Shown here: one piece after another, positions 1-36,472 of the stretch
Layout: the number at the start of each line of letters is the position of its first letter
How positions within the stretch are numbered: the first letter of the stretch is position 1
From: Thermoflexales bacterium
GTDB taxonomy: Bacteria; Chloroflexota; Anaerolineae; J036; Brachytrichaceae
Reading direction: 5' to 3'
NCBI GenBank assembly: GCA_019694215.1
Contig: JAIBCK010000028.1
Span: 1 to 36,472, forward strand
Length of the DNA: 36,472 nucleotides
Program-made: the position numbers and the translations under genes
Notes under the pieces: model-generated
What the model saw: the letters and a program-made list of their open reading frames with translations, nothing else
The model's database searches: none
Told to the model about the DNA's origin: nothing

Positions 1-156
1 ACCGCGTCCAAGTCAAAGACGCTCACCCCGACTCCAACGGCCACGGCCTCGCCCGCCCAGACAGCAACACCCGTCGCCACGCCAACGGGCATTCCGACTT
101 CGCCGCCAAAGCCGACCTTGGCCCCGACGCCCACGCCAACTTCCCGGCGACGCTGA
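1..156 (+). CDS. C-terminal tail of a Thr/Pro-rich protein (5' partial)
   Basis: Frame 1 is open from the window edge to a TGA at 154-156. It encodes about 51 residues that are almost only Thr, Pro, Ala and Ser in a TPTPTAT-like pattern, ending Ser-Arg-Arg-Arg. The same composition forms the linkers of two other proteins in this window (lipoprotein at 2313-3080 and the secreted protein at 6605-10519). This is therefore probably the end of a third exported or surface protein whose folded part lies upstream. The codons are natural for this genome and the frame stops just before the next gene, so I favour a real gene end, but the function cannot be read from a linker alone. Confidence 0.55.
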   Translation, partial: TASKSKTLTPTPTATASPAQTATPVATPTGIPTSPPKPTLAPTPTPTSRRR

Positions 157-171
157 CTTCCCCGGCGCGGA

Positions 172-177
172 TACAAT
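172..177 (+). promoter_or_regulatory. Candidate -10 box (TACAAT) close to the response regulator start
   Basis: TACAAT lies 10 bases before the ATG at 188 and no Shine-Dalgarno sequence lies between them. Transcription would start within a few bases of the start codon. No convincing -35 box is visible. The same arrangement recurs before other genes here. Confidence 0.4.
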
Positions 178-187
178 CCCCACCGAG

Positions 188-868
188 ATGAGAATCCTTC
201 TGGCTGAAGACGACAAGCGCATCGCAGGTTTCGTAGTAAAGGGCCTGCGCGAGGAAGGACACTCGGTGGAGCACGTCGCAGACGGCGAACAGGCGCTAAA
301 CTTGGCCACCGGATCGCGCGACCACCCTTTTGATGTCATCATTCTCGACGTGCTAATGCCCAGGCGAGACGGGCTCTCGGTTTGTCGCGAGCTGCGCACC
401 CAGGGCTACCGTGAACCCGTCCTCATCCTCACGGCAATGGACTCGCTCGATGATCGGGTGCGCGGTCTGGACAGCGGCGCGGATGACTATCTGGTCAAGC
501 CTTTCGCCTTCCCAGAGCTGCTCGCGCGGGTGCGCGCCCTCGGCCGGCGCTCGCTGACCGCCGTACGAACCAGCGGTTTGCAGGTCGCCGACCTGAATCT
601 CGATACTGCCACGCGCACGGCCCGCCGAGGCGAACGGGCGATCGAGCTGAGCAGCCGGGAATTTGTCCTCCTCGAATACCTCATGCGCAACGCGGGGCGC
701 CCGGTCAGCCGCACGAATATCCTGCAGGCGGTCTGGTCGTATGACTACGACGGTGCCTCAAATGTCGTGGATGTGTATGTCGGCTATCTGCGCCGCAAGA
801 TCGATGGGCCGGAAGAAATGCCGCTCATTCACACCGTGCGCGGCGTTGGATATCGATTGTCAGAGTAA
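188..868 (+). CDS. OmpR/PhoB-family response regulator
   Basis: A 226-residue two-domain regulator. The receiver domain (about residues 1-115) shows the acidic pair in LAEDD near residues 7-9, the phosphoacceptor Asp54 in VIILDVLMP, and the conserved Lys in LVKPF. The C-terminal half (about 130-225) is a winged-helix DNA-binding domain with the usual ending HTVRGVGYRL. Phosphorylation by the partner kinase would change its binding to promoter DNA in the cytoplasm. The sensor kinase gene begins 6 bases after the stop, so the two form an operon. The style resembles CusR/QseB-type regulators, but the stimulus and targets cannot be read from the sequence. Confidence 0.93.
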   Translation: MRILLAEDDKRIAGFVVKGLREEGHSVEHVADGEQALNLATGSRDHPFDVIILDVLMPRRDGLSVCRELRTQGYREPVLILTAMDSLDDRVRGLDSGADDYLVKPFAFPELLARVRALGRRSLTAVRTSGLQVADLNLDTATRTARRGERAIELSSREFVLLEYLMRNAGRPVSRTNILQAVWSYDYDGASNVVDVYVGYLRRKIDGPEEMPLIHTVRGVGYRLSE

Positions 869-874
869 GCAGCG

Positions 875-2320
875 TTGGGTAATTTCCTCCGCAGCATCCG
901 CTTCCGCCTGACAATCTACTTCGTCGCGGCAATGACGCTGGTGGTCATCGCAGTGTTCGGGGGCATGTATTTCGGCATCGAGCCCCGTCTTCTTGCCTCC
1001 ATCGACGAAACGCTGACCGATGCCGCCAACCGCTCCGTTGCCAGAACAGAGAGCGGTCTGCCGGGGGATGCTTCACGGCAGATTCGCCTGCTCACAGTCG
1101 CCCCAGCCCGCCTGCTGTCGCTGGACGGCGAAATACTTGCCGCGGATGCCAACTTTCCGATCGAGATGCCGTTGTCCGCCGAGATGGCCGCCGCGGCACG
1201 CACCAAGGCGCGCCGCATCGAGACCCTGCAGCTCGGTGATGTCTGGTATCGCGTCCTCACCATCAGCGTGGTGAGCGATGACGCACCCGCTGCCATCATT
1301 CAGGTCGCACAGGATATCGCTCACGAGCGCAGCCTATTGGCCGATCTACAACGCTTGCTCTTCACGACCATCCCGGCTGCCATGACCATCGCCGGGCTCG
1401 GCGGCTGGGTGCTGGCGGGGTCTGCGCTTGCCCCTACGGCGCGGGTGCGCAAGACCGTGATCGGCATCGTCGACAGTGGCGACCTCTCGCGGCGGGTCTC
1501 AACCGACCTGCCCAGCGATGAGATCGGGCGGCTCGCAGCGACGTTTGACACGCTGCTCGAGCGCACCGAACAGGCCATGGCCCGCGAACGGCAGTTCACC
1601 GCCGACGCGTCGCACGAGTTGCGCTCGCCGCTGACCGTGATCAAGGGCGAAATCTCGGTCGCACTCTCGCGGGAACGCACGGCACAGGCCTATCGCGCGA
1701 CACTGTCCGACCTCGAGCTGTCGGTGGACGAGATGTGCGTGATGGTCGAGGACATGCTCACGCTCACGCGCGCATCGGCCAAACAGGCCCCGACCCGCAT
1801 AGACCCCATCGATGTCGGCATCCTGGTCAGCCAGATCAAGACCCGCATGGACGTCATTGCCGAGGCCAAACGTATCGATCTGCTCAGCAGCCAGTCTGGC
1901 ACGCGGCCCGCGATGGTCTACGGCGACCGGTTGCGCATTCAGCGCGCCCTGACCAATCTGGTGGACAATGCGCTCCGCTACACGCAGGAAGGCGGGCGTG
2001 TGGAGATACGGCTTTCCGGCGACGATGAGCGCGTGCACATCCAGGTCGTCGATACGGGGATCGGCATCGCGGCCGACCACCTCGACCGCGTCTTTGACCG
2101 CTTCTTCCGCGCCGATGCTGCGCGTGACCGCGAGCGTGGCGGCACCGGCCTTGGGCTTGCGATCGCCAAGGCCATCGTCGAGGGCGCAGGTGGTGAGTTG
2201 TCCGTCACCAGCACCCTCGGCAAGGGCTCCACGTTCACGGTCAGCCTCCCCGCCCTCGCGCGCGGGCACGCCGTTCTGGCCGCTCGCGCCGCAGGCACCG
2301 GAGAGGGCGCAGCTACTTGA
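875..2320 (+). CDS. HAMP-domain sensor histidine kinase
   Basis: A 481-residue inner-membrane kinase partnered with the regulator just upstream. A TTG start at 875 is chosen because it gives the complete cytoplasmic N-terminus ([11 protein letters not shown]) ahead of the first membrane helix; later ATG codons fall inside that helix. The order is: helix at about 10-35, an extracytoplasmic sensing region to about 160, a second helix at about 165-190, HAMP to about 240, HisKA with His247 in [16 protein letters not shown], then a HATPase domain with N (LVDNALRYT), G1 (DTGIGIA) and G2 ([14 protein letters not shown]) boxes. It autophosphorylates on His247 and passes the phosphate to Asp54 of the regulator. 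The last 8 bases overlap the end of the convergent lipoprotein gene. Confidence 0.92.
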
Positions 2321-3080
2321 AGGTCAGGACGTTGGAATAGCCGTCGAATTCGGTGATGACGACGGCATTGACGACGGCCTCATTCAACTCGACAAAGCCT
2401 GCGAAGGTGACGTCGCGCGCCGAGTTGGCCGGAATGTCGGGGAAAGCCTGCCCGCCAACATAGCCGTAGAAGCACACATAGGCTTCGGAACGATCAGCCT
2501 TGACCATGATCATGTACCACTGCGTGGCAGGAATCGCGTGATCGGTCAGGTTCGTCACCCGGGCGGACACGTTGAACTTGCGGACGGGTCGGCTGTTGTC
2601 AAAGCCCCCGCAACCACCATTTTTGTGATCCATGCCATACGGCCGACCCCACTGCTCGTAACCCGAATTCTGAAGCGTGATGGAGACGCGCCCGGTCGGA
2701 ATGGCCGTACCAGCCTTGGCCGGCGTCGCGGTGGGTGCCACCGTTGCCGCTGGGCGGGTAGGCCCTGCGGTGGCCGAAATGGCCGTTGGCACAACCGGTC
2801 GCGCGGTCGGGGGAATCGCCGTCGCGGTTGGCGGCACGGGTGTGGCCGTCGGCGGAAGCGGCGTCTCGGTTGGGGGCACCGGCGTCGGCGTCGGCGGCAC
2901 GGGGGTCGCGGTGGGCGGGACCGGCGTCGCGGTGGGGGGCACCGGCGTCGGCGTTGGCGGAACTGGAGTCTCGGTCGGCGGGACCGGCGTCGCAGTCGCC
3001 GGCGGCTGCGGGGCCGGACAGCCTGTCAATCCCAGGGCCAACGCGGCCACTGCAAGCAGCGAAGTGATTGAACGTTGCAT
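2313..3080 (-). CDS. Repeat-containing lipoprotein with a conserved C-terminal domain
   Basis: A 255-residue predicted lipoprotein. The ATG at 3080 is chosen because a strong AGGAGG lies 5 bases before it and because it places a signal sequence with a lipobox (LTGC, Cys21) at the N-terminus. Residues 31-100 are ten imperfect copies of a 7-residue unit (TPVPPTA/E/P), forming an extended Pro/Thr stalk. Residues from about 125 to 255 form a folded domain with WGRP, two cysteine-containing motifs (GGCGGFDN and CFYGYVGG) and an FVELNEAV segment. This domain is clearly related to the end of the 1304-residue protein at 6605-10519. It probably sits outside the membrane on its stalk. I cannot name the domain or assign a function. 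Confidence 0.8.
2781..2990 (-). repeat. Ten 21-bp coding repeats (7-residue Pro/Thr unit)
   Basis: Ten consecutive imperfect 21-bp units inside the lipoprotein gene encode TPVPPTx, drifting to [14 protein letters not shown] and RPVVPTA at the distal end. The most regular units lie nearest the signal peptide. The units differ mainly at third codon positions and at one variable residue (A, E or P). Repeats of this kind can change copy number by slippage. Confidence 0.85.
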
Positions 3081-3233
3081 GAAATCCTCCTGATTCGGCA
3101 TGGCATCGCGGTTCCGCGCCACGGAGCCGAACACCAGGAGAGAGTCTAACCGTTTGGGTTGGGTATCGTACTGGCCACCCGGGCAGTACTTGAGCGGCCA
3201 GTGGACTTCGCGCGATGCCGTGTCTGGCATGAC

Positions 3234-3239
3234 GATAAT
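3234..3239 (+). promoter_or_regulatory. Candidate -10 box (GATAAT) before moeA
   Basis: GATAAT ends 7 bases before the ATG at 3247, which would place the transcript start on or next to the start codon. This supports 3247 as the true moeA start rather than the in-frame ATGs at 3229 and 3238. No good -35 box or ribosome binding site is visible. Confidence 0.3.
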
Positions 3240-3246
3240 GAAGGCC

Positions 3247-4476
3247 ATGACGCATGAAGCGCCAAACGCCCTGAAGCCGCCCGAGCACGCGCTGGCCGAG
3301 TTATGGAATGCCCTTGACGGAGCGCCAACTGCTCGATCCACCGAAGCGGTCGATCTCTTGAACGCGCGTGGGCGCGTGCTTGCCCATGACGTTGCTTCCC
3401 CCCACCCCATCCCGGAATTTCGGCGCAGCATGATGGACGGCTATGCGCTTCGAGCGGCCGACTGCGTGCCCGGGCGACGCCTTTCGGTCGTTGGAGAAGT
3501 CGCCATGGGCGAGGGCGCGCCCGGTGCCGTGAGCGCGGGACACGCCCTGAAGATTCATACCGGCGGTCCGGTACCGGATGGCGCGGAGGTCGTTCTGCCA
3601 CACGAAAATGCCCTTCGCGATGGCGATTGGATCGAGGTTGGAAGTGCCCTTGCTGCGGGTGACAACGTCATCGCCATCGGAGAGGACGTGCGCGCCGGCG
3701 AGCGGGTGATGAAGGCCGGCACGATTCTTCGCGAGGCGGAAATCGCGGGGCTGGCCAGCCTGGGGCATGCGCGCATCACGGTGCGCAGTCGCCTGCGGGT
3801 GGCGTTGATCTCGAGCGGCGACGAACTCGTCCCCATCACGGCGATGCCGCGGCTCGGGCAGGTGCGTGCCTCAAACGGCGTGATGCTTGCCGCGCGTCTG
3901 TCGGCAATCGGTGCCCGGGTCAATGACCTCGGCGTCGTCGCGGATGATGCCGGAGCGTTTGCCGACGCCGCGCGACGCGCCCGGGCGTCGGGAGCCGATG
4001 CCATTGTCTTCATTGCAGGCAGCTCCGCATCCGAGCGCGACCACGCGCCGGCCACCATCCGCGCGATGGGAGCGCCGGGCATACTCACCCATGGGGTGGC
4101 CTTTCGCCCGGGAAAGCCGCTGATCCTGGCGCTGTGTGACGGCATCCCCGTCTTCGGCCTGCCCGGAAACCCAATCAGCGCATTGATGACCGCACAACGC
4201 TTTCTCGTCCCCACGCTGTGGCATATGCTGGGTGCGCGGGCGCCTCGACCGGGAACGTTGCGCGGCCATCTTGTCAGGGGCGTGCGCTCGCCCGCGGCAC
4301 TCGAGCATTGGATCCCGGCCCGGATCGAGGGCGACGAGGTCACTGCCATCGTCACCAAGAGCAACCTGATCTTCAATGCTGTCCGCGCCGAGGGCGCTTT
4401 CTGCGTGCCCATCGGCGTTGACCGCCTGGAAGCCGGCAGCATGGTCGAGATCGTCCCCTTCTTTCCGCAGGCATGA
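3247..4476 (+). CDS. moeA: Molybdopterin molybdenumtransferase MoeA
   Basis: About 409 residues, the normal MoeA length. MoeA inserts molybdate into adenylylated molybdopterin, the last step of molybdenum cofactor synthesis in the cytoplasm. The N-terminal part contains [10 protein letters not shown], the linker region has [13 protein letters not shown], and the MogA-like domain has SSGDEL and RASNGVML. The usual GGVSVGDYD loop reads AGSSASERD, keeping the final Asp. The end of that domain has [10 protein letters not shown] and the diagnostic [12 protein letters not shown]. The C-terminal beta domain follows from about residue 335. Three in-frame ATGs (3229, 3238, 3247) are possible; 3247 suits the nearby -10 box. 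The stop overlaps the methyltransferase start (ATGA). No other molybdenum cofactor gene is in the window. Confidence 0.92.
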
Positions 4477-5297
4477 GCGGCACAACGCCCTCCAGCACCC
4501 TGGTGGCCGGTGATTGCCTGGCTGCGTTGGACGCTGTGCCGGCCGGAGCCGCGCGTCTGGTGTATCTCGATCCCCCCTTCAATACCGGGCGCAGGCAGCG
4601 GGGCAGGGCGAACGCTTCCTTCGAAGACCGCTTCGGCGCTCCCGCCGACTACCTCGCCTTCCTGACGCCCCGCCTGGAACGCCTGTACGAAACGCTGCAC
4701 CCGGATGGCTCGCTCATTTTTCACGGCGACTGGCGTGCGATTCACTATGCCAAGGTCGCTCTCGATGCGCTCTTTCGGGTCGGAGAACGTGGCGGCGGCA
4801 TGTTCGTCAATGAGATCATCTGGCACTACGGGCTCGGGGCCGCGCGCGCACAACGCACGCTTCTAACCAAACACGACACCCTGCTGTGGTATTCCCGCTC
4901 GCGCGACTACTGTTTCAACCAATTGCGCGGGCCGGCGACCGCGGCGATGCTGGACAAGTACCGCCATCAGGCGGCGGATGGCCGGCGCTTCATGCGCTCG
5001 TATGGCAAGGTCTACTATCTGAAGGGGGGAAAGCCGCTCGATGATGTTTGGGACATCCCGGCGCTGGCGCCGACCTCTCGCGAACGCAGCGGCTATCCCA
5101 CGCAAAAACCCCTCGCCTTGCTGGAGCGCATCATCGACCTGGCCAGCCGACCGGGCGATCTCGTGCTGGACCCGTTTTGTGGCAGCGGCACGACACTGGT
5201 CGCGGCGCGCAAGCTCGGCCGCTCGGGCTGGGGCTGCGACATCAGTCCGCACGCCCTGGACATCGCGCGCGCGCGGCTGGCCTCGCTGCCAGGCTAG
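4473..5297 (+). CDS. Solitary site-specific DNA methyltransferase (N4/N6 amino type)
   Basis: A 274-residue amino-methyltransferase that would transfer a methyl group from S-adenosylmethionine to adenine N6 or cytosine N4 in a specific DNA site. The catalytic motif LDPPFNTG is at residues 32-39. The SAM-binding motif [13 protein letters not shown] is near the C-terminus (from residue 233), preceded by YPTQKP. This motif order marks the beta class. The middle region (about 80-190) should hold the target recognition part. It is shorter than CcrM-type enzymes. No restriction endonuclease gene is adjacent; its only operon partner is moeA, whose stop it overlaps by 4 bases. It therefore looks like an orphan methylase for epigenetic marking rather than half of a restriction system. 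The target site is unknown. Confidence 0.88.
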
Positions 5298-6559
5298 CCG
5301 CGCACGTGTCCGTCGCCCTGCACCACCCACTTGTAGCTCGTGAGTTCGCCCAACCCCATCGGGCCGCGCGCATGGATGCGCTGTGTGCTGACCGCGACCT
5401 CTGCACCGAGGCCAAGCTGACCGCCATCATTGAAGCGCGTGCTGGCATTGACAAAGACGGCGGATGAGTCGATCTCGCGCACAAAACGCGCAATCACCGC
5501 CGCGTCGCGCGACAGGATGCCGTCCGAGTGCTCGAGGCTGTGGGCGTGGATAAAGGCGATGGCCTCCTCGACATCGGCGACCACCTTGATGCCCAGCACC
5601 AGCGACAGCCATTCCGTGTCGTAGTCGCCGGGCTGCGCTTCGCTGGCCCGATCCCGCAGATCCGCCGGGACGTGCGCCAGGCTCTCGGGATCGCAGCGGA
5701 AGGTCACCCCGCGCGCGGCAAGATGCGCCGCGACCCGCGGCAGAAAACCGGCCGCGGCTGCGCGTTGCACGAGCAGCGTGCCAAGCGCATTGCACACGGT
5801 CGGGCGCTGGGTCTTGGCGTTATCGATAATGTCCAACGCACGATCAAAGTCAGCGGTGGCGTCGAGATAGAGGTGGTTGATCCCCATCCCACCGGTGATC
5901 ACGGTGATCGTACTGTGCTCGCGACAGAAGGTGTGCAGCTTGGCGCCGCCGCGCGGAATGATCAGCTCGATCGATTCATGGGCGCGCAGCAGGTCGAGAA
6001 TGCGCTCGCGGGCGGGGTCATCGATGAAGCCAACCGCCTCGGCCGGCAGGCCCTGCCCGACGAGCGCGGCCTTGACCTGTTTGACCAGGGCGCGGTTCGA
6101 GTTCAGCGTCTCGCTTCCGCCCCGCAGCACACAGGCGTTGCCGCTCTTGATCGCCAGTGCGGCAATGTCGACGGTGACATTCGGTCGGGCCTCGTAGATG
6201 ACGCCGAGCACGCCAAGCGGCACGGGTTGGCGATGAATGCGCAGCCCGTTGGGCAGAACGCGCTGGTCAAAGGGCTCAGCCAACGGATCCGGCAACCGCG
6301 CCACCGTGCGGGTGTCGGCAGCGATGGCGGCAAGCCGTGCCGGCGTCAGGGTGAGGCGGTCGATGAAGTAGCCCTCGACCCCATGGTCGCGCGCGCCTTC
6401 AACGTCAACGCGATTGGCCTCGAGGAGGGCGGCCGCCTCGCGCTCCAGCGCGTCGGCAAGGGCGAGCAGAACGGCGCTGCGGCGGGCATCGCTGGCGCTG
6501 GCAATGGCGCGCGCGGCGCGCTTCGCATCGCGGGCGAGGGCATGGACATCGGTGACCAT
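5294..6559 (-). CDS. proA: Gamma-glutamyl phosphate reductase
   Basis: A 421-residue cytoplasmic enzyme of the aldehyde dehydrogenase fold. It reduces gamma-glutamyl phosphate to glutamate semialdehyde with NADPH in proline synthesis. Family motifs are visible: [36 protein letters not shown], the catalytic Cys256 in [19 protein letters not shown], and the ending [16 protein letters not shown]. Start chosen at 6559 (MVTDVHAL); a TATAAT box lies 9 bases before it on this strand and there is no Shine-Dalgarno. proB is not next to it. The stop codon shares the palindrome CTAG at 5294-5297 with the stop of the convergent methyltransferase gene. Confidence 0.95.
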
Positions 6560-6568
6560 TTCGCGGCG

Positions 6569-6574
6569 ATTATA
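6569..6574 (-). promoter_or_regulatory. -10 box (TATAAT) of proA
   Basis: A perfect TATAAT on the minus strand, 9 bases before the proA ATG, predicts a transcript with almost no leader. The matching -35 position would overlap the -10 box of the divergent gene at 6589-6594. Confidence 0.5.
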
Positions 6575-6588
6575 GGCGGCCAGTCCCG

Positions 6589-6594
6589 TATAAT
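6589..6594 (+). promoter_or_regulatory. -10 box (TATAAT) of the secreted C39-like protein gene
   Basis: A perfect TATAAT on the plus strand ends 10 bases before the ATG at 6605. Its -35 position would fall on the proA -10 box, so the two divergent promoters interlock. The box is flanked by CCCG and CGGG, a weak inverted repeat. Confidence 0.5.
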
Positions 6595-6604
6595 TTCGGG
6601 GTTT

Positions 6605-9600
6605 ATGCACCCACCGCGCGGCCTGTTTCGTGGCCTGTTCATTCTGCTTGCGCTGGCGATGTCGCTGGCATCGGTCGGCGTCGCCCGCACCGCCCTGATC
6701 GATCACGAGAATGCCCCGGCGGGCGAGCGCAAGGTGCTAGCCAATGTACCCGCCGACCTCATTCCTTCGGGCTCGAACCTCTGGAAGTGCTCGTGCGACT
6801 CCGACGGGTGCTGGCCGGGCTGCTTCACGCTGGCATCCGCCAGCGTGCTCAAGTACTGGGCCCAACGCGAGTTCCCGAACCTGTGGGCGTTTCGCACAAC
6901 GGAAGAACAGAACAACGGCCTGATCGACCTGCGTGCGCGCTTCCCCAACTTGCTCTGCTTTGGGAACGGCAGCTGGAACGGCCAGCCCGGCGACAGCGGC
7001 TATGACGCCAGCGATGTGGCGGTCGGCCTGCGCCAGTGGGCGACCGAGCGTGGCTACCGCTTCACGATCAAGGCGATCTCTTCGCCGACCTTTGAGCAGA
7101 TCGTGGCAGAAATCGACGCCGGACACCCGGTGATCGGCGCGTTTGGCCAATCGCCGTGGGGCAGCCATGCCGGGACGATTCTCGGATACGACACCACCCG
7201 CTCGCATCGCACAATGATCGTGCGCCCCAACCTGCCCGACCAGAAGGATTCCGAGCTGGAATGGGGTGTGGGCTATCAGGACTTCGCCATCGTCACCGTG
7301 GTGCCGGGGGTCCGGGTCGGGGATGACGACGTGCCCGCCCAACTGGAGTACGCCATCACCGTCGACAACAACGGCGCGGGCTACACCTCGATCGGCAACT
7401 GGCAGGAAGCGGCCGGCTTCGGGCGCAACGGACTTGCCCGATATGCGACGACGCTCAACGGCGTCGCGGGGGTCGACGACAACGCTTCGGCGCGCTGGGT
7501 GCCCAACCTGCCCTTTGACGGGGTATGGGAGATCATGGCCTGGCTCCCGCGAGACAGGCAGGACGCCGAGACCAGCAGCAATGTCACCTATGCCGTGACC
7601 CACGCGGAGGGCCAAAGCCTGATCCGACGCAGCCAGCGGGATGCCTCGCAGGGCTGGATGTCGCTGGGCTACTACCCGCTGGCGCGAGGTGAGCGTGGCA
7701 GTGTCACGCTGGGCAACGCCACGGGCGGCGACGCAAACCGACGCCTATGGGCGGACGCCATGCGCTTCGTTTGGCGCGGGCCACTCATCGTGCGGGCCGA
7801 GAACGATGAGACCAACACGTATCTGATCCGCGACGGCCGGCGACGGTTGCTGCCGCAGGATGGCGGCCTGACCTTTGCTGCACTGCGGCTGCTGCCGGGA
7901 CAGATCCGCAAGGTCACCCCGATGCAGCTGGCGCAGTATCCGAGCGGCGATCCAATCCCGAGCGCGCTCGGCACCTGGGTGGGCGAGTACTACAACAACA
8001 CGCTGCTCAACCCACCCTCCTCCGCCATCCGCGCCGAGGGACGCCTGAACTTGCGCTGGCAAGGTCAGTCGCCGGTGGCGGGCGTGAGCGCAGTGGGTTT
8101 CTCCGCCCGCTTTACGCGCATGATGGCCTTCAGCCAGGGCGCGTACACACTCAAGGTGCAGGCGGCAGGCGGCGTCAAGCTCTGGGTGGATGGTCGGCTG
8201 GAGATCGACCAATGGTCAGATGATGGGTCCTTTGTCGAATACAGCGCCCGCGTCGCGCTCGACGGCGGTCTGCACCGGCTCGAGATCGAATACGTCAACC
8301 ACACGGGCAATGCGGCCCTCGTCTTCGTTGACCTGCCGCCCAACGCTCCGATCGCCATCGATGAACCGGCCCTGCGCTTCACGCGCGCACAGACGGCCAC
8401 CTTGCGCTGGATCGACACCGGCGACGCCGACGGAGCCTCCAGCGCAAGCCCACGCAGGTATCTTGTTTCGGTTGGCCAGGAGGGCAAGCCGGGCAGCGCC
8501 GACCGCGAGGTGTTCAACAGCGGCTGGGTGACCCAGACGAGCTGGGTGGCCGCCTTCCCCGCCAGCGGCACCTATGTCTGGCGTGTGGCGTCGAGCGACG
8601 GCACCACAGTTGGCGAGTGGTCGGCCCCGCGTCGGATCGTCGTCGACCGCACGCCGCCCTGGGCACAGATGGTCTCCGCGACCAACGCCGACGAGGAGGT
8701 TGGCGCGCCCGGCTTCGGTGGGCCCCGCTCGCCCGGGCTTCGCCTGCGCTGGATGGCGACCGACACCGTGGCCGGGGTGGCGTTTGTCGACATCCAGGCA
8801 CGTGAAATCGTTCGTGCGACAACGGCCTACACGTTCGGCATCGAATACCGCGAGGAACCTCGCATCAGCGTTGCCGTGCAGGTGGTGGATGGCCGCGAAA
8901 TCACGCAGGCCGCGATGATCACCGCCCTGGTGCCCTACACCGGCATCGTGACGCTCAAGGATTTCGTGCAGGTTCCGAACGCGCCCTGGCGCACGGTCCT
9001 ACCGGGGCAAACCGGAAGTGAGGGATTCTTCACCGGAACGGTGGGGAGCGTGTATGAATTCCGTGCGCGAGGCGTTGACCGGGCCGGAAACGCCCAGGCC
9101 TGGTATGACGGCTACTCGGTGGTCGCGCAACTGGACGCCGCATCGATGGCATTGAGCAGCCCCGCGCCCATCCAGCCGGCACAGGCAACTGCAACGCCGG
9201 ACGATGCCTCGCTGCACGTGGATGCCTCGGGGCATACCGCGACGCCGACGCGAAAGGCATCCGCCACGCCGACCCCAACCGCAACGCCAACACCGACGCC
9301 AACGGCCACGCGCGGCAGTAGCGCGCAGCCGGTTGGCAACGCCACGTCGTCGGTGTCGTCCGGCCCGGGAACCATGCAGCCGGCCGCGGCCACCGTGACA
9401 CCAACGCCGACGGCGACACCCTCGGCGACCCGGGCCACCGCCTCGCCAACCCCCACCACGGTTCAGGTGCCAACCCCGACCGCAACCGCGGTCGCACTGC
9501 GCCCGCTCGGCCGATCCGGTTTTGACGTCGTCGAAAGCGCCCTGGTCCCGGAAAACGCGCCGCTGCTGGCCCTCCCCTCGGCCACACCCGGTGGGTCAAA

Positions 9601-10519
9601 GTCGACCGTTGCCAATAGCCCGTATCTTCGGCTGGAAACGCTTGCCGCGAGCGTGCGTGAAGCCGAACTTCCCGGCAGCGGCGCCTGTCAGGGGCCGGCG
9701 CAGGGTGAATACGGTCTGCGTTCGGTCTTCCAGGTGCGGGTCTCCAGCCTCTCGCCCATTGACATTCGCGGTTGGACGATCGCCGCCTATTCTGACGACC
9801 TCGCCCTGCCCGTCTGTCTCGTGGGACGGACAGCCGGCGATCGCCTGCCCGTCCTCGCACCCGGCACGCGCGCAGATCTGGCAGTCGTTGTGTATAGCGA
9901 TCCAAGCCGACCCGTTACCCAGCTCGAGGCGCGCTGGCAGGCCGAGACCTTCCGTGTGTGCGCAAACGGGCTGGTGGCCGTGACTTGCACTGCGCCGCGG
10001 CCGACCGCAGCGGCCATCCCGACCCCCGGCGCCGACTTTGGCACACGTCCGGCGAGCGCGCCCTCCGCAACAGCGACCGAAACCACCAAGGCCATCCCCG
10101 CAACACCGAGCGCTGTTCCGACCCCGCTGCCCACGGCAACCCCGGCATTTCCGCGCTGGGTGGTGACCATCGACGGCTTCGATGCCTCCGCCTGGGGGCG
10201 CCCCGTCGGAGGCAGCTGTTTCAGCTACGACAACGCCGATCCGGTCGTCCGTGCCCAGGCCGGTCTGCGCATCGACAACCTGAGCCAGGATGAGTTGAGC
10301 GACCTGCGTGTGTCCTTCTTCTCGGGCAAGCGGTTGCTGCCGACCTGCTTCCACGGCTATGGCGGCGCCCTGCCCAGCATTGCGGCCGGCGACGGGCGCA
10401 ACATTACGTTCTTCACCTTTGTCGACCGTGATCAGGCCGTGACCGAAGTCGTGGTGCAGGCGCTGGGCCAGTCCCGCCGCTTCTGCGTCGCGGGCCAAAA
10501 CCTCGTGCCGTGTCGTTGA
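6605..10519 (+). CDS. Large secreted multidomain protein with C39-like cysteine peptidase domain
   Basis: A 1304-residue exported protein. The open frame runs further upstream opposite proA, but the ATG at 6605 gives a signal peptide ([19 protein letters not shown]) and follows a -10 box. Residues about 59-236 look like a C39-type papain-fold domain, with Cys73 in [16 protein letters not shown] and His188 in [11 protein letters not shown], followed by an RPN motif. Residues about 247-394 resemble a golvesin C-terminal-like beta domain. About 456-580 is a PA14-like domain ([22 protein letters not shown]). About 582-842 are fibronectin/Ig-like folds ([20 protein letters not shown]). Thr/Pro linkers at about 859-964 and 1133-1180 separate two copies of a cysteine-bearing domain, the second clearly related to the lipoprotein at 2313-3080. 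The probable role is a cell-surface enzyme or adhesin. The substrate is unknown. Confidence 0.85.
9231..9491 (+). repeat. Thr/Pro-rich low-complexity coding region
   Basis: DNA coding for [17 protein letters not shown]-like linker sequence in the secreted protein, made of short irregular repeats such as ccaacgccaac and ccgacgcc. It separates the Ig-like part from the C-terminal cysteine-bearing domains. A second, shorter linker of the same kind lies at about 10000-10145. There is no regular unit length and no spacer pattern. Confidence 0.75.
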
Positions 10520-10532
10520 GTGGGTGATTGGA

Positions 10533-10561
10533 TTGCATCATCGCCCGACTTGACATAGAAT
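10533..10561 (+). promoter_or_regulatory. Sigma70-type promoter of the DUF4190-like gene
   Basis: TTGCAT at 10533-10538 and TAGAAT at 10556-10561 are separated by 17 bases, the optimal spacing. The transcript would begin near 10568, and an AGGAG at 10568-10572 lies 7 bases before the ATG at 10580. Confidence 0.6.
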
Positions 10562-10579
10562 CCAGTCAGGAGTCCTCAC

Positions 10580-11011
10580 ATGCAAAACCCGAATAATCCG
10601 AACAACAATCCGCAGTATCCGCCTCCGCCTCCGCCGTATCAGCCGCCGGCTCAGGCACCCGGCTCGGTGCCCGGCTATTCGGCGCCGCAGTATCCGCCTG
10701 CGCAGCAGCCGTATGGCGCGCCGATGCCCGTCGTGCCGCAGCAGAACAGCATGGCGCTGATCAGCCTGATCGTGAGCATCGCCTCGTTCGTCACGATCCC
10801 GATCATCCTCGGCATCGTCGGCATCGTGCTTGGCAACAAGGCCAAGGGCGAGATCGCCGCAAGCAACGGCATGCAGACTGGCGAGGGCCTGGCCAAGGCC
10901 GGCGTGATCATTGGCTGGGTGAACATCGCGCTCTACGGGTTGTGCATCTGCGGCTACATCGCCTTCGTGGCTGTTGCGATTGCCACAGGCGGCTCTTCGC
11001 CGACGCGCTAG
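10580..11011 (+). CDS. DUF4190-type small membrane protein
   Basis: A 143-residue protein. Residues 1-52 are rich in Pro, Gln, Tyr and Asn, with runs of Pro and repeats like YPPAQQPYG, and are probably a disordered cytoplasmic or surface tail. Residues about 55-140 carry two hydrophobic segments (IVSIASFVTIPIILGIVGIV and IGWVNIALYGLCICGYIAFV) around a short GNKAKGEIA loop. This layout is typical of the DUF4190 family. The ATG is set by an AGGAG 7 bases upstream and the gene has its own promoter and terminator. Members are often found near secretion or envelope genes, but no function is established and none is visible here. Confidence 0.8.
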   Translation: MQNPNNPNNNPQYPPPPPPYQPPAQAPGSVPGYSAPQYPPAQQPYGAPMPVVPQQNSMALISLIVSIASFVTIPIILGIVGIVLGNKAKGEIAASNGMQTGEGLAKAGVIIGWVNIALYGLCICGYIAFVAVAIATGGSSPTR

Positions 11012-11026
11012 ACGAATCACCGATCC

Positions 11027-11072
11027 CGAAAAACTGAATCGCCCCCTCTCACGAGGGGGCGATTTCGTTTTT
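11027..11072. terminator. Bidirectional rho-independent terminator
   Basis: A perfect 11-bp stem (11037-11047 with 11054-11064, AATCGCCCCCT / AGGGGGCGATT) with a 6-base loop. It is followed by a T-rich run to 11072 on the plus strand and preceded by AAAAA at 11029-11033, which gives a T run on the minus strand. It serves both the small membrane protein gene and the convergent SH3b gene. Confidence 0.9.
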
Positions 11073-11095
11073 CGACCTGGCGCCTGCCAGCTCGA

Positions 11096-12514
11096 TTACT
11101 GTGTCACTTTGACGGCTTTGGCCGCATCGTTGGACTCTGTGGCCGCCACGATGATCCAGCCCTTGCCACCGTTGTAGTTGATCTGGAACCACTCACCGTC
11201 TGCACTCTTGCCCAGCACTTCCACGACGGTGCCATTGGCGAGGTTGCCGATGATCGTCTGCGTGAGGCCGGGGCCCTGGCGCACGTTCAGGCGCACGAGC
11301 GGGTTCGACAGGAGCACGCGCGCCTTGGGGGCCGTACCCTCGATCGAGCCGGTGACCGCGGTCGGGACCGAGGCGGCGGGCAGCGTCGGCGCGGGGGCGC
11401 CCGTGGCGGCCGACGTCAGGTTGGCATACACGTAGGCCTTGGCCCCGTTGTAGTTGACCTCGGCCCAGTCACCCGAGACGCCCGCGTTGGGCAGGACGTC
11501 GCCAGCGTTGAGATAGCCCAGCACCTCGCCCTCGAGGCTGGGGGTTGCGCGGATGCGCAGACCGTTGACCAGCGCCGAGAGCGTGCCGGCGGCCGGCGAC
11601 GCAGCGGGGCGCGGGGCAGCGGCCCCGGCGGCCGGCGCTGTGGCCACCGAGCCCGCGGTGCCCATGATCTTGACCGTTGTGCCATCCGCGCGGCGGAACT
11701 CGGCAACCGTCTTGCCGGTCACCCAGGTCGCGAGCGGCGCGGCCTTCGTCAGTCCGGTCGGGCCGGCCCCGGTCTCGATGAAGCCATTGCCAAGGCAGAT
11801 GCCCTTCGCGCCAGCGCTCGGCAGCACTTCAAAGCAGCTGTCGTCGGCGTAGGCATCATTGTGTTCGACGGACACGGCGGCCGTCGACTGGATGATGACC
11901 AGAACCTCGGGCGCGAGGGCGACGCCGTCGACATAGACCTGGCGCCAGGCGTCATACGGCTGCGTCCACGGCGAACAGATCACGTTCGGATCGGTCAGGT
12001 CGCGGGGACCGCCATCCTGATCGATGCACAACCGAACGAGCATGTCACCATCGCGCGACGACTTGGGCGGAATGGCCGGGTCATTGTCGTTGGACGACCA
12101 CAGCTCGAGCATGGACGTGAAGCGAATCGGGCTGCCGACGGTCAGGTTCTTGACCACCTGCATGATGCCCGCACCCTTGTTCAGCGCGAAGTAGTTGAAC
12201 CAGCGGTCCGAGCCGCCACCGCTCCAGACGCGATACGGATAGTCGCGCGCAAACGGCGGGCGGAACTCCGGCGTGCGGTAGTTCTGGTCGCGCGGGTCAA
12301 CGCCAGGAGGCGACTCCTGCCAGAACGGTACCCAGCTCCAGGTGACATTGATCTCACCACGGCCGGCGAAATACGTTCCGGGATGCTCATGTCCTGGGTT
12401 CTCCAACAGATTGACACCCACCGGCGCGGCCGCAAAAGCGGCGCGGGGTGCCGCGATCAGGCTGGCGGCGGTAAGGGCCGCAAGCGCTGCCGCGCGAAAG
12501 CTCATCTTGTTCAT
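11096..12514 (-). CDS. Secreted protein with two bacterial SH3 domains
   Basis: A 472-residue exported protein. The ATG at 12514 is followed by a signal peptide ending AFA-A (about residue 28) and preceded by purine-rich CAGGAG/GCAGGAA sites. Residues about 30-250 form a beta-rich domain beginning NLLENPGHE, rich in Trp and Tyr and of the carbohydrate-binding type seen in bacterial surface proteins; this is an inference from style. Two SH3b domains follow at about 311-365 (VNGLRIRATPSLEGEVLGYL) and 396-461 (VRLNVRQGPGLTQTIIGNL), each with the typical closing Trp/Tyr-rich strand. SH3b domains usually bind peptidoglycan or peptide ligands outside the cell. No catalytic motif is visible. It ends at the bidirectional terminator shared with its convergent neighbour. 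Confidence 0.82.
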   Translation of the reverse strand: MNKMSFRAAALAALTAASLIAAPRAAFAAAPVGVNLLENPGHEHPGTYFAGRGEINVTWSWVPFWQESPPGVDPRDQNYRTPEFRPPFARDYPYRVWSGGGSDRWFNYFALNKGAGIMQVVKNLTVGSPIRFTSMLELWSSNDNDPAIPPKSSRDGDMLVRLCIDQDGGPRDLTDPNVICSPWTQPYDAWRQVYVDGVALAPEVLVIIQSTAAVSVEHNDAYADDSCFEVLPSAGAKGICLGNGFIETGAGPTGLTKAAPLATWVTGKTVAEFRRADGTTVKIMGTAGSVATAPAAGAAAPRPAASPAAGTLSALVNGLRIRATPSLEGEVLGYLNAGDVLPNAGVSGDWAEVNYNGAKAYVYANLTSAATGAPAPTLPAASVPTAVTGSIEGTAPKARVLLSNPLVRLNVRQGPGLTQTIIGNLANGTVVEVLGKSADGEWFQINYNGGKGWIIVAATESNDAAKAVKVTQ

Positions 12515-12644
12515 TTCCTGCGATTCTCCTGTCGATGTTTGGACCACCGGCATCCGCATCGGCCAAACCCACCTGGGCGGCATGCGTCTCTCCCCGGGTC
12601 GCCTAATTCAGTCGATTTGTGCCGCGAGGGCACAAGACACAAAA

Positions 12645-12657
12645 CCTGATTATATCA
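12645..12657 (-). promoter_or_regulatory. Candidate promoter -10 of the SH3b gene within a palindrome
   Basis: On the minus strand a perfect TATAAT (12649-12654) lies inside the inverted repeat CTGAT-TAT-ATCAG. It would give a leader of about 125 bases before the ATG at 12514. No consensus -35 box is seen. The palindrome could be an operator or chance. Confidence 0.35.
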
Positions 12658-12679
12658 GCGCGCTTGGTGGAACGCCGCG

Positions 12680-15343
12680 CTACGTGCGATCAAAGCGGGC
12701 AGTGAACCAGAAAGTGGCCCCGTCGCCCTCCTCGCCTTCCGCGTGTATTTCGCCGCCCATCAGCTCGACGATGCGGCGGCAGATGGCCAGACCCAGGCCG
12801 GTGCCGCCCTGGCGGCGGGTCATGAAGGAGTCCGCCTGCGTGAAAGGCTGAAAGAGCCGCGCTTTGACCGCCGCGGACAGGCCGATCCCGGAGTCCTGGG
12901 TGGCACAGCGCACAACGACGTGGTCCGCCGCCTCCTCCAGCAGGTCCACTGACACGACCACGCCGCCATGATCGGTGAACTTGACGGCATTGCCCACCAA
13001 ATTCACCAGCACCTGGCGCAAGCGGCCCGCATCGCCGACGACAAAGGTCGGCACAGAGCGGTCCACGCGCAGATCGAGAAACAGGCCTTTCTCGTCAGCA
13101 CGCTGGCGCAGCATTTCCACGGTGCGCCGGGCCGTTTCCTGAATGCTGAACGGCTCGTGCACGAGTTCCAGCTTGCCCGCCTCGATGCGCGAGAAGTCGA
13201 GGATGTCGTTGATGACCGTGAGCAGGGCCTGGCTGCTTTCGAATGAGATCTTGGTCAATTCGCGCTGGTGGGCATCGAGAGGTGTGTCGAGCAGCAGCTC
13301 AGTCATGCCAAGCACGGCGTTGAGCGGCGTGCGGATCTCATGGCTCATCATCGCCAGGAATTCGGATTTCAGCCGCGACGCGACCTGGGCACGGTCACGG
13401 GCCTGCTCCAGCGCAAGCTCGGTCTGTTTGGCGGTGGTGACATCCGTAATGACGGCGACGCCACCGTCCGCGACCCCGGCGCGCAGCCGGGCGGACAGCG
13501 ACACCAGGCAAAACAGCTCTTCGCCCGACGCCTTCTTGAGACAGCGCTCCGCGCTGACGGTGTCGACGACCCCGTCCTGCGCCAGCGGCAGGGGCTCCCC
13601 GGCGGGCTCGAACAGCCCGTCGAGTGGCTGGCCAAGCGCGGCCTCGGCGCGGGCGTCACCGAGCCACGTGCGCAGGCTTGGATTGATGAATTGGATGACG
13701 CCGGCACTGTCGAAGACGGCGAGGCCCTGCCCCATCGAATTGGTGATCTGCAGTGCAAGGTCGCGCTCGGCCTGGACCGAGGTGTGCAGCTGCGAGTTGT
13801 CCAGCGCCACGGCGGCGACGGCCGCCAAACGGCGCAACAAGTCCACCAGCTCGGGCGTAGCGGGATGTCTACGGTCGAGGTAGGCCAGCCCGATCGCGCC
13901 GACGGCCACGTCGCCATCCAGGATGGGCGCCACGATGGCGGAAGCAACGCGCTCAAAGCCCGGCGCCTTGAGGCGCTGGGGCCAGGCTTGATAGTCATCG
14001 ATGAATACGGGCTCGCGGGTTGCCAGCGCCATCGCAAGCGCCCCGCGCGGGCCAGACCTGGGACGTGGCGGCAGTTCGCGGAACACCCCGGCCGGGACAG
14101 AGACCAGGATGTTGCCTTCCTCGAGGATGTCTATCACGCCGTGTTCGGTGTTCGCCAGCTTGCAGGCGCGGTCCAGCAGCCGGCGCAGGATGTCCTGCTT
14201 CGACTGACGGCCGACCAGGGCCAGCGTCGTTTCATTGATGGCCTCGAGGAGGTGATTGCGCCGCCACAGCGTCTCGCGCAAGGCACGATCCTGAGTCACA
14301 TCGCGCAGGACGACCACCCAGTGCTTGATCTCGCCTTCCTGGTCGCGGGCGGGCACGATGCTCTGCTCGGCCCAGAACAGGCTGCCATCCTTGCGGCGAT
14401 TCTCGATTTCGATGTCGAGCCCGCGCCCGGAGTCCAGCGCCGCGCGGACGCGTTCCAGATCGAGCAGGGAGGTGGTCGGCGAACGCAGCAAGCGCAGGCT
14501 GGCCCCGACGGCCTCCGCTTCGCAATAGCCCGTGAGGCGCGCAAATCCGGGGCTGACATACAGGATTCGTCTGCCTCGGTTTTCACCCGCGGCAGGTTCC
14601 AGGATCAGGATTGCGTCACGCGCGTTGTGCGCGACCGAGTCGAGCATCTGCAGGCGTTCGGCAATCGCGCGGCTGCGGGCGAGCTCAACGCTGAGCGCCT
14701 CGGTGCGTTCTGCGACGCGCCGGTCCAACTCATCACGCGCCATGCGGAGTGCGTCGGCATGCTGTTCACTCTGCATGATCGTGCGTTCGGCCCAGACGCG
14801 ATACGAGACCAACATGCTCATCGTCACGATGATGGTGAGCACGCCCACCAGGCTGGCAAGCACCACTCCGGCCGGGGAGGGCTGGGCGGCGTCAATGAGC
14901 AGGACGACCACGCGCACAAATGCAATCGAGGCACCGAGACCCGCTGAGATCGCGATGCCCACCGCCGCGCGCACCGGGACGATGGGCATCGACGTCGCAG
15001 CGATGGCGAATCCGATCACGATGATGGCGGTTGCCGCATACGGCGACACCAGCGTACCCAGCACCGTGGTGACCAGGATCTGCACCATGAGCAGGATCGA
15101 TGCGGCCATGAGTCGACCCCAGCGCATCAGCAGGTAGACGGAAGACAGCGATGCGAACGCCAGCACGTCGATCGCGGCGAGGGCGATGTTGGTTGCGGTC
15201 GGCCTGAAGATCGTCAGCAGGAGGTGAACTCCGGCGAGCCCCATCCCGATCATGAGCAGTGTGAACAAACGCCGTTGGGCGAAGGGTGCATTGTCCTGAG
15301 GCGACCAGGGTGGCGTGATGCGGAAAGGAGCTTGCGGTGTCAT
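12680..15343 (-). CDS. Orphan membrane histidine kinase with PAS and GAF domains
   Basis: An 887-residue sensor kinase. The N-terminal 185 residues contain about six hydrophobic helices (for example LFTLLMIGMGLAGVHLLL and VLASLVGVLTIIVTMSMLV), followed by a short coiled coil. A PAS/PAC domain (about 255-375; RRKDGSLFWAEQ), a GAF domain (about 400-540) and a second PAS (about 548-655; VFDSAGVIQFINPS) come next. The HisKA domain has His668 in FLAMMSHEIRTPLNAVLGM. The HATPase domain has VLVNLVGNAVKFT, DSGIGLS and [19 protein letters not shown]. The protein ends there: no receiver or Hpt domain, although the HisKA style is that of hybrid kinases. No regulator gene is adjacent, so the partner is unknown. 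It lies downstream of groEL on the same strand but behind a terminator. Confidence 0.9.
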   Translation of the reverse strand: MTPQAPFRITPPWSPQDNAPFAQRRLFTLLMIGMGLAGVHLLLTIFRPTATNIALAAIDVLAFASLSSVYLLMRWGRLMAASILLMVQILVTTVLGTLVSPYAATAIIVIGFAIAATSMPIVPVRAAVGIAISAGLGASIAFVRVVVLLIDAAQPSPAGVVLASLVGVLTIIVTMSMLVSYRVWAERTIMQSEQHADALRMARDELDRRVAERTEALSVELARSRAIAERLQMLDSVAHNARDAILILEPAAGENRGRRILYVSPGFARLTGYCEAEAVGASLRLLRSPTTSLLDLERVRAALDSGRGLDIEIENRRKDGSLFWAEQSIVPARDQEGEIKHWVVVLRDVTQDRALRETLWRRNHLLEAINETTLALVGRQSKQDILRRLLDRACKLANTEHGVIDILEEGNILVSVPAGVFRELPPRPRSGPRGALAMALATREPVFIDDYQAWPQRLKAPGFERVASAIVAPILDGDVAVGAIGLAYLDRRHPATPELVDLLRRLAAVAAVALDNSQLHTSVQAERDLALQITNSMGQGLAVFDSAGVIQFINPSLRTWLGDARAEAALGQPLDGLFEPAGEPLPLAQDGVVDTVSAERCLKKASGEELFCLVSLSARLRAGVADGGVAVITDVTTAKQTELALEQARDRAQVASRLKSEFLAMMSHEIRTPLNAVLGMTELLLDTPLDAHQRELTKISFESSQALLTVINDILDFSRIEAGKLELVHEPFSIQETARRTVEMLRQRADEKGLFLDLRVDRSVPTFVVGDAGRLRQVLVNLVGNAVKFTDHGGVVVSVDLLEEAADHVVVRCATQDSGIGLSAAVKARLFQPFTQADSFMTRRQGGTGLGLAICRRIVELMGGEIHAEGEEGDGATFWFTARFDRT

Positions 15344-15384
15344 GACGTCGCGGTGATGACGCTCAGGATACCGCGGTTGGGGGT

Positions 15385-15418
15385 GAAAAATGGAAACGGA
15401 GCCCGGATCGGGCTCCGT
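15385..15418 (-). terminator. Rho-independent terminator of groESL
   Basis: A perfect 10-bp stem (15396-15405 with 15409-15418) with a 3-base loop. Read on the minus strand it is followed by a T-rich stretch (TTTCCATTTTT). It lies 26 bases after the groEL stop and isolates the downstream kinase gene. Confidence 0.85.
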
Positions 15419-15443
15419 CCCACGTTCGGAAGATAGGGGTGAC

Positions 15444-17081
15444 CTAGAAGTCGCCGCCCATGCCACCGCCCGGCGGCGGAGCAACGGGTTCCTTCTTCTC
15501 GGGAATGTCCGTCACGAGCGCCTCGGTGGTGAGGATCATGCTGGCGATCGAGGCCGCGTTCTGCAGCGCGCCGCGCGTGACCTTGACCGGGTCGATGATG
15601 CCGGCCTTGATCATGTCGACATAGTCGCCGCCGATCACGTCATAGCCGAAGTACTTCTTTTCCTTCGTCATCTGGCGGACCTGCTGGATGATCACGCTGC
15701 CATCCTGGCCGGCGTTCTGGGCGATGCGGCGCATCGGCTCCTCGAGCGCACGGCGGAGGATGTTGACGCCGACCTGCTGATCTGCGTTGTCCATCTTGAC
15801 ATCGACGAGGGCCTTGACGGCCTGCAGAAGCGCAACACCGCCGCCGGGCACGATGCCCTCTTCGACGGCCGCGCGCGTGGCGCTGAGCGCGTCCTCGACG
15901 CGGTGCTTCTTTTCCTTGAGCTCGGTCTCGGTCGCTGCGCCGACGCGGATGACCGCAACGCCGCCGGCCAGCTTGGCCAGGCGCTCGTTGAGCTTCTCCT
16001 TGTCGTAGTCGCTGGTGCTCTTGTCGATCTCGACGCGGATTTCCTCGACGCGGGCCTGGATGAGCTTGTCATTGCCAGCGCCATCGATCACGGTGGTGTC
16101 GTCCTTGGTGGCGACGACGCGGCCAGCGCGGCCGAGGTCGTCGATCGTGACGCCCTCGAGCTTGCGACCCATTTCCTCGGTGATGACCGTGCCGCCGGTC
16201 AGGACGGCGATGTCCTGCAGCATGGCCTTGCGGCGATCGCCAAAGCCGGGGGCCTTGACGGCCAGCACATTGAGCATGCCGCGCAGCTTGTTCAGCACGA
16301 GCGTGGCCAGCGCCTCGCCGTCGACGTCTTCGGCGATGATGACCAGGTCGCGCTTGCCGCGCTGGACCAGGCGCTCGAGCAGCGGGATGATGTCCTGCGC
16401 GGCGCTGATCTTCTTGTCATAGATCAGGATGTAGGGCTCCTTGATCTCGGATTCCATCGTCTCCGGCGCGGTGATGAAGTAGGGCGACAGATAGCCGCGG
16501 TCAAACTCCATGCCCTCGACGAACTCGGTCTCGAAGTTGAGCGACTTGCTCTCCTCGACCGTGATGACGCCGTCCTTGCCGACCTTGTCCATCACGTCGG
16601 CGATGAGGTCGCCGATCTCCTTGTCTTGCGCGCTGATCGTGGCGACCTGCGCGATCTGGTCGTGCTTCTCGACCTTCAGGGCGAGGCCCTTGAGATACGC
16701 GACGACGGCGTCGACGCCCTTCTCGATGCCGAACTTGATGAGCATCGGGTTGGCACCGGCGGCGACGTTCTTGAGACCTTCGTGGACGATGATCTGCGCG
16801 AGCACGGTGGCCGTGGTCGTGCCGTCACCGGCGATGTCGTTGGTCTTGGTGGCCGCTTCCTTGAGCAGCTGCGCGCCCATGTTCTCGTACGGGTCCTGGA
16901 GCTCGATCTCCTTGGCCACGGTCACGCCGTCGTGGGTGACGGTCGGGGCGCCATACTTCTTGTCGAGGGCGACGTTGCGCCCCTTGGGGCCGAGCGTGGT
17001 GGCGACGGCCTGGGCGAGGACGTCAACGCCCCGCTTGAGCTTGGCGCGCGCCTCTTCGGTGAAAACAATCTGCTTTGCCAT
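15444..17081 (-). CDS. groEL: 60 kDa chaperonin GroEL
   Basis: A 545-residue chaperonin subunit, the standard length. The N-terminus is [19 protein letters not shown], followed by the ATP-binding motifs [10 protein letters not shown] and [10 protein letters not shown]. Conserved mid-protein segments include [14 protein letters not shown]. The C-terminus is the usual Gly/Met tail, [10 protein letters not shown]. It forms the double-ring folding chamber in the cytoplasm with GroES as lid. The start lies 9 bases after the groES stop, with a GGAG site overlapping the end of groES. Expression is expected to follow HrcA through the CIRCE element upstream of groES. Only one copy is in the window. 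Confidence 0.99.
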
Positions 17082-17090
17082 GGTGTTCTA

Positions 17091-17414
17091 CTACTCCACG
17101 ATCGCGAGGATGTCGGCTTCCTTCATGATGAGAAGCTTCTTCCCGTCGATCTTGATCTCGGTGCCCGCGTATTTGGCATAGAGCACCTGCATGCCGACTT
17201 CGACGTCCATCGCCTGGACCTTGCCATCATCGCCCTTCTTGCCCGCGCCCGCGGCCAAAATCAGGCCCTTCTGCGGCTTTTCCTTGGCGGTCTCGGGCAG
17301 AACCAGCTTCCCGCCCGCGAACGTGCTTTCCTCGTCTTCCATCGGCTCGATGACGACCCGGTCGCCAAGCGGCCGGAGGCTGAGCTTCTTCAGCTCCTCT
17401 CCCTTCTTAGCCAT
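17091..17414 (-). CDS. groES: 10 kDa co-chaperonin GroES
   Basis: A 107-residue co-chaperonin, slightly longer than usual because of the lysine-rich extension [10 protein letters not shown] before the core, which begins [14 protein letters not shown]. The mobile loop ([16 protein letters not shown]) carries the hydrophobic GroEL-contact residues, and the ending [10 protein letters not shown] is typical. The ATG at 17414 is set by a GGAGG about 9 bases upstream. It is the first gene of the groES-groEL operon, with a consensus promoter and a CIRCE operator just upstream. Confidence 0.98.
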
Positions 17415-17476
17415 GAACGATATCCTCCGTTATGTAAGTGAATGATCAGCACTCGGAGTACCAACTGCCAATTCAG

Positions 17477-17502
17477 TTAGCACTCCGAGACCTGAGTGCT
17501 AA
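17477..17502. promoter_or_regulatory. CIRCE operator (HrcA binding site) with 8-base spacer
   Basis: A perfect inverted repeat TTAGCACTC (17477-17485) and GAGTGCTAA (17494-17502), identical to the CIRCE consensus arms but with 8 bases between them instead of the usual 9. It overlaps the predicted transcription start of groESL, where HrcA would block transcription at normal temperature. A lone half-site-like TCAGCACTC sits at 17446-17454. Confidence 0.93.
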
Positions 17503-17507
17503 ACGCG

Positions 17508-17536
17508 ACTATAACAGTGCCTTGCTGGCTTGTCAA
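17508..17536 (-). promoter_or_regulatory. Consensus sigma70 promoter of groESL
   Basis: On the minus strand TTGACA (17531-17536) and TATAGT (17508-17513) are spaced by exactly 17 bases. The CIRCE element lies immediately downstream, over the start site. Confidence 0.92.
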
Positions 17537-17613
17537 GAGGCGGGTTTTCCGGGGAAAAGGGGCGCGGCTTGCGGCGTGCGAATGGGCGACCCCGGCGCGG
17601 CCAACGCTATGTT

Positions 17614-18156
17614 TCAACCCTCGCCGACATCGTCACGGTCAGCGTCGATGATCTCCCAGTGGCGCATCATGTTCCAGAGGGAGGGCAGCTCGACGGGCCA
17701 GGATGCGGGGAAGAAGAGCGTTTCCGAGAGCAGGCTGAAGTAGACCCCCGTGCGGTCCGCCCCAATTCGGTCAAAGCGCCCGGTGCCATCGCGCTGAAAG
17801 AACTGTGTGCGATCCGGCCGCCCCACCGGGATAAACCAGGCTTCCAGACAACCCGCCAATCGGTAGCGCTCGATGAGCTCGATCAGGGCGGAGGGTGGCA
17901 GCAATGGGTCGACCAGTTCAATCGCCAAGACGGGCGCATCGTCGACAAAATCGGTGCCAAGCGCGGCCTCGAAGCCAGCTGGCAGCAGGAGGGCCGCCGG
18001 CTTGAGCGCCGCGCCGCTTCGCCCGCGGTAGCGGATGCCCTCACCCAGCGCGAGGCCAAGCCCGTAGGCGTCGCATTGGATCGACAACAGTCCAACGCAC
18101 CAAGCTTGCAAGCGGGCACGGGCACCGGCCATCGGGATGCGCGAAGGCGTTGGCAT
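17614..18156 (-). CDS. Uma2-like (DUF820) nuclease-fold protein, degenerate
   Basis: About 180 residues from the ATG at 18156 (MPTPSRIP); the frame is open for 11 codons upstream. The middle resembles the Uma2/DUF820 family of restriction-endonuclease fold: PVLAIELVDP, then IERYRLAGCLEAWFIPVGRP, matching the family pattern of a strand with Glu, a helix with Tyr, and a strand ending in a Trp-containing core. The usual upstream Pro-Asp is not visible (KPAALLLPAG occupies that place), and the Lys of the helix appears replaced by Glu (ELIERY). Nuclease activity is therefore doubtful. Uma2 proteins are often present in many copies in Chloroflexota and cyanobacteria, with no settled role. A GATAAT lies 6 bases before the start. 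Confidence 0.6.
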   Translation of the reverse strand: MPTPSRIPMAGARARLQAWCVGLLSIQCDAYGLGLALGEGIRYRGRSGAALKPAALLLPAGFEAALGTDFVDDAPVLAIELVDPLLPPSALIELIERYRLAGCLEAWFIPVGRPDRTQFFQRDGTGRFDRIGADRTGVYFSLLSETLFFPASWPVELPSLWNMMRHWEIIDADRDDVGEG

Positions 18157-18203
18157 GGCACCATTATCGCCAGTGTGACAAAGACGCAAGGCGCGGTGCG
18201 CCG

Positions 18204-18209
18204 TATACT
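18204..18209 (+). promoter_or_regulatory. Candidate -10 box (TATACT) of deoC
   Basis: TATACT ends 9 bases before the deoC ATG at 18219. The spacing predicts a transcript that begins at or next to the start codon. No clear -35 box is seen. Confidence 0.4.
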
Positions 18210-18218
18210 CGGCAGGAC

Positions 18219-19172
18219 ATGTCCACTGACCGAAACCCCGGAATCCCGCTCGACCTCGACTGGGTGGCCGCGAGCCGCGTCAACCGCAGTGCGGTCGAAC
18301 GCCGCGCGGCCACCCTGCCCGGCCGCCGCACGGTGAAGGCCGACTGGCAGGCAGCCTGGCTCATCCGCGCCATCCAGGTGATCGACCTGACGACACTGTC
18401 CGGCGATGACACGCCCGGCGCCGTCCGCCGACTGTGTGCCAAGGCGCGAGCACCGCTGCGCGCCGACCTCGTCGCCGCGCTCGGTCTGACAGACCGGCGC
18501 ATCACGACGGGCGCAGTGTGCGTGTATCACGAGATGGTGCCCACAGCCGTCGAGGCCCTGAGTGGCTCCGGCATCCCGGTGGCCGCCGTCAGTACCGGCT
18601 TCCCGGCCGGGCTGAACCCGCTCGACCTGCGCATCGAGGAAATCCGCCGCTCCGTCGCCGCGGGGGCGGCTGAAATTGACATCGTCATCTCCCGCCGGCA
18701 CGTGCTGACGGGCAACTGGCGCGCGCTGTATGACGAGACGCGGGCCATGCGCGAGGCCTGTGGCGATGCGCACATGAAGGCGATCCTGGCCACCGGCGAG
18801 CTCGCCACCCTGACCAACGTACGAAAGGCCAGCCTGGTGTGCATGATGGCCGGGGCCGATTTCATCAAGACGAGCACGGGCAAGGAGACGGTCAACGCCA
18901 CCCTGCCCGTCAGCCTGACGATGGTGCGCGCGATCCGCGACTACCAGGCGCGCACCGGCCATGCCGTTGGCTTCAAGCCCGCGGGAGGCCTGCGCACGGC
19001 CAAGCAATCGCTGGACTGGCTGATTCTGATGAAGGAAGAGCTGGGCGATGCCTGGCTCTCCCCGGCGTTGTTCCGCATCGGCGCGAGCTCGCTGCTGGCC
19101 GACATCGAGCGCCAGATCGAACACTACGTCACCGGCGCGTACTCGGCAAGTTTCCGCCACCCCATGCAATAG
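18219..19172 (+). CDS. deoC: Deoxyribose-phosphate aldolase
   Basis: A 317-residue class I aldolase that splits 2-deoxyribose 5-phosphate into acetaldehyde and glyceraldehyde 3-phosphate in deoxynucleoside breakdown. Family motifs: IDLTTLSGDD near the N-terminus, AAVSTGFPAG, AAEIDIVI, the Schiff-base Lys217 in FIKTSTGK, and the second active-site Lys in GFKPAGGLRT. It is longer than the 220-260-residue bacterial short form and resembles the longer form common in eukaryotes and some bacteria. The gene for a double-domain aldehyde dehydrogenase follows after 24 bases, which fits removal of the acetaldehyde formed. The ATG at 18219 suits the -10 box just upstream; no strong Shine-Dalgarno is seen. 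Confidence 0.95.
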   Translation: MSTDRNPGIPLDLDWVAASRVNRSAVERRAATLPGRRTVKADWQAAWLIRAIQVIDLTTLSGDDTPGAVRRLCAKARAPLRADLVAALGLTDRRITTGAVCVYHEMVPTAVEALSGSGIPVAAVSTGFPAGLNPLDLRIEEIRRSVAAGAAEIDIVISRRHVLTGNWRALYDETRAMREACGDAHMKAILATGELATLTNVRKASLVCMMAGADFIKTSTGKETVNATLPVSLTMVRAIRDYQARTGHAVGFKPAGGLRTAKQSLDWLILMKEELGDAWLSPALFRIGASSLLADIERQIEHYVTGAYSASFRHPMQ

Positions 19173-19196
19173 CGCGGCCCTGCCGCGTACACAACC

Positions 19197-21599
19197 ATGA
19201 GCAAGATCGCCCGAATTCTGGACACCATGGAATATGGTCCCGCCCCCGAAAGCGCAAAACTGGCCAATCAGTGGCTGGATGCCCATCAGCGCAGCTTTGG
19301 CCTGTACTGCAACGGCGCCTGGACGACGCCGCGCGAGGCACAGCTTTTTGAAACGATCAACCCGGCGACGAACAAGCCACTGGCGCGCATCACGCAGGCC
19401 AGCGAGGCCGATGTCGATGCCGCGGTCGCCGCGGCGCACAAGGCGCACAAGGCCTGGTCGGCGCTGCCGGGGCACGCCCGCGCGCGGCACCTGTACGCCC
19501 TCTCTCGACTGATCCAGAAGCACTCGCGCCTCTTTGCCGTGCTCGAGACGATGGACAACGGCAAGACCATCCGCGAGACGCGCGACATCGATGTCCCACT
19601 GGTGGCGCGGCACTTCTATCACCACGCCGGGTGGGCGCAGCTCATGGACACCGAGCTGCGTGACTACAGTTCGTTGGGCGTGGTGGGCCAGATCCTGCCG
19701 TGGAATTTCCCGCTGCTGATGCTGTCGTGGAAGGTGGCCCCGGCGCTGGCGATGGGCAACACCGTCGTGCTCAAGCCATCGAAGTGGACGCCGCTCTCGG
19801 CAATCCTGTTTGCCGAGCTGTGCCATGAGGCCGGGCTGCCGCCCGGCGTGTTCAACCTGATCACAGGCAACAGCGACGCCGGCGAGCTGATCGTGCGGCA
19901 TCCCGGCGTGGACAAGATCGCCTTCACAGGCTCGACGGGCGTGGGCCGCCACCTGCGCGAGGTCACGGCCGGGAGCGGCAAGCGCCTGTCGCTCGAGTTG
20001 GGTGGCAAATCGCCGTTTATCGTATTCGAGGATGCCGACCTGGACAGCGCCATCGAGGGCGTGGTCGATGCGATCTGGTTCAACCAGGGCCAGGTGTGCT
20101 GCGCGGGCTCGCGCCTGCTGGTTCAGGAGGGCATCGCCGAGACCTTCTATGCCCGTCTCCGCGCGCGCATGGAGAAGCTGCGCATCGGGGATCCGCTCGA
20201 CAAGGCGATGGACATCGGTGCCATCGTGGCCCGGGCGCAGCTGGAGCAGATCAGCGCGCTGGTCGAGGACGGCGTGCGCGAGGGCTGCACGCTGTGGCAG
20301 CCGAGCTGGGTGGCCCCCAAGGATGGCTTCTTCTATCCCCCCACCCTGTTCACCAATGTCGCGCCCGCCGCGCGCATCGCGCAGGAGGAGATCTTCGGGC
20401 CGGTGCTGGTCGCGATGACGTTCCGCACGCCTGCCGAAGCCGTGGCGCTGGCAAACAACACCGTGTATGGCCTCGCCGCCAGCCTGTGGAGCGAGGATAT
20501 CAACCTTGCGTTGGAGATTTCGGGCCGGATCAAGGCCGGCGTGGTGTGGATCAACTCGACCAACCTCTTTGATGCAGCGGCTGGCTTTGGCGGCTACAAG
20601 GAGAGCGGGTTCGGACGTGAGGGCGGGCGGGAAGGCCTGTTTGAATACATCAAGTCGCGTCCCGTGGCTGCGGCAGCCCCGCGGCCGGCCCCTGCCGCGT
20701 CGGCCGTTGCTGCGGCCCTGGCGGCGGTGTCGCGCCTGAACGGCAGCGTCGACCGGACGCCCAAGCTGTATATCGGGGGCAAGCAGGCCCGGCCAGACAG
20801 CGGCTATTCGCGGCCCGTGCGCAACGCAGCCGGCGCGATCGTCGCCGAAGTGGGCGATGGCAACCGCAAGGACCTCCGCAACGCCGTCGAGGCGGCGCGG
20901 GCCGCCGCGGGCTGGGGCGATCAAACCGCCCACCTCCGCGCGCAAGTGCTCTACTACGTGGCGGAGAACCTGGCGGCCCGCAAGGCGGACTTCGCCGCCC
21001 GGCTGATCGAATCAACCGGCGTCAGCGCCGCGGACGCGCTTGCCGAAGTCGACGCGTCGGTGGACCGGCTGTTTACGTTTGCCGCTTGGGCAGACAAGTT
21101 CGACGGGGCCGTGCACCGGACGCCCTATCGGGCGGTGACGCTGGCCTTCAACGAGCCGGTCGGCGTGATCGGCATGGCCTGCCCCGATCAGCAGCCGCTG
21201 CTGTCGATGGTCACCCTGCTGGGCGCATCGATGGCCATGGGGAATACCGCCGTCGCGCTTGCCTCGGAAGCGCATCCCTTGATCGCCACCGACTTCTATC
21301 AGGTCCTGGACACCAGCGATGTGCCGGGCGGCGTGGTCAACCTGATCACGGGCGCGCGCGCGGAGCTCACCCGCGTCCTGGCCGACCACAACGACGTGGA
21401 TGCGCTTTGGGCGTTTGGCGATGCCGAGCTGCGCAAGATGGTCGAGCTCCGCTCGATCAGCAACCTCAAGCGCACCTGGTGCGAGCGTACGGATGGCAAG
21501 GAAGGGTTGGACTGGGCGGCGCCGGGCGATGCGCTCATTCAACATGCGCTGCGCCAGGCCACCCAGGTCAAGAACGTGTGGGCGCCCTACGGCGCGTGA
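19197..21599 (+). CDS. ALDH16-type double-domain aldehyde dehydrogenase
   Basis: An 800-residue protein with two aldehyde dehydrogenase domains, as in the ALDH16 family. The first domain (about 30-490) has all the catalytic parts: GQILPWNFPLLMLSWK, FTGSTGVG, LELGGKSPFIVFEDADLD and the catalytic Cys302 in GQVCCAGSRLLV. The second (about 520-800) is shorter and keeps fold features (VGVIGMACPDQQPL, GGVVNLITG). At the catalytic position it shows no Gln-x-Cys motif, so it is probably a structural, non-catalytic copy, as known for ALDH16. The deoC gene directly upstream suggests NAD(P)-dependent oxidation of acetaldehyde from deoxyribose phosphate, but the substrate is an inference. The stop abuts the convergent stop of the signal-peptidase-like gene. 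Confidence 0.9.
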   Translation: MSKIARILDTMEYGPAPESAKLANQWLDAHQRSFGLYCNGAWTTPREAQLFETINPATNKPLARITQASEADVDAAVAAAHKAHKAWSALPGHARARHLYALSRLIQKHSRLFAVLETMDNGKTIRETRDIDVPLVARHFYHHAGWAQLMDTELRDYSSLGVVGQILPWNFPLLMLSWKVAPALAMGNTVVLKPSKWTPLSAILFAELCHEAGLPPGVFNLITGNSDAGELIVRHPGVDKIAFTGSTGVGRHLREVTAGSGKRLSLELGGKSPFIVFEDADLDSAIEGVVDAIWFNQGQVCCAGSRLLVQEGIAETFYARLRARMEKLRIGDPLDKAMDIGAIVARAQLEQISALVEDGVREGCTLWQPSWVAPKDGFFYPPTLFTNVAPAARIAQEEIFGPVLVAMTFRTPAEAVALANNTVYGLAASLWSEDINLALEISGRIKAGVVWINSTNLFDAAAGFGGYKESGFGREGGREGLFEYIKSRPVAAAAPRPAPAASAVAAALAAVSRLNGSVDRTPKLYIGGKQARPDSGYSRPVRNAAGAIVAEVGDGNRKDLRNAVEAARAAAGWGDQTAHLRAQVLYYVAENLAARKADFAARLIESTGVSAADALAEVDASVDRLFTFAAWADKFDGAVHRTPYRAVTLAFNEPVGVIGMACPDQQPLLSMVTLLGASMAMGNTAVALASEAHPLIATDFYQVLDTSDVPGGVVNLITGARAELTRVLADHNDVDALWAFGDAELRKMVELRSISNLKRTWCERTDGKEGLDWAAPGDALIQHALRQATQVKNVWAPYGA

Positions 21600-22244
21600 T
21601 CAGGGCGTGCGTTCTTTGACAAGCGCACCGACGCGGCCTGCAGGCCAGTAGCTCAGCCACAACCGGCCGACCAGGGCGCTGGCGGGTACCGGCCCCCACA
21701 CGCGGCTGTCGACAAAGAAGGCGCGGTTGTCGCTGAGCACGAAATACTCGTCTCCTTTCAGGGTGACTTCGAGCGACATCGAGAGCGCGATGCCGGCCGT
21801 CAGCGCGGCCGGCTGAAGGTAGGGCTCGGCAAGGGGTTGACCATCCACAAACACCTGGGCGCCGTGCAGCTCAATGCGCTCGCCGGGAAGGCCGATGACG
21901 CGGCGTGCCGCCGAGCGGGACGGGTTGGTGGGGATGGACACGGCCACCAGATCGCCGCGCGCGGGCGCGGTCAGCAGGTAGGTCAGCCGGCTGACCAGGA
22001 GGCGCTGCTCGTTCTGCACGAGCGGGCGCATGCCATCGTCGCCGACCAACATGCTTGACACCAGGGTCTGCAGGCCGACCAGCGCAAGGGCCACGGCGAG
22101 CGTCCACTCGAGCAGCGTGCGCCAGAGGGGCCGACGGGCGCGGGCGGTTGCCTCGATGACGGGCGATGCGTCGGCGGTTATGTCCGGGACAAGGTGGCGG
22201 CCCTGACGCCCCGGGATGGCATTTTCAACCGGTTGCGGAATCAC
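21600..22244 (-). CDS. Signal peptidase I homologue lacking the catalytic dyad
   Basis: 214 residues from a GTG start at 22244; no suitable ATG exists. The layout is that of signal peptidase I: cytoplasmic N-terminus, one membrane helix (about 46-66), then the extracytoplasmic S24/S26 peptidase fold with PARGDLVAVSIP, RRVIGLPGERIELH and a box resembling DNRxxSxDSR-WG. The residues that do the chemistry are replaced. The nucleophile Ser of SMxP reads Gly71 (DGMRP), the general-base Lys of K-R-x-x-G reads Arg114 (ARRVIGLPG), and the Ser of the last box reads Phe177. The reading frame is intact, so this looks like a maintained pseudoenzyme rather than a pseudogene. It could bind preproteins or partner an active peptidase elsewhere. 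Confidence 0.82.
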   Translation of the reverse strand: MIPQPVENAIPGRQGRHLVPDITADASPVIEATARARRPLWRTLLEWTLAVALALVGLQTLVSSMLVGDDGMRPLVQNEQRLLVSRLTYLLTAPARGDLVAVSIPTNPSRSAARRVIGLPGERIELHGAQVFVDGQPLAEPYLQPAALTAGIALSMSLEVTLKGDEYFVLSDNRAFFVDSRVWGPVPASALVGRLWLSYWPAGRVGALVKERTP

Positions 22245-22329
22245 GTGGCTGCAAAGTTTAACGCTAAAATCCCCTGAACTGATTTAGCGGCGTCCGCCCC
22301 GGCGGCTGCGCCAATCGAAAGGGTATCCA

Positions 22330-23832
22330 ATGAAACGATCCAGTGGGGTTCTGTTGCATCCCACCTCCCTCCCCGGCCGCTACGGCATCGGCGAGTTCAG
22401 CACTCAGGCCTATCGCTTCGTCGACTGGCTGGTGTCGGCTGGCCAGACCCTGTGGCAGGTGATGCCGCTCGGTCCAACGGGCTTTGGCGACTCACCCTAT
22501 CAGTGTTTCTCGGCCTTTGCCGGCAACCCGCTGTTGATCAGCCTCGACCAACTGGTGGCGGAAGGGGCGCTGGATGCAGCGGCGCTGGACGCGGACGCCC
22601 TCGCCAGCGTACCGGCCTTTCCTGCGACCAGGGTCGACTACGGCCCGGTCATCGAGTTCAAGAAGAAAATGCTGCGGCGCTCATACGACGTCTTCGCGGC
22701 GCGGGCGGGCAGCGCGCAACGCGCCGACTTCGCCGCCTTCTGTGATCGAAATGCCGCCTGGCTGGACGATTACGCGCTGTTCATCGCGCTCAAGGATGCC
22801 CACAACGGCAATGTGTGGAACACCTGGGAGCCTGCCATCGCGCGCCATGAAACAGCTGCCGTGCGCGAGGCACGGGCGGCACTGCGTGAGGCCGTGGAGG
22901 CGCAGGCCTACTACCAGTATCAATTCTTCCGGCAGTGGGAGGCGCTGCGTGCCTATGCGAATGAAAAGGGCGTGCGTGTCATCGGCGACATCCCAATCTT
23001 CGTCGCGTTTGACAGCGCAGACGCCTGGTCGCACCGCGATGAGTTTTACTTCGACGAGACCCTGCAACCGACCGTGATCGCCGGTGTTCCGCCGGACTAC
23101 TTCAGCCCGACCGGACAACGCTGGGGCAACCCGCTCTACCGTTGGGACGTGATGGCCGCCCGCGGCTACGGCTGGTGGATCGAACGCTGCCGCGCCGCGT
23201 TCGGGCTGTACGACGTTCTGCGCATCGACCACTTCCGTGGCTTCGAGTCGTACTGGGAGGTGCCCGCCAGTGAGCCCACCGCGATGATCGGGAAGTGGGT
23301 CAAGGGGCCGGGCCTCGACCTCTTCCGCACCATCGAAGGCGCCCTCGGCAAGCTGCCGATCATTGCCGAAGACCTCGGCGTGATCACCCCCGAGGTCGAG
23401 GCGCTGCGCGACCAGGCCGGCTTCCCGGGCATGCGCGTGTTGCAGTTTGCATTCGTGGCCGACACAGCCTCGGCGTTTCTCCCGCACAACTACGTGCCCA
23501 ACACTGTGGCGTATGTCGGCACGCACGACAACGACACGACTATGGGTTGGTGGGCATCGTTGGACGCGCCGACGCGCGCGCAGGTGACCGACTACACCGG
23601 GACGGAGGGCGACGACATCGCGTGGGACCTCATCCGCAGCCTGAGCGCGTCCGTCGCGAATACGGTGATCCTCACCATGCAGGACCTGCTGAAGCTGGGG
23701 GGCGAAGCGCGCATGAATCTGCCCGGCCGCGCGGGAGGGAACTGGGGCTGGCGCATCCAGGCGAAGGACATGGACCAGGCGGTGGCGGCCCGCCTGCGAA
23801 CGTTGACCGCAACCTACGGCCGCAACGGGTAG
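22330..23832 (+). CDS. malQ: 4-alpha-glucanotransferase (amylomaltase)
   Basis: A 500-residue GH77 enzyme that transfers alpha-1,4-glucan segments between maltooligosaccharides in the cytoplasm. The N-terminus SSGVLLHPTSLPGRYGIGEF and GPTGFGDSPYQCFSAFAGNP are diagnostic. Catalytic residues are visible: Asp300 (RIDHFRGF, nucleophile), Glu347 (IIAEDLGVI, acid/base) and Asp400 (GTHDNDT). The length matches Thermus-type amylomaltase. The ATG at 22330 has an AAAGGG site 6 bases upstream. A TAAAAT at 22265-22270 may be its -10 box. It stands alone, without other glycogen or maltose genes nearby, and ends at a strong hairpin shared with mscL. Confidence 0.97.
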   Translation: MKRSSGVLLHPTSLPGRYGIGEFSTQAYRFVDWLVSAGQTLWQVMPLGPTGFGDSPYQCFSAFAGNPLLISLDQLVAEGALDAAALDADALASVPAFPATRVDYGPVIEFKKKMLRRSYDVFAARAGSAQRADFAAFCDRNAAWLDDYALFIALKDAHNGNVWNTWEPAIARHETAAVREARAALREAVEAQAYYQYQFFRQWEALRAYANEKGVRVIGDIPIFVAFDSADAWSHRDEFYFDETLQPTVIAGVPPDYFSPTGQRWGNPLYRWDVMAARGYGWWIERCRAAFGLYDVLRIDHFRGFESYWEVPASEPTAMIGKWVKGPGLDLFRTIEGALGKLPIIAEDLGVITPEVEALRDQAGFPGMRVLQFAFVADTASAFLPHNYVPNTVAYVGTHDNDTTMGWWASLDAPTRAQVTDYTGTEGDDIAWDLIRSLSASVANTVILTMQDLLKLGGEARMNLPGRAGGNWGWRIQAKDMDQAVAARLRTLTATYGRNG

Positions 23833-23855
23833 GCCTTCGACCGAAACCCGGGACG

Positions 23856-23899
23856 AAAAAGAAACCGGCCGTCGCGATGGTCTCGCGACGGCCGGTTGC
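23856..23899. terminator. Bidirectional hairpin terminator between malQ and mscL
   Basis: A perfect 15-bp stem (23863-23877 with 23883-23897) with a 5-base loop. On the minus strand it is followed by TTTCTTTTTC, a good terminator tail for mscL. On the plus strand the tail is weaker (GCGTTTG), so termination of malQ may be less efficient. Confidence 0.85.
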
Positions 23900-23920
23900 G
23901 TTTGATCGATTTGTCGCGGA

Positions 23921-24271
23921 CTACTTGTCCAGCATGTCCTTGGCGAAAATCTTGATCAGGATGTAGACCACCGCCATGACGATGATGAAATCCACGATCG
24001 TGCTGATGAAGTGACCGTACTTGAGATACAGGTCCGTGGCCTTGCCATCAACCATGCCCTGCCCGAGGGAAACCTTGAGCGAGGCCAGGTCGAGACCGGC
24101 CAGCACCTTGCCGATCAGCGGGTTGATCAGGTCCTCGACGAGGGCCGAGACCAGCTTGGTCGACGCGCCGCCGATGATGACACCGATGGCCAGGGCAATG
24201 GCGTTGGTCTTGGTCAGAAAGCGCTGGAACTCACCGAGCATGCCGGGGGCCTGGGGAACGGGCTTGTTCAT
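23921..24271 (-). CDS. mscL: Large-conductance mechanosensitive channel MscL
   Basis: A 116-residue membrane protein of the MscL family, the osmotic safety valve that opens under membrane tension. Helix TM1 carries the family signature in the form NAIALAIGVIIGGASTKLV, followed by SALVEDLINPLIG. TM2 is FISTIVDFIIVMAVVYILIK, and the protein ends in a short charged tail. The usual RGNVVDLAVG element reads KTNAIALAIG, so it belongs to a divergent branch, and the C-terminal bundle is very short. The ATG at 24271 is preceded by AAGGAG at a rather long spacing of 13 bases. A TATCAT on the minus strand at 24348-24353 could be the -10 box. It ends at the hairpin shared with malQ. Confidence 0.9.
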   Translation of the reverse strand: MNKPVPQAPGMLGEFQRFLTKTNAIALAIGVIIGGASTKLVSALVEDLINPLIGKVLAGLDLASLKVSLGQGMVDGKATDLYLKYGHFISTIVDFIIVMAVVYILIKIFAKDMLDK

Positions 24272-24388
24272 GATGTTTGAATTACTCCTTGCTGTTTGTG
24301 ATGTCGTTGACCGGGCGGGCCAGACCCCGACCCGGATGCAAGGCCGAATGATAGCCCGAAATTGGCGGAATGGAGAACCCGCCTGACC

Positions 24389-24394
24389 TATAAT
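24389..24394 (+). promoter_or_regulatory. Candidate -10 box (TATAAT) of nuoN
   Basis: A perfect TATAAT 34 bases before the nuoN ATG. No consensus -35 box is visible at the expected distance. It suggests that nuoN has its own promoter here. Confidence 0.4.
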
Positions 24395-24428
24395 CGGCGG
24401 TCGTAGAACACGCCTGATTTTCATTGAC

Positions 24429-25862
24429 ATGAACGAACTTCTTCTGGTCCTTCCACCCCTGATTTTTGCGCTTGGCGGCGTCGTCCTGTTGATGGTCGAC
24501 CTGGCGATACCCCGCGAGCGCAAGTCACTCACGGCCGGCATGGCAGCCGTCGTCAGCGCCGCGGCGGCCCTGTGCGCCATTTTGCAATGGGGGCTGGCCG
24601 GCAGCGGCTTTCAGGGCATGATCTCGGTTGATGGTGTGGCGCTTGCCCTCGACGCGCTGGTCGGGGTGATCGGTGTAATGACCATCGGGTTGAGCCTGCG
24701 CTACAACGCGCTGCGCGGCATTCTGCGCGGCGAATTCTTTGTGCTGATGTTGTTTTCGTTGTCCGGCATGGCCCTGATTGGCCACGCGGCCAACCTGCTC
24801 ACGATCTTCCTCGCCATCGAACTGCTTTCGATTCCCCTTTACGTGCTGAGCGGAATTGCGCGACCGCGCCTCGACAGCGAGGAGAGCGCGATGAAGTACT
24901 TCCTGCTTGGCGCCTTTGCCTCGGGCTTTCTCGTGTTCGGCATGGCCCTGGTCTACGGTGCGACGGGCCAGCTCTCGCTGACGGGCATCGCGAGGACACT
25001 CATCACGTCAACCAGTGTTCCCCTGCTGGTCGTAGGGGCGGCCTTGATGCTGGTCGGGCTCGGGTTCAAGGTTGCGGCAGCGCCCTTCCACATGTGGACG
25101 CCAGACGTGTATCAGGGTGCCCCCACGACGGTGACCGCCTTCATGTCGACGGCGACCAAGGCCGCCGGCTTCGTTGCCCTCCTGCGCGTGTTTGGCGTCG
25201 CCCTGGGTGACCTCGCCAACGTGTGGCAGCCGGCCTTCGCAGCACTTTCTGCGCTGACGATGATGATCGGCAACCTCGGCGCGCTGACGCAGATCAACCT
25301 CAAGCGTATGCTGGCGTATTCGAGCATCGCGCACGCGGGCTACCTGTTGATGGGCCTGGCCGCGGGGGGCGTCAGCGGCGTGCGTGGCGTGGTCTTCTAC
25401 CTCCCGGCGTATGCGGCCGCTTCGCTTGCGGCGTTCGCGGCGATGACCGCCGCGCACAACGGTGAGGAAGATCAGTCTATCAGCGCCTACGCCGGCCTGT
25501 CCCGCACGCGGCCGGGTTGGGCGCTGGTCATGGCCGTGGCGATGCTATCGCTTCTCGGCATTCCACCCACGGCCGGCTTTGTCGGCAAGTACATGCTCTT
25601 CCAGTCCGCCATCGATGTCGGCCTGGTCCCGCTGGCCGTGATCGGTGTACTGACCAGCGTGGTGTCGGGTTACTACTACCTGCGTGTCATCGTCACGATG
25701 TATTTCGAGGCACCGCCCGAGGGCGTTGCAGTGACGAAGGGCAACCGCCTCAGCCTGCACTGGGTAACCGGCGCCATCGCTGCAGCGGCCTCCATCGTGC
25801 TGGGCATCCTGCCCGCCCCCCTGATCAACGCCGTGACGGCAGGCGTGACTTCAATCCGTTAG
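24429..25862 (+). CDS. nuoN: NADH-quinone oxidoreductase subunit N
   Basis: A 477-residue polytopic membrane protein, one of the three antiporter-like proton-pumping subunits of respiratory complex I. It has the many hydrophobic helices expected (about 14) and conserved family segments: FLAIELLSIPLYVLSG (with the key helix-5 Glu), AMKYFLLGAFASGFLVFG, GLGFKVAAAPFHMWTPDVYQGAPTT written here in part, NLKRMLAYSSIAHAGY and LLGIPPTAGFVGK. The lysines of the pumping path are therefore present. Normally nuoN ends a 10-14 gene nuo operon, yet no other nuo gene is in this window, so it is separate from the rest. Its stop overlaps the convergent sulfurtransferase gene by 4 bases. Confidence 0.96.
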   Translation: MNELLLVLPPLIFALGGVVLLMVDLAIPRERKSLTAGMAAVVSAAAALCAILQWGLAGSGFQGMISVDGVALALDALVGVIGVMTIGLSLRYNALRGILRGEFFVLMLFSLSGMALIGHAANLLTIFLAIELLSIPLYVLSGIARPRLDSEESAMKYFLLGAFASGFLVFGMALVYGATGQLSLTGIARTLITSTSVPLLVVGAALMLVGLGFKVAAAPFHMWTPDVYQGAPTTVTAFMSTATKAAGFVALLRVFGVALGDLANVWQPAFAALSALTMMIGNLGALTQINLKRMLAYSSIAHAGYLLMGLAAGGVSGVRGVVFYLPAYAAASLAAFAAMTAAHNGEEDQSISAYAGLSRTRPGWALVMAVAMLSLLGIPPTAGFVGKYMLFQSAIDVGLVPLAVIGVLTSVVSGYYYLRVIVTMYFEAPPEGVAVTKGNRLSLHWVTGAIAAAASIVLGILPAPLINAVTAGVTSIR

Positions 25863-26707
25863 GCGGAACCCTTTGCAGTCGGGCGGTCTGGATCCGTGAT
25901 CCAGTCGCTCCATGAGCCGGCGTACAGGCGGCCCAGCCCCCGACCCGCGCGCGCATAGGCCAGGATGTTCTGCGTGGCGCTCACTCCGCTGCCGCAGTAG
26001 AAGATCGCCTCGCTGCCCTGCGGGACAAGGCGCTCGAAGCGGCGTGCCAGGGTGGCGGGCGCATCCATCACCCCTTCGACGATGTTCTCCGTCAGCGGCG
26101 CACTGAGCGCGCCAGGGATGTGCCCGGCCACCGGATCGATGGCCTCGACGTCGCCGCGGTAGCGCTCAGCCGCACGCGCATCGAGGACGACGGCACTGCG
26201 GTTCGCCAGCGCCGCCTGCACGTCGCCGGCATCGGCGAGCAGGTCGTCGCGCCAGGCCGGGATGAAGCGCCGTGGCGGGCGCGGCACCGCCGGGGTCGTG
26301 CTGACGGGCAGGCCTTCGGCGCGCCAACGCGCGAACCCGCCGTCGAGGACGAAGACATCGGCGTGCCCCACCCACTGCAGCATCCACCACAGGCGCCCGG
26401 CCGCGAGCTGGCCAACGCTTTCGTCATACACAACGACGGTCTGCCCCGGAACGATCGCCCAGCGCGAGAGCGTCTGGACAAACGCCGCCCTGGCGGGAAG
26501 CGGGTGCCGCCCGGTGCGGCCGGGCTGATGCGGTGCCGCCAGCTGCGTATCGAGGTCGGCGAAAGCCGCGCCCGGGAGGTGCCCGGCGGCGTAGTCGCGC
26601 GCGCCCTTCCCATTGTCACCCAGCGTGTAGCGCACATCGAAGAAGCGCCAGGTCGGGTTGTCGATCTGGGCGGCGGCGGCGCGGACTGAAATCATGGGAT
26701 CGCGCAT
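25859..26707 (-). CDS. sseA: Thiosulfate/3-mercaptopyruvate sulfurtransferase (tandem rhodanese)
   Basis: A 282-residue enzyme with two rhodanese domains. The N-terminal one is inactive and has the usual signature (FFDVRYTLGD, YAAGHLPGA, VYDESVGQLAAGRLWWML). The C-terminal one has the catalytic Cys238 in the loop CGSGVSA. The CGSGV loop favours 3-mercaptopyruvate as sulfur donor over thiosulfate, although this is not certain. Two ATGs are close together; 26707 is preferred because GGAG (26714-26717) lies 6 bases before it, whereas it touches the ATG at 26713. It is the last gene of a three-gene operon with an MFS transporter and an M20 peptidase, 18 bases after the latter. Confidence 0.93.
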   Translation of the reverse strand: MRDPMISVRAAAAQIDNPTWRFFDVRYTLGDNGKGARDYAAGHLPGAAFADLDTQLAAPHQPGRTGRHPLPARAAFVQTLSRWAIVPGQTVVVYDESVGQLAAGRLWWMLQWVGHADVFVLDGGFARWRAEGLPVSTTPAVPRPPRRFIPAWRDDLLADAGDVQAALANRSAVVLDARAAERYRGDVEAIDPVAGHIPGALSAPLTENIVEGVMDAPATLARRFERLVPQGSEAIFYCGSGVSATQNILAYARAGRGLGRLYAGSWSDWITDPDRPTAKGSA

Positions 26708-26725
26708 CGACATCTCCGGGGCGCG

Positions 26726-27898
26726 TCAGGCCCGGGGGCGGGCAGCGCGCAGCCGCGCCAGCGTCGCGGGAGCGAGCAGTTTGCCAAACAGCACGACTGA
26801 CATCGCAATTCGCTGCAGGAGGCTGGCGCGCTCGACGTATTCGGTCTCAGCGTTGTGCGCATTGCCCCCCACCGGGCCCATGCCATCAATGGTCGGGACG
26901 ATCTGCGACAGCGCCGAGGCATCCGAGGCACCGCCCGTCGCCACGTCATTGATGCTGAAGCCAAGCTCTTGCGCGGCGTCGCGGGCCAGCTCGGCCATCA
27001 GCGCCACGGCCGGCGTCTTGACCATGGGCGGGAAGCTGAAGCCGCCGCTGAGCGTGTTGACCGCGCCCGGGATCGTCGTCCGCGCGGTGATGGCCTTCAG
27101 CGCAGCTTCGACGGCGCGCACCCCCTCGAGGTCGGTGGCGCGGCAGTCGATGCCGATGGAGGCCGAATCCGGCACAACGTTCACTGCCGTTCCGCCGCGC
27201 ACGACGCTCGGCGTCACCGTGACGCCCGGGCGCAGGCCGTTGAGTGAGGCGATGTCTACGATGCGGTGGGCGAGCTCAACGGTGGCGTTCACGCCCTTCT
27301 CCGGCGCGACGCCGGCATGGGTGGAGAAGCCCTTGACTGCGAGCGTGAAGTCGCCGGAGGCCTTGCGGGCCGAGACGATGTCGCCGCTCGCACGGGCGGG
27401 TTCATACACCAGTGCGGCATCGACACCGGCGGCGCGCTCGGCGGACAGCGGGCGCGACGCGGGCGAGCCATATTCCTCCTCGCTGTTGAAGAAGAAGGTG
27501 ATCGACTCGAAGCGCGAGCGGTCTGCGGCGAAGGCGCGCATCGCATAGAGGCCGGTGAGCAAACCGCCCTTCATGTCGGCGATGCCCGGCGCGTAGATGC
27601 GGCCGGCCTCCTCACGCCAGGGATGGGTGGCGCAGACGCCCGTCTCGTAGACCGTGTCGAGGTGGCCCATCAGCATCAGGCGGCCCTGCCCGCTCCCGCG
27701 CGCGACGGCGGTGTAGCAATCGCCGAACTCGGGCATGGCATGGCGCACCACGTCAAAACCCATGCTGCGGGCGCGGGCGGCCGCGAGCGCGCCGACGGCG
27801 TCGACGCCGGCCTTGTTGCGGGTGCCGCAGTCGATGGCCGTCCAGGCGCGCAGGTCGGCGAGCACGTCGTCGAGGGTGGAAGGCGGGAGGTCGATCAT
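26726..27898 (-). CDS. M20 family metallopeptidase (glutamate carboxypeptidase-like)
   Basis: A 390-residue zinc peptidase of the M20 family. Metal-binding and catalytic motifs are in order: MGHLDTVYE (His and Asp), IADMKGG (bridging Asp), FNSEEEYGS (catalytic Glu and zinc Glu), a dimerisation domain at about 175-290, and the last His in GGNAHNAETEYVE. The set resembles glutamate carboxypeptidase / ArgE-DapE relatives that remove a C-terminal Glu or hydrolyse N-acyl amino acids. There is no signal peptide, so it is cytoplasmic. The ATG at 27898 follows AGGAG and overlaps the stop of the transporter gene (ATGA), which suggests that the transporter imports its substrate. The exact substrate cannot be read. 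Confidence 0.92.
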   Translation of the reverse strand: MIDLPPSTLDDVLADLRAWTAIDCGTRNKAGVDAVGALAAARARSMGFDVVRHAMPEFGDCYTAVARGSGQGRLMLMGHLDTVYETGVCATHPWREEAGRIYAPGIADMKGGLLTGLYAMRAFAADRSRFESITFFFNSEEEYGSPASRPLSAERAAGVDAALVYEPARASGDIVSARKASGDFTLAVKGFSTHAGVAPEKGVNATVELAHRIVDIASLNGLRPGVTVTPSVVRGGTAVNVVPDSASIGIDCRATDLEGVRAVEAALKAITARTTIPGAVNTLSGGFSFPPMVKTPAVALMAELARDAAQELGFSINDVATGGASDASALSQIVPTIDGMGPVGGNAHNAETEYVERASLLQRIAMSVVLFGKLLAPATLARLRAARPRA

Positions 27899-29178
27899 CG
27901 TTCTCCTGTGGGCGCGGGGGCGCGCAGCCTCCGCGCAAAAAACAGCGCCGCGAGAAAGGCCACGGCACAGATGGCAAACAGGGCACCATAGCCGCTCTGG
28001 TCGCCGATCGCACCCACCGCCGAGGTGGACAGCATCAGCAGGCCCAGCACGGTGTTGGTCAGCCCGAAGTAGCGCACGCGGTCATCGGCCGGCACGATCT
28101 CCATGAGCATCGGACTGCCGACAACGCCGATGCCGGTCGTCGCCATTGTGCTGAGCGAGAACGGCACGAGGAGCAGCAGCAATGCGAGCTGCGGGTCGGG
28201 ACGGGCCAGCGCGAGCGCGGCAACGATCAGTGTGGCCGCGAGCCCGGACAACGCAATGAACCCCCCGGCGCGGGGTGCGCCGAGGCGGTCGACGATCCGC
28301 CCCCACATCAGGTTGGTAAGCAGACCCACCACTATCGTGAGCACGGCGATGGCGCCGATGTAGCCGTCATCGGCCCCCAGACCCCGACGGGCGTAGACGG
28401 TGATGAAGGGCACTGACGCATTGCCCAGGAAGAGCAGCCCGCGCAGCACGAGAAAGGCTCGGTAACGTGAATTCGTCCGAAGGATTGTGCCGGCATGATT
28501 CACCATGCTGCGCAGCGATGTCTGCGTCGCAACGGGCGGATCCGGCGGCTCGATGCTGCGACCAAACATCGCGTAGGCAACCAGAAAGCTGATTGCCGCA
28601 AGCCCGAAGATGAGGGCATAGTTGCGCGGGAAAGTCAGCCCCATCCCACCCGACAGGATAAGGGCCAGCATCGCGCTGCCGAAGATGCCCAGGATGCTGC
28701 CTGTGAACTGGCGCATGCCAAACAGATGGCCGCGATGGCGGGCCGGGATGATCTTGGCCGTAATGGTCTGCCAGGGCAGGCCGGCCATGCCAGCTGAGAG
28801 CGCGACAAAGGAAATGCATACCGAGTAGCCAATCAACAGCGCACCCTTGTCGGTGATGAGCAGCGCCATTGCGACGATGAGCGCCCACGCCACAACGCGC
28901 AGCATCGTGGTTCGGCGATACAGCACGATTTTGAGCGGTGCCCGTTCGACGGCCGGTGCAATGAAAAACTGTGGCAGAAACCAGCCACCATCCTTGATCT
29001 GCACCAGCAACGCCACCAGCACGTTCGACGAGGTGAGCTGGCTGACGAACGAAGTCATCACCACGCTGTTGGTAAAGGCGTCACCCAGCGCGGAGAGGGC
29101 GCCGTTTCCGACGTTGAGGGCAAAGTTGCGGCGAAAGACCCTGTCGCCGTAGGGGATGATGGCGTTCCACAAGCGCAT
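27895..29178 (-). CDS. Major facilitator superfamily transporter
   Basis: About 427 residues with twelve predicted membrane helices. The start at 29178 (MRLWNAIIPYGDRVFRRNF) gives a short cytoplasmic N-terminus; a TTG further upstream at 29238 is less likely. An MFS-type loop is present (ARHRGHLFGMRQFTGSILG), and the second half repeats the pattern with MWGRIVDRLGAPRAGG. The substrate is unknown. Translational coupling to the M20 peptidase gene (4-base overlap) suggests uptake of a peptide or N-acyl amino acid, or export of an inhibitor. A GATACC on the minus strand at 29192-29197 may be the -10 box; there is no clear Shine-Dalgarno. Confidence 0.88.
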   Translation of the reverse strand: MRLWNAIIPYGDRVFRRNFALNVGNGALSALGDAFTNSVVMTSFVSQLTSSNVLVALLVQIKDGGWFLPQFFIAPAVERAPLKIVLYRRTTMLRVVAWALIVAMALLITDKGALLIGYSVCISFVALSAGMAGLPWQTITAKIIPARHRGHLFGMRQFTGSILGIFGSAMLALILSGGMGLTFPRNYALIFGLAAISFLVAYAMFGRSIEPPDPPVATQTSLRSMVNHAGTILRTNSRYRAFLVLRGLLFLGNASVPFITVYARRGLGADDGYIGAIAVLTIVVGLLTNLMWGRIVDRLGAPRAGGFIALSGLAATLIVAALALARPDPQLALLLLLVPFSLSTMATTGIGVVGSPMLMEIVPADDRVRYFGLTNTVLGLLMLSTSAVGAIGDQSGYGALFAICAVAFLAALFFARRLRAPAPTGER

Positions 29179-29283
29179 GGCAGGGCGCGAGGGTATCACA
29201 GGCAAGTGCCACCGAGCGCTGGCCGCGATCCCCTGCAAGGGCGGCGCGGGTCGCCTGAAAGCCTGCGTCGCGCCAGGCCGTGG

Positions 29284-29289
29284 TAGACT
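29284..29289 (+). promoter_or_regulatory. Candidate -10 box (TAGACT) of the aromatic operon
   Basis: TAGACT ends 13 bases before the leader peptide ATG at 29303, so the transcript would start a few bases before it. No convincing -35 box. The position fits an attenuator leader of about 165 bases. Confidence 0.35.
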
Positions 29290-29302
29290 CGCGGCCGTCG
29301 CA

Positions 29303-29398
29303 ATGCACGGGGCTTTCTCGTTTACGGGCTATTGGTATCACGTTTCCTTTGGCAACGCCAAAGGGAGCTTACCTGGCCACGCGAGGTCCTCGCGATAA
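29303..29398 (+). CDS. Leader peptide of the aromatic amino acid operon (Tyr-Trp-Tyr)
   Basis: A 31-codon reading frame, ATG 29303 to TAA 29396-29398, beginning MHGAFSFTGYWYHVSF. Seven of residues 5-16 are aromatic or His: Phe5, Phe7, Tyr10, Trp11, Tyr12, His13, Phe16. The consecutive Tyr-Trp-Tyr codons (29330-29338) stand just before a series of competing RNA hairpins that end in a terminator, upstream of DAHP synthase genes. This is the layout of leader peptides in ribosome-mediated attenuation: shortage of charged Tyr- or Trp-tRNA would stall the ribosome there. The peptide itself probably has no function. There is no Shine-Dalgarno, so it may be read from a leaderless or near-leaderless start. 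The reading frame could be chance, but its placement argues against that. Confidence 0.72.
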   Translation: MHGAFSFTGYWYHVSFGNAKGSLPGHARSSR

Positions 29399-29460
29399 GC
29401 TGAGCGAAACAGCAAGTCAGACGGAGGGCGTGGAGCAGTAAGCTCCACGCCCTCTTTTTT
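29345..29460 (+). promoter_or_regulatory. Transcription attenuator upstream of tandem DAHP synthases
   Basis: Several helices can be drawn from the sequence. (1) A local hairpin, CCTTTGGC 29346-29353 with GCCAAAGG 29357-29364. (2) An antiterminator of 15 bp: GGAGCTTAC 29364-29372 with GTAAGCTCC 29438-29446, enclosing CCACGC 29377-29382 with GCGTGG 29428-29433, across a 4x4 internal loop. (3) An anti-antiterminator: AGCTTA 29366-29371 with TAAGCT 29396-29401, which includes the leader peptide stop codon and encloses the hairpin at 29380-29394. (4) The terminator 29424-29454. Structures 2 and 4 cannot coexist, nor can 2 and 3. A ribosome stalled at Tyr-Trp-Tyr would leave 29364-29382 free for the antiterminator. 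Completing the peptide would favour 3 and 4. Confidence 0.75.
29424..29460 (+). terminator. Attenuator terminator before the aromatic operon
   Basis: A perfect 13-bp stem, 29424-29436 paired with 29442-29454, with a 5-base loop and six T at 29455-29460. It stands between the leader peptide and the first DAHP synthase gene, 28 bases before that ATG. A terminator in this position makes sense only as a regulated one. Confidence 0.93.
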
Positions 29461-29488
29461 GTTGGAAGGCTGCAAAGGAGAAACAGAC

Positions 29489-30520
29489 ATGGTCATCATC
29501 ATGAAGCCCGGCGCAAGCGGGGCCGAGATCGCCGGTGTGATCGCCCGCATCGAGGCGCATCAACTCACCCCGCATCCGATCTATGGCGAGGAACGCACTG
29601 TGATCGCCGTGGTCGGCAATGACCGACCCGTCGACCGCACCACCTTTGAGACCCTGGCGGGCGTGGACTTCATCCAGGCCATCCTCAAACCGTACAAGCT
29701 GGCCAGCCGCGAGTTCCGCAAGGACGACTCGGCCGTGACGCTGATCGAGCGCAACGGCAAGGCCGTGACGGTGGGCGGAAATGGACACGTCACGCTGATC
29801 GCGGGGCCATGCGCGTGCGAGAGCCGCGAGCAGGTGCTCGAAACCGCGCTCATGGTCAAGGAAGCCGGCGCGCAGGGCTTCCGCGGTGGCGCATTCAAGC
29901 CGCGCACATCGCCCTATTCATTTCAGGGGCATGGCGAGAAGGCGCTGCAGTGGATGGCCGAGGCGCGCGAGGTGACGGGGCTGGCCATCGTGACCGAGGT
30001 CATGTCGCCCGAGCAGGTGCCGATGGTGGCCGAATACGCCAACGTGATGCAGATCGGTGCGCGCAACATGCAGAACTTCGCGCTGCTCAACGCGGTCGGC
30101 ATGAGCATGAAGCCAGTGCTGCTCAAGCGCGGGATGAGTGCAACGATGGAGGAGCTGCTGATGGCCGCCGAGTACATCCTGAGCCACGGCAACTACAACG
30201 TCATGCTGTGCGAGCGCGGGATCCGCACCTTCGAGCAGTACACGCGCAACACGACTGACATCAATGCGATCCCGGCGCTCAAGGCGTTGAGCCATCTCCC
30301 CGTTGTGCTCGACCCCAGCCACGCCACGGGCAAGAGTGAGTATGTCATTGCCATTGCGCGGGCTGGCATCGCCGCCGGCGCCGATGGGCTGATCGTCGAA
30401 GTGCACCCCGAGCCCAGCAAGGCCATGTCGGATGGCGCGCAAACCCTGACCCCCAAGGCGTTCGAATCAATGGTCAGGCAATGCAAGCGCATCGCCGCCG
30501 CGATGGACAAGGAGATCTAG
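29489..30520 (+). CDS. aroF: DAHP synthase, type I-beta, first copy
   Basis: A 343-residue enzyme that condenses phosphoenolpyruvate and erythrose 4-phosphate to DAHP, the entry to the shikimate pathway. Residues 1-75 form the ferredoxin-like regulatory domain of the Thermotoga type ([32 protein letters not shown]), where aromatic amino acids may bind. The barrel domain has the metal ligands and substrate motifs: IAGPCACES (Cys), [52 protein letters not shown] (His) and [13 protein letters not shown]. The ATG at 29489 follows AAAGGAG by 8 bases. It is the first gene after the attenuator and is followed, 3 bases on, by a paralogue. The symbol is by function. Confidence 0.95.
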
Positions 30521-30523
30521 GCC

Positions 30524-31555
30524 ATGGTCATCATCATGAAAGCTGGCGCCAGCGCCCAGCAAATCGCCGGCGTCGTCAATCGGATCGAATCAGACGGCAT
30601 GCGCGCGCACCTCTCGCAGGGGGAAGAACGCACGATCATCGGACTGGTCGGCGACGAGCGGCCCGTTGACGCCGAGCAGATCGAGGTGTTGGACGGCGTC
30701 GAGCGCGTGCTGCCGATTCTGCGCCCGTTCAAGCTCGCCAGCCGCGACTTCAAGCGCGAGAACACCGTCATCACGATCAAGGCCGGCGGCCAAACCTTCG
30801 ATGTCGGCGGCAAGGGTGTGGTGATGATGGCCGGCCCGTGCGCGGCCGAGAGCCGGGAGCAGGTTCTGGAGAGCGCCCGCCTCGTCCGCGAGGCCGGCGC
30901 AAATGCGCTGCGGGCCGGCGCGTTCAAACCGCGCTCATCGCCCTACTCGTTTCAGGGGCATGGCGAGAAGGCGCTGCAGTGGATGGCCGAGGCGCGCGAG
31001 CGATACGGGCTGGCCCTGGTGACCGAGGTCATGGCCCCCGAGCAGGTGCTGCTGGTGTCGAGCTACGCCGACATTCTGCAGGTCGGCGCGCGCAACATGC
31101 AGAACTTCCCCCTGCTGCACGCCGTGGGCTACAGCATGAAGCCGGTGCTGCTCAAGCGCGGAATGAGCGCGACGATGGAGGAGCTGCTTATGGCCGCCGA
31201 GTACATCATGAGCCACGGCAACTACAACGTCATGCTGTGCGAGCGCGGCATTCGCACCTTCGAAAAGTACACGCGCAACACCACCGACATCAACGCCATC
31301 CCCGTTCTGCAGGAACTGACGCACCTGCCCGTGATCGTCGATCCCAGCCACGGCACCGGCAAATGGGAGTATGTTCCCGCCGTTGCGCGCGGCGCCGTTG
31401 CGGCGGGGGCGGACGGGCTGATCATCGAGGTGCACCCCGAGCCCAGCAAGGCGCTTTCGGATGGCGCGCAGTCGCTGACCCCGGCGAAGTATCAGGCCCT
31501 CGTCGCTCAGCTTCGGGCTGTCGCGGAAGCCGTTGGGCGCAAGCTGCTGGTGTGA
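30524..31555 (+). CDS. aroF: DAHP synthase, type I-beta, second copy
   Basis: A 343-residue paralogue of the gene just upstream, equal in length and starting 3 bases after its stop, with AAGGAG 9 bases before the ATG. The barrel is close to identical in long stretches; for example a 51-bp segment at 30950-31000 is the same as 29921-29971. All catalytic motifs are present ([51 protein letters not shown]). The N-terminal regulatory domain differs more ([15 protein letters not shown] versus [15 protein letters not shown]), so the two enzymes may answer to different end products. This suggests tandem duplication followed by divergence of the sensing domain. Both copies look active. Confidence 0.95.
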
Positions 31556-32055
31556 TGCGCACACGACCCGCGACCCTCGGGGATCTGGCCGACCTGCGTC
31601 GGCTGCATGCGCTTCTGCAGACGCACCATGCCGCCGCTGATCCACACTGGTTCAAGTCACCGACCGATGGCGAGACAGGACCGAACACGTTTGCCGAGCT
31701 GATGGCGCGCCGGGACAACCACTTCATCCTGGCCGAAGCCGGCGAGCCCCCGCGCCCGATCGGCTATGCCTGGGTTGAAGTGGTCGATCAGGCCGAGACA
31801 CCGCTGCGGCGCCCTCACCGCAGTGCCTATCTCCATCACCTGATCGTCGAGCCCGCCGCACGGCGAGGCGGTGCCGGCGGGGCGCTGATGGCGGCATTTC
31901 GGGACGTGGGGGCACGCGCCGGCGCGGATCGGTTGATCTTGAACGTGTGGGAGTTCAACGCAGCCGCGCGCAATTTCTTCCGGGCGCAGGGCTTTGAGCC
32001 ACTGCAGACCCGGCTGTGGGCGCCGCTCGCCGCCGCGGACGGCTTGATATCCTGA
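31555..32055 (+). CDS. GNAT family N-acetyltransferase
   Basis: A 166-residue single-domain acetyltransferase that would transfer an acetyl group from acetyl-CoA to an amine. The order fits the family: N-terminal [18 protein letters not shown], a strand with GYAWVEVVD, the core LHHLIVEPAARRGGAGGALM with the R/Q-x-x-G-x-G/A acetyl-CoA loop, and the C-terminal LILNVWEFNAAARNFFRAQGF. The ATG overlaps the stop of the second DAHP synthase by one base (TGATG), so it is translated with the operon. The substrate is unknown; its place within an aromatic amino acid operon may be incidental. Confidence 0.88.
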   Translation: MRTRPATLGDLADLRRLHALLQTHHAAADPHWFKSPTDGETGPNTFAELMARRDNHFILAEAGEPPRPIGYAWVEVVDQAETPLRRPHRSAYLHHLIVEPAARRGGAGGALMAAFRDVGARAGADRLILNVWEFNAAARNFFRAQGFEPLQTRLWAPLAAADGLIS

Positions 32056-32059
32056 GGCC

Positions 32060-32932
32060 ATGGTGACACTTCCCCTGCCCAATCGCATCTGCATCGTTGG
32101 CCTCGGCGTCATGGGCGCGTCGCTGGCGCTGGCCCTGCGCGAGCGCGGCTATACGGGGCATCTGACCGGCGTCTCACGCACGCTGGCCACCCGCGACACG
32201 GCGCTCGGCCGGCGCATGGTCGACGCCGCCACCATCGACCTCGCCGAGGGCGTGCGCGCCGCCGAGCTGGTGGTGCTGGCCACGCCGGTGCGGCTGCTGA
32301 TCGAGCAGATCGGGCAGTGCGCAACGTCGTGCGCGGATGAGGCGATCATCACCGATATGGGAAGCACGAAGGCGGCCATCGTCACCGCGATGGACGCGCT
32401 GCCGGAACGGCTGTGCGCGGTGGGCGGGCATCCGATGTGCGGCAAGGAGACCGCCGGCATCGACGCCGCAGACGCGGGGCTGTATGTCGGCGCGCCCTGG
32501 ATCCTCACCCGCAGCGCCCGCAGCACGGACCCTGCCTATGCGAAAGTCCGTGCCCTGGCCGAGTTTGTCGGGGCGCGGCCGCGCGACCTGGCGGTCGCCA
32601 CCCACGACCCGCTGCTGGCCTATGCCAGCCACCTGCCCTACGCGCTGTCCGTCGCGCTCGTCACAGCCACCGCCGGCTTTGGCCAGGCGAACCCGGCCGT
32701 GTGGGAGATCATGGCCGGCGGGTTTCGCGACACCAGCCGCGTCGCCGCCAGTGACGTGACGATGTGGACGGACATCCTTCTGACCAACCCCGGGCCGGTG
32801 TCCGACGCGCTCGATGATGCACAACGCGCCATCGACACCCTGCGTGGGCTGATCGAGCGGCAGGATGCCGCCGGCCTGGCCGACTTTCTGGCGCGCGCCG
32901 CCAGCGCACGCCGAAACCGTTATTCACGATGA
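32060..32932 (+). CDS. tyrA: Prephenate/arogenate dehydrogenase
   Basis: A 290-residue dehydrogenase of tyrosine synthesis, oxidising and decarboxylating prephenate (to 4-hydroxyphenylpyruvate) or arogenate (to tyrosine). The N-terminal Rossmann fold has the dinucleotide motif VGLGVMGAS (residues 13-21) and VVLATPV. The active site has TDMGSTK, the conserved GGHPMCGKETAG (His) and the later THDPLLAYASHLPYALS. The C-terminal helical domain contains GGFRDTSRVAASDVTMWTD. There is no fused chorismate mutase or ACT domain. It begins 4 bases after the acetyltransferase stop and overlaps aroA by 4 bases. Cofactor and substrate preference cannot be settled by eye. Confidence 0.94.
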   Translation: MVTLPLPNRICIVGLGVMGASLALALRERGYTGHLTGVSRTLATRDTALGRRMVDAATIDLAEGVRAAELVVLATPVRLLIEQIGQCATSCADEAIITDMGSTKAAIVTAMDALPERLCAVGGHPMCGKETAGIDAADAGLYVGAPWILTRSARSTDPAYAKVRALAEFVGARPRDLAVATHDPLLAYASHLPYALSVALVTATAGFGQANPAVWEIMAGGFRDTSRVAASDVTMWTDILLTNPGPVSDALDDAQRAIDTLRGLIERQDAAGLADFLARAASARRNRYSR

Positions 32933-34206
32933 TCAAGACATTGACCGCGCCAAAGCGCCTGGGGGGTCGCCTCCGCCCGCCCAGCGATCGCAGCATCACC
33001 GTCCGCGCGGCGCTGCTCGGCGCCGTCGCCGAGGGCGAGACCTGCGTCCTGCAAGCGCTCGACTCGGACGACGCGCGGGCGGCCATTGACTGCGCGCGCG
33101 GGCTGGGCGCCGCGATCTCGTATGACGGCACGCTGCGCGTGCACGGGCGCGGGTTGCGCGGCCTGCGCGCGCCGGACGAGCCCCTGCACTGCGGCTCCTC
33201 GGGGACCACCATGCGCCTGCTGGCCGGGCTCGCCTCCGGGCTCGGCATCGCGTGCGTCATCGACGGCAGCCCACAGCTGCGCAAGCGCCCGATGCGGCGC
33301 ATCAGCGAACCGCTCTCGGCGATGGGGGCCGCGATCACCGACACGGACGGCTGCGCGCCCCTGCGCCTCGCCCCTGCTCGCTTGCGCGGCATCGACTACA
33401 CCCTCCCTGTCGCCAGCGCCCAGGTCAAGTCGGCCGTTTTGTTGGCGGGGCTGAACGCGGCTGGCACGACCGTGACACGCGAGCCTGCCCCCACCCGCGA
33501 CCATACCGAGCGCATGCTGCGCGCGATGGGCGCAGATGCACGCACAACGGGCCCGGTCACCATCCTGACGCCACCCGACCGGTTGACCGGCATCACGCTG
33601 ACCGCGCCGGCCGACTTTTCCTCCGCGGCGTTCTTCCTAGCGGCGGCTTGCCTGCACCCGGATGCCGACCTCGACTTGCACGACGTCGGGGTCAACCCGA
33701 CCCGGACGGGTTTTCTGGACGCCCTGCGCGCGATGGGCGCAAGCGTGGACGCGAGCGCCGAACGCGAAGAAGGCGGTGAGCCCCTCGCCGCGTTGCGCGC
33801 GCGGAGCGCCGCGCTGCACGGCATCGAAGTCGCCGGCGACCTCACCGCCCGCATGATCGACGAGCTGCCGATTTTCGCCGTCGTCGCCACGCAGGCGTCT
33901 GGCACAACGGTCGTTCACGACGCACAGGAGCTGCGGGTCAAGGAAAGCAATCGCCTCGAAGGCCTGGTCGCCCAGCTGCGTCGGCTCGGGGCGCGGATCG
34001 AGGCGACGGCCGACGGCTTCATCATCGAGGGCCCCACCCCGCTGGCCGGCGCCGATGTGGACGGGCTCGACGACCACCGCATGGCCATGTCGCTGGCGGT
34101 CGCGGCCCTCGTCGCGCACGGCGAGACGCGCCTGCATGGCGCGGAGTGCGTGAGAAAGACGTACCCCGGGTTCTTTGACGACCTGGCGCGCCTGTCGGAG
34201 GTGTGA
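32929..34206 (+). CDS. aroA: EPSP synthase (3-phosphoshikimate 1-carboxyvinyltransferase)
   Basis: A 425-residue enzyme joining phosphoenolpyruvate to shikimate 3-phosphate. The two-domain fold is shown by SSGTTMRLLAGL, PQLRKRPMRRISEPL, VASAQVKSAVLLAGL, RDHTERMLRAMGA, IDELPIFAVVA, AQELRVKESNRL and GLDDHRMAMSLAVAAL. The N-terminal signature, usually P-G-x-K-S, reads PPSDRSITVRAA: the Lys equivalent to Lys22 of E. coli is Arg21, while Ser22 and Arg26 are kept. In the glyphosate-site loop the Asn of N-S/A-G-T is Ser. All other active-site residues look present, including Asp in IDELPI and Arg in RVKESNR, so an active enzyme is likely. It overlaps tyrA (ATGA) and aroE. Confidence 0.95.
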   Translation: MIKTLTAPKRLGGRLRPPSDRSITVRAALLGAVAEGETCVLQALDSDDARAAIDCARGLGAAISYDGTLRVHGRGLRGLRAPDEPLHCGSSGTTMRLLAGLASGLGIACVIDGSPQLRKRPMRRISEPLSAMGAAITDTDGCAPLRLAPARLRGIDYTLPVASAQVKSAVLLAGLNAAGTTVTREPAPTRDHTERMLRAMGADARTTGPVTILTPPDRLTGITLTAPADFSSAAFFLAAACLHPDADLDLHDVGVNPTRTGFLDALRAMGASVDASAEREEGGEPLAALRARSAALHGIEVAGDLTARMIDELPIFAVVATQASGTTVVHDAQELRVKESNRLEGLVAQLRRLGARIEATADGFIIEGPTPLAGADVDGLDDHRMAMSLAVAALVAHGETRLHGAECVRKTYPGFFDDLARLSEV

Positions 34207-35039
34207 TGCGGGTCGGGCTATTCGGCTTTCCGGTCGCGCACTCGGCCTCGCCGCGCATGCACAACGCCGCCTTCGCCGCGCTCGGGCTGGCGGGCTGGCA
34301 GTATGAGCTGTGGGAGACGGCGCCCGATCAACTCGTCCGACGCATCGCCGCCTTGCGCGCTGATCCTTCCATCGCAGGGGCCAACGTCACGGTCCCCCAC
34401 AAGATCGAGGTGATGGCCGCGCTGGACGGCGTGACCGAGCGCGCCCGCGCCATCGGCGCCGTCAACACGCTCTACCGGGAGGGGGACCGGCTGCTCGGCG
34501 ACAACACCGACAGCGCGGGCTTCATTGCCGACCTGGCCGCGCACGGTGTGACGGTCGATGCGCACACCCAGGCGCTGGTGCTTGGCGCAGGCGGCGCGGC
34601 GCGGGCGGTCGTGCATGGCCTGCTGTCGCAAGGTGCCCGGGTGCGCATCTTCAACCGCGCTGCGGGCCGCGCGGTCACGTTGGCGGCTGATTTCAAAACG
34701 TTGGGCGATGTGCGCGCCGTCGATGATCTTTCGGCCGCGGGCGACACGCCCGCAACGCTGATCGTCAATGCCACTTCGGCCGGCATGAGCCCGAACGAAG
34801 ACGGCACCCCATGGCCGCCGGGCCTTCGCTTCCCCGGCGGCGCGACGGTCTACGACCTGGTCTACAAGCCGGCCACGACGCGCTTGATGCGCGAGGCCGC
34901 CGCTGCTGGTGCACGCATCATCGGCGGAATCGGCATGCTCGCCGAGCAGGGTGCGCAGGCCTTTGCACGCTGGACGGGCAAGCCCGCCGCGGAGGCATCG
35001 GTTATCATGCGCCGCACTCTGGGAGCAACCCCACAATGA
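34206..35039 (+). CDS. aroE: Shikimate dehydrogenase
   Basis: A 277-residue NADPH-dependent enzyme that reduces 3-dehydroshikimate to shikimate. Substrate-site motifs are complete: GFPVAHSASPRMHNAAF, NVTVPHK (catalytic Lys), GAVNT and DNTDSAGF (catalytic Asp). The dinucleotide motif is VLGAGGAARAV, followed by FNRAAGRA and NATSAGM. The ending GIGMLAEQGAQAFARWTG is typical. The ATG at 34206 overlaps the aroA stop by one base; a GTG at 34203 is also in frame but less likely. It overlaps the start of pepC at its end. Confidence 0.96.
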   Translation: MRVGLFGFPVAHSASPRMHNAAFAALGLAGWQYELWETAPDQLVRRIAALRADPSIAGANVTVPHKIEVMAALDGVTERARAIGAVNTLYREGDRLLGDNTDSAGFIADLAAHGVTVDAHTQALVLGAGGAARAVVHGLLSQGARVRIFNRAAGRAVTLAADFKTLGDVRAVDDLSAAGDTPATLIVNATSAGMSPNEDGTPWPPGLRFPGGATVYDLVYKPATTRLMREAAAAGARIIGGIGMLAEQGAQAFARWTGKPAAEASVIMRRTLGATPQ

Positions 35040-36397
35040 CACAGCAAACCCCTGATTTTTCAGTCTCCGCCGCGCATATCGAGCAATGGACCGCGCAGCT
35101 CGCGGGCGATGCCAGACACCGCCTCGCCGTGAATGCCGTCACCAGCCGCGGCCTGAACGAGGCGACGTTGAACCGCGACGTCGTCAAGCGCAGCAACCAT
35201 GTCTACTCGCACTGGCTGAAGTCCAACCCGGCGACCTCGCAGAAGCAAACCGGGCGCTGCTGGTTATTTGCCGGCCTCAATCTGTTCCGCGTCGAAGCCA
35301 TCAAACGGCTGGAAGTCGAGGATTTCGAGTTCTCGCAGGCGCACCTGATGTTCTGGGACAAACTTGAGAAGGCCAACTTCTTTCTGGAGTCGATCATCGC
35401 CACGGCGGGGGAGCCGCTGGATGGCCGCCTGGTGCAGCATCTTCTGGTCAGCCCCATCCAGGATGGCGGCCAGTGGGACATGTTTGCCAACTTGATCCAG
35501 AAGTATGGCGTTGTGCCCAAGTCGGTCATGCCCGAGTCCTTCAGCAGCAGCCATTCGGTCGTCATGAACAACCGCATTACCGCCCGGTTGCGTGAGGATG
35601 CTGCGACGCTGCGGATGCGGGCCGCAGGCGGCGCGAGTCGGGCCGCGCTTGCCGACGAGAAACTCGCCATGCTCGCCGAAATTCACCGCATGCTGGTCGT
35701 ACATCTGGGCGAACCCCCACGCAGCTTTGAATGGCAATGGCGCGACAAGACCGATGTCTTTCATCGCGCCGGCGTATTGACGCCGCAGGACTTCTTCAAG
35801 CGTTATGTCGACTACCCGCTCGATGCGCTGGTGTGCCTGGTTCACGATCCGATGCCAGATCGCCCAACCAACACAGTCCTGACCATCGACTACCTCGGAA
35901 ACGTGATCGAAGGCGCACCGATCCGCTACCTGAATGTCGATCTGCCCGTTTTCAAGCAGGCCGCCTTGGACATGCTGGTCAAACAACAGGAGCCAGTCTG
36001 GTTTGGCTGCGATGTCGGCAAGGGCCAAAGCCGCGAGGTCGGCGTGCTCGACCTCGACGTCTTCGATGCCGCGCTCGCATACGGCTTCACCGAGCGCGCC
36101 ACGAAGGGCGAGCGCCTGAGCTATGGGCAGAGCCAGATGACGCATGCCATGGTGTTGACTGGCGTGGATCTGGACGCCGCCCGCACGCCGCGCAAGTGGC
36201 GTGTGGAGAACAGCTGGGGCAATGACTACGGCGACAAGGGCTACTTCGCGATGACCGACCGATGGATGGACGAGTACTGCTACGAGGTGCTGGTTCGCAA
36301 GGAAGTTCTACCTGCCGACCTCATGGCCGCGCTCGACATGCCGGCGCGCCATCTGCCGCCGTGGGATCCGATGGGCGCGCTGGCGATTTCGGTCTAA
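35036..36397 (+). CDS. pepC: Aminopeptidase C (bleomycin hydrolase family, C1B)
   Basis: A 453-residue papain-fold aminopeptidase, the usual length for PepC, expected to form a cytoplasmic hexamer that trims peptides from the N-terminus. The catalytic Cys75 is in QTGRCWLFAGLN, the His in QMTHAMVLTGVD and the Asn in WRVENSWGNDYGDKGYF. There is no signal peptide. The protein ends LPPWDPMGALAISV, close to the conserved C-terminal arm that occupies the active site in this family. It overlaps the aroE stop by 4 bases and the aroC ATG follows after 6 bases, so it is embedded in the aromatic operon. Why a general peptidase sits there is unclear; it could release aromatic amino acids from peptides. 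Confidence 0.95.
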   Translation: MTQQTPDFSVSAAHIEQWTAQLAGDARHRLAVNAVTSRGLNEATLNRDVVKRSNHVYSHWLKSNPATSQKQTGRCWLFAGLNLFRVEAIKRLEVEDFEFSQAHLMFWDKLEKANFFLESIIATAGEPLDGRLVQHLLVSPIQDGGQWDMFANLIQKYGVVPKSVMPESFSSSHSVVMNNRITARLREDAATLRMRAAGGASRAALADEKLAMLAEIHRMLVVHLGEPPRSFEWQWRDKTDVFHRAGVLTPQDFFKRYVDYPLDALVCLVHDPMPDRPTNTVLTIDYLGNVIEGAPIRYLNVDLPVFKQAALDMLVKQQEPVWFGCDVGKGQSREVGVLDLDVFDAALAYGFTERATKGERLSYGQSQMTHAMVLTGVDLDAARTPRKWRVENSWGNDYGDKGYFAMTDRWMDEYCYEVLVRKEVLPADLMAALDMPARHLPPWDPMGALAISV

Positions 36398-36403
36398 ACG
36401 CCC

Positions 36404-36472
36404 ATGCTGCGCTTTCTCACCGCGGGTGAATCCCATGGCCCGAGCCTGACCGCCATACTCGAAGGCCTGCCG
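36404..36472 (+). CDS. aroC: Chorismate synthase, N-terminal part (cut by window end)
   Basis: The last 23 codons of the window begin MLRFLTAGESHGPSLTAILE, which matches the very conserved N-terminus of chorismate synthase, including the His of GESHG. The enzyme converts EPSP to chorismate using reduced FMN. It starts 6 bases after the pepC stop and continues past the window, extending the operon. Confidence 0.93.
   Translation, partial: MLRFLTAGESHGPSLTAILEGLP

Follow-up and report, generated by a model that had tools for sequence, protein, structure and literature searches.

The segment from position 29284 to 29488 of the window, by which we mean the whole analysed stretch of 36,472 nucleotides, very likely represents a classical ribosome-mediated transcription attenuator of an operon for the biosynthesis of aromatic amino acids. 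The aromatic leader very probably acts as an on/off switch, which allows transcription to continue only when Phe, Tyr or Trp is in short supply. Attenuation of this operon by a ribosome reading aromatic codons had been proposed in an earlier note on this DNA and is now strongly supported by the gene context, the conservation of the elements, the covariation of the helices and the mutual exclusion predicted by folding models; every feature coordinate in that note proved to be correct. The Chloroflexota lineage guessed there was also right, since the closest named relatives, whose first DAHP synthase shares 70-81% identity with that of the window, mostly belong to the Thermoflexales or Candidatus Roseilinea of the Anaerolineae.

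The genes and RNA elements of the region are compiled in Table 1. The next gene after aroE codes for a C1-type peptidase. Because the MFS gene located upstream is divergent, the hairpin at the end of the leader cannot belong to it and must terminate the aromatic operon prematurely.

Table 1. Elements of the aromatic leader and neighbouring genes, with positions in the window.
Feature	Position	Strand	Remarks
MFS gene, upstream, divergent	27895-29238	minus	
-10-like hexamer TAGACT	29284-29289	+	13 nt 5' of leader ATG
Leader peptide ORF	29303-29398	+	31 codons, MHGAFSFTGYWYHVSFGNAKGSLPGHARSSR; orthologous leaders found
Regulatory codons Y10 W11 Y12 H13 V14 S15 F16	29330-29350	+	ribosome-position folding
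1:2 protector hairpin	29342-29368	+	12 continuous pairs, 29342-29353/29357-29368
Antiterminator segment 2	29364-29382	+	parts 29364-29372 and 29377-29382
Intrinsic terminator (3:4)	29424-29460	+	13-bp stem, 5-nt loop, six T
Antiterminator segment 3	29428-29446	+	parts 29428-29433 and 29438-29446
DAHP synthase, B. subtilis type, first gene of operon	29489-30520	+	NCBIfam, Pfam
Second DAHP synthase, same B. subtilis type	30524-31555	+	NCBIfam, Pfam
GNAT acetyltransferase	31552-32055	+	start GTG 31552 or ATG 31555
Prephenate dehydrogenase (tyrA)	32060-32932	+	NCBIfam, Pfam
EPSP synthase (aroA)	32929-34206	+	NCBIfam, Pfam
Shikimate dehydrogenase (aroE)	34203-35039	+	NCBIfam, Pfam

The leader ORF of the window extends from an ATG at 29303 to a TAA stop codon at 29396-29398 and contains the consecutive Tyr-Trp-Tyr codons at 29330-29338, exactly as described before. 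The four further aromatic or His codons mentioned in the earlier note are found nearby as F5, F7, H13 and F16, of which F5 and F7 are located 5' of the regulatory stretch, but the actual count is five, with H2 to be added. The window and 69 Anaerolineae leaders contain short ORFs with clustered codons for the product amino acids, as judged from their putative translation; every one of the 69 has at least five F, Y or W within eight codons. The leader of a relative from the same genus (L053) reads MRKAFSFTAYWYYSYFSKAKGSLPGHARTSR, and those from other genera read MQRANFSYYFWYGYFSKAKG, MRFFAYFSYFWFNYF, MASVRFFGYFWFSYFAVGKGSLL and MACHRFYGYFWFYGYF. Each of these relatives' leaders is followed by a strong terminator and is located 5' of the first gene of the operon, which differs among the relatives and codes for DAHP synthase, a second type of DAHP synthase or the chorismate mutase AroH. 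The Phe codons of the Anaerolineae leaders are TTT in 81% of the cases vs. 36% in eleven genes of the window, and this preference could be caused by RNA pairing constraints or by decoding speed.

As predicted from promoter-like sequence, the transcript probably starts about 7 nt (5-9 nt) 5' of the leader ATG. The -35 region of the window is poor, and its promoter scores 6 of 12 consensus bases, while most relatives of the window's family contain the motif TTGACA-17 bp-TAnnnT at the same place with 10-11 of 12 consensus bases, positioned 12-16 nt 5' of the leader ATG. The short distance between the predicted start and the ATG leaves no room for a Shine-Dalgarno sequence, and none is present in the window leader. 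Because of this and the poor -35 region, the translation rate of the leader is uncertain. With the ORF beginning only some 5-9 nt past the predicted start, the regulatory peptide may be translated from a leaderless or almost leaderless mRNA. The leaders of the Chloroflexia type have longer 5' ends.

The alignments support three competing helices, namely the terminator, the 1:2 hairpin and the antiterminator. The intrinsic terminator follows the leader ORF, ahead of the first structural gene, and was found as previously stated, with 13 perfect pairs between the arms 29424-29436/29442-29454 and a T-run at 29455-29460; it covaries, as seen from changes on both sides of several pairs. The antiterminator consists of 9 bp between 29364-29372 and 29438-29446 and 6 bp between 29377-29382 and 29428-29433. 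Its segment 3 lies in the 5' arm, the loop and the beginning of the 3' arm of the terminator, and covariation and permutation tests argue that one structure excludes the other. The earlier claim of a 15-bp competing pairing which destroys the terminator was thus confirmed: in 49 non-redundant leaders, the duplex energies with the own partners sum up to -1282, compared to -1005 +/- 23 with permuted partners, and none of 20,000 permutations was as good, which was also the case (0 of 20,000) for 37 leaders from outside the window's family, with the leaders taken as independent after k-mer filtering and the alignments and permutations being not fully independent of phylogeny. Individually, 19 of 30 leaders beat their shuffles in the duplex test. 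Because the antiterminator core is almost invariant inside the window's family, covariation is modest there, but the helix has been rebuilt with other sequences across the class, e.g., as TTTGTCGCCATCC/GGATGGCGACAAA in L071 or GCCGATTGC/GCAATCGGC in L167. The duplex and partner-permutation tests were used instead of a definition by minimum free energy, which overlooked the antiterminator in several leaders because the terminator or the 1:2 hairpin competes with it.

The 1:2 protector hairpin competes with the antiterminator, as its 3' arm overlaps the first part of segment 2. It was recovered unprompted by RNAalifold, and 95.6% of its cells are paired, with 13 double changes vs. 4.3 +/- 2.3 in shuffles (0 of 500 shuffles as high). 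The pairing also passes the partner-permutation test over the whole class (z -4.3). The alignment of orthologous leaders, which had been proposed as a check, therefore revealed covariation of both the antiterminator and the 1:2 helix. We also examined whether terminators are kept without the reading frame or covariation is missing among the relatives, and the outcome favours attenuation.

To include the position of the ribosome, the window transcript was folded with a ribosome footprint at each codon, using the RNA up to 29447, where the terminator is still incomplete. In this model, the 1:2 hairpin shows a probability of 0.99 and the antiterminator one of 0 without a ribosome. With the A-site at codons 10-16 (Y W Y H V S F), the probability of the antiterminator amounts to 0.86-0.95, and it drops to 0.07 at codon 17 (G17) and to 0 from codon 18 to the stop, placing the end of the permissive stretch exactly past the last aromatic codon, F16. 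Once the ribosome is close to the stop codon, the 1:2 hairpin forms again behind it with a probability of 0.99. The folding model thus predicts that stalling at the regulatory codons, not at the stop, favours the antiterminator, and it displays the mutual exclusion of the helices; folding with a tool that scores alternative structures had been suggested in the earlier note. In all 69 leaders of the class, the aromatic codons favour the antiterminator more strongly than the other codons do (mean probability 0.50 vs. 0.22), and the mean falls to 0.013 over the last eight positions; because any codon located 5' of segment 2 is favoured by geometry whatever it encodes, these values alone are no proof of aromatic specificity, and they indicate that the aromatic cluster sits where the stalling geometry favours the antiterminator. 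When the full-length transcript was folded, the terminator was more stable in every ribosome state, and the switch must therefore be kinetic, as in trp.

We envisage the switch to operate as follows. RNA polymerase would start just 5' of the leader ATG, as inferred from the promoter-like sequence, with a ribosome trailing it through the leader ORF. A scarcity of charged tRNA for Tyr, Trp or Phe would make the ribosome stall on codons 10-16 and cover positions 29342-29353, leaving segment 2 free to pair with segment 3 before the 3' arm of the terminator is made. With the antiterminator formed, the polymerase would read on into the operon. A ribosome that does not stall would first mask segment 2 and then, near the stop codon, let the 1:2 hairpin close behind it; with the antiterminator blocked in this way, the terminator would end transcription. 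In the case of no translation at all, the 1:2 hairpin would form as well and the operon would be off. In vivo, the leader would respond to the aromatic aminoacyl-tRNAs, with Phe, Tyr and Trp presumably playing equal roles.

In the earlier note, the release of the terminator had been assigned to a third pairing, 29366-29371/29396-29401, which includes the leader stop codon. This 6-bp complementarity does exist in the window, and the closest relative L053 contains a similar match, GCTTA/TAAGC, but it is not conserved. With 61.5% of its cells paired, it equals shuffled columns, its own partners are no better than permuted ones over the class (z +2.2, i.e., in the wrong direction), and its predicted probability is at most 0.02 in every ribosome state. 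Alignments and folding models point to 29342-29353/29357-29368 as the conserved protector, not to the pairing around the stop codon. Another candidate, a long-range pairing of the aromatic codons with the region after the stop, did not pass the class-wide test either (z -0.55, 5813 of 20,000 permutations as good) and is at most a feature of some lineages. Leaders L041-L046, L056 and L060 show complementarity of 10-13 bp between the aromatic codons (e.g., CTACTTTTGGTT) and a segment at or after the stop (AACCAAAAGTAG), which perhaps serves as a local extra protector.

The codon specificity of sensing is deduced from the content and position of the codons. The aromatic clusters of the 69 Anaerolineae leaders contain Tyr in all cases, Phe in 67 and Trp in 36, and the permissive codons of the window include Y, W, Y and F. 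The initial proposal of Tyr and Trp sensing was too narrow because Phe and Tyr dominate and F16 is permissive as well. Sensing of the aromatic family as a whole is the best reading of these codons, and it fits the placement of the leader before a DAHP synthase gene. A switch relying on Tyr and Trp only and using the third pairing at the stop codon as anti-antiterminator is very unlikely: although Tyr-Trp-Tyr is kept in L053 together with the complementarity mentioned above, Phe codons match Tyr codons in frequency, 33 of the 69 clusters lack Trp, and the pairing shows neither conservation nor a noticeable folding probability.

We consider a nascent-peptide arrest similar to that of TnaC to be slightly less likely still. 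In such a system, free aromatic amino acids would bind and the peptide itself would stall the ribosome, instead of a shortage of charged tRNA. The leader peptide is indeed rich in aromatic residues, and a C-terminal GKGSLL is conserved in some genera, though its codons double as segment 2 of the antiterminator. However, the peptide is almost wholly changed between families, whereas its aromatic content and the RNA helices are kept. Stretches such as GYFWFSYF, WSFFFYYY and CGYYYYYYY illustrate that the peptide varies freely while remaining aromatic, as predicted for codon sensing, and this freedom argues against a peptide-specific arrest. Moreover, the controlled genes are biosynthetic, so their induction by high concentrations of aromatic amino acids would be counterproductive.

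For a search by structure, 16 leaders from the window's family were turned into a covariance model, which was then applied to 298 genomes of the class. We found aroH, DAHP synthase genes or pheA within 1.5 kb downstream of 58 of the 61 readable full-length matches, and 39 of the 42 full-length matches outside the training family also have one of these genes nearby; the downstream genes were called by short motifs, with aroH Pfam-checked on one member (PF07736). The remaining three full-length matches lack aromatic genes, and one of them is located 5' of hisS. A model match in L189 (genome G232, contig C178) is situated some 230 nt upstream of a hisS-like gene and contains no aromatic peptide; it could represent a different leader or a chance match to a terminator. 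In several genomes belonging to other families, the PF07736 matches from an independent search are located directly behind the leader matches of a second structure model.

We further surveyed 60 aroH genes across the phylum for upstream regions coding for at least five F, Y or W within eight codons and containing a strong hairpin. A strict filter for the T-run under-counted the leaders, and a hairpin test with a reverse-strand control was used instead. An aromatic ORF with a strong hairpin was present before 27 of the 60 aroH genes, compared to none (0 of 60) when the reverse strands of these regions were examined. Within the Anaerolineae, 14 of 15 aroH genes are preceded by such a leader, as are all of those from three further families (8/8, 4/4 and 1/1), which are probably Chloroflexia, and 0 of 32 in the remaining Chloroflexota families sampled. 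The genomes of the relatives are based on MAGs. In the genome containing the window, the structure model identified no second aromatic leader, and none was found before pheA, trpE or aroB.

Searches against Rfam yielded no family matches above the gathering threshold for the window or five relatives, and at a relaxed threshold the window leader only gave chance matches to unrelated sRNA, miRNA and antisense families. The covariance model for T-box leaders (RF00230) did not match the leader at either the gathering or the relaxed threshold. The trpE gene of the same genome (L285:475-756, contig C30) is preceded by a T-box-like leader with a terminator; this leader matches RF00230 with 57.1 bits (E 4.9e-12), which does not reach the gathering score of 93, and it looks likely that the specifier is UGG for Trp. 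Within one cell, the Trp branch thus appears to be under a T-box, and the common and Tyr pathway under a leader peptide. With both types of leaders, the outcome at an intrinsic terminator depends on tRNA charging, but a T-box binds the tRNA directly and needs no leader ORF, whereas the aromatic leader contains one. Least probable of all is a constitutive 5' terminator with a fortuitous ORF or a different RNA regulator (T-box, riboswitch or RNA-binding protein), for which one may invoke the strength of the terminator and the T-box-like leader of trpE, but which is contradicted by the lack of Rfam matches at the leader, by the fact that dozens of genomes combine the aromatic ORF with the antiterminator covariation and the gene context, and by the empty reverse strands.

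The attenuator with its mixed aromatic codons resembles several known systems. Leaders of the ilvGMEDA type carry codons for several end products of one branched pathway and are likewise multivalent, but they deal with branched-chain instead of aromatic amino acids and occur in another phylum. The gammaproteobacterial pheA and pheST leaders code for Phe-rich peptides and serve a single amino acid and a single branch; they follow the same switching logic but are unrelated to the Chloroflexota leader in sequence and lineage. The trp leader of E. coli and its relatives, the classical attenuator (see PMC1183508), is similar in its ORF with tandem codons, its 1:2, 2:3 and 3:4 helices and the kinetic race between ribosome and polymerase. 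In contrast to its Trp codons, the Chloroflexota leader carries mixed Phe/Tyr/Trp codons, and it acts on both the entry to the shikimate pathway and its trunk and shows no detectable sequence relation (no Rfam match). A distance of about 24 nt separates its stop codon from the first arm of segment 2, so the 1:2 hairpin would reclose behind the terminating ribosome.

The nearest precedent is the uORFC-13-1 motif of Acholeplasma aroF, which likewise consists of a uORF with Phe codon(s) and a terminator before a DAHP synthase gene (PMC8632094). This motif is only known from Acholeplasma and unassigned environmental sequences and contains codons for Phe only (PMC8632094); compared with its published description, the Chloroflexota leaders are set apart by a different structure, their F/Y/W clusters, their defined antiterminator and their association with aroH, pheA or DAHP synthase operons. 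A genome-wide study of attenuators from 2010 described leader-peptide systems only for Proteobacteria and Actinobacteria, in addition to its own case of Bacillus hisS (PMC2965389), and a survey of Actinobacteria from 2005 contained no Phe or Tyr attenuators (PMC1262725). A search of a survey of RNA regulons including five Chloroflexi revealed no passage on leader peptides (PMC3766115). We found no earlier report on Chloroflexota in the papers searched; the survey of Lopatovskaya et al. 2010 could hold cases from Chloroflexi. While the mechanism is classical, the RNA family, the lineage and the multi-aromatic sensing appear to be new.

Two loci from other phyla came up as well. The acidobacterial palsa_134 (L121:4469-4720) contains a leader, MGLFTYCLGYAYRFYFTERTGETRADELRN, and a terminator before genes for chorismate mutase-like, prephenate dehydratase-like and DAHP synthase proteins, which is possibly an aromatic attenuator in another phylum; it is absent from the other Acidobacteria loci retrieved. 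In a member of the Oscillospiraceae (L131:5600-6010), a short ORF containing VYFGFGWARF and a terminator are located directly before a DAHP synthase gene and behind a good TTGACA/TATAAT promoter, suggesting a possible aromatic leader in Firmicutes.

We regard it as rather likely that the Chloroflexota leaders represent an ancient multivalent attenuator which senses the scarcest of Phe, Tyr and Trp and governs both entry and trunk of aromatic biosynthesis in Anaerolineae and (probably) Chloroflexia, with its logic kept while every helix sequence was replaced, and which coexists with a T-box for the Trp branch. If this is true, leader-peptide attenuation outside of Proteobacteria and Actinobacteria either arose independently or reaches much wider. 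Among the members sampled from two Chloroflexota classes, the second of which is probably Chloroflexia, nearly all have the switch before their aromatic genes, and it is testable because the leader-bearing members apparently include culturable organisms. The large natural alignment, in which the antiterminator helices have been rebuilt many times, may be used in studies on the evolution of attenuators, and the poorly studied Chloroflexota would gain a regulatory logic for their aromatic biosynthesis.
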